NCBI GenBank assembly: GCA_015178975.1
Contig: WHVD01000079.1
Location: 124,001 to 188,000, forward strand
From: Hysterangium stoloniferum
Lineage: Eukaryota > Basidiomycota > Agaricomycetes > Hysterangiales > Hysterangiaceae
Length of the DNA: 64,000 nucleotides
Direction: 5' to 3'
Shown here one piece after another: positions 1 to 64,000 of this stretch. Below the pieces are notes generated by a model that was not told where the DNA came from, made no database searches, and was given only the letters and a program-made list of their open reading frames with translations. A program made the position numbers and the translations under genes. Position 1 is the first letter of the stretch; the number at the start of each line of letters is the position of its first letter.

Positions 1-1242
1 CTTTTATTAGTAAACATTTGATATTATAATGATTACAGACAATCTCCATACCAGAAAAACCCTGGAATTCAATTTCCATAGATTTTATTGAACAACTCCC
101 ATCTTCTGAAGGCTTTACATCTATCCTTGTTGTTATAGACCAATTCTCAAAACAAGGAATTTTCTTATGCACTCATGATACAATCACATCCTTGCAATTA
201 GTGGAACTTTTTAACATTCACATATTTTCCAAACATGGTGTTCCATCCCATGTAACTTCTGATCAAGGTTCCAAGTTTATTTCCCATTTCTTCAAGGCCC
301 TTGGAAAAGCCCTCAATATGAAACTACACTTCACTTTGCGATATCATCCAGAAGGTGATGAACAAATGGAACATATCAACCAAAACCCTGGAACAACACC
401 TCTGCCAACAGGACAACTGGAAATCCCTTCTTCTGCTTGTGGAATTTGCTTACAATAACTCTCTGAACACAACTACCAGCATTTCTCCTTTCTTCACCAA
501 TAAAGGATATACATAATCCTAATCTTGCAGTACATCCCAAATGAGATTTGGCTTCCACTCATGCTCAAGAATTTATTATGGACCTTGATGAGTTACATTT
601 CTTCCACTCAGGAACATTATCAATGTTCCACAGATAAAAACAGAATCCCACCTCCTAATTTCAAGATTGGAGACCAGGTTTTTGCAAAAGCCCAGTTCTT
701 CCAAACCACTCAACCTTCCAAAAAACTCACCAAGAAATTCTTAGGTCCTTTCAAGATTATAGCCCAAGCTGGCTCACTTTCCTGGACTCTCCAACTTCCC
801 AATAGTATGCAAGCAGTCCACCCCATTTTCCACATTTCCATGTTAAAGCCTTGTATTTCTAACAATATCCTGTAATGTAATCAACCTCCACCTCCAGTCA
901 TCATTGGCAGAGAACCTGAATTTGAAGTTTCTGAGATTTTAGATTCTAAAATCGACAATTGCCAACATACTTGTAAACTGCTTTATTTATTCAAATGGGC
1001 AGGCTATGAAGGTACTGACAAAGAAACTTCATGGATATTGGCCACAGAACTTGGACACACTATGGAAATTGTAACTGACTTCCACACCACTTATCCTAGT
1101 AAACCCAGACCTTTATTGACACTCTGATTCTTCCATCTTCCCTGTCTGTTTTCCGACAATTCTGATCCCACACTCTTTCACACAAGATTTTCAAATCATG
1201 CCAAAAAAACAATTTTTGTGCAAGTTAAAAATAAAGATACAA

Positions 1243-2690
1243 TCAATGTAGTATTTCCAGTACTCCAAATCCTTCCTCCACTTCAACTCCCATCCCATTG
1301 GCAACTTCCACACTCTCCACCATTTCCTGCACCTCCCCATCTTCACTTTCCAGCCTCTCTCTCAACACCCACCTTTTCTCAACCATATCCACCAACAGAT
1401 CATTCAGCTCATCTTTTTCTTTATTCATGTACCTTTCAGAAACTGCAATAATACCAATGCTGACATTACCTTTTCCAGGAACTCATTTTGTTTCTGGAAG
1501 TTCCAAATCAATGCCTGGAATCCTTTCTCTTGGATGTTGTTATGGCACTCTAATGTTTCCCAAACCTTCATCAACTCCATCCCAATCATTACCATCACAT
1601 TGACGGTATCCCTGAGGAGTCCAATGCTGGTATCGTCATCTGTGCTCGGCACTGTAGTTTCTGTAGGCTTGGTCATTTCCAATGTCTCCATGATTGCCAT
1701 TTTTTCCACCTTCTCTGTTGTTTCCACCTTCTCTGTTGTTTCCACCTTCTCTGTTGTTTCCACCTTCTCTGTTGTTTCCACCTTCTCTGTTGTTTCCACC
1801 TTCTCTGTTGTTTCCACCTTCCCTGTTGTTTCCACCTTTTTGGTTGTTTCCACCTTTTTAGTTGTTTCCACCTTTTTGGTTGTTTCCACCTTTTTGGTTG
1901 TTTCCACCTTTTTGGTTGTTTCCACCTTTTTGGTTGTTTCCACCTTCTCTATTGTTTCCACCTTCTCAACCTTTTGAGTATTTTTGCCTTTTGGAGTTCA
2001 TTTGACAGCAAGAGTGCACAGAACTTTGTTCACCGTGCAAGGGAAACAGGTTCCACCCCATTTTACCTTCTGCCTCCAACAAGTAATGCCCCAGCTCATA
2101 CATCGCTGACATGGAATTTTGTGGGCAGTCTCCATTCATTCTGGAGCTCTGGTCTTTTGTTTCTGTTTCAGAAATTAGTCATATTCTGTAATTCTTACAA
2201 AATCACTTACCTTTGGACTCAAAGGCCCAGCCTCTTCCTCTTCATCCACTTCATTGGCTTTTCACTGTCATTTTCTGTTATCAGAGACATACAGAAAATA
2301 ATCCAGCTCACTCACCTTTCCATCCCACTTCTCTTTCAACCTCTGTTCTTCTGCCTCAACATCCTGCCATCTCTTTTCTGCCTCCTCCCACAACCTCCAA
2401 TCCACCACAACTTTCCAAAGCCATTCCTTCCTCTGCTCCTCCATCTTCTCCACCTCAATCCATTCTAACTCCCATTTTTCTCCCATTTTTCTGCCTCTTC
2501 TGCCTCCCTCAACTCCCACATTAACTCTTTCACCTCTTCCTCCTGTTGTCGCCTTACCTCCTCCATCCTCTGTCATTTTTGTTGAAGTTCTTCTACTTTG
2601 AACATTTCAGCAACCTCAGCAATTTCAGCTTCTGAACTTTCCAGAGTGGTGATAAACAAAGGATGACAAATGCACATGCAAGTTGTGGTT
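1243..2690 (-). other. Antisense coiled-coil coding region inside the gypsy element
   Basis: On the strand opposite to pol, between the chromodomain and the 3' LTR, several open frames encode highly charged Glu/Lys-rich peptides typical of coiled coils (2268-2576 and 1425-1961), the latter with hexapeptide repeats KVETTE then KVETTK. Plausible GT-AG intron boundaries are visible between blocks (a donor near 2211, an acceptor near 2164). This may be a passenger gene carried by the element or an additional element gene. I do not recognise the family. The region appears interrupted and is treated as a fossil. Confidence 0.45.
1711..1962. repeat. 18-bp minisatellite, 14 units
   Basis: Fourteen head-to-tail 18-bp units fill this stretch. 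The first six read TTCTCTGTTGTTTCCACC, one is a variant, then six mostly read TTTTTGGTTGTTTCCACC, and the last returns to a TTCTCT form. On the minus strand the two unit types encode KVETTE and KVETTK, so the array flips the sixth residue from Glu to Lys in blocks. The unit length keeps the frame open. Confidence 0.95.
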
Positions 2691-2845
2691 AAAGAAAAGA
2701 AAATCACCATTTGAATATTTGGATGTTTTTATACTCAGATCAGCAGCTGAAACTCTCCACTTCCAAACATGCATTATTTCATGACACACAATGCATAACT
2801 GACAGTTCAATGCTCGGTACCTAATCACCTCTATGGGACTTCAGC

Positions 2846-3410
2846 TGTTATAACCTGTTCCAGGATACTTCAACATCCAATATTATCCAAAACATCCAAC
2901 TTTCCACTCCAAGTCTCCAATCTGACTTCCCACCTCAATATCTGATCCCAACTTCCAACTACAGAACATTTATAGTTCCCATACTTCCAGATCTCATCCT
3001 CGTTCCACATTTGGTAACTTGTTGGTCAACAAGTATTCACTTGTTTGCTTGTTGTATTCCCATTTTGGAATACTACCAAATCTGTCTTATTGTGATCTTA
3101 GTTTGTAGTACAATAATGAGAGAACTTATATTAGTTTCTGCAAATTTGTACTTTACCTTAGATCTGATATTGACTTAGTTTCTTATTTCTTCCTTCTTTC
3201 TGTATGCTCGATATTCAGAACTCCTCATAACTCTGAATATCTGTAGTCTTCCAGCATAAATCCTGTCTTTGAAATTAAGGACACACCAAGTGTTTGTGTA
3301 GAGGCACAGCACATAAGCTGAAGCTGACATCCTGACCCTATTTGGAAGTTTCCAAGTTCCCAGTCACTTTCTGATAGTTCTGGAATAGGTTCCTGACACG
3401 GCACTTAACA
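2846..3410 (+). repeat. Probable 3' LTR of the gypsy element
   Basis: The segment begins TGTTATAACC and ends GCACTTAACA, giving the short inverted TGTTA/TAACA ends of a Ty3/gypsy LTR, and lies at the expected place downstream of pol. A TATA-like CATAAATCC lies near 3255. An alternative right end is another TAACA at 3677, which would make the LTR about 830 bp. No partner LTR is in the window to settle it. Confidence 0.5.
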
Positions 3411-4362
3411 CAAATATGGAACAAAGAAAGCTTGGGTCAGAACATACATACATATTTCAGAAACTGACTAGAGGTTCCCAAGAATGAAATATCCTTCAGA
3501 AATCCAGTAATGTCTGGGAATGGATCCTAACATAAACAGACAAATTGGGACAAGATCTCAGGTTCCAGAGATGTGTCCAATAATTTGCCATAGGTCAAAA
3601 GAGATCAAAGTTGTAATCAGGTTCAAAATTGGGTTCATAGTTGTAGCCAAGGTCAAGGTCAAGGTCAGGTTCTAACAGTATAGCATTTTGCTTGCACTGA
3701 CCTCCAGAACTCTATGGCCATACAAATTGTTCCTGGGCTATAGTGAATACTGCTAAATTCTTTGTGGGATGTAGTGAGTGTTATTTTCTTTTGACAATAT
3801 ACACATTGCTTTTATATCTTATAGAGGTGGTTGAAGAGCCCAAAGGTGGTTCTTGTTTAAACATCCTTAGTCTCACTACCAGAAGATGATTCTGCTGACC
3901 AGGCACATGGAGGACCTGGAGGATGATCCTCAGTCGGCATGATGAAATTAAGACAGAATATGCACAAGTGCTTGCTGATTTCATGTAGATGGTTTCAAAC
4001 AAAAGTCCCATTGGATGTTGATGTTACCCAAAAAAACCGCTTGGACAAGGTTTCCAGAAAAAGCTGTAACCCACAATCATAAGTTAAAGTCATTGTCTTC
4101 CCACTCCAAGGTTAGCTGAGGGGTGAGAGTTAGTAGAGTCTGGGGGCTCTGTCGAGCTTTGATGCAGGAACACGGCTAGAACACTTTCACATATCGACAG
4201 GTTACGACTCACGAGTGGCCATCCGAACCAATCCCATCATGGCTACGTTTGGAGTATCTCAGGGTATTTACCCAGTTGCTTTTCGCCATCATTCAGCGAA
4301 TAAGTTCGATAAAAGGACATTTGCAAGCTGCACCTGTGCCTCTGGCTGAGTGCAAGAAGAAA
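3411..4362. other. Spacer with a weak retroelement remnant
   Basis: No host gene is seen. Sequence to about 3677 has the same character as the LTR and may belong to it. On the minus strand near 3900 a short frame with HVPGQQN resembles the RNase H/linker junction of LTR or DIRS-type pol genes, followed by a PP.LGSS-like stretch. It is too short and degraded for a firm family call. The last 200 bp hold the presumed promoter of the cyclase gene. Confidence 0.35.
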
Positions 4363-6092
4363 ATGACATTCGACAATCTACCGAAATTTCATGAGTTGCC
4401 TAGCTTTGCGGGAATGCCAGGGTGTGCGTGGGAGGTGTGGGGGAGGGGTGATGAGCTTGGGACCGTCAATTTGTTGACTGACGAGGCTGTGGCTAGGGCT
4501 GCGAAAGAGGAGATCAAGTAAGTAATTCGCATTACTACAAATGGCACAGTATTTACATATATGCTGGTCTAGGTCTGGCAAAAGAATAACACTGAGTTGG
4601 TGAGCATGCTTTATTATGATTATGGGTTCAGGTTGACAATCCTTAACACTGGTTCAGGCCGATTAATTTTCCATCAAAAGTATGAATCCCTTATGCCAAG
4701 CTTTCGCTATCTTTTTGCTGAGAATCAAGATACGTAGCCCATGTTTGGACGTAGGCCGCCAGAACACACTATCCTTTCGAAGCCTACGAGGCCGATTGTA
4801 AACGACGATGAGTTGCACATTGTAAATTCCTTTCGATATTACATGTGCGATCCAAACATTCAATCTGAGCGTTAATATTTCAAGAATACGCAATCCGGCT
4901 CCCAGTGGGATGGTCTTCGACACTTTGGAATCTTTTCTGAAGGGGTTTTCTACCAAGGGTAACTTATTCTCTCTCGATGAATGTCAAATATTTATTGTGC
5001 TTTCAGTGTCAAACCAGAGGAGATTTCTAAGGGTGTAACGACCTTCGACAACCCCTCCGGCATCGACTATAAAGCCGCAAAGCTTGGTATTCACAGTATG
5101 TTTCTGTCGCTTCCAATCCACATAATTCCTAATTTAATATTTTTATTAGATTGGGCCCAGCACGGTAAATCCTTGATCAATTTTTGATTGATCATGTGAA
5201 CTTAGTATCATAAATGGAGGAATTTGTGGACGGGGAGTTCTCCTTGATTTGGTCAAGTACTTCACGGAGAACGGAACGAAGCCCTTACCATATGACCCTT
5301 GGTCCTCACATGCTATTTCTGTGGCAGATCTCCAAGCCTGCGCAGAGCAGGAAGGTGTCGAGTTTCGACAAGGTGATATATTAGTTTTAAGAATAGGATT
5401 CATGCAGGTCTGTGTCGTGGAAGTTTCCTTCAACGTTCACGTGCTTAATTACTCCCACGTCAGAAATTTTCCCGCGAGTCTCAGGATGCCAGAGATCAGC
5501 TGCAAAAGAAGCAAGAAAGTTTGTAAGTTTTCTGATCCACCTACTCGGATATTCGCATCGACGTATTACATACCCAACTATCTCAGTGCGGGAATCGAGC
5601 AAAGCCTCGAGATGAAGGAATTTTTGTGGTAAGTTTGCAATTTAGGCGACTGTTTCCAGACATTAGAATGCCTTTAGGAATAATCACTTCGCCGCTATTG
5701 CATCTGATATGCCAGCTCTTGAGCGGTGGCCGCCAGTCGAACCTGTCCATATGCATCAGGTATGGTTTCCGTATATAATCAATAAAAACTTCTTACGCAG
5801 ATCTTTTCAGACTATCCTTGGGTACGTAAAATCATAGAGCGGTCTTTGCCCGTCATTGGCTGATCTCACCTTTCCCTGACAGACTGTGGGGGATGCCTAT
5901 TGGTGCGAAAATATTGAAAATAAGAATAAGCCTTACATGTCTGATAGCTATTGAACAGGTGAATTTTTCGACCTAGAAGCTCTAGCCAAGACCGCCAACG
6001 AAACAGAAAGGTACACATTCTTTTTCTCCTCTTGGCCCCTCAACGTCATAGGCGGCGTTGCGTCTCCCCCTAATGCTGCTGCCATTTTCTAA
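4363..6092 (+). CDS. Cyclase-family metal-dependent hydrolase, copy 1
   Basis: Fourteen exons give a predicted 333-residue protein: 4363-4517, 4573-4599, 4658-4679, 4738-4821, 4885-4958, 5007-5095, 5150-5164, 5220-5407, 5464-5522, 5587-5628, 5678-5759, 5811-5821, 5883-5902 and 5959-6092. The fold is the cyclase/kynurenine-formamidase-like family (PF04199 type), which normally hydrolyses amides or cyclic substrates with a bound metal. Supporting blocks are GCAWEVWG near the start, SGSQWDGLRHFG at the position of the HxGTHxDxPxH metal motif, HFAAIASDMPA and LWGMPIGEFFDLE. The first histidines of the classical motif are replaced, which I recall for this fungal subgroup, so the substrate is open. 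The ATG lies directly before the conserved TFDNLP start shared with copy 2. Exons of 15 and 11 nt are supported because copy 2 has the same ones. Confidence 0.85.
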
Positions 6093-6622
6093 GTCATTTG
6101 AGTGGAAGGCGTAGCTGTGTATTTGTATCATGGAAAGTTTACACAATGAAGTGACAATTAAATGAGCCTGAACAAATGAATGAACCTTTAAGGTGATTCT
6201 CGCTTAATAAGGCAATCGTGGGCGTTATCTCTCATCCTTGCAATTCTGGATTGACATGGATTTCCATGATTCAAGACGTTTACACCCATTATCATGATAT
6301 ATGGTTGCTCTCAGCTATCCTAGCTATTCTTCTTTTTAGAAACACACCCTTTTGTAGCGATGTTATGTGTCAAGACAGAGTTATGGCTCACTCGTGTCTT
6401 GATTGGACGAAAAACTTGGAGCTAACCTTGCAGTGGGAAGACAACGACTTTAAATAGTTGCGGGTTAACTATGGCTTCTTATAATGCAGAAGTATCGCCG
6501 AGAAACGAGGAACTTGTCCCACACCTACGAACTTTATCCACTGGATCCACAGTCTACATTCTACTTGCCAACCTTCTCACCAACCACGTTGAATCTTGCC
6601 CCAAACGATAACTGCTGCAGCT

Positions 6623-8486
6623 ATGCCTTTCGACAATCTACCCAACTTTAATGAGCTTCCAAGCTTTTCTGGACTCCCTGGGTGTGCTTGGGAGGTGTGG
6701 GGGAAGGGAGACGAACTGGGTACTGTCAACCTGTTGACCGATGATGTAGTGGCCCGCGCTGCTAAGGAAGAAATCAAGTGACTATTTATTTATCTCTTCC
6801 CTGTTTCATTTTTTTCATTTTCGTTCAGGTCAGGAAAGACGGTCACATTGAGCTGGTAGATGCTGTCCTTGTCCTTCAATTTAACGATTGCTGATAATCT
6901 ACAGGCCTATTAACTTTCCGTCCAAGGCGAGAGGCGGTATCGAGGATTTCAGATTATTTTATTAATACATGTCTTTCTTCTTGCAGCCTATGTTTGGTCG
7001 CGAAGCGCCAAAGCACAGCATTCAAGCCCTTCCATATCTCCCAGCCCCAACTGTCAACGATGATACCTTGCACATGGTAAGTCAGTTAAAATAATAATGA
7101 CCCACCACTATTCTTATGCGCTTCTAGAACACACAATCAGGATCTCAGTGGGACGGTCTTCGCCATGTTGGTTTGCTCAATGCAGGCTGTTTCTACCAAG
7201 GGTAGTAACCTTCCTGTCTACATCTATTCCTCGAATTGACCATGCTTTTTTCCTAGTGTCCGCCCGGAAGAGATACTTAAAGGGCCTAATGTCGTCACCG
7301 AAGGAAATGTAGATCCGGCTACGACCAAGCTCGGTATCCACAGTACGTTCTTCAGACACAACCATGCACAATCGGACATGCAGTCCGTCCGCTGACATGC
7401 CTACCCAGACTGGGCACAACACGGTTAATATCCCTCACCTCTGGCACGAGTATAGCAGCACTACAACTGACGCGTACCACGTGCGCTTGCATTACAGGTA
7501 TCTGCGGCCGGGGCGTCCTCGTCGACCTCGTCAGGTACTTCACTGACGACGACACGAAGCCGCTTCCTTACGATCCGTTCACGACACACCCGATTAGCGT
7601 GGGCGATATCAAGGCCGCCGCAAAACAACAAGGCGTCGAGTTTCGCCAGGGCGATATTTTGCTGCTGAGGATGGGCTTTATGCAGGTGCGTGCGTGTGCG
7701 CATGCGCGTGGGTGCGGCACATGGAGTGTTCGCGTGTAGCCACAGTCAGTGACTGACCGGAGTTCGAATAATGCAGAAATTCATGGGTGGGTCTGACGCC
7801 GATCGTGCTGCCTTGGCGGGCGACACGCCAAAATAGTACGTACTGGATTGTGGGGGCGCATGGTATCCACGCGTTGCGTAGCATAGCTCATTGTGTAATG
7901 CAGCGCCGGCCTCAAGCAAGGTCTGGAGATGAAGGAATTCCTGTGGTAAGTCTTCTCTTTGCTTGTATCGCGTGGTCGTTGTTGTCGTTGTGATTGATAG
8001 CTTAATGTATATGTCTGTGTATGTAGGAACACGCATTTTGCGGCCGTCGCGTCTGATATGCCCGCTCTCGAGTGTTGGCCAGCTCCTTCTGAAGAGGGCT
8101 TCATACACGAAGTACGTCGCAAGTCTATCTTCTTCACTTTCAACCACCGCCCTAGAGTATCCTTCTCATATGACTCATTTCGCAGACTATAATCGCGTAA
8201 GTTGCCGCTCTTTATGGCCTGAAAAAGACACCTCTGATGCCTTATTACAAACCGAAGATTGTGGGGAATGCCAATCGGTAAAAAATTCTCGTTCTCCTTT
8301 CCCTTCCTTTCGTTGGCCTCGTGATTTATAGTCTAACATCTCACTTATACAGGCGAATTCTTTGACCTTGAGGGTGTTGCGAAGGTCGCAAAGGAGACGG
8401 GCCGATACACATTTTACTTTAGTTCGTGGCCGCTGTATGTCTTTGGTGGCGTTGCTTCTCCGCCAAATGCCGCTGCGACTTTCTGA
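6623..8486 (+). CDS. Cyclase-family metal-dependent hydrolase, copy 2
   Basis: Tandem paralogue of the preceding gene, same strand, about 530 bp downstream. Fourteen exons give 335 residues: 6623-6777, 6829-6855, 6905-6926, 6987-7076, 7128-7201, 7257-7342, 7409-7423, 7498-7685, 7777-7835, 7904-7945, 8027-8111, 8186-8196, 8258-8277 and 8353-8486. Every intron sits at the same place as in copy 1, and most exon lengths match exactly, including the 15-nt (WAQH) and 11-nt micro-exons. Intron 3 appears to use a GC donor (AAG followed by GCGAGA). The motif SGSQWDGLRHVG is retained. The protein diverges mainly in loops. The predicted role is the same metal-dependent hydrolase activity with unknown substrate. 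An upstream in-frame TTG exists but the ATG matches copy 1. Confidence 0.87.
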
Positions 8487-8760
8487 GTGTGTAGCGTTGG
8501 CAAAAAGATGGATGTAAAGAAAGCTACCTATGTATGTATGTATGTAAGCCCACTGAGAATTGAAAATAAGACCGTTTTCATAAAGTCGCCCTGTATGTTA
8601 TCAAAACTCTTATATCAATTTTGAATACTAGTGATGGTTTGTCTCGTTCAAAGGCGGCATAAGTCGATACGTTCACATAATACAAACATTGGATAACAAA
8701 AAAGACAAGCAAAGAGATATAAGTAAAAGAAGCATATCGTCCGTGCTCGAGACCTCACGA

Positions 8761-11429
<2,669 letters not shown>

Positions 11430-11703
11430 TTAGTTGAAAGTTAAATGGCACGGGGCACCGCACGATTAGAAGAAAAAGAAGTAGTGAAAGTGTTGTCGAG
11501 GTCGTCCGTATGTTTCAAGTCGGAGCTTGAAATAAATCTCAAGCGTCTTCCACACTAGATTTTGGCCCATCAACCCATACCCGAACAAATACCGTCAGTC
11601 CTGCTCGTGTGCGATCACAGCTTGTTTTTGTGAGTCGTAAACGAGTGATCTGATGACCGCGTGAAACGTCAAGTTAACTGGTTACTAACTGCGTTCTGTA
11701 TAG
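11430..11703. promoter_or_regulatory. Shared divergent promoter region
   Basis: This 274-bp gap separates the starts of the PRP4 kinase gene (minus) and the unrecognised plus-strand gene, so it must hold both promoters. I see no clear TATA box and no other gene. Confidence 0.4.
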
Positions 11704-14141
11704 ATGATGAGCGATGAATTTGAGCTTGGTAAATCTACAATAGGCTGCCTCCCCTTAATCTTTTAACAGCCTTCGACTTGAATCAGAATGTATTATAAGT
11801 GCGGAACATATTAAGCGAAGAGACGGAAGTACTATTTGGGTATTCTATCTTCTTTTTTGATATGTGGCGCAGCTTTCATCCTTATTGATTTGCATACAGG
11901 CTTACAATGTCGTTGTGAGGCTGCTACTCTTTATGTGGAGTTTCTTAGTCGACTCACTCCAATATTAGTGGAAAAAAACCAGCCCACGCATCTCGTGAGT
12001 ACAATGTCACGCCTCGGTGATTCACCAGTAACCGTCAAACATATGTTTTAAGATTGGAAGATGACAGCCACCCGTATTTTAAAAAACATAAAGAAATTGT
12101 GAAAGGATTCTGGCTTTCGACTGGCTGCTCTCCGTCCGAGTATATGGTCGGGACGGAAGTATGTCCACCCTCGCCATATAGAGTTATTCGTGAGCCGAAC
12201 CTTCGCAACACGTGTCTGGCTCCTTAGGGCTCAAGTTGCTTCTTTTTCCTTCTCCAGAAAAGGATCACAATGAAGATCCTCCGCAATCCAGTCCAAATAA
12301 AAATAAGCGCCACCGGTACAACCCCCTACCTCCGATTTGATACGTTATTAATATAAATGTACCTTAAGAACCTCACTGAACTCTATACCACCTTCAAAGC
12401 GAAAGCGACCTGTCAGTCAGAGTTATTTTCCGGATTCAGACTCAGATAAATCTGTAATGACGACACAACGGTACGGATTTTCGTAACAATAACAGACCCC
12501 CGCGCTATAACACCCGTCACAGCATCGATAAACCGGCGTCCCCCTCGTTTAGTGACATTGAAATCGTGGAAGGCCCTGCTCAGCCGCAGGGGGGACCCCA
12601 ACCGGCCATACCTCCCCACAGGGCCCGAAGATTAAACCCTTTGGTGAAGACCATACCAGACGGCATAAAGGTAATCCAACACTATCTGTTCAATGTGACC
12701 CTCGTTACTGTCCATATTTTTGAACGCTCCAGATACCTACACGACCAGGGCCAGCCAGGAGCCATGGCGTCTTAGGGCCGGAACAGAGGACTGTGTCTGT
12801 GTTCGATAAGAAGACTGCCAAGCTTGTCTCTGTGAAGCGGAAAGAGGCATCGGCTATACGGCCAGCCCCCCATATATCAGTCAGTGCTTCATATAACCTG
12901 TGTATCATTATCATTGACGCCTAAACTAGACCCGGTTTGATGTCATGAATATCAATAGTCGCCCTTCAACTTCCCAATTGAATGTTACAGCGCCCACCAA
13001 TCTGTTAGCATCGGCTGGACACGATGATTTACCTGACTACGAGGACGACATGGACGAAGTTACAATGACTGGGATAAGATGTGCTAACGAGACAGTCGAT
13101 TCGGAACCCAGACAGACAGCTCGCCCTAATGACAGTTCACCTATGCCGGTAGTGCTTCTTACACTTGTCTCTTTGCTCCCTAGTTCTGATGCAGAAAGCA
13201 ACTTTTCCGTTTCCAGACACAGCTCTCTTTGTATTCTGGTATCGTCGAGCGAGATCCAAACATGGATATCTCGGATTGGCCGCAACTAGGCATTGATGAC
13301 GACGACCTTTATGCACCGGTAATTTTCAATAACGCAGAGCTACAATAAATGTACTCACTTGGATTTTCAGCATGACTTCACACTTCCAACGAGCCACACG
13401 GACCCGTTACCACCAATTGTTGCGCCCTCAAATGACAGTCAATCCACAGTTCCCATACTTGATAGTGACATAATTATGCAAGACATACAGCATTTCTCAA
13501 TTATGGATGACCCTGATCTAGGAGGACCTGATAGGCATGCAGATCTCCCATATACTATTCATTAATTGCTGACATGTATGACATCAAGTGACAGACCTAG
13601 GTTTTCGCTCCTTCTCAATTCAAGCTGCTCCCTCCCTCTGGTTTTTTCAGACATCCGACAAGACACATTCGAAGACTTTGTTACAAAAACAAGGCCATCG
13701 ATGAGCGTCTGTGGCTTTTATGCTCACGTTGATATGGAGTCTTTTGTTTTAGATTTAAAGCGACAGGCAAGGGGGACATTCTCGAACACATATTATGCGA
13801 AGCTCCGGCTGGATGCCATGGCGACGCCGCAAAACAGAGAGGACTGGGATTTTGTGAAGAAGGACTTGGAAAAAAAGAAGTTGGTACGTGTATTTATCGA
13901 TTTTATTTCTTGGATTCGTGACAATCAGTTGGTATTTTTGCTATATTTATAGATTATGGTTGCATTTATACCAGATACATTGGATGCACTCATCGTTTTC
14001 TCTTCTGTGAACAAAGCTTTTGGAAGTTGCATTAATGCGCATAAACATTTGCTTGGTTGGAAAGACAGTGTGGTGGTAGCTAGAATCACGACAGCAACCG
14101 GTTCTATACCCTATGAGAAACATATCCGGGGTAATATCTAA
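11704..14141 (+). CDS. Unrecognised multi-exon protein, exon model incomplete
   Basis: A run of short coding blocks separated by GT-AG gaps supports one plus-strand gene. Blocks include 12030-12227 (RLEDDSHPYFKKHKEIVKGF), about 12270-12310 (acidic, Asn/Lys-rich), 12566-12672 (Pro-rich), about 12730-12880 (TVSVFDKKTAKLVSVKRKEA), 12945-13150, a block from 13218, 13371-13560, 13650-13880 (FYAHVDMESFVLDLKRQARG) and 13953-14141. The last block contains VAFIPDTLDALIVFSSVNKA and ends with the stop at 14141. Basic and acidic low-complexity stretches suggest a nuclear regulatory or chromatin protein, but this is inference; no family was recognised. The 5' end is unresolved, because the first ATGs at 11704 and 11707 do not join in frame to the next block by any intron I could read. 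A decayed gene is possible. Confidence 0.55.
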
Positions 14142-14797
14142 AATCTATCGGGGCTGATGTATTAAAATGGAATTTCCCTTGTAATTAATAAAATGCTTAT
14201 TGCCTTTCCCCTATGCAATCCCAGTGCTATTCTGAAGTCCAGGCACGCACATCAATTTTGGTCGGTCTAATTTCGGGAAAACATTGAATCCACTTAGCTT
14301 TTTAGGCAAAATATAAACAGTCCATATCTTCTATAATTTTCCCTGACAAAATATCCCATAAGACATGACCCAGCAAGCTAAATTTCGGGCAAGATCATAA
14401 TTTTTGAAAGGAAGGGAAGGCTTGCTTTAGAAGTACCTTATGAAGCATCGGTCAAGGGCTGTGTCGGACCTTCTTCTGGTTATAATACGACCATGCAATC
14501 CTTTTCGGGCATCTGATATGAAAATATTAAGTGGCTTTTAATATTAAACAGCCTGAGTGCTTGCAAGCCAACATCGTGCTAATTGTGCCGCAACCAGATT
14601 CTCGGTTTACTGCGCGGCATAGTTCTGTTGCGTGACCGACAACTTCGTGGGGCTGTTTAATCAAGAATAATGCTATAGACCCTAATACACATTCCCCATC
14701 TCCTCTCAACCTTAGTACCATCGATACCCCAGCTGAATCATTTCTCTGCGCAAGTCCCCCGTCATTCTCACATCGATAGCCTCCTTTCACTGTGTAC
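14142..14797. other. Spacer, nothing recognised
   Basis: About 650 bp between two plus-strand genes. It is AT-rich at first. No coding, RNA or repeat signal could be supported. It should contain the 3' end of the upstream gene and the promoter of the next. Confidence 0.4.
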
Positions 14798-16705
14798 ATG
14801 GTTGCCCTACCAACCCCGAGTCTGGAAAGAGCAGAGTGGCGCGCATCTCCCAGAAACATCTCCCGACTTCTCAAAGGCGAGATTCCATGGTTGGTCAGTA
14901 GCCATGAAGGAACGGATCAATACTCTCGAGGTGCATCTGCGGCGTGCGGACTCGCTGCCCTTAACTCAGTGAGAATCATTTTGGGGGAGTATAGGAGCAG
15001 TGACAGGAGCGTGGAGACTCTAGAATGGATGACAAGTAAAGAAAATGCCGAGGTGAATGATGAGCTATCATGATATTTGGGTGTTTGTAAACTGTTTATC
15101 AATTATAGGAAATCATTGCTATTTCTGCTGGATGGACAATCCAACAATACCTTGAAGTCGAGGACGTCTCGGAACTACCACTTTTCAAACAATGTTTGTC
15201 TCTGAAAGGGTTTGATCAGAAGCTAGTACAACGTCGGAATTTTAGCGAAACCTTGAGGTAGTTGAACTCTTTCCTCTGTTTTGACCTCATTCCGTTTCTC
15301 AGAGGTGACTAACCATACATCGCATAGGATTATTCAGAAGATGAGCGAATCTACCTTTGAGCCTACTGCTATCGCCGCAGTTATCACTCGACCTCCTGAA
15401 ATCTTCACAGTGTTTTATATCCCAACGCCGGATGCCAGGCTGGCAGGTGTTTTTGCTATCTATGACTCGCATCCTAGACATACATACGGGGCTACGGGCG
15501 CATCGGTCATGTTATTTTCTACGCTTGAAAGTGCCAGTAACTACTTAATCTCGCTGTGCAGTCGTGTAGAGGAAAGAACTCTCCCTGACGACTTGCAATG
15601 GCAAGCTCAATCCCACGATCAATACTCTTCTCATATTTTCAAGGTTAAAGATACGGAGACCATCGACGCTACGGGCGACGCTATGAAACCTGTTTACCAA
15701 GCCAATTTGGACATTCTTAAACTATCCATTGAGATGAAGAGTACTCACGAGAACACTAATCAGGCCAGTCTGGAAAAAAGACTCTCATATCTCAAGAAGT
15801 CGTGTCCTGTAGCGGAAAGACGGATGAATCCGCCTTCTTATCAAGCAGTGTCAAGAACTAACCGTGATCAATATTATTCTAGTAGTCCTGCCGGTCCTTC
15901 TCAAGAGCGTGTACAACCACCTTTGAGAACGAACACTGGTACTTCGTCTAGCCAGCGCTCCGACCCCAGGTCCCCAGATCAGCATCATGAGCGGGTCGAT
16001 AGAGATCCCCAGACTCCTTCACATATAACTACGTCGCGCGGATCATATCCTTTTCCTTCTTCTCAAACAGAATCATCGAGAGCCAGAAGCAATCAATACT
16101 ATACGAGCAGTCCTTTGCATGAGAATATGCAACCACGCTCAAAAGGTGAATCGTCTCCCCAGCGATCAGACGAGAGGCCCGCTGCCCAGGAGAGACAGAC
16201 GACTCCGCCTTCTAATCAAACAGAGTCGAGAGCTAGCCGTGATCAATATTATTTTAGTAGTATTCCTGGGCCTTCTCGGGAGGGCGTACGCCCACATTTG
16301 AGGACGACCCCAGGTACTTCGTCTAGCCAGCGATCCGACGCGAGTCAGCACTATGAGCAGGTCGACAGCGGCCACCAAACTCCCCTACAATCCCCTACAA
16401 TCCCTTCTTCTCCTCAAGCAAAGTCGAGCGCCGGGGATAGCCAATACTATACGAGCAGTCCTCTGCGTGATGATACACATCCACGCCCAAGAAGCGGGAC
16501 ATCTCCCCGGCTCTCTGACCCAAGGACAGATGGGCGGCGCTATGGGCGGATCAATATCGCGTATTACTCCCCGTCACGCGAAGCACGACTCCCTCCAGCG
16601 GCGAGTTTAAATGCATTGTATACCCATCAGCGAGCCGGCCAAAGACCCTCTGGGGACTGCTTCCAGCAGGCCGACAGCGATCTCCAGAGCGCATATCGGA
16701 TATAA
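14798..16705 (+). CDS. Putative Cys-protease-like protein with QYY..SSP repeat tail
   Basis: Three exons (14798-15052, 15109-15257, 15328-16705) give 593 residues. The N-terminal part has ASAACGLAALN with Cys50 at the start of a predicted helix, and AIYDSHPRH with His183, followed by LQWQAQ. A Cys before a helix and a later DSHPR histidine resemble papain-like or deubiquitinase-like folds. I recall similar mushroom proteins of unknown function, so the catalytic dyad is inference. The tail from about residue 225 is disordered, Ser/Pro/Arg-rich and made of repeats built around QYYxSSPxxP, in two alternating versions. There is no signal peptide or membrane segment. The ATG at 14798 follows an in-frame GTG only two codons upstream. 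Confidence 0.75.
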
Positions 16706-17615
16706 AACTACTGCAATGTTGGGAGCGCAAGACTTGGGTACGAAAGAAGTGGAGATGTTTGGCGGACAAAAATATTATAGCCCGAATACTTGTATTAAGT
16801 TTTATTGATTACGAGCTATAGTGTATGCTCATTCGTGTGGGCCTCCGTGGAGCTATGATTGTCTCCTGTTAATGCACATTGTCTACACGTGGCGTTAATT
16901 AGTGAGTTACGAAGGGCCCAACAACTTTTATAGAGCAGGACAATAAAATATTGGTGTGATATCAAAATTTTGATGGCTGAGATATGTGTAATTACAAGAA
17001 AAGCGATGAAGTTACGTTACTATTCAGATATATGTAATAACCTGTGAGGTACCAGCGCCGCCGCCGACAACGAAGCAACCCCTGCGAAGAAACACATGGA
17101 TCAGAAATTCTCAACTCCCTGATACCCACATTTTGGAAATTTTGAATTATGAAATTACTTTTATTTGCTAATCAATAACCTCGTGAGCTGTATCCAGAGT
17201 GAAGTTAGTGTTTTCGTGTAACTGTCGGAGTTGGTTTTTGAGTGACACACTTCACAATATGCAGCATAGCTTGTACAGCTTGTCTTCGATCTGGATCACA
17301 CGTATCGCCACCTAGACCGCTAATCTGAATATTAATCAACCGATATATGGATCTTGCAATCCTTCTAGGCACTAGCTGCGTACAGGAATTTGATTTTTTA
17401 TCTACAATCCAGCTGCTCAATCTGGGTAGGCACGATCTTGTCATAAGACATGATAAATCGCCCATACGACAGTGCTCGTGTCTTGAAACCATTACCTTCG
17501 TGGGAAATTGCACAGCAATAATATCGAAAGTTGTCAATATAAAACAAAGGTTGTAATATCGACTTGCAGCTCGTTCTGCGTCTGACCTTAAACAACTCCG
17601 ACTTGATTACTAGCC
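16706..17615. other. Spacer, nothing recognised
   Basis: About 900 bp between plus-strand genes, AT-rich around 16960-17160. No gene, RNA or repeat was supported. It presumably holds the promoter of the permuted-GTPase gene; both paralogues share the start context TAGCCATGGAATTTGG. Confidence 0.4.
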
Positions 17616-20510
17616 ATGGAATTTGGAAGCGCTTTTGCTCTTAGTAAACAGGTCAACCCCGCCGTCGACTATGAAGAAATTGACGAAACGGACTATTCCT
17701 CTGGAATTCGTTCTGCAATGGAGCAAAACTATAGCGATAGAGGGGGGGAGACGTGCATTCTAGATATTATTGACACGTCCGTTTTTCAATTAATGGATGA
17801 ACAACTTAATGGATTACTGACCCTACTACTGCAACTATTAGGGCCGGACAAGAGGAATATTCTAGTATGCGTGATCAATACATGCGCACCGCACAAGCTT
17901 TCATGATATTATTTTCAATAACTTCGCGAGTGTCGTTCGAAGAAGCTATCGCAATCTACGAAGTGTGTCTGGACATGGCCAGTGGACGCTTTAGCAACTG
18001 ATTCATGTTATTTTCACAGTTTTGCCGTCGTTTCACCGGGACGCCAGAGGTGCCTGTCGTATTCTGTGCAAACAAGTCTGATCTTGAGTATCAGCGCCAA
18101 GTTGGCGTCTCGGAAGCACGCGCAATGGCGGCGAATTTCGGAGTCCCTCTGTTCGAAACAAGCGCAAAGCTGAGGCAGAACGTTGACGAATCATTTATCA
18201 AACTGGTGCAGATCACTCCCAGAACTGGGTATGAATATAAGATAGCTATCCTTGGCGCTGGAGGGGTGGGCAAGTCTGCCATGACCATCCAGTTTATGCA
18301 GAATCATTTCGTCGACTGTTATGTAGGTCTCTTCCTATGTTTTATTGATACGCTCCATTGATTCAAACTCATCTGGTTATAGGATCCTACAATTGAAGAC
18401 TCGTACAGAAAACAAATGGTCATTCCTGGCCTGCCGCCAATGATGAATTCGAACAAGAAATTGGCGAAGTCTCGTTTACGACCTGCCAGTGCTTCATTCT
18501 CGTCTGCGAATAAGACATCTAATCGATCCTCTGGACTTTTTGCTTCACTTTTTGGGAAGAAGTCCCAATTGTCGTCATCAAGTTCCCTACAGTCATCTTC
18601 GAAATCGCCGTCGCCGCCGCTTCCGACGTACGATGAAGCGAACAGCACAACCGTCGTCGACAAATCCTCGGGAACAGTGCGTAAGTTTCGTAAGGTACCT
18701 AAGAAAGACACCAATATCGTGTTCCTCAACCTTGGATCACTGGCCCCTGAGAACTTCGACATGCTTGAAATAAACTCACTCGCTGCACAGCCTCCGGCCT
18801 GCTCGAACTGTCTAGCAATCCTTTCAACAAGTGCAACTTGTCTGTTTTGCGGTACATATCATGATACTATATCCCAGGACAAGCTTGGAGTCCGAAGAAC
18901 TGCAGAGGAATACACGCTTGTCAGGGATCCCTCCACACTTGTCATGGATGTTAACACTCCTGATACACCCAATTTCGGAGACAAAGCATTAGTAGTGTTT
19001 TGCATTGACATATCTGGATCGAGTAAGTCGTCCTACAGTACATCTCTTTCTCGTCATTAATTACACATTATATCCTATCCCAGTGGCGATTACCCAGCGA
19101 GTCAACGAACTGCAGAGCATGTGGCAGTCAGCCAAAAGCAAGAGCAAGACAAGCAAGATCGACAATAGTTTGGGAACGTCCAAATCCCACGTCAGCCGCC
19201 TAGAATGTATTCAAGATGCTATGCGTGTTCACTTGGATCGCCTTGAGCAATCCTACCCAGATCGCAAAGTTGCCATTGTAGCTTTTCACTCCGCATTGGA
19301 ATGCTATATCGGTGGTGCTGCCCAAGAACTGTCAATCGTAGATACCAGAAATATCGACACCCTGGAGCAAGGCATGCTTGCAGCAAACTCATTCTATGGG
19401 AAGCCTTGGAAGACTGTGAAGGAAAATATCCAATACCTTAGGAGCCATGTAGATCGACTTGAGACTAAAAATGCTACTGCATTAGGTTCGGCATTGGCAT
19501 TTGCCCTTGGTCTTGCTCGGAATCACAAGAGACGGTATTCGGAATCCACAGAAATTTTTGTATGCACCGATGGTGCATCTAATACTGGGATTGGCAACAC
19601 AGATGGTCATCACCGGCAATCTTCTCAAGAGCATGGTCGTAGATTCTATTCTCAAGCGGGGGAAACTGCATTAGGCCAATCCGCGAAAATAAACATTATA
19701 GGTATTGAAGGCGAGGGGGTTGCCCTGGAAGTACTCGCCGTTGCAGCGCAGGTTTCTGGTGGAATTGTGACCACTGTACAACCGGATGGACTGAGACGTG
19801 AACTCCGGGCGGCCTCACAGCGTCGTGTAATTGCTAAAGATCTTGTCGTCAGAATCCACGCCGCCGAGGATTGGGAATTTGCCCCTGATCCTAGGCCAGG
19901 AATTACTGTGACGGGGAATACGCTGACGTACAAAGTCGCCCAGGTGGATGATGAAGCGAACATTGGATTTGCCTTTGGAATGCGATTGGGTGAAAAGCCC
20001 AAGGGGCTGTCAGGCATGATTCCCTTTCAGACACAGATCACATATAAGGACACAAGCACTGGAAATACCAATTTTCGGATTTTGAGTAAGACAATCCCCA
20101 TCACCGCGGATAGAGATGATGCGGAAATGGCTGTAGAGGTTGCCGTTACGGGAACGTATCTACTTCAGCAGACAGCCTATCAAGCCAATCAGATCCTCGT
20201 AAATAACCTGTATTTCAACGACAAGGTTAAAGCTCAAGTGGCCTCATTGAGGGACGCTCTCTATGCGGGTCACCAACTACTCATTCGCGCTGCGAAGACA
20301 ATCGTCCAGCAGGAGGAACTCGGTAATTTTGCCCACGAATGCGCACAACTTGATCATGAGCTGGAACAGATGGCTGCTGGGAGGTTGTACGGAGTCGGCA
20401 GAGACCAAGCGGCCAAGGTGTTTGCCCGGATAGCTGTCTTATCGAGGAATGGCTTATTGGCTGGAAGTAAGAAGATCGGTCAAGTGAAGCGGAGAGAGAT
20501 GGTGAAGTAG
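17616..20510 (+). CDS. Circularly permuted Ras-like GTPase / zinc finger / VWA fusion, copy A
   Basis: Five exons (17616-17776, 17842-17962, 18020-18322, 18383-19022, 19084-20510) give 883 residues. The GTPase motifs run in permuted order: G3 DTAGQ at 53-57, G4 NKSD at 112-115, G5 ETSAK at 140-144, then the P-loop GAGGVGKS at 173-180 and switch I DPTIEDSY at 196-203. All are near-canonical Ras sequences, so GTP binding is likely. A Ser/Pro-rich linker follows, then a zinc finger (Cys335, 338, 348, 351) as in Sec23/24, then a VWA domain with the MIDAS motif DISGS at 404-408 and TDG at 570-572, and a helical C-terminal part. There is no CaaX box or membrane segment. A circularly permuted RAS-like domain (cpRAS) has, to my memory, been reported with scattered distribution. 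Function is unknown; coat- or adaptor-like work on membranes is inference. Confidence 0.9.
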
Positions 20511-20621
20511 CAAATTGGTTAAAGAACTTCGTATGAAAGGTAGCTAGCTCAACAGAGTCCTTACCTTGTATTGCGCAGACATTATTCATCTTTGTATGTA
20601 TCACTCTTTAGCCTATTTCCG

Positions 20622-21110
20622 GGGTGCCGTCAGGATCGACTCCTTTTCAGATACAAATCACGTTTATGGACACACGCACTGGAAACGTCTATATGCGGAT
20701 TTGAGTCAGACAACTCGCATTACAGCGAGCAGAGATCATGCGGAACCTGCTGGAGAGGTTGCCATTACGGGAATGTACCTACTTCAGCAGACAGCCCATC
20801 AAGACAGTCTCAAATCTTCGTATACAACCCAACCTTTAATGGAGGAGTTAAGGTTCAAGTTGTCTCATTGAAGGACGCTCTCTATGCGGGACACCAGTTA
20901 CTCATTTGCGCAGCGAAGTCAATTATCCAGCAGGGGGAACTAGATAATTTTACCCAAGAATGCAAGCAGCTTGAATATGAGCCGGAAAAAAATGTCAGCT
21001 GGACATTTGTAGGCAGGCAGCAGAGATCAAGCCGCCAAGGTGTTAGCCCGTTTGACTGTCTTATCGAGAAATTAGTTGTTGGCTGGAAGCAAGAGGGGGA
21101 ACTCGGTTGA
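20622..21110 (+). pseudogene. Broken C-terminal copy of the GTPase/VWA gene
   Basis: Directly downstream of copy A lies a partial, decayed third copy covering only the C-terminal region after the VWA core. Recognisable blocks are RDHAEPAGEVAITGMYLLQQ (matching [20 protein letters not shown]) and [20 protein letters not shown] (matching [20 protein letters not shown]). The matching blocks lie in different frames, so at least one frameshift is present, and the GTPase, zinc finger and VWA core are absent. It probably arose by tandem duplication of the 3' end of copy A. Confidence 0.85.
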
Positions 21111-21388
21111 TGAACTGCACTTGACAGATACTTATGTACCTTAGACCTTTGCATTTAAAAGGTTATTATTGTAAATATCTCTTTTTAAAGAGATGACGCT
21201 GGTTTAATAAAACATGAACGATCCTGCAGGTAAGCACCTTGTATTTTGGTTGGTACCTCTCACTCGGAGTAATCATGCCTGACGCGTTATGTCACGTGCA
21301 TCGAGTCACGAGGCACAAGTCGCGTTTTTACCGCTTAGCCCAGAGCACAACCAAGCATTGGTAAAATAAGGCTTTGAAGGTTGCATTT

Positions 21389-24300
21389 ATGCCGCTACAG
21401 GTGACATTCACACCAGAAGACGATAACCATATGATTGTTTTTCTAGCTGAGAACTGTCCTTCACCGAAGAGTCGCGCAAATCGTAAAATCTGGCAGCCTT
21501 TGGTCAAAGACAACGATTGGGGTCAGCGACACCCTTTAGAGTCCTGGTTAAATCGATATAAGAATAATCGGGAATACTTTGACCATCAAATTGCAAAGTA
21601 CTCATCGACCAGGCGACGTTCGTTTTCACCGATTATCCCTGTTTCCACACATGGTCAATTTAGTAATAAAGACGACGAGCGGCTTGTGGAGTTTCTGGCC
21701 CAGTATCTATGTGGTCGGAGGAAAAGAAATATTAGCTGGTTGAAACAAACTTTTGTCTACGCCGATATGCTGTGTGCCCATGTAAGCAAACGTGTCTCCA
21801 CTCCTGGCTAAGCTGACTCTCCTCAAGCCTGAGGAATATCCCTGGGCCAAAGCTCACTCTGCTAAGGCGTGGCAAAAGCGATACATCACACATATGGATG
21901 CTTTTAACAAACGTATTAATGATTCGAGGCTACGACTTCAGCATATGCAGCAAAGCGAGCGGGACAGCGATAATTTACAAAACGAAGAGAATGACATGGT
22001 TGGTAATGACGAAGAAGAGAGTGAACAAGACGATGAAGGACATGAGTTAGACTCACGTACGCCTGTCGGGCAAGAATTAAAGCGACAAGCACCTGAAGGT
22101 GCTGACACACTATCAGCCAACCGTAGCTCATCATCAAAAAGACGGAAAATTTTTAACGAGGATGTCAATTTTTTAAAGTCTGCAACTCCCGCACGAAGCA
22201 ATCTGGATTTGGGCCGTAAAACAGGCGACGAGGCGGGAGAGAGCTCGGAGGGGGTCACTGAAATACAACCAGGGAAACCGGCGGCCTCTGAACATCCGGT
22301 AATTGAAGAGATTAGAGGCAGAAAAAATATTAGCGTGCCCAAATCAGGTGATCCGTCAGGGAATTCATCTACATTCTCCGAGGAATCCCCCAGCGAAGCT
22401 TCAGAATTTTCTAAATCGAATGACGAGCATAAAGACCGAGACATAGCCACAATTGCGACTCCAAAATCCCACCCGCCACCGCCATCATTAACACCCATGC
22501 TCTCCGATCAATTTTCTCCGCCAGTTGTCTTGCACCCTGGTGTTGTGTCATGTTCGTCAGAAGGTTTGAGGCCAGATCCAATGCATAATTTCTCTCCATT
22601 ACCATCGCCTGTATCGTCCCAATCCCGCTACCAACCACCTGCGTCCAATGCAAGTGTCCGGGTCCATGCTTCATATGCATACGCGCCATTGCATTTCGTG
22701 AAACAAGCTCAGAGGCATTCACCTTGCTCTGAGAGTGATCCGTTCGCAACATCCCCAGCACACTCTGCACGACCAGCTAATGTCACCTATTGCCTTCCAA
22801 GGCCTCGTTCTGACGCGTCTTTCCGTGATTCAGACCGGGTCAGAGATCGTGTCTACCTACTTGACCAGAAGGTCCAGTATGCGCCTCGGCATAAGCAGCC
22901 TAGTACAGGGGCGACGAATGGACAATCTTCAACAGCATTGCATGGTCAAGAAGAAATAAGAATTGGACGTGAGGCCCCGTCGACAATGGAATCATCGTCC
23001 TCGGGTAATGCTGCGAAAACGTCATCGAACAACCCCCTTTCCACAATGAGTTTTGGTACAGCGACGATAAGACAAGCTGCACAGTCCCCTCTCGGAAACG
23101 ATGTGCGGCGCAGACACAGCGGCACGATCGAATTTTCTGGGTGTAAAAAGGTCTTTACATTCCCCACTGAAATTGTAGAGTTATCTGATATTGTTATGCA
23201 GCCTCCCGCACCTCCTATAGTGCAATCAGTCGAAGTGGAGGTTTCGGGATATCTTATGGAGGAAAATAATATAGGTGCTCCAGACGGCGAGGACCCAGTG
23301 CCAAACACGGATCCATCAGATGTATTCAAGAATACTCCGAGGGTGTCGCGCGATGGCTGTGAGCAATACGCTTTGAAAGCACCCTATTTGCCTGGTCCAA
23401 GTACAGCCTCCTCTGATCAGACCCAGCCAAGCTCACCGACCCCTAGACGAGGCGCTCAACGGGACAAGCTGCGCAGGCGAACATTCAATGGTCTCAAATC
23501 GCGGTCGAGCCTACCTAACATTGATCTTATGGCAAAATTGGGTGAACGCGCATCTACACGCACCCCCGCCTTCAACTGGACTAAGCGTTCTGCTTATGAG
23601 AATAAGTCTCTCGTTTTGCACTCTTCGACTCGTTCACTTCCCGTGAAGACATTGAAAGCAACTCGCCGAACTTCATCACCATCCACAATCGCTCTTCCCT
23701 CTGATTTCGATGATAATGACTTGCCCAAATCGCTTATTGCAATGTCACCATTATCATACAACCATATTTTCAGGACTGGAATCAACACCATTTTGAAACA
23801 ACTAGAGAGCAATCATGGATTCTCTGCTGATGTTATCCGTAGAGCATGGATCTCGCAGAACATGGACCTCCATGCGACAGACAAATTGCTGTTACGTATG
23901 CGAATAGCAGCGGAAAAGGCGTCGCTTATTGAGGACGCGGATGTTTTTCCTGGAGGCATAACGACAGACAGGATCGCAAAAGGCACACACGTAGGCAGCA
24001 GCGGTCAGAACATATCAGTCCTCACGCCTGCCAGCGATGTAGAAAGCGATTACACCCCCCCACCACGCTCTAAAGCTGAAGAATATCGCCGTCTCTCGGC
24101 ACAGGACCGCTTCCCTCGTTTTACACATCAGACAACGACGCCTCACGCAAGTGAATTGGGTACGAGTTCGGGTATGCGGTCTGACGGGGGACATCAGTTC
24201 AGCGGATCCATCCAGCGTATTTCTGTGCAGTCTGATGCTATGGCAAAATTGGTGAGTGCGGCCCCGATGGCCTCCAGTATCACTCCCTTCCCTCGTCCTA

Positions 24301-24542
24301 AGCATCCACCGAAATTAATTTCTACATCTCACGCCAAGCTTCAGCCCGCTGAGACTGGACAACACAGCACGCCAATTAAGCCAGGAACTGCCTCTAAAGC
24401 TGTGAGATCAACCGAGCCGATATGGAGTACTGAGGATGATGATGTGCTGCGTTCAGGAGATACCGCCATGCTGGAGGATCTTGTAACAAAGTTCGGCGAT
24501 GATAATGTCCGACGTAGATTCTTACGTATATTAAGAGAGTAA
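21389..24542 (+). CDS. Rap1-like telomere-associated Myb protein
   Basis: Two exons (21389-21781 and 21828-24542) give about 1035 residues. The N-terminus has a Rap1-type Myb domain (FTPEDDNHMIVFLAEN through HPLESWLNRY), followed by a second similar unit (FSNKDDERLVEFLAQY through WAKAHSAKAWQKRY) that spans the intron. The middle is long, disordered and Ser/Pro-rich with an acidic patch and a basic KRRK. The last residues (LEDLVTKFGDDNVRRRF) resemble the Rap1 C-terminal protein-interaction domain. Rap1 binds shelterin partners or telomeric DNA. No BRCT domain is seen at the start. The intron is drawn as 46 nt with a CTGAC branch site; a shorter 31-nt choice is also in frame. The gene sits between the two inverted GTPase/VWA genes. 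Confidence 0.75.
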
Positions 24543-24721
24543 TTATAAACTATTCCTTTTCTCTTTGATCAATGAAACCATCGGATTATTGCGAGGAACA
24601 ATAAAGCAAAACGTGGTATATGTATACATTGTTGTACAGATATAAAATGTACCCCAAGATTTGAGACATTTGAGACATTTAGGGATATTTAACTATCAAT
24701 CACGTGTCCTTCTTCGCGCAC

Positions 24722-27632
24722 TTACTTGAGCTGTTCCCTTCTCTTCACTTGACCAGTCTTTCTCCTCCCGGCTAATATGCTATTCCTTGACAAAGTCGCG
24801 ATTCGTGCAAACACCTTAGCCGCCTGATCTCTGCTGCTGCCGTACATCCTCCCCTTAGCCATTTCTTCTAGCTCATGATCGAGCTGTGTGCACTCGTAAG
24901 TAAAGTTCCCAAGCTCTTCCTGTTGGGTGTTCGTCTTCGCTGCACGAATGAGCAATTGATGGCCAGCGTAGAGTTCATCCCTCAATGAACCGACTTGAGC
25001 TTTAACCGCCTCACTGAAGTTCATATTACTTATAAGGACCAGGTTAGCTTCATAGGCAATTTTTTGAAGTAAGTGTGTTCCTGTGAGTGCAACCTCTGCA
25101 GCGGCTTCGGCGTGCTCCCTATCTGCAGTGACTGGGATTGATTTACTCAATATCCGCACGTTAACGTTACCCGTGCTGACGTCTGTATATGTGATCTGTG
25201 TTTGGAAGGGCACCATCCCAGACAGTGCACGACGCTTTCCAATCTCTTGTAGTCCGAAGGCGAATCCTATGTTCGACTCGTCATCGACCTTGGCAACTTT
25301 GTATGTCAATGTGTTTCCAGTCACAGTAAAACCCGGCCTAGGATCAGGCGCAAATGACCAATCCTTAGGCGCATGAACCCTCACGAGTAGATCTTTGGCA
25401 ATCACACGACGTTGTGCCGCCGCCCGAATTTCACGTGTCAATTCGTCCGGTTGTATGGTGGTGACCACGCCGCCAGACACCTGTGCTGCGACGGCAAGAA
25501 CGTCTAGCGCGACCCCCTCCCCTTCAATGCCTATGATATTGATTTTGGCGGATTGGCCTAGTGCAACTTCCCCTGCCTGCGAATAGAATTTACTACCATG
25601 CCCTTGGAAGGGTCGCTGGAAGGATTGGTGGTCATTTGTGTTGCCAATCCCCGTATTAGACGCGCCATCGGTGCATATAAAAATTTCTGTGGATGCCATA
25701 TGTTGTAACTTGTGATTCCGGGCAAGACCAAGGGCAAATGCCAACGCTGAACCTAATGTAGTGGCACCTTTAGTTTTGAGTTGATTTACATGCCTCGAGA
25801 GATCTTGGATATTCTCTTTTACAGTTGCCCATGGTTTCCCGCAGAAAGCGTCCGCCGCAGCCATGCCTTGCTGGAGATTATGAATATCGTTTGTATTGAT
25901 AATGGCCAACTCCTGGTCAGCATGACCCGTGTAGCACTCCAAATGGTTGTGAAAAGCGACAATGACAACTCTTCGATTCGGATAGAACTTCTCAAGGCGG
26001 TCCAAATTAACACGCACCGCATCCTGGATGCATTCCAGGCGGCTGACAGATGTTTTGGTGCCATAAGGGGCTGTAGTGGAACTTTTAGCCATGTATGTCG
26101 TATTTGTGTTGCTCTGTAGCGAGTGCCATAGGGTCTGTAACTGGTTGACTCTTTGAGTGATCCCCACTGATATCTACCTTTAGACATGGATGAGGACACA
26201 TAATTGAAATTAACTCACTGGATCCTGATACATCTATGCAAAATACGACCAGATTATTGTCTCGGAAACCGCTTTGAGAAAGACCTGCGGTAGCACTGTC
26301 AAGTGACAAGGATCCTTTGACGAGCGTATATTCCTCCGTAGTCCTTCTAGGTTCAAGTTGACTGGAAGATAGTGTGGAATGATATGTCCCACAGAAAAAA
26401 CACGTTTCACTCGTTGAAAGAGTTGTGAGACATTGCGAGCAAGTGGGAGGAGGTGCGTTTAATGAGTTTATTTCTAGCATGTCGAAATTCTCGGGAGACA
26501 GAGAACCGAGAGAGAGGAATACTAAATTCGTATCTTTCTTGGGTACCCTACGGTGCTTTCGTACAGTGCCAGATACTTTGTCCACAACAGTTGTGCTATT
26601 CGCTTCGCGGTATGAGGGTGGGTGGGTGGTCGGCGGGGAAGATGACGCTAATGCTGCTGATTGGAATTTCTTACCAAAAAGTGATGAAAAAAACCCTGAA
26701 GCACGTTTCATGGATTTGGAAGCAGATACTGACGGCAAACTTGCTGATCGAGAATGAGGTTTCATGGACGTCTCTGTATTCGAAGTGGCCGCGATGGTCC
26801 ACTAGGAAGACCAGGTATGCGCATCTGCTTTCTGAAACTGTCCTCTATGGTAGGATCCTATATTTAAAGTAGAAAATTGGAATGAATAAGTCTAATCAAG
26901 ATGGGTAATCTGGCCCGGAAATATACTCACATAGGATTCCACAAAAGCACTCAGAACGAATTGAGTGGTAATGGCAGTCTTGCCCACGCCCCCATCACCA
27001 ATGACAGCTATTTTATATTCATATCCAGTTCGGGGTGTAATCTGAACCAGTTTGATAAATGCTGCCTCGATATTCTGCCCTGTTTTCGCGCTAGTCTCGA
27101 ACAAGGGAACCCCAAGCGTTGCAGCCATTGCTTGAGCTTCAGCTGAACTGACTTGCCGTTCGTATGTCAGATCTGCCTTGTTCGCACAAATCACGACAGG
27201 CATGTTTGATGATTCACGAATTCGACAGCAGAACTGGACATGTACACCATGTCTATGAATCATACAGAGAGTTCAAGGTGTCAAAGCAACGCACCTGATG
27301 ATATACCTCCACTCGTTCGAACGTGTGTCGAGATTTTAGTGAAAAAACAATGATACACGCTTGTGCGGTGCGCATGTACCGGTCGCGCAAGCTTGAGTAC
27401 TCTTCTTGTCCAGCCCTATGAAAACATTCGGTCAAAGTGTGAGGCGGAAATGCCAGCATTGGAGCACTGACGTGTCAATAATGTCCAACATGCACATATC
27501 GTCGCCTCTTGCGTCATAACTCTGTACTAATGCTGTTTGTACTCCAGCCGAATAATCTGTGTCGTCGATTTCTTCATAGTCAATTGTTGGGTTTACCCGT
27601 TTACTGAGAGCGAAGGCACTTCCAAATTCCAT
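24722..27632 (-). CDS. Circularly permuted Ras-like GTPase / zinc finger / VWA fusion, copy B
   Basis: Inverted paralogue of copy A. Exons are 27632-27472, 27415-27295, 27233-26931, 26857-26219 and 26166-24722; the first three have exactly the lengths of copy A (161, 121, 303). Motif order is again G3 (DTAGQ), G4 (NKAD), G5 (ETSAK), then P-loop GDGGVGKT and switch I DPTIEDSF. The zinc finger (CSQC, CFFC) and the MIDAS motif DVSGS with TDG are kept. In exon 4, just after switch I, the frame holds only if an extra intron of 38 or 29 nt (ending near 26780) is removed; with either, the total divides by three (876 or 879 residues). Otherwise it would be a frameshift. The linker has a PPSY motif, a possible WW-domain ligand. 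Confidence 0.87.
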
Positions 27633-28315
27633 GGCTACTTGTGGTAATTAGCAGTAGTCAAAGCAGACCAGTAGTGCCAGGCGTGGCAATTGTTCCATTA
27701 CTGCGTCGATATGTTGGCTTTGTATAATTTTGTGGCGACACAATATCAGTGCTGTGCACCCGTTCTACTTATTGGCTGTGTTGATTCCCATCAGTCGCTC
27801 CCACGTCAAGATACTTGAGACCTGATTATGGAGGAAAATGATTTTTTATTAATAGAGTGGCCACGCCGCCGAGTCTGATACGGGGTTCATCAGAAAGTGG
27901 GAAGATCAGTAGTAAGTATGCCGTCCGAGCCATCTAGGAGAGCTAGCTCGGCTAAACTCGGCTAGACACACTACTTTTGCGAGATCCCTATTTACTAGTC
28001 GGTATAAGAGCTTACTATAGATCTAGGGAGACTAGGGAGGCTAGGGTCTACATAATGGGTGTAGACATTCCCAAATCCCTGATGTTTGATCTACTCCTCA
28101 GGTTTGCAATTGCCTCTTAACACACGTGCAGGTGTTCGTTGGACACCAGTGTTTGGGCATATATAGAACTTTTGTGAAAGCTCCACATCTTAATGTACAG
28201 CTTCGAGGGACAAATTCGTTCAGGTGATATATCTTCGACAGAGCCTGAGAACTGACGAATACTCGGAAAAACCTTTGCATAGCCAACTGATAGTTCTAAA
28301 TGTATGGTATCAAAT

Positions 28316-28416
28316 TAATATTCTTCTCCCCCTTTCTGCCAAGGACTTTGAAAAATCTGAGAATAGTCTGGCATAAATATTCTTCTCCCTCTTTCTGCCA
28401 GGCACCCCGGAATGTC
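28316..28416. repeat. Two-unit 58-bp tandem duplication
   Basis: The motif TATTCTTCTCCC followed by CTTTCTGCCA occurs twice, about 58 bp apart, with diverged flanks that both end in TCTGAG. It looks like an old tandem duplication in non-coding sequence. Confidence 0.75.
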
Positions 28417-28695
28417 TGAGAGATTTCCGCTCCCGAATAGGGGACAGCCACATTAACAGCCACATTGCATATTGCCTAAATATGACTGCTATGCAAAGCA
28501 GCAGGTTACACACCGTAATATACGGCGAACCTGTCACAAACCACTTGCTTCGCATTGTATCCATATCTCAAACAGGGCAAAAGCGAGCATGCTTCACGCG
28601 ATCGGGATATCTAAGTGTACCGCCCGGTCTCGAAAAGTAAGTAATTTGGGCCATAAATGTCGATGAAGGCTGTGTGCAACTCCACATGTGACGAC

Positions 28696-28844
28696 GAAGT
28701 TGTGCATCAGGTGGCAGAAATGAATTTGAAAACCAAGACAAAAGAGAATGGGCATTTCTATGCAAATGGCATTACTCCACAGTGGAGCGTTCAACTGCAC
28801 CAAATGGCGGAAATGAATCTGAAAATCAAGAGCGAAGAGAATTG
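28696..28844. repeat. Two-unit 97-bp tandem duplication
   Basis: A block centred on GAAATGAATYTGAAAAYCAAG occurs twice about 97 bp apart (near 28710 and 28808), with matching CA..TGGCRGAAATG lead-ins and AGAGAATKG tails. The units have diverged. No coding function is seen. Confidence 0.75.
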
Positions 28845-29164
28845 AAGTTCTCAATGGTAGCTTCAACTCATGTACCCTCTGTTGATGCGGTGGATATTTT
28901 TGCTGGCTTGGATTGCATTGAAAGTATCCAGTCATCGTGTTACAGATGGCACTCGGCCCCGATTTGCATCCATGCTTCCCGATATAAATTAGCAATCAAC
29001 GTCAACCGAGAGGGGTCATATCCAAGACCACGCTTCTGAGGTAAAGTTCGCGGCAAACGGTGATTCATAAACGCAGTCTCTAAAGTATAGTTTAAGCATC
29101 ACAATGTGTTTCTTGATATTCCGCCTCCATCGGTATCTGGGTATTTGACAAGGCATCATGACAG

Positions 29165-30810
29165 CTACGATTTCCCAAAAAATACAACAGTGGCTGTTAT
29201 ATCATCTCTGAATATAAATTCTTGAATAACAAAAGTAGCACAGGTATGGATAAGAGGCTCACCGATATTGCCTGGCTCTGGGGTTTCCCATGCTTAAGAG
29301 GGCCTCCCGTAGATCATTATCAGCCCCCCCGAGAGCATTTCGTATCAAATGTGTGGCAGCATTCGAATCAACTGTGATAAATTGCTTTTTAACAGGCACC
29401 CATTGGGAATACCAATGGTTATACCGTACGCCATCTGGAGAAGGTGACTGGGCATTCCTTCCCTTTGCTGTGTACGGAATGGTAGGCTTTATCACGGGCA
29501 GAGAGCAGTCATTGACTAAGACTCCTTTTGAAGAGGAGTCAGCTCCCGTCTCTTGTACCCACCTGCCTACTAAACCTATGACTTCCTCGTTCGTCAAACA
29601 TTCCCACAACCCATCTGTGGCCAAAACAACGAAGTCGTCATCTTGAATACCTTCTACTTTTGTCACGACGGGCTCAGCCGTAAAATATGGCGGTGTTTTG
29701 AGGGACCCGGGAGGACTACGTCCCAAAAACTTCTGTTGTAATTTCGTCTGCACTTCTCGACTCCATTTCAAAACGGCATCACCAAATGCGCGCGAAGGGC
29801 CATATCCCATAGTTCGTCCATCTTTAACAACAGCTTCGCCCGGATGGGCAGCTTCTAAACGGGCTTTTTCAGACGGATCATATGCCGTCTGATCGGTTGT
29901 AAGGATCTCCACTGTATATTTACCGTCAGGCTGTCGACGGCCAAGTATGGCACGACAATCCCCTGTTAATCCAATTCGGAGAGTTGATGACCGACTGTCG
30001 TAAAATGCCAGAACAGCACAAGCGCCTGCATAAGCGGGTGCGAGGAGGTTAATGGCGGCACTGCGGGAACTAGACTTGAAGACTTGTTCGAGCTTTCCAT
30101 GTACGATTCTGTCGTCGACTTCTTGAAAAGCACGGATTATTGCTTCGTCATAAGGATCATCGTTACCGGCTGTAGCGCTCGTGCCACTGTTAGTTTTTGA
30201 AAGTTCAATGGCCACCGATTTGATGAGTTCTTCCCTTAAAACTGCGCTGGTTTCCCAACCACTGTGGCCATCTATTACTGCAAAAAGGCTCCAACACGAA
30301 TCCACAGTTGGTATTATGGCCTCAGAGTGGTCGTCTTCCATAGGTTCATTGCTAATCACGGTAGCGGGCGGTGAGAAAACGGGGGAGATATACAATAGTG
30401 GATAATCTCCCTCACCTGGCCACATGTGATATGTCATATCTCGCAATCCCCGATCTCAAACTGGGTGTCGGTTGGTGAGTCTCTTCAAACTGCCTTAAAA
30501 TACTCTCTACGGCTTTGGGGTTGGCTCTTCCGGTAGTGAAAGATTCCACAGTTTTCCGATCTCGCAGAGCACAAATGGCGTCATTTTCTGCTGGTATTGT
30601 AGATGTCGATAATGGTGCATCTGCATGTATTGGCGAAACCCTAACTGTGTAATAGGTGGCGAGTGAAACTCCAGTAGTAGATGCTAGCGCAATAGTTGCG
30701 GGTCCTCGTAAACGATTGACATTACGATTATAACTCGTAAAAAAATGCTGATCCGCATAGCTAGGAGTCAGTAAACGCAACGTGCGTACAAGTGACCGCC
30801 GTAAGAACAT
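29165..30810 (-). CDS. Mitochondrial PP2C phosphatase, Ptc5 / pyruvate dehydrogenase phosphatase-like
   Basis: Exons 30810-30416, 30351-29263 and 29207-29165 give 508 residues. The N-terminus MFLRRSLVRTLRLL is a basic amphipathic mitochondrial presequence, followed by a hydrophobic stretch that may anchor it in the inner membrane. The PP2C domain shows SNEPMEDDHSE, FAVIDGHSGW (metal-binding Asp), LTGDCRAILG, and DDFVVLATDGLWE (metal-binding Asp). The third exon is only 43 nt but supplies DDITATVVFFGKS, the normal end of the family, so the stop that read-through past exon 2 would give is not the true end. By family, it would dephosphorylate and reactivate pyruvate dehydrogenase E1-alpha. Transcription is divergent from the P450 gene. 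Confidence 0.92.
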
Positions 30811-31371
30811 GAAAAATAAGCTGAGCGATTAATGGACGGTAATGACACGCTTAGGCGCCCAATTCACGGCAGTTACCTTCCTAATTAGGACAACTGCCGC
30901 GACCTGCGCGGCACTTCCTAGAAAATGTACAGTTTTGATGATATAATGTCAAATATAATTTTATTTTGGTATTTTTTCAATACAAAATTGATAAAGTATA
31001 TACTGATTTTGAAAAAAGAAACATGTTGCGGCACTTGCGCGGCAGCGCGACACCATGCGCGGCGCTTTTCGGTAGCCCTTCGTTTGGCCACTCGGTGTCG
31101 ATGGAAGACCGATGTATCCGCCAACAATTAACCAGTCGTTCTCGAATAGGGATTATTAGCATTGTTGAAGGCTATGAAGCACGCATCCAAGTTGTATGTT
31201 CTGGTTGAATATCAAGAAGCACCGGACCAACGTTCTCACCACTGGCAGACGAGTTTCCTGCTTTGATTTGGTGATGTATAAGCCCGCGGGCGGAAGAGAC
31301 ATAGATATAAAAACGCCGTCATTTGTCTCTCCGGGTGCACTACTTACTCTCTCCGGCCCACAGAAGACGCG
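30811..31371. promoter_or_regulatory. Divergent promoter region, phosphatase / P450
   Basis: This 561-bp gap lies between two outward-facing genes. An AT-rich island (about 30930-31020) is bracketed by GC-rich blocks containing GCGCGGCA (near 30904 and 31038). No gene is seen. The P450 side has a good TATA box, annotated separately. Confidence 0.5.
31306..31313 (+). promoter_or_regulatory. TATA box of the P450 gene
   Basis: TATAAAAA lies about 60 bp upstream of the P450 start codon at 31372, a suitable distance for a short 5' leader. Confidence 0.6.
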
Positions 31372-33550
31372 ATGATGATTTGGAGTTTCTTGGTGGCGAA
31401 TGTTTACGTAGTCATCGCTTTATTTGCTGCCTTGGCTGCTTATTTGCTGCGGCAGAGGAGAGTTCCAAAAGGTCAATAACACTTTTAGCATCCAGAAGCT
31501 GTAAACAATATAACTCGTTCATATCACAGGACTCAGTCTTCCACCTGGCCCGCCTGGATATCCCATTATCGGCAATTTGTTTGATCTCCCCAAAAGCCTC
31601 GAATGGAAGACATATAAAGATTGGGCACAGTCATACGGTATGGCCTATTTCCTGAATCATCGTGACTTCCTACTGATTCATAACCATTTTCAGGGGATTT
31701 GGTTTATGTTAATGTATTGGGCACACCCATCGCCTTCGTCAACTCAAAAGAACTCGTTTCTGAGCTGTTTGAGAAGCGTTCATCAATATACTCTGACAGA
31801 CCTCAGCTTCCTATGCTTTGCGACCTGTGAGTTCATTTCTCATATTTTATTACCCACGGCCACTTTGACATTTTTCTCTATTACAGCATGAAATTTGACT
31901 GGGGTATACCGACAATGCCGTACGGAGAACGTTGGCGTAAGCATCGTCAAATACTAAATAAACAGTTCCTCTCTTCGGCTCATACTTTCTGGAGGTCGGG
32001 ACAAAGTAAATACACAAAGTCAGTCGGTTGCATCCAAACATGACGTCTTGTATTATTGAACTTTATCGTCGTTAGGGATCTGCTACAACGCCTTCTGGTT
32101 TCCCCAGGTGCATTTTCGGCCCATATCCGGCACGCCGCCGGTGCACTCATCTTAGAGGTCAGAGTATTTTCCACTCACTACGAGATCTCCCCGGGAACTC
32201 AGTCTGATGTTTTCAGAGCACCTACGGCATTACTGTACTCCCAGAAAATGATCCATACCTCAACTTGGCCGAAGCAGCTATGGCTATAATCGCTCGCGTT
32301 GCGCAGCCCGGAGCATTTCTCGTGGACGTACTCCCAATTCGTGAATTACACATCTCTATCTTTTTTTACCTCTCGTTAAGGACTGATTGGTGTTGCGTCA
32401 CAGTAAAATATATCCCGGAATGGATGCCTGGTGCGGGCTTTCAAAAGGAAGCCAAGGCGGGTCGCAAAATGATACTAGACACGGCCGAAGTCCCATTCAA
32501 AGCGGTAAAAGATATGCTTGTTAGCTATTGTCTTTGATGTGAAACACCACGTTCTGATTTTGTCCGTTTCCTAGAGCTCCGGTGACGCTCCTTCTTCAGC
32601 GACTGCGGCGATGCTGAACGAACTAGAAGTTGACTCAGATGCAGCGCCTGACCAAGAACAGGTCATTCGCAATGTCGCAGGAAACGCATTGCTTGGAGGT
32701 ACGGATACGGTACGTGCATCTCGACGCCCTACCAAATTCCACCAATCCACCCTGATGTGAAATTTTCAGACTCACTGTGCAATGGAAATATTCATCGTGG
32801 CCATGATTCTATATCCCGAAGTACAATCAACTGCCCAGAAAACACTTGACAAAGTTGTCGGATTAGATCGATTCCCTACATTCGAAGACCGTCAAAATCT
32901 TCCATACATTACTGCCTTGTGCAAAGAGGTCCTTCGATGGCATCTTGTTACCCCTCTTGCCTTTCCACACCGTTTGTCACAGGATGATGTCATTGGGAAT
33001 TATTTCCTCCCCGCAGGAACACTTGTATTCGGAAATGCGTGGTCTGATGTCATTTTGATTGATTGCATCTGCCATATCTCACTCGATACTCTTTTCTAGG
33101 GAATTACTTCACTCAGAAACGGCCTATGGTCCTGATCCTGATAAATTCCGTCCTGAGCGATTTCTCGTCGAGGGCATCAAGGACCCTGAACACGCGTTTG
33201 GATTTGGTAAAAGGTAGTCATATCCCTAATCCCACATTCCTTTGTCGAAATTAAGACATATTTTCAGAATCTGTCCGGCTCGCGGTATTGCGCAAGATGT
33301 CTTATTTATGTTTATTGCATCTATTTTGCACTCGTTCACAATTACGCCGGCTACCGGGAAGGGTTGCCCTACTGAAGATACATTTATCCCAGGGCTCGTG
33401 TCGTGAGTCCAACTAGCTCTGATTGATCTCAAAGCATTACAATATTAAATAACAGTATATTTTAGTCGTCCGTTTCCATTCGAATGCAACATTCTACCTC
33501 GCTCTAGTTCTCATGAGAAGCTGATCAGAAAGAGCATGGTTACTCGATAG
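31372..33550 (+). CDS. Cytochrome P450 monooxygenase
   Basis: Twelve exons give 511 residues: 31372-31471, 31530-31637, 31694-31826, 31887-32018, 32076-32157, 32217-32340, 32404-32519, 32575-32709, 32770-33041, 33100-33213, 33268-33402 and 33466-33550. An N-terminal membrane anchor (VYVVIALFAALAAYLL) is followed by the hinge LPPGPPGYPIIGN. The C-helix WRKHRQ, the I-helix oxygen-binding motif (GNALLGGTDT), the K-helix KEVLRW, the FRPERF block and the heme loop FGFGKRICPAR with its Cys ligand are all present. It is an ER-membrane class II P450 of the type often labelled O-methylsterigmatocystin oxidoreductase-like in mushrooms; the real substrate is unknown. All splice junctions keep frame, so the gene looks intact. 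Confidence 0.93.
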
Positions 33551-34492
33551 AAAGGACATGACTTGGATGTGGCGGAAGGGAACCTTCATGTGAACGAGCT
33601 TTAAATGTATTTGTTGTCAAGTCAAATTTTTGTTTTATACAGTGAAGATAGAGAGATACCCCTTTTTTCTACAGAAAACAACCTTTACATAAGTTGTATC
33701 TATTACATATAGTCAAGGGCCTAGTTAATACACAACCCCTTTTTGACGGTTCGACGCCAAAAGGTATTATCTTCTTCTCCATATCTTCTAACATCGTGGA
33801 CACAACAGGCTATGAAACCATATACTCGATATCTAAACATTGCTTACATTCACACCCGACAAAAAGGAGGATGCGATGTGCCACCAGCTTGAGAATGAGG
33901 CGGAGAGTCGTTTTCTGGTTGACTGGAGTTTGAGGCTGCCATTGGAACGCTACCAACTGAGCTGTACGAGTTAAGTATGATTTCTTATAATTGGTGCTGC
34001 ATCTGGACTCCGAACCCAGGGCACTCGCCGAAGCGCGTTGTGAGAATGTTCGTTCATGCGGCTCGTGCCATCTTGCTGATAATATGGTAATCTCGCGTTG
34101 GAGGATGACTATGTCACTTTATGATTAAAAGATATCTCTTGAATGTGAAAAATGATAAGGGATGCTGTTATTCAAAATATATACTTATGCTTTTATGAAC
34201 CTGCCTGAGAGTAGGTATGGAGTATACTTTGACTTCCACAAAACGTTGCCTCCGGGTAAACAGCATGTGAGCCGACCGCCTGTTATATCAAGTTTCACAC
34301 TAGACTGCACCTCGAACCACAGTGGTGTACTTTTGTGAACATATCATTGGTGGTACTAGTAGTCGAGAGTCGCCGTGGAGAAACCGAGCCTCGAATGTCG
34401 TCGCGCCTTAGCCACCAAGTCAGAGGCGCCGAGGCCGAATGCGGTGAGTAATTCATAGCATCAGGTGAAGTCTATGCTCGGCCTTTTAAATA
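33551..34492. other. Spacer, nothing recognised
   Basis: About 940 bp between converging genes (P450 and MTO1). No coding or RNA gene was supported. A GGTTCGG-like box near 34000 on the minus strand was examined as a tRNA and rejected. Confidence 0.4.
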
Positions 34493-37400
34493 TTAATTTG
34501 CGATCATAGCTTCTTGAGACGAGTGGTCGTTTTGATTTTGCTTTCCGGCCCGTTTGGAAAACCTTAGTAAGTTAATCAACGAGGTCGGCGTCATGCCCTC
34601 CATACGTTTTGCCGCACCCTAACCAGACCAGATAATCAACCAAAACCGGTCTCTATTAGTTATAAAACTCACGATGCTCGCAGGCCGTACTCTCGTAAGC
34701 CTCTCACGGATTTCCTCGCTGATACCTGATATTTCATGGTAGTCAATGTCTGGAGAAAGAAGCAGACTTTCGTCATCGTGAAACAGCTTTAGATCGGCTT
34801 GTTGGCGTTTTAAATGGGGTGCATAACTTGCTACATGAGGGGGACTATGTAAGCATCCGGTTATAAACCACAAGAAGTTAGCACCTTCTATTCGAATCCT
34901 TTCCGCCGTTGCTGGATTTACGCTAGCTAGGTTGGGGAAAAGTTGTTGGAGAGCATTCCACGAAACATGAGGGTGGCGGAGAATATCGTAGGTTCTTAAA
35001 GATTGCCTTAAAACATATATAAATTTTCATAATATGAGCACATACGATCTTAAAGCGCCATCTTGGTGGACATCGAATCCTTTAGAAGACCAACCCTGAG
35101 AATATATCTGTATAAGGACATAATACCAACTGAACATCGCCAAAGACACACATGAGGGGTTAATGTATAGCCTTTTAGAATATCTGTAATTCGATCCATT
35201 TCATGCTTTATTGTGGTGAAAGCTGACCATCGCTTCTCGGAAACCGCCCCAGCAAGGTATCCTGTGGAAATACCAGCTTAGTAAAACTCAAGAAAAGTGG
35301 CGGCGATAGCACGACCTTTCTCTGTCAGCCGCAAGTCCGCATTGTCACTCCTGATAGTCATGCGATATTCCGATCTTGAGGTGAACATACGATCTGTGCG
35401 TCGTCAACATCAGCACTGTGTCCGCAGAAGCACAGCCAATTTCGAAGAGACTCACAAGGCTCCTCAGCGCCTTTGACGATCAGATCATCCACCATCACAC
35501 CCATGAATCCATCTGCGCGAGTTACTATCAAAGGTGGTCGGTTTAGAGCGGAAAGACCAGCGTTAATTCCGGCAAGGACGCCTTGGGCCGCTGCTTCTTC
35601 GTAGCCGGTTGTTCCTGGGGAGGTGCGTTAGAGGCTTTCTAAATCAAATTTTGACTCGATTACCATTGATTTGACCCGCTAAATAAAGTCCCTGAAGGTA
35701 GAGGGCATAAGACATGTAAGAGTGATGATGAATGTCGGTTGATATACCTTTATTCTTTTAGTTTCTAATGTAGCTGAGTGTGAATCACAATTAATATATA
35801 TAATTTTATGGAAATCTACTTGACAATACATACCTCCCAACTCTCTCGGATCTACAAAATCATACTCTACGCCATAAGCGGGCCTGACCATTTCCACGTT
35901 CTCTAACCCAGGTACTGTGCGTAACATGGGTAGCTGCACGTCTTCTGGTAGAGAGCATGACAATCCATTGGGATATATGACATCTGATCACCACGCTAAT
36001 TAGCTGATATATATTACACTGGGATACTCAGGCTTACTCGAATCATACCCCTCGGGCTCCAGCCACACACGATGGCTGCTTTTACCAGCGAACCGTGTAA
36101 CTTTCGCCTCAAGCGATGGGCAATATCGCGGACCTGAAAATAAGAAGACAAGATTTCAGTGGTTTGGTATATATATGGAATTAGGGACCAACCTTTCTTC
36201 GTCTCTTGTATATGTACACTTCGATGGATATTTTGCCGGATGATTTCATGGGTTGCCTCTGTGGTTGATGTCGCATAACAGAGAACCTGATTATCCTGAC
36301 ACCGTGATGCATAGTTAACATTACTGCTACAGTCCAACCGGGAGGGTATTGAATATCACACACCTTATTGGGTAGATTTTCGCTGGTGAAGCTAAACGGC
36401 TGGGGTATCTCGTCCCCTTCTTGTGTCGATAGACCAGTGAAGTTTATAGTGCTGCCATCAAGTCGCGCCGGGGTGCCCGTTTGGAGTCTGTCCAGCTTGA
36501 AATTGAAGGAGGCGAGAGTACGTGATAGCCCTTGAGAAAAGTACAAGGTGAATGTGAGTTATTTAAAAACGAAAAAGGGAGACCGGTTCACTTACCGGCA
36601 GTAGGTGACGCGGGGTCATGTAATCGCCCCGCAGGAAAAGTTTTCTCCCCTGGAAACATAAGTTGTAATTTAACTACTGTGAAAAATGGAGTGGCGATCA
36701 CCTATATGGATCTCTCCAGATAAAAACGTCCCTGTACATATAACTACACTGGCGCATGGGATAGTTTCTCCGGTATCTGACCATGAACAAAACCCGTCGA
36801 AAAGTCATCACACGAGAGTAAATTTATAAATTCAACCTACCGAGCTTTACACCCTTCACTAATCCTGCTTTGGAAGGACCAATCCTAGTCATGCCCGATT
36901 CTGCATGCGCCGCATCCAAATCAAAGACACTTGCCGCTCGAACGTCAAGATTCGGGTAGTTGAACAGCACCTCCTGCATATGTCGCTTGTACAACTTTCG
37001 ATCCATCTGGGCGCGGGGGCCCCAGACAGCGGGGCCTTTGGAGCGATTGAGGATGTGGAATTGAATCCCGGCCTTATCTGGTCATAAAGTAATGCAATCC
37101 ATGACTTGGTCATGATGGAGTCCCTCGAAATATTAGTATGACGACTGACCGGAAACCTGGCCCATAACACCATCTAACGCATCCACTTCGCGGACGAGCG
37201 TCCCCTTTCCTACACCACCGATAGATGGGTTGCAGGACATCTCACCGATTGTGTCCAGCCGCTGTGTAAGAAGTAATGTTCGTGCCCCCGTGCGCGCAGC
37301 GGCAGCGGCAGCCTCACAGCCTGCATGGCCTCCTCCAATTACGCAGACTAAATGATATGGTTGGTTAGGTTCAAGTTGTGAACGTACGTAAGTTAGCGTA

Positions 37401-37537
37401 ATCGCTTTAGAAGTGCACGCACCATCGTAACCGAGCTTGGATGATAAAGACGTCGTTTGTGTGGCAAAAGCACGACATCCACTACGGACTACAGTGCTCC
37501 GAGATCCTAGTACGCTCTTGAAAGCGATTTCAAACAT
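34493..37537 (-). CDS. MTO1: Mitochondrial tRNA uridine-modification enzyme MTO1/GidA
   Basis: FAD-dependent MnmG/GidA family enzyme. With an MnmE/Mss1 partner it installs the carboxymethylaminomethyl-type group on U34 of mitochondrial tRNAs. The first exon gives a basic, Arg-rich mitochondrial presequence ([20 protein letters not shown]). Then come the FAD motif [12 protein letters not shown], the family signature [12 protein letters not shown], a [13 protein letters not shown]-like block, [19 protein letters not shown] and [13 protein letters not shown]. The C-terminal domain includes [13 protein letters not shown] and, in the last exon, [19 protein letters not shown], with the stop at 34493. 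At least ten exons are needed. The start is the only ATG before the presequence. Confidence in family is high; internal exon borders were not all traced. Confidence 0.92.
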
Positions 37538-37908
37538 TCGTTACCAATTTCTGACACAAGTCCTGGACTAGACCAGCACGAAAGTCAAGCTCTTCACTAC
37601 ACTTGAATTATTGGGATCCAAACACTGTGCCACTTTCTGACTACCCTATATAAATACAATTCATCCCACATCAATGAAAACAACTCACTGTAACTGTGAT
37701 CACTTCACAGGCAATCAGTATTTCATCAAAATTGGTCGAGTGACAGTGCGTGACAACTCGTGACAAAACCAAAAACCTCCCAACTAGGCAATCACATCAC
37801 CGAATCAAAGCGAAATTCACGATAACAAAACCCGTCCATTAATACCGAACTAAACAAATCGTAACAAGCGTACATTCTTTGTCGGTGACCCGAATGCAAC
37901 CTCTATAG
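37538..37908. promoter_or_regulatory. MTO1 promoter / eIF2A 3' region
   Basis: This 371-bp gap lies between the stop of the eIF2A gene and the start of MTO1, both on the minus strand. It should contain the MTO1 promoter and the eIF2A terminator. I see no further gene. Confidence 0.4.
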
Positions 37909-40158
37909 CTACGCAGTGGCCACCAACTGTGTCAACCCCTCCAACTCCTTCCTGATCTCCGCCTCTGTGTCCATCTTCTTCAGCTGCGTAGCCTCGAGCC
38001 GCTCCCCACGCTTGGTCTTCTCCTTCAGTTCCTCAATGGCCTTAATCTAGACGGCATGATGTCAGGATAAAGATGACACAAAGAGAAAACAAGAGAGGCA
38101 TGTGCACCTTTTTGTTTAAATTACGAATCTTCTTCGCAATAGGATCAAGGTTTCCACCCTCTGTCGCAGGCGTGGGGAGGCTATCCTCGACGACGACGGG
38201 AGCAGGAGGCGGATCGCTTACAGCCTCCACCTCCTCCCCAGCGCCGCCGCCTTCACGCGGCGTCTGATCCCTCTTCTTCCGCTTTCCCTTGATTTTTTTC
38301 TCGCCCCCAGCAACCCCATTCTCATTAATATGTGGCGAATGGGCGCCCGGAACGCCCCCCCGTCTCCCTCCCCCTCGACCCCGCCCATTGAACTCACGAT
38401 CACCATTCGTATGCCCGTTAGGTTGTGAGCCCGGGACATAACGCTGGCCATGGCCGTTGTTACCATTCGCAGGACGGTGTTGTGGTGTCCCGCCTTCGTC
38501 CTCGCGTTTGAAGATAGATGGCGCGGCGAGTCCACGGGCACCCGGGGGACGGTAGGCACCGGCAGGTTTCGAAGGAACGGGCTTGGCGTGCTCCAGGGCA
38601 GAGGCGGAGGGGGCGGGAGCGACAGGCATCACTTGAGGGAAGGGCGGACACTCCTCTGGGGAAGTGGGGCACCAGGAAGTCTGCCGAAGTATTTAATCAA
38701 TTTAAAACAAAAACTTAACAAGGAATTACCTGATAAAGTTCTTCACATAATTGAGCATGAACCAACGGCCCCGTGCAATGCCATATTTTGATACCGTTGT
38801 CAACTCGAAGACGAGGACTCAATGTTGCAGTGAGCAAAAACCTGCCGTCAACACTCCACTCGCAAACACTAGTATTAGGCGCATCAATCGTAGTAACACG
38901 TGCAAGAGAGCGTCGGTCATAAACATCGATCTTCCCAGCGAGATTGCCGAATCCGGCAAGGAGAATGAGTCGTCCTTGCGGGTTAAAGGAGATGGTGTTT
39001 ATAGGTGAGGAGCCAAAGTCGTGCAATGTACGCACACGTTGGTCGAAGAGCACAGCTTTAGCGGGCATATCTGGGACATAGCAGTTTAGCGAAGACATAG
39101 AAGTGATCAAGAGATGGCTTACATCCATACACCACACCAAACTCCTTCGAATTTGGACTCCACGCAAAGTCAGAGATCGGACCTTCTTTATCCAACGTGA
39201 CACGGCAGTCGAAATTACCAGCAGCGCTAAGGATGTACAGCCCAGTCTCTCCATAATAACTCTTATTCGTCTTATCGACCTCCGTCTGGGTTAAGACGAG
39301 AACCTGGGTTCCAAGTGCATTCCACTTGATCTGTGCCCGATCGGCCTTGTAAAAGGTTTTTTGACTCGTCGGTGGCGATGAGAGTGTCAAGAGACCAAAG
39401 ATCCTTATCACAGCAGGCGCGCCCTTTTTCTCTGCGACAAACGCGGCAATGGATGGGTTCAAGCCAGGACTCAACGTAACGCTGCTACAACCCTCAATTC
39501 TGAGCTTGTCCACGACTCCTTTCGACCAGTCCGCGGGGTGGAAAACCTGTATCTCTGAGGAATTGAGCCGGACGGCGTGTGACTCCGATGATGTGTATTG
39601 CAGGTTCCATCCCTCCTGCGATTTTTGGGTGATTGCGAAGACTTCTTCTCCCGAGTCGACAGAAAAAATTCGCAAGTTTTTGTGCTGCGCGCCGTCTTCT
39701 ACACGTACTATCGGGGGATTAGATGACGTACAGGTGATAATGCCATGATTTTGCAATACCTGGACGTTCCCAAGTGGACAAGAAGGTTGCCTTAGGAGAG
39801 AAGCCGAGCTCAATGATATTGGGGACAGGGAGCTCGCGAATGAGCGACCCATCCTCGGCCTTTATGATTTGAACGCTGTGGAAAAGATGTAAGTAAAGGG
39901 GGCACCAGTGCCATTGCCGGAAACAAAGACATACCCAGTGGGAACAGCATATGCAAACACTTTGCCGTCTGGACTGTATTGGTACGTCCTTGTAGTAGTC
40001 TCAGGCTTGTGAAAGCCGTCTATAGCCTCATACGAGGGTGTGCCGCCGACAAGACCAAGTTGTTTCTGTGATCGAACTGCGCACAAAAATCAGTGATTAG
40101 ACTTGAGATAGAGATGGCTGAGCTTACAAGCGTACTGCTGGGGGATCTGGGAGGCCAT
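37909..40158 (-). CDS. Eukaryotic translation initiation factor 2A (eIF2A)
   Basis: WD-type beta-propeller protein of the eIF2A family, a cytoplasmic factor that can deliver Met-tRNAi to 40S subunits. Exon 1 is 40158-40128 (MASQIPQQYA) and exon 2 starts at 40076 with RSQKQLGLVGG. Propeller blocks include TRTYQYSPDGKVFAYAVPTG, WSPNSKEFGVVYG, DFGSSPINTISFNPQGRLIL, GNLAGKIDVYDRR and CEWSVDGRFLLTATLSPRLR followed by DNGIKIW. A Pro- and Gly/Arg-rich stretch (38640-38250) with YRPPGARG is typical of the family, and the end is a charged helix (AIEELKEKTKRGERLEATQL) with the stop at 37909. The order and length (about 660 residues) fit eIF2A well. Confidence 0.92.
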
Positions 40159-40911
40159 TGAGGAGGGTGAAGCAAGTCAATGCTTCAGCTGCGGATGAGA
40201 GGTGAGGGAGAAGTGGTAAATAAGACGCAAGGGATCCAAAACCGGAGTTTTAAATATTTCTCGCTTCGGACTGCATCTAAATCCGTGCCACGGTCATACA
40301 GTGATTTCTGGTCCCACAGCCGAGTTGTCCGAGTCCTGCCGAGACCCGTCGAGTTGGGCTGTACTTCTCACAAGCCTGGAGCCAAGTTCTTTACTCTTTT
40401 TATTATCCGATACCCTTATATCCTTAATCCGAGCCACATGGCCTGAAAGTTTAGAAGTTCTTTTCCACTCACGTCCGAGTACTTTCCCTTGCCACGTAAC
40501 TACGGCTTAGAAGAACAATTAGCTAGGGTCCAATGCTGGAAGTACCCCGTCACTGCCGATTATGCCATTTAATGACTTGACTTAGGTTTATCATGTTATA
40601 TGTATAGACTTCTCCCCTGATATAACTTCTCCGAATATTATTCTCCCCATGAACTTTCGCGGGCCCTGACGATGAGTCTGGGAGTAGTGTCAATCTTTTT
40701 TTGTCAATGAAGGTCTCGGCCGGCCGAGAAGTTAATTCAAATGTGACATTGACGCTGGAGCCACTCGGACTTGGACCCTCTGTAACGGCAGGTCAACGCA
40801 AAATCAACGTTTAAGTTTCTTATTATGATGCCCATACCGCCATTCTATTGGTCGCCAAATATAAGCCAGTGTACAAGACTTTATGTAATTTATATTTAAA
40901 ACCCTTCCTAC
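40159..40911. other. Spacer, nothing recognised
   Basis: About 750 bp between the start of eIF2A and the first PL14-like gene. No gene or RNA was supported. It holds promoters for both directions. Confidence 0.4.
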
Positions 40912-42165
40912 TTGGAAACTCCTCACCCAGACGTGACGTCACACCAACACTCCTTCAATCCGACAGTTTTCAGTATTCGAATTCAATTAGCATTTTCGCT
41001 CGTTGTAACCATTACAGCGGTTTTTCTCTTCCAGTATCTCATAACGGAAGAAAATAAATGTAATATACCTCCTCATCCTCAGCCACTAGAACATCTGCTC
41101 CCAATCCCTGGTAGTGCAGCCTGGACAACGTACCCTATTGCAGGCAGATCAACGAATGTTTCTCAGCAAGAACTTTCAGACTCTAAGCTTGGTATCCACC
41201 ACGTTTCAAAAGGAATGACACACACCGTCTATACGCTTGCAGACGGCAAATCAAAAGCCTGGGAAGCAATTTATCGCGAGGGAAGTTATAAGCCCAGCGC
41301 AGAAATCAAAGGTGGCTTTGGATTTAATTTAAAAGGCCCAGCCGGTGAATGGCGAACAAAGATGTCTGAAGCATCGGAGGTTACACTTGGGTATGCCGTT
41401 CTCTTTGAGGAGGGGTTTGATTTTGTCAAAGGGGGGAAGTTACCGGGCATATGTAGGTTCGCATTTATTTTCAGAGGAATATGCCCAATTAAGTCGTTTG
41501 TTTGCAGTCGGGGGAGAAGGTGAGAAAGCATTGAAATGCTCGGGAGGACGCCAAACCGACCGCTGCAGTTGCTTCAATTTGCGATTAATGTGGCGGTATG
41601 TGCTCGCTGTCATCTTTGTACAAACTACAACCCTTCAACCCAGTACCGGCGGGAAAGCCGAAATCTATATGTATCTCCCCGTTTGTGAATCAAACACGCG
41701 CCGCCTTATTGCTGTTCCGGGTTCATATGAAGATCCCAATTATGGATTCTCTGTTGGCCGAGGATGCCATACTTTTACACCAGGAAAATGGGCAGTCATA
41801 AGCGAACGGGTAAAATTAAATGATGTTGGAGAGGAAAATGGTGAATGATGTCACGCGGTGTCTTTACGCCCTTTGAGACAAACTAAGCTTTTCCTTTCCC
41901 CTTCCCGTAAGGCGAAGTAGAATTATGGATTGACGGCGTCTCGGTATTAAATGTGGACGGACTAGTGCTACGCACTTCAGATAAATCACTCATCCAAGGG
42001 TTGCATTTCGAGACCTTCTTCGGCGGTAAGACTTCTGTTCTACGTAATTATACCCCATCACATATGATCCTCTGCGTCCCACTGATAGGGTCTACACCGG
42101 ACTGGGCATCTCCCAGAGATCAACGTGCATGGTTTTCGAGTGTATCTGGGGCGGTGATCGCGTAA
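40912..42165 (+). CDS. PL14-like polysaccharide lyase-family protein, copy 1
   Basis: Five exons (40912-41452, 41508-41595, 41644-41840, 41912-42025, 42089-42165), 339 codons counting the stop in the open frame. Blocks typical of the mushroom PL14-like family are WEAIYREGSYKPSAEIKGG, GYAVLFEEGFDFVKGGKLPG, GGRQTDRCSCFNLRLMWR, KAEIYMYLP, YGFSVGRGCHTFTPGKW, VELWIDGVSV, GLHFETFFGG and PDWASPRDQRAWF. Such proteins adopt a beta-jelly-roll and are thought to act on uronic-acid polymers; activity here is inference. A hydrophobic segment (IQLAFSLVVTITAVFLFQYL) near the N-terminus may be a signal anchor. No ATG precedes it in frame, since the frame opens with TTG, so either an upstream exon was missed or the start has been lost. 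Confidence 0.75.
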
Positions 42166-42649
42166 GGCTCGTTGAATTGATATATCATATAAAGAATCGG
42201 CAGGTAGGATTTCCTCATGTGTCACTCAGTGACTACTAACGTTAATAATTAGATATTGCCTCCCTACGACGGATAATAATAACTTTCTTGATAAACCATC
42301 AACGTCCAAAGGCATCCCGGGGCGGGGTGGCGTGCTCTTATGTCAGACATCTTTACGAGAAAAGAATTGTGACTTCAAGGCCGTCTGCGAAAGTAAGCCT
42401 AAACACAAGGTAAGCCCTAGCACACTGTCGTATTGGCCAGTGGCAGCTATCTCCCAGTCGTATAATTCATATTCGGGAAAAACACTCTTCCTACTTGGAA
42501 GTTCCTCACCTAAGATTTCAATTTAAACCAGGTGTGACGTCACACCAACCCTCAGTCGCGGACATCCGATAGTATCCAGCATTAGAGTTCAAATTAGCAT
42601 TCTCGCTCATAGTCATCACTACAGCGCTTTTTCTCTCCAGCATTTCATC

Positions 42650-43765
42650 ATGGAAGAAAATAAATGTAATATACCTCCTCACCCTCAACCACTAGAACAT
42701 CTGCTCCCAATCCCTGGTAGTGCGGCCTGGACAACGTGCCCTATGGCAGGCAGATCAACGAGTGTTTCTCAGCAAGAACTTTCAGACTCTAAGCTTGGTA
42801 TCCATCATGTTTCAAAAGTAACAACACACACCGTCTTTACGCTTGCAGACGGCAAATCAAAAGCCTGGGAAGCAATTTATCGCGAGGGAAGTTATACGCC
42901 CACTGCAGAAATCAAAGGTGGCTTCGGATTTTATCTGAAAGGCCCGGCCGGTGAATGGCAGACAAGGATGTCTGAAGCATCGGAAGTTGTACTTGGGTAT
43001 GCTGTTCTCTTTGAGAAGGGTTTTGATTTCGTCAGAGGGGGAAAGTTACCGGGCATATGTAAGTTTACATTTACTTTTAGAAGGATCTGCTAGATTAGTC
43101 ATTCGTGTTTAGTCGGGGGAGAAGGTGAAAAAGCATTGAAATGCTCGGGAGGACGTCAAAACGACCGCTGTAGTTGCTTCAATTTGCGATTAATGTGGCG
43201 GTATGTGCTCGCTGTCATTTTTGTACAAACTACAACCTTTCACCCAGCGCCGGCGGGAAAGCCGAAATCTATATGTATCTCCCCATTTTTGAATCAAACG
43301 CGCGCCGCCTTATGGCTGTTCCGGGCTCGCATCAAAACCCTGATTATGGATTCTCTGTTGGCCGAGGATGCCATATTTTTACACCCGGAAAATGGGCAGC
43401 TATAAGCGAACGGGTGAAATTAAATGATATCGGAGAAGAAAATGGTGAGTGATGTTACCCTGTGTCTTCTTATGCCTTCTGAGATGAACTGTCCTTTCCC
43501 TCCCTAAGGCGAAGTAGAATTATGGATTGACGGCGTCTCTGTATTAAAGGTTGACGGACTGGTGTTACGCACTTCAGACAAATCACTTATCCAGGGGTTA
43601 CATTTCCAGACCTTCTTCGGCGGTAAGACTTCTGTTCTACGTAATTATACCCCCTAATCACACATGATCTCCTGCGTTCCACTGATAGGGTCTACACCAG
43701 ACTGGGCATCTCCCAGAGATCAACGTGCATGGTTCTCGAGTGTGTCCGGGGCGGTGATTGCGTAA
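42650..43765 (+). CDS. PL14-like polysaccharide lyase-family protein, copy 2
   Basis: Tandem duplicate of copy 1. Exons 42650-43058, 43113-43200, 43248-43444, 43509-43622 and 43689-43765 give 294 residues from ATG (MEENKCNIPPHPQPLEH). Exons 2-5 have exactly the same lengths as in copy 1 (88, 197, 114, 77). All family blocks are kept, for example GGRQNDRCSCFNLRLMWR and WIDGVSV. The upstream sequence matching the membrane segment of copy 1 is present in DNA, but one base is missing, so it is out of frame with the body. The protein therefore begins after it and is probably cytosolic, or the gene is losing function. Confidence 0.75.
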
Positions 43766-44148
43766 AGCTCGTTGAGTTGGTATATCATACAAGGAATCGG
43801 CAGGTGAGATTTCTTCATACGGTCACCCAGCAACTACTCACGTTAATTGCAAGGCGACAACGGATGATTATAGCTTTCTTGATAAATTACTTCTGTATAT
43901 CAACATAAAACGGCATCTAAAGGCATGCTTTTACCTCAGACATCTTTAAGAGAAAAGAACTGTGACCTTTCAAGGTCGTCTGCGAGTTCAACCCAAACAT
44001 GAAGTAAACCCGGGCATACTGTCGTATCCGTATTGGCGGGCAGCAGGAGGATCTCCACTCTGAGGTCTATTTCCCACTGGTCATTAAGCCATTCAATTCC
44101 TCTCGAGCTTCAAGCTTCGTTTGGTCTCTGCTAGTTGCCATAGGCGCG

Positions 44149-44325
44149 TCGGTTTATCAATGCAAGGAAAATCAAATATAAGCATTGTTTAAAAGTCGTC
44201 GCGTTTGTAATGCCAACTGGTTCTCGGAGAGCCGTAGTCAAAACCTTGAAAAATAATGAGATCTATTGCTCTGGTGTAGCAGGTATCCACTTGTACCTCC
44301 TGCATGATGCAATGATTCCCAGGAG
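44149..44325 (-). pseudogene. Exon fragment of the neighbouring sugar transporter
   Basis: This stretch is a diverged partial copy of the transporter region about 45760-45930, in the same orientation: GCGTCGGTTTATC, AAAGTCGTCG, AGTCAAAACC, GATCTATT.GCTCTGGTGTAG and TGCATGATG recur in the same order. It corresponds to the large cytoplasmic loop exon. It has no start, no membrane segments and small indels, so it is a gene relic. Confidence 0.8.
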
Positions 44326-44417
44326 TAAAACCTTTCTTGTTTCAAACCTGTCCTCAGTCTTTGGCCTTAGACTATTATGAATTGTGGTATATGTCCTTTA
44401 ATATCTGTAGAAACTAT

Positions 44418-44490
44418 TGGGCTGGCCAAGAACTGAACCTGGGACCATCTGTAATCTAGACTGCATGCTCTACCACTGAGCTATCATTTA
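44418..44490 (-). mobile_element. tRNA-like relic or SINE head
   Basis: On the minus strand there is a clear A box (TAGCTCAGTGGTAGAGC), an anticodon-like arm around TCTAGA, and a B-box-like GGTTCAGTTCT followed by CCAGCCC. The 3' acceptor strand would pair with GGGCTGG, but the 5' acceptor side reads TAAATGA, so no tRNA cloverleaf closes, and the anticodon stem is imperfect. A tRNA pseudogene or the head of a tRNA-derived SINE fits; no poly(A) end was seen. Confidence 0.6.
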
Positions 44491-44890
44491 GATACATATG
44501 TGAAGTCAACCCTATGTGGCCATTAACATTCTATATACACAGAGACAGTCACACATCTGCACTGCTCTAAAGTAAATTTCCTTAGAAATTCACCTTAAAC
44601 TTAAACTCAGCTGGCTTGGTTCCACATTTTGCCAGTGGGAGACTTCATAGTAGAATTTTCACAGGAGCCCTAGAGTAGTATGCAGCCGTCAGATTCTATG
44701 GCGGAATGCCTTCGATATGCCCTATTCCATGGGGAAAAAAATGCAAATTTACACCCTCCAAGCGCAGTGAAGTTCCTCCTGTACATAGGACTAATGAACC
44801 ATGTTGAATAACGAGACTGGAGAACACTTGAGCGTGATTTCATGCAATATTGGTAAAATTGTCGTCTAAAAGTTTCATAAAAACACAATT

Positions 44891-46747
44891 CTATGCCTGA
44901 CCTTCCGCTTTCCTCTTCATCAGCGCCTGCTTCTCCCGTCTCATCTTCTGACTCTCCCTCACGCCAAAGCCATCCTTGAATATTCCTTTGACTTCTTCCA
45001 AACTAAGTCCCGCAGTTTCTGGATAACAGAACAAACAGAAGAGCCACCCGAGGAGACACAAGCCTGCGTAGAACCCGAATGCCCCAGAGGGCGTGATTCT
45101 GTTCATAAGTGAAAGATATGTAGAGCCGATGATGAGATTAGCCCCCCAGTTTGTGGCGGTTGCGAGGGAGGTTCCGATGCCTCGGACTAAAGAGGAGGTT
45201 ATAAAATTTAAAGAGGGACAAATATATGCGTACCTTCGAGTCCGAATAATTCTCCTTGTTGCCAAGGAACATTTCCGAGACCAGTGGCATACGACGCCAC
45301 GAAGATAATCATACTGAGAAGAACGAGGGCGGACCAAGATTCGGGGTATTTCGTACCGTCGACGAGTTGGCTGTTCGTACGAAGTGTCAAGACTAACGGT
45401 ATAATTAGTCGTATCAATAATTTTACGAGAATTATGCCTCACAGTGAAAGGAAACCGCTGCCAGAGTGAGTCCGAATATCATGCCAGGTGAAGTCCAGAC
45501 CATGATCCTTCTTCGGCCGATAATGTCAATGTACTTCAAAGCAACCAGAGTGAAGATGAAGTTGGTCCCTGCGATGATTAGGCCGACGGCAGTGGGGTTG
45601 TTAAATCCGATTGATTTAAATAGGCTTGCGCTATAGTACATGAGCGTATTAAACCCGCAAAGCTGTTGGAAGGCTTGTAACCCGCATCCGACAACTACAA
45701 GAAATAGCTTAATAGTTGAGAAAAAAACCATCAAAGAGCACACTGACTAAGAGCGCGTCGGTTTATCGGTACGAAGAAAATTGAATATAACCGTTGTTTG
45801 AAAGTCGTCGTATTCGTAATGTCAATTGCTTCTTGGACGGCCACAGTCAAAACCCTAACCTTAAGATCTATTTGCTCTGGTGTAGCATACGCGTATATCT
45901 TTTGCATGATGTGACGTGCAGCCTCTTGCTTCCCTGTTCTCACCATGATTCGAGGGGATTCTGGCAAGAAAAACAGGAGAAGAAATTGTATGCCAGCAGG
46001 AACGCATCCTAAACCGACCATCCATCGCCAACCACCATGTGTATTTTCAAACGCAGCGCCGATTCCGTAGGCTATGACCTGCCCACCTGTGATAGCAACG
46101 ACGTTCAAAGTGACCATTCGTCCTCTTAACCGTGTCGGGCTAAGCTCCTGAATGTATAACGGTGCAATGCATGCAGCAAGGCCAACAGCGATCCCGATCA
46201 AGAAACGACCACCAATCATGGCAGATACGGTATGACAGACTGCTTGACCGATGGCGCCACCCAGGAAAATGACATCGGCAATTGCCAAAACGGGTTTTCG
46301 ACCGCAGTAGTCAGACATGATTCCAGCAGTGAGACCGCCTATTAATGCGCCTAATGTAGTCGCGGACGTGATTAACTCCTATTAAACGATAACGTTGTGT
46401 CAGTATAACTGTATGTTTTTAAAGACAAAAGCTGACATCTTGTGTGCTCGACAGACTATGTGGGCCAAGGTCGCTGCCAATAGTGACAAGTGCTCCACTG
46501 ATGACACCCGTGTCGTAACCTGGCAAGCTATCTCTTGAGAATGCAGCGCTGGATAGAAAAGATGCTCACCAAAAAGGAGACCAGATATACTCGAAACAAG
46601 GACCAGGAGCCAAACAAATATCGTTGTGCGTTCCTCGCCCTCAGCCACAACTGTCATCTCTGACATCTCCCCTGTGGCTGGATCTCTCTTAAGGCCAGCG
46701 AGATCGTCTTTCTGAACGTCATCTGGATGCTTCTCGTCGAAAGACAT
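44891..46747 (-). CDS. MFS sugar porter, myo-inositol transporter-like
   Basis: Twelve-helix major facilitator of the sugar-porter family, plasma membrane, closest in motif pattern to fungal myo-inositol/proton symporters (Itr type). Evidence includes the first helix [13 protein letters not shown], then [99 protein letters not shown] and the closing [11 protein letters not shown]. The protein ends MKRKAEGQA with the stop at 44891. The ATG at 46747 begins a hydrophilic cytosolic N-terminus. Several short introns interrupt it. An exon fragment of this gene is repeated at 44149-44325, in the downstream spacer. Confidence 0.9.
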
Positions 46748-48489
46748 GTTAATTCTGGATTATCTGGAGACGATAATATGCCCAGTATTCGCACAAATAA
46801 CCAGGAGGGAGAGAAAGGGAGCCTGATATCCCAACGCCGTAAGAGAACCAGAATACTTCAGGGTATTTACCGATCCGAGTGCGGACGCATGACCTCCAAT
46901 CCTGCCATTTCAATGATGGGTGATAGCAAATGGCTTCTAAGTTTATTAAATGGAGTTCATCCTGGTCATGTGCACGTGAGCTCTATTGTATATAATTAGA
47001 ACTCAGCATGGGACCACCTTGAACATGTTCTTTATGTTTTGTTGATACGTTGCCTTGTTTTCTTTATTTCAATTTGTTGTCGTACATACGGCGCAGCGTT
47101 CGCATTTCTCCTCGCATCCATCGGCTTGTCAGGGGGGAAAAGATTTAGCTATGATATCAGATGAGAACGTCGGGTTCTTGGTTAATGGATTATGGGATAC
47201 CACAACTTTTGTACTGCAACTATGCTGTGTGTAACATGAGTGTGCGGCATGGGTACTTTTCCGGGCCTGGGCTCCGGGGATCAATGCTGGTACTTCACCT
47301 TATAAAAGATATCTGAGACTACCAATCCCACATACTCTATTATCGTGACATCTAATGTGCAAAATACATCTGGAACAACTGAAAAAAAATCATAGAAAAT
47401 ATGTAGCACCAATCGAGAGATCGGGGCGGCTCACCACTATATATTTAGCAATTAGGAAGTGATTCCCACAGTACCACTTACAGCCGATGACCCACAGTCA
47501 TGTGGACAATTTCCCGGCGTATTGTGACTGTCCCAACGTTGAAGGTGTCTAAGAACGCTTAGAAGGTACAAGTCTGATATCGCGAATTATTTCATCCCTT
47601 GCACCGCCATTGACGAGGATCAACACGGTAAGCTCGATGGGCTTTACATTGACCTCAAAGAGAGCCTCTGGAACTCGCACGATAAATATAAACCATATCT
47701 GAAGAAATTTACGAAACTCAAAAATTCGCTGCGAATAGATGTAAACTGGAACTGGTGTTCCGTAGAACTAAGGTCGCCATTCTTAGACTTCTGCTAAGAG
47801 GCATGCACAATCGTACCCTGCCTAAGTTTCACCTTGACGGCCACTGTCCAACGTTCGCACTTTCGGACTCAACTATTGGCCGGGCAGTTATGAAGAAAAT
47901 AAGCGTCGTATCAAGATGAAGTGGACAAGCGCCTTCGCACCATTCGCTTTTATTGTTCTTAGAAGAGTCCAACGTTGATGCCTGGACGAGATACGGAATG
48001 GAAGTCCATGTGAAAGTGGACCGGATTCACGAGCTGTCACCTTGTTGCGTGAATCTCCGAGGAAAATCATCGATACTGCCTCCAGAGTTGTTAAGCCCCG
48101 GTCCTTCTGTTCGATAAATACCCAAAGAATATCCTCCGATCTGGAACGATAAGCAATTGGAACGCCTGCATTGGAACCCGAAACTTGTTGATACTACAAC
48201 ACAGCCAATAACAGGGAGTAAAACGATAACCAAGTAGAGTTTTTTTCCCCTTACCTATGCTTTCAAATATCTTATGCTTGCGGTTCAGGATGCTAGTCCG
48301 TAGTTATATCCCCGAGACTCACAATCAACACTAATCCTCATCTTTCGATCGCCCCATGCGATGTATTCCCTGATTATGCCAAGGTGATGTGGCGGCTTGA
48401 GAGGGAACTAGCCGGCTATTCTAGGTGTCCATGTTCTCCATTTGCTTCAGAGTCCGTATCAACTCGCCTTTTTTAAAGTGAGGAGGAAG
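46748..48489. other. Long spacer, nothing firmly recognised
   Basis: About 1.7 kb with no supported gene. Short plus-strand frames near 47560-47790 read like protein (LDGLYIDLKESLWNSHDKY) but lack start, splice context and family match, so they may be remnants of an old gene. No RNA gene was seen. Confidence 0.35.
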
Positions 48490-49050
48490 ATGGAGAGCAT
48501 GCCGCCTTGGGTAGAGGATTTTTCTGTTGAAGATTCTGAAGACGACCACGTGTCCCATGAACACCAGCCTCCCCTCCCGCCACCAATATTCGGAGCTCCT
48601 ATTCTGGTGCTCATATTGGAAGGGGTTCGGGCTCAAAACCAAGTGTCACCCGCCAAGCTGCAAGAAACGGCCCGAAAGACCGTGAGGGCTTCCCGAACTA
48701 CATCAGCGTACTATCCCGTGGGCTCTCTGCGTCGTGTCCCCGCTTCTGTCCTGAGCCCCAACCCAGCTCGACATTGTCCATACCTCGACCCAATAACAGG
48801 CAAACAATTTACTTCAACGTCCAAGAAAGAAGAGGATTGGACGATACTTAGGCACTGGAAGTCTGTCCACTATGACAGAGAAACCATTGCAATGTATGAA
48901 GGCTACCTCGTAATCGGTCAAGGGACCTTGATTACCTCCAGGCGGGAGTACGAGCGCACTAACGCCTCGCGATTGTGTTGCCAACATTGCGATGAATTCT
49001 TTTCTCGTAAGGACTGTAAGACTAATCTCTGCCGCAGAGCAGACGCATAG
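48490..49050 (+). CDS. Small protein with degenerate zinc-finger-like ends, unrecognised
   Basis: A single open frame of 186 residues from ATG at 48490. The middle has CPYLDPITGKQF followed by RHWKSVH, which resembles a C2H2 finger missing one Cys. The end has CCQHCDEFFSRKDCKTNLC, a second Cys-rich finger-like unit. Similar two-finger proteins occur in mushrooms, but the family is not certain. The N-terminus is acidic and Pro-rich (PPLPPPIFG). No intron is needed. It could also be a decayed fragment of a longer zinc-finger gene. Confidence 0.45.
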   Translation: MESMPPWVEDFSVEDSEDDHVSHEHQPPLPPPIFGAPILVLILEGVRAQNQVSPAKLQETARKTVRASRTTSAYYPVGSLRRVPASVLSPNPARHCPYLDPITGKQFTSTSKKEEDWTILRHWKSVHYDRETIAMYEGYLVIGQGTLITSRREYERTNASRLCCQHCDEFFSRKDCKTNLCRRADA

Positions 49051-49565
49051 TAGAATGAGTGGTGGGAGGCAAATACCACTAGTCTATTAAAAATCCACAT
49101 GTACAGATTCTACAAGTGGAAAACAAAGGGGACCTATTCCGGTCAACCCTGCAAGTGCGACACGGAAGCAAATATTACCAAATCGTTGTGTAGGCGACCC
49201 TTCCTTACAGGACGCCAAGCAACGTCATATCAGAAAATGGCATGGGATTCAACTTGAACAATCATGAAAGCAGCGTAGAAGAACAGCGACAAACGGAATG
49301 CGTGCTTGAGGGAGCTTATCTTTTACTGATTCAGTTGACTCTGTCATAATTGCACTTTATCCCCCTTCTACACCACCAAACAAAAACTGACCAGTTTTTT
49401 TCAACGTCATAGTGATGGAGCAACAGAAAGTACTATAAACGTCGTCTTTACCTTCCTGAGGTTATCGATAACTGTATCTGCACCCATACAAATGAATATA
49501 GCAAAATGTCATGTTGTTTCGGCGGTCGATGAAAGATTCCTTGTATATGTCCATTTTCCATTTAT
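49051..49565. other. Spacer, nothing recognised
   Basis: About 515 bp between converging genes. No gene, RNA or repeat is supported. Confidence 0.4.
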
Positions 49566-51033
49566 TTAACCCTTAGTCAAGAGGCTTAGATGTTTTGTTG
49601 CCCAACTCAGTTTCGTTAGTTCCAGCTTCACGTCAGGTTCTGTGGAAATAATTACAAGATAATCTTGCTAAAAAGAAGAACGAAAACCTACTGGGTCTAT
49701 GATCTACACGCAGGTGAATCCCCAATCGCTCCGCTTTGAGACGTGAAGCAACAATCATGTGCTCCAGGCACGCTTCCTCTGACAAAATCTTTGGAGGCTC
49801 AACCTCTATAGTCACATTTTTGACGGTATTGGGTAATATCTCCCACATATTGTCTATAGATGTCATATCTACTGTACCACGTACAACGAGCACTAGTGTT
49901 TCCAATGGCGAACGGGAGTATGTCAAAAGCTTCTCTCGGACGAGGAATCCGCTGATGCGTAGCCATCGTAGCGAGGCGTGCTGGCCTACGTCTGTCATTA
50001 ACCAGTTCATAGAAGGGATCCCCGTTCCATTTAAATTGTATACGAGGGTGAACGCCTCTAAATACGGTAGAAGTCGTGTAGCGGTGTATGATTGGTCGCT
50101 GAATGGTCGAAAAGTAGAGGATCTCTCAAGATATGGTTGATAAGTATCGAAAATGTGCAGTGAGTTAAGGGATCTTTGAACGTGTAAAAACAGCCTGTCG
50201 TCAAATGTAGTCGTCCAAAATGGATCATTCAACCTCATATGGCGCAACCGAGGCATTTCGGGCCATACGATCGCTCCTTCTGTGCGGGACATGACTATTT
50301 CTGTAAGAGTTAAACACTCTAGATTCGGAAGAAGGGGAATTTGACCGAGCCAGGCGGCCAGATGTTGAAACCCGATGATGCGTTTCGGAGGGGGGTATAC
50401 CCATGGCCCTTTCGAACCAAATATCTCGAGGTGGGTGACATTAGTGACATACGCCATGGATGGGAAGTTCTTTTGAATAGTGCTGGCGTCCCACCACAAT
50501 GCGCTCTCCATAGGTATCGCGAGATGGGTCAGGTTTGGACATTGAGCAACGAGTTGGCGAATGGCTCTCCCGCGGCGTGCGGTGAGCTTTGTAGAGATCA
50601 TGGTGCGGAAATGCAACTTATCGTCTGCCGGGAGCGTGAGCGACTTAACAACGGAGGCCAGCTCTCTATCGTTTTCAAGTGTCCGCTGAAGGAGCCTGCA
50701 AGCACGAATATTGCGGGGTGTCGTGGATACATAGAGATATGTCACAATGGCTCGATGCCATCCCCGACATACCCGAGCAATTGTCAAAAAGACTCGTTTG
50801 ATCTGCGCTTCCATGTCGTGGTAGATATCGCCATAAATACCAACGAGATGCGATACTATCTCTAGGATAAGTTCTGTGGGCAGCTGTAATGGCATGACGG
50901 TGGTGTGCTCTGTGTTGGCTCTCGAATCGCCATATAAACGCAATGAACGTGTTATAACCCCCATGAGGGGGGAAATCTTAGGAAAAATTTTTTTTGGCCG
51001 TTGTTCAACGTTATATGCATGCGGGCTCACCAT
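49566..51033 (-). CDS. F-box protein
   Basis: Two exons (51033-49692 and 49639-49566) give 471 residues. An F-box-like motif lies near residues 48-90 (LQLPTELILEIVSHLVG, then ARVCRGWH), the SKP1-binding part of SCF ubiquitin ligases. The rest contains leucine-rich-repeat-like blocks (LVAQCPNLTHLAIP, LPNLECLTLTEI, LETLVLVVRG) that would select substrates. The second exon supplies KPDVKLELTKLSWATKHLSL, which continues the frame cleanly past the stop reached without splicing. F-box genes of this form are greatly expanded in mushrooms, and two decayed relatives lie further right in this window. The substrate is unknown. Confidence 0.85.
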
Positions 51034-52957
51034 TCCGAGACATTAATGCTCGGCACATGATTACAGTGGTAGACTTTGTTGTGGGCCATCAGTTCTGTGA
51101 AACGGGCCGTTATAATTTTTGAGTAGGGTGGTCACTTAAGAGTTGATTATTGATTACAAGAATTTCGAGTCAAGCCCGAGAGAATGGGTGTACTATGAGT
51201 TTGTAAGGTAGTATTTAACTTTACAACTCTACTTTCTCACGTACATACAGACCAGGCTCCAGGTAATTGACGCGAGCGCCCAATGTCTTGAATAATATAC
51301 TTAGTGATTCAGTTCCCGTCCTCATAACACAACGAAATCTAACAAGTAGTAAGTGGTTTCTCTGTTAGCATGTCGTGGCATCTTCCCGGTGCTTAATACC
51401 TCATGGTCGTGATACCTAGTGACTCTTAAGTCTCCCCAATCGAGGCAAACCCTCTTTCGCGCGGCCACAGCATAACCAAAGCAACCTCCTTAACAGGGTC
51501 AGCATAAGACGGCTTGAACATCGGAACACTTCAGAAAGGCCTTGGTGACAGCGAAGTCATGAAAATACGATAGCTACTCCTCATACCATGTATCCTTCTC
51601 CTCAATGATAGCAGAATCTGACATCTGGCGAGTAGATCCACTTAACCTAGCTCACGAAAAGTAAATATTCATACATAATTTCTCACACCAGAATATATAC
51701 GACCACGAGAAGTGCGATTTAACTATGCTCCGTTATCTGACGTCAGGTGCTACCGAAGACGCATATCTGTCCTGGAGTCCACGGTGGTGACTTCTAGACC
51801 ATGCTATGATGCGAGTTCTAATAGCCGGTGTTGGACCACATAGTCGCGGGGTAATTCACGGTAAGTATGCCATCATGCTCGAGGTCCACTATACGACACT
51901 CAAAGAAATCCAGTTCGTGTTCTGAACGCGATGAAGCTATCCGGTCTGACATCTATTCCACTCCTCATTCAAGGCTCATTCGCTCTCTGATGTCTCTCCC
52001 TGTATGTGGTATCGCTGCCGAAAAGTGACACAGTGGATCATATAAATCAGTTGAAGGCCATCGATTTGCATTTGGTTTATAGTAATTATACCCTGCATCC
52101 TAAGGACGATTGGAAACTGGCATAATGATGCCTTCGACTGGTGGGATCTTCTCTAAACGTGTAAAACCTATGGAATTACGACTATAATTTTGTAGCCAGG
52201 TTCTCTGCATTTGCTACGACCTGCTGGGCTGCACAGACCAGACACAATTAAGCCTGTTATCCCGTACGATGTTTCTCCCACCTTTTACATAGTTTTCAAG
52301 ACACATCAGCCATCAATTTGGATGGATTGCATCCTTAACTACATTGGTAGGAGTCATAGCTTAATGACATCCACTGACTTCCAAGTGAATCTGAGGATCA
52401 AAAGAATCATAGGATTGAACTCAAAGGCGGCAACAAATCCTCAAGCATTTTAAGCGAACATTTTCAACAACATGACCTTATAATGGACTTGATTGTTCAA
52501 AAACAGTTATTTTGAATTCCCTTTTCACGATGTTGGCGGCTCACATGATGTTAACGTAATATTATCAGGCGAAGGAAAGCCATTGACTGCTTATGATAGG
52601 CTGTCAAGGAACTGGAGGCTCAGTTGCATTGTTGCGGATATCTGTATGTGTCTTGATCTCATTAGCATCGTACGAGATTTGATATTACCGTAGAGTCAAA
52701 AATAAAGTTGTGGTACTAGTGGGTTTTGGTCCTCCAAATCATGTCATATTGAGTGTGTCATAACAGATAAAGTCGCGGTATGATAAAGGATTTAAACGCG
52801 AGTTGGCCGGGACAGATGCTACTCTAAGTGAACGAAAGTTTGAGCTGGCACAATGTTGGTTATTTACACGTGGATCCCAGTGTTGCATACCGAAATATTC
52901 TCGTCGAAAACGTGCATACTCAATGCTCACGCTGACATGTTACCCATCCAAGAGCTG
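51034..52957. other. Long spacer, nothing recognised
   Basis: About 1.9 kb without a supported gene. Short open frames (for example 52211-52453) show no family signal. Old, decayed repeat sequence is likely but cannot be named. Confidence 0.35.
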
Positions 52958-54041
52958 TTCAGTGCGCTCGATTTTGGCCCGAGAAAGAAGTAGAGACAAC
53001 AAGACGTCCTCTATCCCGGAGAATCAGCCTTGTAACCATTATAGCTCCAGACAAGGAAGCGGCAATCTAGGAAGTGCATGGCAGTCCGGCCTGATACAAC
53101 TATGCACAGACGATTCAGATTTTGAAAGGGATTGGCGGCGGCGGTGCTGTATATGGACGGAAGCGAGGTAGCCATGCTCAAATGCCAGCTGGGACAAAGC
53201 AGTAGTGACACAGTCTACGAAGCAAAGGCAGTCAGTCTACTGGGGATAGAGCTGCTTGAAAACGAGGACGCACGGACTCGAGTTATAATTGTTCTCGACA
53301 CTCGGGCAGTAATGATGGCTCTGCCCACTAAGAAATCATCTGCGGGACAATACCAAGAGACTCTACGGCAGACGGACAAGGCCCGATTCAAATAGTGCCG
53401 GCTCTGGAGCTGATCTGGGTGTCTTGCCAAAGGGGTGCGAGGCGGAATGAGAGGGGGGACAATGTGCAAAAGAGGCTGTGAAGGAAGACGACAGTGAGAG
53501 GAACAAACTCCATTACGAAGAAGGAAGCCGATTAGCGTCACTGGTGTAGACGTTGCAGGCAGAAGCACTCACAAAAAGTCATACTGAAGAATTCACTCGT
53601 CGCCCAGATACCTCATGCTACGAAGGATTGATAATACCCTGCCTTCGTCGAGCTACCGCAAGTCAACAGATGACCTATGTCTCAGGACAACCAGTGTCTT
53701 TACGCAGCTACGCACGGGGCACGCCCACTCCGAAAGCATCTGCCCGACGAAAGATGAAACGGTCGTGCATTTGCTAGTACGATGTCCCGCACACGAGCCG
53801 CACAGGTCGATTCTCAAAGAGTCTTCCATGCTAAATCGGTAGCGAAGCTCCTCACAGACCACGGCATGATCCCACACCTAATGCGCTATATTGATTCGAC
53901 AGGCAGATTCAAGGACACCTTCGGAGCAGGAAGGAAAGACAGACAGATGGGCAGATGATATTACTTTGTAATTACAGTCGACCATGGGCTGACAGACTAC
54001 AAAACTGAATTAAAAAAAGAAAAAAGAAAAAAAAAGAGAAG
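52958..54041 (+). mobile_element. LINE 3' end with RNase H domain, decayed
   Basis: The 3' part of a non-LTR retrotransposon with an RNase H domain. VLYMDGSEVAMLKCQLGQSS, DTVYEAKAVSLLGIELLEN and VIIVLDTRAVMMAL carry the DGS, E and D positions of RNase H. Downstream, LRTGHAHSE, ETVVHLLVRCPAHEPHR and RYIDSTGRFKDTFG match the usual LINE C-terminus with its Cys/His-type knuckle. An A-rich tail lies at 54011-54040. The blocks lie in different frames and stops interrupt them, so at least two frameshifts are present. The reverse transcriptase is missing, as expected for a 5'-truncated insertion. Confidence 0.82.
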
Positions 54042-56389
54042 GTCAATCGTCATTTTGAAGCTCGGAGATCTAGTCTTTGCAAATACCATAAAAATTGTTT
54101 TACCTCACAATCCAACACGAAAGCTGGTAACACCATGTACCGTCCTGGGAGTTTTGCTTGAAAATATTCCTAATTAGTAACAGACATCGTCTATAATGTG
54201 TATTTATGGCGATATTTATCGTACATGTTACAAGTCGAGAAAAGAAGTGAAGTACAGACGGGGGTTGTGACAAAAACTATAGTACGAAGTCAGCCGCGGC
54301 TCGTGACACGCGGCTGGCATCAACGGGAGCTGTGTGGTCGGGCATAGATGACCGTAACTCAAAGTTATTGTGCGTCATCGAGTTTTGTCAAGTTGTATCG
54401 AAAATGATCAGCGAAACAACGGGCGGAATAGGCGTCGAAGCGAAGGGAACGCCAAATTAATGGTTCCTCGCCGTTTCAATCGTTTGACTCATTTCGACTG
54501 ATGGTGAAACGACGACCGAACGACCACTCAAAAGGCGTTTCTCTGACATCATCTGATATGCGAGCCGTGCGGATCACGCTTGTCTCCTGCTCTTACTATC
54601 TATGCTACTGGACTTCAGGTCCATCTGGAACTCTCGAAGACTGGGAGTTTGTATTCAATTTATGAAGGGATGGCTAGAAAGATTCTTATTTGGCCAGCTG
54701 GTTTGAGACTCCATAGTCTCAACTGCCTATTGTTAATGGGGTTAGGACGACGTCCAACAGATCATGCCCTGTTCTGCTGTCTTCGTCTTCAGAACTAAAT
54801 GGTCACTTGCGCATCTAAAAGATTGACGACTCCGCCATTGTATCACATGGACCCACGGCATCTTTCACGCGTAGTAAATTAACTGTCATCGTATTAGCTT
54901 GGGGCTGAGCGCTAGCTGCAATTTGATGTAAACTTGGAACGATAGTGTGCTTTCTCCCTCCAAATACCGAGCATTGAACGGCGATTCAGCCACTTTATAA
55001 AACTACAGGGGAGGTCGTCTTTGATGCGTTGAAGCTGTGTTCCGAACGATTTTCGAACGATATGACACTAAGCGCCCTTGATCGCAGAAGGACCAAATTG
55101 CAGATTCGGTTATTGCACCGTTCGCTAAACGTCATTCTTGGTTAAAACGCAGCATCAGCTGTGGGTATTATCGGGATATACTATTAGTAACCGCATTGAC
55201 ATATCCGCACTAAACGGATATCCTCAAGACACGACAAGATCTTCGACTAAGTTGAGAAATTTCCTGAAGGAAACACCTCCGCTATATGCTGGTGGTCCCT
55301 CCCCCCCCTTCCCTATGTGCCTCTCACACGACCGGCATATGCATGGATGATGAAACGGACGATTTGAAATTTCTCGAGAGCGCAAAGGGTTCCAATGAAT
55401 CGGACCAAACGTCTGCCACCGCCACTCCAAGTCGGGATGCCAAGGTTAATCCGATACCCTTGAAAATTTTTCTATTGAAAGAAGCAAGATATTACTACTA
55501 TTTCACAACCAGCTAGCCTATCTACGATAACACCCGAGCTTCAGGTGATTTGCTCACCACTGTGGCCGTCCAATACTCTGTATCAATGTAATTCCTATTG
55601 TAATGATGTTTGTCCTGTGGTCATAATGGCCAAGAGCGTATACTACTCGGTTTCTTTGTGAGGTTGATCCAAGGCTTGGTGGCTTGAGAGGCTTCCACGA
55701 GGCCAGGAAAGATAAAAATGGCACAACATACGCATTCTATCGCGCTTGAATTTATCGGGCATGTCAGTAATTTACTGCCCCTTCATCAATCCCCTTTTGT
55801 CTTGTAGGTCACTAAAAGTGCCCGGCTAGGAAAATTTGTCATGGGATTCAATGCATAATGAGCACGTGAAGGTTTCCGGCGGGCAAGTCAGTTCCGAACG
55901 CGCGTTGAGTCATGGCATATCCCAAAGAAAATAGTCATCCATTGTCTGAGCCGTTGTATACTGAGAACATAGCGACTCCGAAGGTAATCTACGCCTATAC
56001 TTACATTCATAAATCCATGAGGTTGCAAGTACCGATACAGAAATTTGTCTTGTGACGTTTAAGTATACTTGTTCTGATGGAAGGCCAAGTCCGTGTGATA
56101 CGGATAAGAGAATGAATGGTCGTTGTCACCCGTATCTCTCAAGTATCCTGGTTTCCAGTCTATTGTTCCGAATTTCGCCTACCAATGATCGCACCTCTCA
56201 GCGTATAAAAGACCAGTCACCAGCGATTAACTCCAGTACCGCTCCTTTACCACATCCCCCAGCTAAGTTCACACTGGGCCGATGGAACACTCGAAGAATT
56301 CTTGCCTATTGTTCACCTTCAACTGGCAACTAGTAATTTATACACGATTCCTTTGATTATTTACTATCTGCTCACTCACACACTGCCAG
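54042..56389. other. Long spacer containing one dispersed repeat
   Basis: About 2.3 kb with no intact gene. It holds the first copy of the 108-bp repeat (annotated separately). An ATG at 55912 opens a short frame MAYPKENSHPLSEPLYTENI followed by a donor-like GTAATC; it could be the lost start of the transporter relic to the right, but the membrane helices that should follow are missing. Confidence 0.35.
54506..54613 (+). repeat. 108-bp perfect repeat, copy 1
   Basis: From GAAACGACGACC to CTATGCTACTGGAC this segment is identical, base for base as read by eye, to 61243-61350 in the same orientation. Flanks differ completely. It contains a short frame MRAVRITLVSCSYYLCYW. It is likely the end of a recently active repeat family. 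Confidence 0.92.
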
Positions 56390-57118
56390 ATTCAATGATC
56401 GATTTTGGTTTCGTTATTGGGTCATTCGTACCACTTGTTCTCTTCTGGATGTGAGAAGTCTCTTTTATCCCACCATCTTGTTCCATTTGACCGACTTCCC
56501 TTGACACTAGCTTTGGCGATAAGCATCTCAACGCCGTATGGCGGGGGACCCTTGGTTTAGGTGTTATTCCCGCTGCCGCAGTATTCATTTGGCGTTTTAA
56601 TATGAGGGTATGTAACTCGCTTGGGCCGTCAGATGTCATACTTATAATTACACCAGGAGCCCACGCGCTATAAAAAAAGACTCCATGAAACATGCGAAAA
56701 TTCCTTACTTCCTCATTTTAAAGCGTTACTGGGTCCGTCTCACAGCCATTTGCATTGCATGGTAGATATTTTGTTACTCTATCTCCTTTTGCTCATGGTT
56801 ATCATATTTATAGGTTCATCTATGATTTTATCACATATCCCTTCGGCCTATTCTCCTCCACTGTCCTAAATAGTGTTGAACCGACTGGTACAGCCTTTAC
56901 GACTATCCTGGGTTGGAATGTTGTCATAAAGTACGTTATCCTTGCTATCAATCGCGGTCGTCCATGCGGTGGACTAACACTTTGTCTCAAAGTCTATTTT
57001 ACATGCCTGGCACCCTGGTCGGCGCGTTTGCTGTTGACTGGCTTACACCCAAATATACCATGATTGCAGGCTTTGTTTGGCTTCATCCTAAGCGGAACGT
57101 ATTCCACTTCAACGCGAA
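56390..57118 (+). pseudogene. Phosphate/glycerophosphodiester permease-like MFS gene, decayed
   Basis: The middle portion of a Git1/Pho84-type MFS transporter. MIDFGFVIGSFVPLVLFW, then IFGDKHLNAVWRGTLGLGVI, KKDSMKHAKIPYFLILKRYW, WFIYDFITYPFGLFSSTVLN, TILGWNVVIN and MPGTLVGAFAVDWLTPKYTM join across GT-AG introns (donor 56451 with acceptor before 56511, and further ones) in one frame. After TMIAG the frame is lost, although FGFILSGTYS and NFTA can still be seen in other frames. The first helices and the last six helices are absent. It is a recently broken gene remnant. Confidence 0.75.
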
Positions 57119-57357
57119 CTTTACCGCGGGAGGTGGGGGGTTGATATGTTCCCCACTCACGTTGTTCGCAGCTCACGCAATGGTTCAATAAAAAATGTGA
57201 GTATCTTTTATGTCGACCACTCATTTCCTTTCATTTATTGTTCAAAACTACAGGAACCTTCCAACACCGATGATCAGGTAAATATCCTTTGTCTTTACCA
57301 TCCGTTCCTTTTTCTGATAATGCATCTTTTCAGACATGTTAGGTGCATATCAACCGA

Positions 57358-57609
57358 GAGTGGGGTGCGACGGCTAAGTGACACATGCCGTCAAACCTGG
57401 TCTGGTGTTATGCCGACCGCCCGTTGAGGTCTTGGGTTAAAATCCCACTAAAAGTCACCAGGGAGTTTTGGTGGGAACCGCGCTTGTCGTGGAGCCCCAC
57501 AGTACCCATATTGGGTCTGTGTAACATTTCTTCCTGGGAGTGGTCTGCCGTATCTTGCGCGATCCGTTGTTAGTCGCGTTTGATCGTCAGCCTCCGAAAA
57601 AAAAAAAAT
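57358..57609 (+). mobile_element. Candidate tRNA-derived SINE
   Basis: An A-box-like ACGGCTAAGTGAC near 57369 and a B-box-like GGGTTAAAATCCCA near 57434 lie about 65 bp apart, as in a tRNA-like RNA polymerase III promoter. The unit ends about 170 bp later in a run of A residues (57597-57608). Length of about 250 bp, tRNA-like head and A tail together fit a SINE. No clear target-site duplication was found. Confidence 0.45.
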
Positions 57610-58879
57610 ATTGAATACTACAGATAAGAAAAATGGTGAGCGGTGAGTATCGTTTGAGTTGACCACTCACTCATTGTTCAAACTACAGGGGAACCCAACC
57701 AGGACAAAAGTGAGTAGCTCTCTCGTAAAGGCGTTTTAAGTACTAAATATATATGATAAGTTTTGCTTCGTGATGAGGCAATCAAAGTACTTACTGTTGA
57801 CTTTTCTGGGATTTCGGGTTAGCGATGGATTGCGAGCATTAGGGCTCGGGTCGCAGCATTGGGGATTCACCGTGTACTATGGGTTACATAAAGTCTATTT
57901 GTATTTATTTAGTCCTTATCCGTTTACAACGAGTACTGCCACCTCACTCAGACAAACGGAAAGTTATACGGTCTAGGAACAGCACCATGAAAACTTAACG
58001 CTTACTTTCAGCGTAAAACGTTCACTGAGAGATTCACTAACTATACTACGCGTATATAATAGTATAATAGTATATTTGAGAGGAGATTGAACATTTATTG
58101 CGTCTTCTCGAGACATTCGGAGAGAGAAGGAAAGGGTACACACACCTCCTGGAGGAAAGAGAGAGGAGGCCGGTCAGAGGAGGACTGAGAGAGAAGGAAA
58201 GGATACACATACCACCTGGAGCAAAGAGAGGTGCCAGATGATTGAACACTTTGCCGTAAAACGTTTGAGTACTAAAAAATGAATAGCGTAGTAAAGTTAC
58301 AAACAGTAGGTGCGACGTTTGATATCACAAAGACGTAGTATCTAATTGAAGAGGCAATTTAGCTGGTTAATAATATCATTAGCCAGTTCGACGCTTAATA
58401 TAATATACAATAGGCCTATTATCCAGACCTTTAACTCTCTTAAAAACCTTGGAACGACTTTGCTAATTTAATTATCTGAAAACGGCCTTTATAACGACTT
58501 CACCCAAGTTGTTGCCCCGCTCTGATCAGTAAGAACATCATCCCCCAGTGGGGAATTGACATGCCTATTGTAAAGCATTGTGTAACCAGTTTGAACCGAT
58601 TTTGCCATAATGTTCAAACAAGGATCGTTTCCCAGCATGTCCAAATCGGGTAATATAGTGCAGTTTTGCAGTTGGAGCCTGTCGTAGTGCGTCTTACACT
58701 AGTAGGACCTGTCTGACCTCCCGGGTTCTGGCCGGGGAACCGGCGAGACACAATCAAGACCAGGTCGTCCGATTAAAAGAAACCTCAAAAACCCGGGTCA
58801 CCACCTCACAGAAGAACACTGTATTCGAAAACTACGGTATTATTCTAAAATGCTATAGCATGGTCAGTGAACTAGTTAA
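57610..58879. other. Spacer with low-complexity repeats
   Basis: About 1.3 kb without a supported gene. It includes AT-rich runs (58050-58080, 58390-58430) and a purine-rich tandem duplication annotated separately. CGTAAAACGTT occurs near 58010 and again near 58254. Confidence 0.35.
58120..58232. repeat. Purine-rich tandem duplication
   Basis: A unit containing GAGAGAAGGAAAGG, TACACA and CCTGGAG.AAAGAGAG is present twice, about 67 bp apart. Units differ at a few bases. Non-coding. Confidence 0.8.
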
Positions 58880-60050
58880 TATAACAACGTTAGACAGACT
58901 CGGAACCAGTTTCGCATTCCATTTCCTGATCTGGGGCCATCATTTCTGCGCTATACTCCTCCCACGTCTTAATGATGAGAGGCTCTGTAGAGGAGATCCG
59001 GTCTGCGAAATAATCACAAAGCCCACGGAAGACACCGGCGACATGGAGTTGCTTTAACGATGATGCCCCCAGCTTCTCTCGCTCTTGGATCAAGCGGTTG
59101 ATCGCACAATGACTGATCTTCGAGACCTTCAATGTATGTAGTTCGGGGAGTAAAATATTTTATGGTTTTTCGTATCGCGAAAACCTCCTCTCTTCTTCGA
59201 AGTGGTTGTGTGGTGAATATAACTCACAAGTTATAGAAAGGTGGTTTGATAACTCGCAAAGAATATGGCCACTGGCCAGTTTCCCACCAAGGACCAGCGT
59301 ATTGAGCTTCGGGATAGACATAAAGAACGTTCGTATCAACTCTGCTTGCTGGCGGTCTCTCCCCTCCGGCAGGTAGTCCGGTATTACGAATTGATCAGTT
59401 GTATCGTTAATCAATGTCAAATGACGCTGCAACATAATCCAAGTCAGTGAGATATCTCAGCGTTGCCTTGGGGGTAGAGTTGAAAACACACTACATTCGG
59501 GAATGTGACATTTCGTATCACATAACGAGTAAATCGGCCACCCAAATTATTCAGTTTTAAAGTATGTAGGTTATTGAGGGAAACGGGTTTATTGGGCTAT
59601 GATGTACGCCGATCATCAAAAGCATATTGAAGCAGATCCAATTTAGCCTTGATCAAAATGACAGCGAGGGTCTCAGATGTAAGATTTTCACACTTGATAG
59701 TCAACGATAGGAGCGACTGAAGGAGTTGAAGTCAAGTACACTTATGACGGACTTAAGAAAAATCTAACTCCTTTGCTAACACCACATCAAACGTTTCTGA
59801 CTCGCCGAGATACGTGAAACGTGCACATCCTTGAATGCGGCCTTACTAAAGATATGAACTTCTCCAGCTTTGACTCGGGTGTGCCATTGTGGCTGTCATA
59901 ATGAGCACCTTCAACCATGATGTCTAAATACATTTTCCGATCTGTACTTTGGGAGCGGGCAAGAAACGTTTCAGTTTGACTTGTTAAATCACCCGATTCG
60001 AGGAGACACCATAGACCTGGATCACGAATGGCCAAATTTCGCCAAGTCTT
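58880..60050 (-). pseudogene. F-box protein relic joined to a copia fragment
   Basis: Read on the minus strand, the part next to 60035 gives NLAIRDPGLWCLLESGDL and ETFLARSQSTDRKMYLDIMV, the region that follows the F-box in many mushroom F-box proteins. Later blocks (59435-59160 with MSIPKLNTLVLGGKL; 59132-58890 with LGASSLKQLHVAGVFRGL) match the leucine-rich C-terminal part. Stops and shifted frames separate the blocks, and the F-box itself is gone: at about 60050 the sequence changes to Ty1/copia gag. The relic was probably truncated when the copia element or a later rearrangement arrived. Confidence 0.7.
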
Positions 60051-61239
60051 TCCATTGCTGTAAACATTCCTTGGCTTGAGACTGAGGTCGGTGGGTTTTC
60101 AGGTGCATTCACCGGCCCTTTTTCCTGCTTTTGTTGTGCTCCGGATTGATGGAAATTTCTCCTTTTCCTTTTTGGACAGTTTCGCACCCAATGGGATAAA
60201 TCCCCACACTCGTAGCATCCCTGTGAACTCCTATTGTTAGGTCTTCCTCGTCCCGGGTTCCCACGTCCACGCTGGAATCGTCCCCGGGACCTGTGTGGGT
60301 CACTTTGGGCACAAAATGCAGAACCGTCTGCAAATCTGGGGCGTATTTCCTTTCGAATTTCAATTTGTCGAAGTTTATTGACAATTTCTTCAACAGTATC
60401 CTTATCATAGTCGATCGTCGTCGACATGATATCGAAGTCCTCTGGGAGTGTGCTCATAAACAGACTAAGGTAGTCTGAGTCAGTAATACTGTGTCCTGCC
60501 TCTAACAGCTTGATTCAAATAGAGTCCATTTGGGCCTTGTATTCGATTATTCCGGTTCCATCGTACCTCATACGTACAAGTTCGGATAGTAATATTGCCT
60601 GGCTGTTAGCAAGACGTGTTCCGTAAGTATTTTTCAGTTTATTCCAAGCATCAATGGGATTATCATTGGTCATAATAGCTACTCTTGGTTCGTCTTCTAC
60701 ACGCAACATTATTTCGCTATACGCCCTCTTCTTTCGAAGCACCCAGGCTTCTTCGATGTCTAATTCATCTTTCGTCAGGGCGTCCAATTTAGCACGTGCA
60801 GGATCTGCCAATTCTCCGATTATGACTTTCCACTGGTTCAAGGATTTGAGTACTGTCTTCATACTTGCACTCCATGTAAAATAGTTGTCCTTTCGTAGCT
60901 TTGGAAAGACTTGATATGCACTTCCGGTACTCGATTCGTAGTCCTTGATCTTCTCCAAGGTAGACATGATAATAATCTTGAGCGATTCAAAGTTCTTTTA
61001 CTGATAAGAAGGGCCGGGGCCCATAACCTAAAGATGCACAAGTGAGATGTTTCTTCTTGTTATGTTTTCTACGCTAATCTTCACATATATATACAGTACA
61101 TGTGGGTAAGGTTTATCCACTAGGTGGATCAACACATCATACACAACATCATTCATAGTATCATACGCACGGCCCCACTTGTATCATACACGTGGCCCCA
61201 CACGTTTCAGCGCCTATGTTCTTCAACGCTCGTATCACA
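60050..61239 (-). mobile_element. Ty1/copia retrotransposon, LTR plus gag only, broken
   Basis: On the minus strand a 205-bp LTR-like segment (61239-61035, TG to CA ends) is followed by a primer-site-like GTTATGGGCC and then a copia-type gag from about 60967. Gag shows FPKLRKDNYFTWSASMKTVL, DAWNKLKNTYGT and a CCHC zinc knuckle (CYECGDLSHWVRNC) near 60215. Protease, integrase, reverse transcriptase and the second LTR are absent. The element is truncated and broken, with one or two breaks inside gag. It abuts an F-box relic on one side and the 108-bp repeat on the other. Age is unknown without a second LTR. Confidence 0.82.
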
Positions 61240-61242
61240 ATA

Positions 61243-61350
61243 GAAACGACGACCGAACGACCACTCAAAAGGCGTTTCTCTGACATCATCTGATATGCGA
61301 GCCGTGCGGATCACGCTTGTCTCCTGCTCTTACTATCTATGCTACTGGAC
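61243..61350 (+). repeat. 108-bp perfect repeat, copy 2
   Basis: Identical to 54506-54613 in the same orientation. Its left end lies 3 bp from the outer end of the copia LTR, suggesting the LTR element inserted into a longer copy of this repeat. Confidence 0.92.
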
Positions 61351-61617
61351 GAGTTCACAGTCGATTGTTACGACTCGGCATCCCGGCCCCAGATCTCATC
61401 CCATTACGATGGCATATTTACCAATACCACGCCAAAGCTGTAAAAACCTGGTGGCGACGGCTATTGCCGAAAGATCAACGTTCACGAGAAGGGCCACTAT
61501 TTAAGTGGGTAATGAGGTTCGGTATGCGGCATAGCATAGTCAGGAAGGCAGACACTAACTTAGCGTCGTTTGGAATACCACTGCGTTACCGCACCCGAGT
61601 GGGATCCGATCATTGAT
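61351..61617 (+). other. Unrecognised open frame next to the 108-bp repeat
   Basis: A frame continuing out of the repeat encodes a basic, Trp/Arg-rich peptide (PDLIPLRWHIYQYHAKAVKT, then WWRRLLPKDQRSREG, then GIPLRYRTRVGSDH) and stops at 61614-61616. Composition looks protein-like, not random, but I recognise no family. It may be a piece of the repeat family's own coding region. Confidence 0.35.
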
Positions 61618-61749
61618 CAGGGAGTATCATATAGTATATAATAAAGGTCACGTAAGATAGTGAGCCATTGTGCAAAGATCCCAGAGTTCTCGTTGAGACG
61701 CGTCAAGAGCGCCTAAGCATCGTATCATTAGTGGACCATAACCAGACAG

Positions 61750-62560
61750 GAAAAGCGAATAGACTAACAGCCGCAATTGCCAGACATATACCAAATATCA
61801 TGCCGATGATCCTGTACCTCCCTGTTCTTGACAGACTCCATCTATAGACGTGCTCTCAGCCGTAAAATTCACAGCACAAGTTCTGCCACATACCCTGCAA
61901 ACAATGATCCCGTGGACATTGCTATACTGTTTGGAAGTAAGTGGGCACCTACAACCCATTCAGCATAACAGCTGCATGAATACGAGCAGCACACAAACCG
62001 GCGGTCGACGCGGACGTCAACATAACCGTCTCGAAGTACATGGGGAAGAAATATATGATAGCGAAATTACACATTGTGGCCTTCCCATGTCAATGTCACA
62101 TTCAACCAAAAATTTCACATCTAAACCGGGCTCACAAGTAAGTCACTGGTTCCAATCAAAATGGGAACCTTCTTCCTTAATAAAAAGGGAGCAAGAATGG
62201 GCTCAGGCGCAATAAGCAACTCGAAGAGGACGAATACAATGAATGTGACGATGCAGATTGCCACGGAAGCAATAACAGCAGGAGAGTTGAATGGGAGATC
62301 ATCGTTGTATTTATAGCTGGGGAAGAAGAGAAGAGAGCCGATCTGCGCGAGGTATTAATACAAATTAATAATAAATGAGGAGAATCCGGACGGAGAGCAA
62401 AAGCGTGAGACTGCCGCCGTAGTCAATCCGCTTGAGAACATCTTTGGTGCTCCTCCCTCGACCCTGTGGGTATCGTAAGTGGTCAAAGCATGCTGCAGGG
62501 ATTATGCCACACACCGGGGTAACATAACGAAGGTTATAGCCCGTTAAAATAAATGAGGTG
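61750..62560 (-). pseudogene. MFS multidrug/basic amino acid transporter relic
   Basis: Minus-strand blocks KMFSSGLTT, GSLLFFPSYKYNDDLPFN, SPAVIASVAICIVTFIVFVL, FELLIAPEPILAPFLLRKK, IIYFFPMYFETVML and IFGICLAIAAVSLFAF follow the order of helices 6-10 of 14-helix drug-resistance MFS proteins (Vba/azole-resistance type). Stops and frame changes separate the blocks, and the N-terminal half is absent. This is a decayed gene piece. Confidence 0.7.
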
Positions 62561-62919
62561 ACCCAAAACGGGATTTAAAAAATGGTATGGACGTACACGT
62601 GGCGAGAAGATATCTACATGGATTGAGGTTATCTCCAAAGGCGGAGGTATTCAAAAGAAAGAAGTACGATGTTCCGCTTGGTTTGATTGTTTGTATTCAG
62701 AAGAGATTGAGGAGACCACTGTAGGAATATAGTCAGTGCATCATAAATGTCAAAGAAGTAGATATGGTACTTGCGTGTCGCGACTAGTGTGCCCGCCGAG
62801 CAAATCATAGGAATAATCAGAACACAATCAAATCCCCTCTTGTGATATAAAAAAAATAAAGAACGGTTGTAGTTTTCCCCAGGGGTTTTCGTTAGAAAAT
62901 AGGCAGAACTCAGGCGTAA

Positions 62920-63065
62920 GGTCTCGACAGTTGATGGCTAACAATAGGAGCGTCTGAAGGAGTGGATTAAGTGAAAGTCAGGTTTATTGATGGTGGGCTC
63001 ACAGAGGGGTCTAAGTCTGTTGCCAACACCACATTAAACGTTTTGGACCCACCGCGATAGGTAAG
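62920..63065 (-). pseudogene. Second F-box gene fragment
   Basis: DNA here parallels 59695-59830 in the same orientation: GATAGGAGCG/AATAGGAGCG, CTGAAGGAGT, and CAACACCACATTAAACG/TAACACCACATCAAACG recur at similar spacing. That region belongs to the F-box relic, so this is another fragment of the same family. It is short and non-functional. Confidence 0.55.
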
Positions 63066-63478
63066 GTATGGTGGGGTACATTAGGTGGTAGTTTCGTTTG
63101 GTTGGTGAGCCATTGAGCGCTTTCACCCTCGCGTATTGTCGGACTTGAAAAACCACCTTTCCACTCGTCCACAAGTGGGTGAGTGCCCTAATTCTCAGCT
63201 CGGTTCGTGCCCGCTCTTGCCTTTACACGCTGGTTGTCCAACGAGTGAGTGAGTTAAGAATTGAGCTGCCCTATACACGTCTGCCCTGAACTAACAATGA
63301 ATATCCCCAGACATGCACTTTGAGAGAAAGGGTGAATATGACACGCCCTTCAGACATGGTCTATGGCCCCCCTGGCCTTTTCGTTGGAAATGCCGCTACG
63401 CGGCAGTTTCTGAGGAAGAAAGAAAAGATGGAGGTATGTCCTCTCTATGAAATTTTGAGTTTTTTCATCCTAGTTCTA
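63066..63478. other. Spacer with a possible upstream exon
   Basis: A short frame from ATG at about 63340 reads MTRPSDMVYGPPGLFVGNAA, then TRQFLRKKEKME, ending at a GTATGT donor. It looks coding, but it does not join in frame to the open frame at 63479 by any acceptor I could see. It may be a first exon of the edge gene or a relic. Confidence 0.35.
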
Positions 63479-64000
63479 ATGAAATTAGCAGGAGAAAGTT
63501 GTCACCTCCACCTAGTAGTGGCATATACAGCATCGTCGGGCATCATCTTCCATCACTTCATTTGGCAGCAGGACAACCGTAACAGTAGGCCCACGATCCA
63601 GGAAGTCCATGGCTCCAAATGGGAAATTCCACATGGGGAATGGCCTCGCTTTGCTGTCTCTCGCAAGAATTGTCACGCGGCTGTCATTGTCAACAACCAA
63701 GTGTGTCTTATGCCCCGATCCTGCACCTTATCCGGGGAAACCAAGCAACATTTATTATGTGCATCCCAGAAGATGCTTTATCTACAAGTTGCCTCGGTTA
63801 CCACAGATTTTCCCACATATTGCAATTATATCACCAAGGACGATTGTAATGACGAGGATTTGCCCCGGGGTGAACAAAGTGTGGCAAAACCTGACCTCGT
63901 TGATCTGGCCATTTTGAGTGATCCTAGATATGCTGTATGGTCGAAGGATGATGGGCTCCTCGGCATTTTCAGATCGTGTGAGGGTGTAGAGCAAAATCCT
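63479..64000 (+). CDS. Unrecognised protein, cut by the right edge
   Basis: From ATG at 63479 (MKLAGESCHLHLVVAYTASS) the frame stays open for 174 codons to the end of the window. Such a long open stretch is unlikely by chance in this composition, although a shorter minus-strand frame is also open at 63512-63700. Parts read SGIIFHHFIWQQDN, WEIPHGEWPRFAVSRKN and KPDLVDLAILSDPRYAVWSK. No family is recognised. The start is uncertain; the frame could be an inner exon. Confidence 0.5.
   Translation, partial: MKLAGESCHLHLVVAYTASSGIIFHHFIWQQDNRNSRPTIQEVHGSKWEIPHGEWPRFAVSRKNCHAAVIVNNQVCLMPRSCTLSGETKQHLLCASQKMLYLQVASVTTDFPTYCNYITKDDCNDEDLPRGEQSVAKPDLVDLAILSDPRYAVWSKDDGLLGIFRSCEGVEQNP

Follow-up and report, generated by a model that had tools for sequence, protein, structure and literature searches.

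The 64,000-nucleotide stretch of a Hysterangium stoloniferum contig analysed here (the window) carries two paralogous genes, A and B, inverted relative to each other (Table 1). The predicted proteins combine a Ras-type GTPase domain in permuted order, a four-cysteine finger and a VWA domain with MIDAS residues, an arrangement proposed in a first-pass annotation of the DNA and borne out in both paralogues by Pfam, the match to KRAS and the motifs. The starts given there (17616 on the plus strand, 27632 on the minus strand) agree with the coordinates. The coding frame of gene A runs without a stop across all five exons. All four intron places are common to the two genes, and the eight introns are 52-73 nt long with GT/AG ends, including a weak donor in intron 1 of gene A (GTCCGT). 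Over the N-terminal 212 residues the proteins are 67% identical, and over the C-terminal half 70%.

Table 1. Features of the two CPRas1-type genes and of sequences associated with them; positions are those of the window.
Feature	Position	Strand	Remarks
Gene A, CPRas1-type	17616-20510	+	883 aa, 5 exons; ORF/splice reading
Gene A exons	17616-17776, 17842-17962, 18020-18322, 18383-19022, 19084-20510	+	last exon includes stop
Gene A N-terminal lead	17616-17744	+	residues 1-43; 30/43 identical with B
Gene A permuted Ras domain	17745-18430	+	residues 44-211; introns 1-3 included
Gene A DTAGQ	17772-17851	+	spans intron 1
Gene A NKSD	18071-18082	+	
Gene A ETSAK	18155-18169	+	
Gene A joint ITPRTGY	18212-18232	+	helix 5 to strand 1
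Gene A GAGGVGKS	18254-18277	+	
Gene A YDPTIEDSY	18320-18406	+	spans intron 3
Gene A four-cysteine finger	18800-18850	+	Cx2C-x9-Cx2C
Gene A VWA, MIDAS motif 1 to TDG	19007-19574	+	intron 4 within
Gene A MIDAS motifs	DISGS 19007-19021, NATALGS 19470-19490, TDG 19566-19574	+	
Gene A C-terminal part	19818-20507	+	beta-rich then helical; low-confidence model
Derelict third copy of 3' end	20623-21094	+	nucleotide identity 77.0% to A over 473 columns, 66.3% to B over 412
Gene B, paralogue of A	27632-24722	-	
Gene B exons	27632-27472, 27415-27295, 27233-26931, 26857-26219, 26166-24722	-	fourth exon contains frame break
Gene B N-terminal lead	27632-27504	-	residues 1-43
Gene B permuted Ras domain	27503-26813	-	introns 1-3 included; end approximate
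Gene B DTAGQ	27476-27406	-	
Gene B NKAD	27182-27171	-	
Gene B ETSAK	27098-27084	-	
Gene B joint ITPRTGY	27041-27021	-	
Gene B GDGGVGKT	26999-26976	-	
Gene B YDPTIEDSF	26933-26834	-	
Gene B candidate extra intron	26802-26744	-	59 nt; weak donor, length like other introns
Gene B four-cysteine finger	26441-26391	-	
Gene B VWA, MIDAS motif 1 to TDG	26234-25664	-	last intron within
Gene B MIDAS motifs	DVSGS 26234-26220, GATTLGS 25768-25748, TDG 25672-25664	-	

Pfam Ras matches the N-terminal regions in two stretches (E = 3.2e-44 and 150.8 bits for A, 2.3e-45 and 154.5 bits for B). A search of the PDB with A returned 791 distinct sequences at E <= 0.001, headed by KRAS (E = 2.9e-49). KRAS residues 48-161 correspond to residues 44-158 of A and KRAS 3-48 to residues 166-211, i.e., in permuted order (KRAS numbering is shifted for one additional residue at the chain start). 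Both KRAS halves end at Gly48; thus the cut is placed in the beta2-beta3 turn, between switch I and the G3 strand, where the annotation had put it. The motif order it read, G3-G4-G5-G1-G2, holds for both genes by motif positions, Pfam and the KRAS alignment. When the halves are put back in order, identity to KRAS over 160 positions is 58.8% for A and 48.8% for B. Both proteins keep Gly12, Lys16, Thr35, Asp57, Gly60, Gln61, Asn116, Asp119 and Ala146 of KRAS; at 39 KRAS positions compared, A deviates at one (76) and B at five (11, 17, 30, 40 and 76). The effector loop YDPTIEDSY of A is identical to that of KRAS, and the RAS-family G2 motif TIE is present in both proteins (DPTIED). A seven-residue joint, ITPRTGY, ties helix 5 to strand 1 in both. 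The GTPase probably folds as one Ras domain that binds and hydrolyses GTP. A structure model of exon 3 (A aligned with B) is of low confidence (pLDDT 48.7), renders part of helix 5 as a strand and is given no weight here.

A P-loop exon derived from a different, normally ordered Ras gene is countered by the gene structure: the P-loop, NKxD and ETSAK lie in one uninterrupted exon (18020-18322 in A, 27233-26931 in B). With G4, G5 and G1 in a single exon of both genes, the permutation is not made by splicing. The N-terminal lead is distinct, as the annotation held, and is 43 residues long in both genes rather than about 50. Alone it matched no Pfam family; the Ras match of A starts at residue 26, and gene B has a weak ATP_bind_1 match from residue 13 (19.9 bits against a cut-off of 27). 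Pfam RsgA_GTPase scores 16.7 bits in A, below its 30-bit cut-off, and 33.6 bits in B, above it. The YRG/YlqF/RsgA GTPases are likewise circularly permuted, but in the order G4-G5-G1-G2-G3 (excerpts of PMC2430557). Unlike canonical KRAS, A and B have their termini at the beta2-beta3 turn, and A carries about 670 further residues. A CaaX motif, also a feature of canonical KRAS, was found at the ends of neither the gene A nor the gene B protein, so membrane attachment, if any, would require a partner.

In the C-terminal half, four cysteines (putatively zinc-binding) precede the VWA domain in both genes. Pfam VWA_2 is matched with E values of 2.8e-7 (A) and 8.4e-7 (B), and the MIDAS DxSxS, T and D residues are present in both, from which metal binding is predicted. 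The best of the cobalt/magnesium chelatase models given by NCBIfam reach 3.1e-7 and 0.0019, well under the cut-offs in the member shown.

In exon 4 of gene B the frame of DPTIEDS hits a stop at codon 32, and the finger region is in a different frame. The break falls in the linker, between GTPase and finger; the figure of 883 aa applies to A alone. In the second-frame portion of the linker, A has the same residue at 41 of 62 aligned positions, and this stretch thus looks coding. Nineteen GT-AG candidates would reopen the frame, one of which is listed in Table 1. The break could stem from an additional intron, from a frameshift or from an error in sequencing, and gene B may be broken. The linker from GTPase to finger is roughly 90 residues long. 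Short motifs occupy equivalent positions within it, LPTY in A (18620-18631) and PPSY in B (26610-26621), each followed by a conserved 10-residue block. Motifs of this type bind WW domains of Nedd4/Rsp5, and LPTY and PPSY look like WW-domain ligands.

The first-pass annotation left open whether the full architecture had been described. It had: Elias and Novotny 2008 report proteins with the same cut, a lead, a four-cysteine finger and a VWA domain (excerpts of PMC2430557). The CPRas1/cpRAS-VWA proteins share with A and B the motif order, the cut between strands 2 and 3, TIE, a lead (40-66 residues), a poorly conserved linker, the four-cysteine finger, VWA and the overall length (840-970 aa), as far as the excerpts go. 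What sets this locus apart is that its two paralogues are inverted and accompanied by a derelict fragment. The architecture is therefore not new; A and B are new members of the rare, uncharacterised CPRas1 family. In mushroom genomes, automated annotation employs the label 'circularly permutated Ras protein 1'.

The members named in 2008 come from Branchiostoma, Strongylocentrotus, Amphimedon, Monosiga, Capsaspora, Acanthamoeba, Naegleria and Dictyostelium; the finger is missing in the Acanthamoeba member, and Naegleria CPRas bears a C-terminal RING (excerpts of PMC2430557). The same excerpts leave the function of cpRAS-VWA open and propose an early origin with repeated loss. Excerpts of PMC5125639 cite the family as patchily distributed; in partial texts of other papers it appears through the cpRAS paper in a reference list (PMC8296547) and in table entries (PMC3505798, PMC4082629). 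The available part of PMC2430557 contains none of the words fungi, fungal or fungus, and a literature search on cpRAS gave no title on fungal cpRAS among the matches listed. With no fungus mentioned in that part of the 2008 text, a fungal member would bear on whether the family arose early and was lost repeatedly. As a natural circular permutation of a Ras-type switch, cpRAS is rare; two copies in one fungus could open the way to knock-outs and biochemistry, and would test whether a Ras domain can function when its termini lie in the interswitch, a permutation that Anand and colleagues expected to impair folding (excerpts of PMC2430557).

No relative was confirmed in viral contigs searched with the C-terminal half, the N-terminal part and the joint, or in genome contigs searched with the C-terminal half and the G3-to-G4 segment; the peptide patterns used for searching often lay outside the G motifs, so that these negatives are weak. 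By tblastn there was no match of the C-terminal half in plasmids or of the N-terminal part in phages. One of the two members matched one unnamed PHROGs family (E = 0.061). With no relative in the searched collections, conservation is judged from the two paralogues and the 2008 text.

Between A and B, dS values per segment (Nei-Gojobori) are 2.98 for the lead, 2.17 for the GTPase, 2.39 for the linker, 1.56 for the finger region, 1.10 for VWA and 1.99 for the C-terminus, figures near saturation and hence rough. Over the six segments dN is 0.16-0.30, highest in the linker (0.30), and dN/dS is 0.06-0.17. The comparison indicates purifying selection, and near-saturated synonymous sites together with a conserved protein in all six segments speak against an assembly artefact. 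The joint sits in an 18-residue run that is identical in A and B, the longest of the N-terminal 212 residues (the next is 14), with 12 of its 18 codons identical; the run is not unique protein-wide, as the C-terminal half has an identical run of 20. The joint is absent from ordinary Ras, yet identical in the two sequences compared, which suggests selection for the permuted form as such.

Four-fold sites differ less between the genes over residues 530-609 of A (19446-19685), with 5/17, 4/15 and 6/16 differences compared with 14/21 and 10/14 elsewhere, but residues 450-489 (4/12) and 690-729 (5/13) are low too. Gene conversion between A and B in residues 530-609 is possible.

The best explanation of these data, which we hold to be somewhat on the probable side, is that A and B are CPRas1-type proteins with a Ras domain cut at beta2-beta3, fused to and coupled with a finger, a VWA domain and a C-terminal part. 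In such a protein Ras would be opened at the beta2-beta3 turn, and helix 5 rejoined to strand 1 via the joint. Strand 3, which leads into switch II, would tether the lead, and strand 2, which leads out of switch I, would tether the C-terminal module. The nucleotide state would shift or free the finger/VWA module in cis, and this module would bind a partner in one nucleotide state only. The attachment of the lead and the C-terminal module alike at the interswitch turn suggests switch-coupled control of that module. Taken by itself, such control by the nucleotide state is a tentative and rather doubtful proposal, and the length of the linker would weaken any rigid coupling. Toggling of the interswitch, a feature of Arf, is not known for Ras. 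In Arf/Arl/Sar GTPases the beta2-beta3 region slides in front-to-back communication (excerpts of PMC3012027), and an allosteric helix of MglB docks on MglA at the beta2-beta3 loop and helix 5 (excerpts of PMC6785124).

The strongest rival, though an unlikely one, is that the parts act independently, with an ordinary Ras switch beside a separate scaffold and the permutation a neutral relic of tandem duplication that plays no mechanical role. The long linker, poorly conserved in the excerpts of PMC2430557 and with the highest dN of the segments here, points this way, as does the effector loop that A shares with KRAS. Excerpts of the 2008 paper also lean to neutrality of surviving permutations (PMC2430557). 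Against this reading stands the position of the joint in the longest identical N-terminal block of the two sequences compared.

It is improbable that the proteins are coat-like sorting adaptors, a reading close to the sorting or adaptor device suggested in the first-pass annotation, in which a Sec23/24-core-like C-terminal half would bind cargo or another coat subunit, with the fused GTPase taking the place of a separate Sar1-type GTPase. The Pfam label reported in the 2008 excerpts, Sec23/Sec24 trunk (PF04811; PMC2430557), favours this reading; for A and B, current Pfam gives VWA_2 instead. These excerpts use Sec23 trunk and VWA as names of one domain, and PF04811 is thus not defining. Also in its favour is an AlphaFold model of exon 5 (two sequences, A and B), of low confidence (pLDDT 41.7), in which the VWA domain is followed by seven strands and, after these, by four long helices. 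Foldseek with this model placed chains of 8S05 (ArnAB) at ranks 1 and 2 (E = 5.6e-5 and 5.9e-5) and 5A8J (ArnE) at rank 6 (E = 0.017) among 1059 matches at E <= 10. The layout of ArnB is said to equal the Sec23/24 core (excerpts of PMC12852372). TM-scores of these ArnAB and 5A8J matches are 0.12-0.14, however, and unrelated chains (ion channels and a modelled complex) fill ranks 3-5.

Sequence comparison speaks against the coat-like adaptor, and the 'Sec23/24-like' label of the first-pass annotation found no support. Pfam at E up to 10 lists VWA_2 and VWA and no Sec23/24 family in the C-terminal half (HMMER filters discard the majority of weak matches), an hhalign comparison with Sec23 of human and yeast yields probabilities of 1.2% and 1.3% (two-sequence profiles, of low power), and gelsolin has no Pfam match in A or B. 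Sec23/24 membership by sequence is rejected on the Pfam and hhalign results. The finger of A and B is Cx2C-x9-Cx2C, compared with Cx4C-x18-Cx2C in human Sec23A (our own assignment), and the MIDAS is intact where Sec23 has DTCMED.

The resemblance of the C-terminal half to the archaeal ArnB core is a low-confidence one that we treat as a lead, not as membership. Like A and B, ArnA/ArnB have a ribbon-type finger and a VWA domain with MIDAS, followed by beta-rich and helical parts such as the low-confidence exon 5 model predicts here; cysteines 21, 24, 35 and 38 of ArnA are spaced similarly to the finger here (excerpts of PMC12852372). Unlike A and B, they are two proteins, have an FHA domain and lack a GTPase. 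ArnA/ArnB gave no significant sequence match to the C-terminal half of A or B (PDB sequence profile, Pfam); the C-terminal-half profile found one match among PDB sequences (E = 0.75). A more specific version of the coupling has the permutation itself as the mechanism: strands 2 and 3 would tether a module resembling the Sec23/24 core and ArnB, and one chain would then serve as a coat or adaptor subunit with its own GTPase, driven by an Arf-like interswitch movement within a Ras-family domain. We give this version a slim chance; its odds are kept low since the Sec23/24-like part comes from one low-confidence model.

A GTP-switched ubiquitin-ligase adaptor, in which a WAV3-like module recruits a ligase via the linker or a RING partner, is similarly a long shot. 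WAV3 E3 ubiquitin ligases are reported as the closest structural matches of ArnB outside archaea (excerpts of PMC12852372). The C-terminal RING of Naegleria CPRas would fit such a function, but Pfam finds no RING in A or B; LPTY and PPSY at equivalent linker positions would fit it also, but four-residue motifs often arise by chance in Ser/Pro-rich linkers. Misassembly or a merging of exons from two genes, which the frame break of gene B and exon joins read from DNA alone might suggest, is rejected as having negligible probability, given the same order in two copies with dS near saturation, the uninterrupted G4-G5-G1 exon of both genes and the published proteins of the same architecture (excerpts of PMC2430557).

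The derelict copy lies directly downstream of A, contains stops and frame changes, and is nearer to A than to B. The inverted paralogues flank a Rap1-type gene (21365-24542) with Myb_Rap1 and Rap1_C matches. The Rfam scan of the window had no family reaching threshold. Eight of ten neighbouring stretches (counting a second eIF2A piece) have matches, namely Rap1-like, PP2C, eIF2A, sugar transporter, F-box-like and polysaccharide lyase 14, and two are without a match. Together with the short introns, this set of neighbours has a fungal look. Also present, at 1425-1997 on the minus strand, is an open frame made up of the short repeat KVETT/EKVETT.
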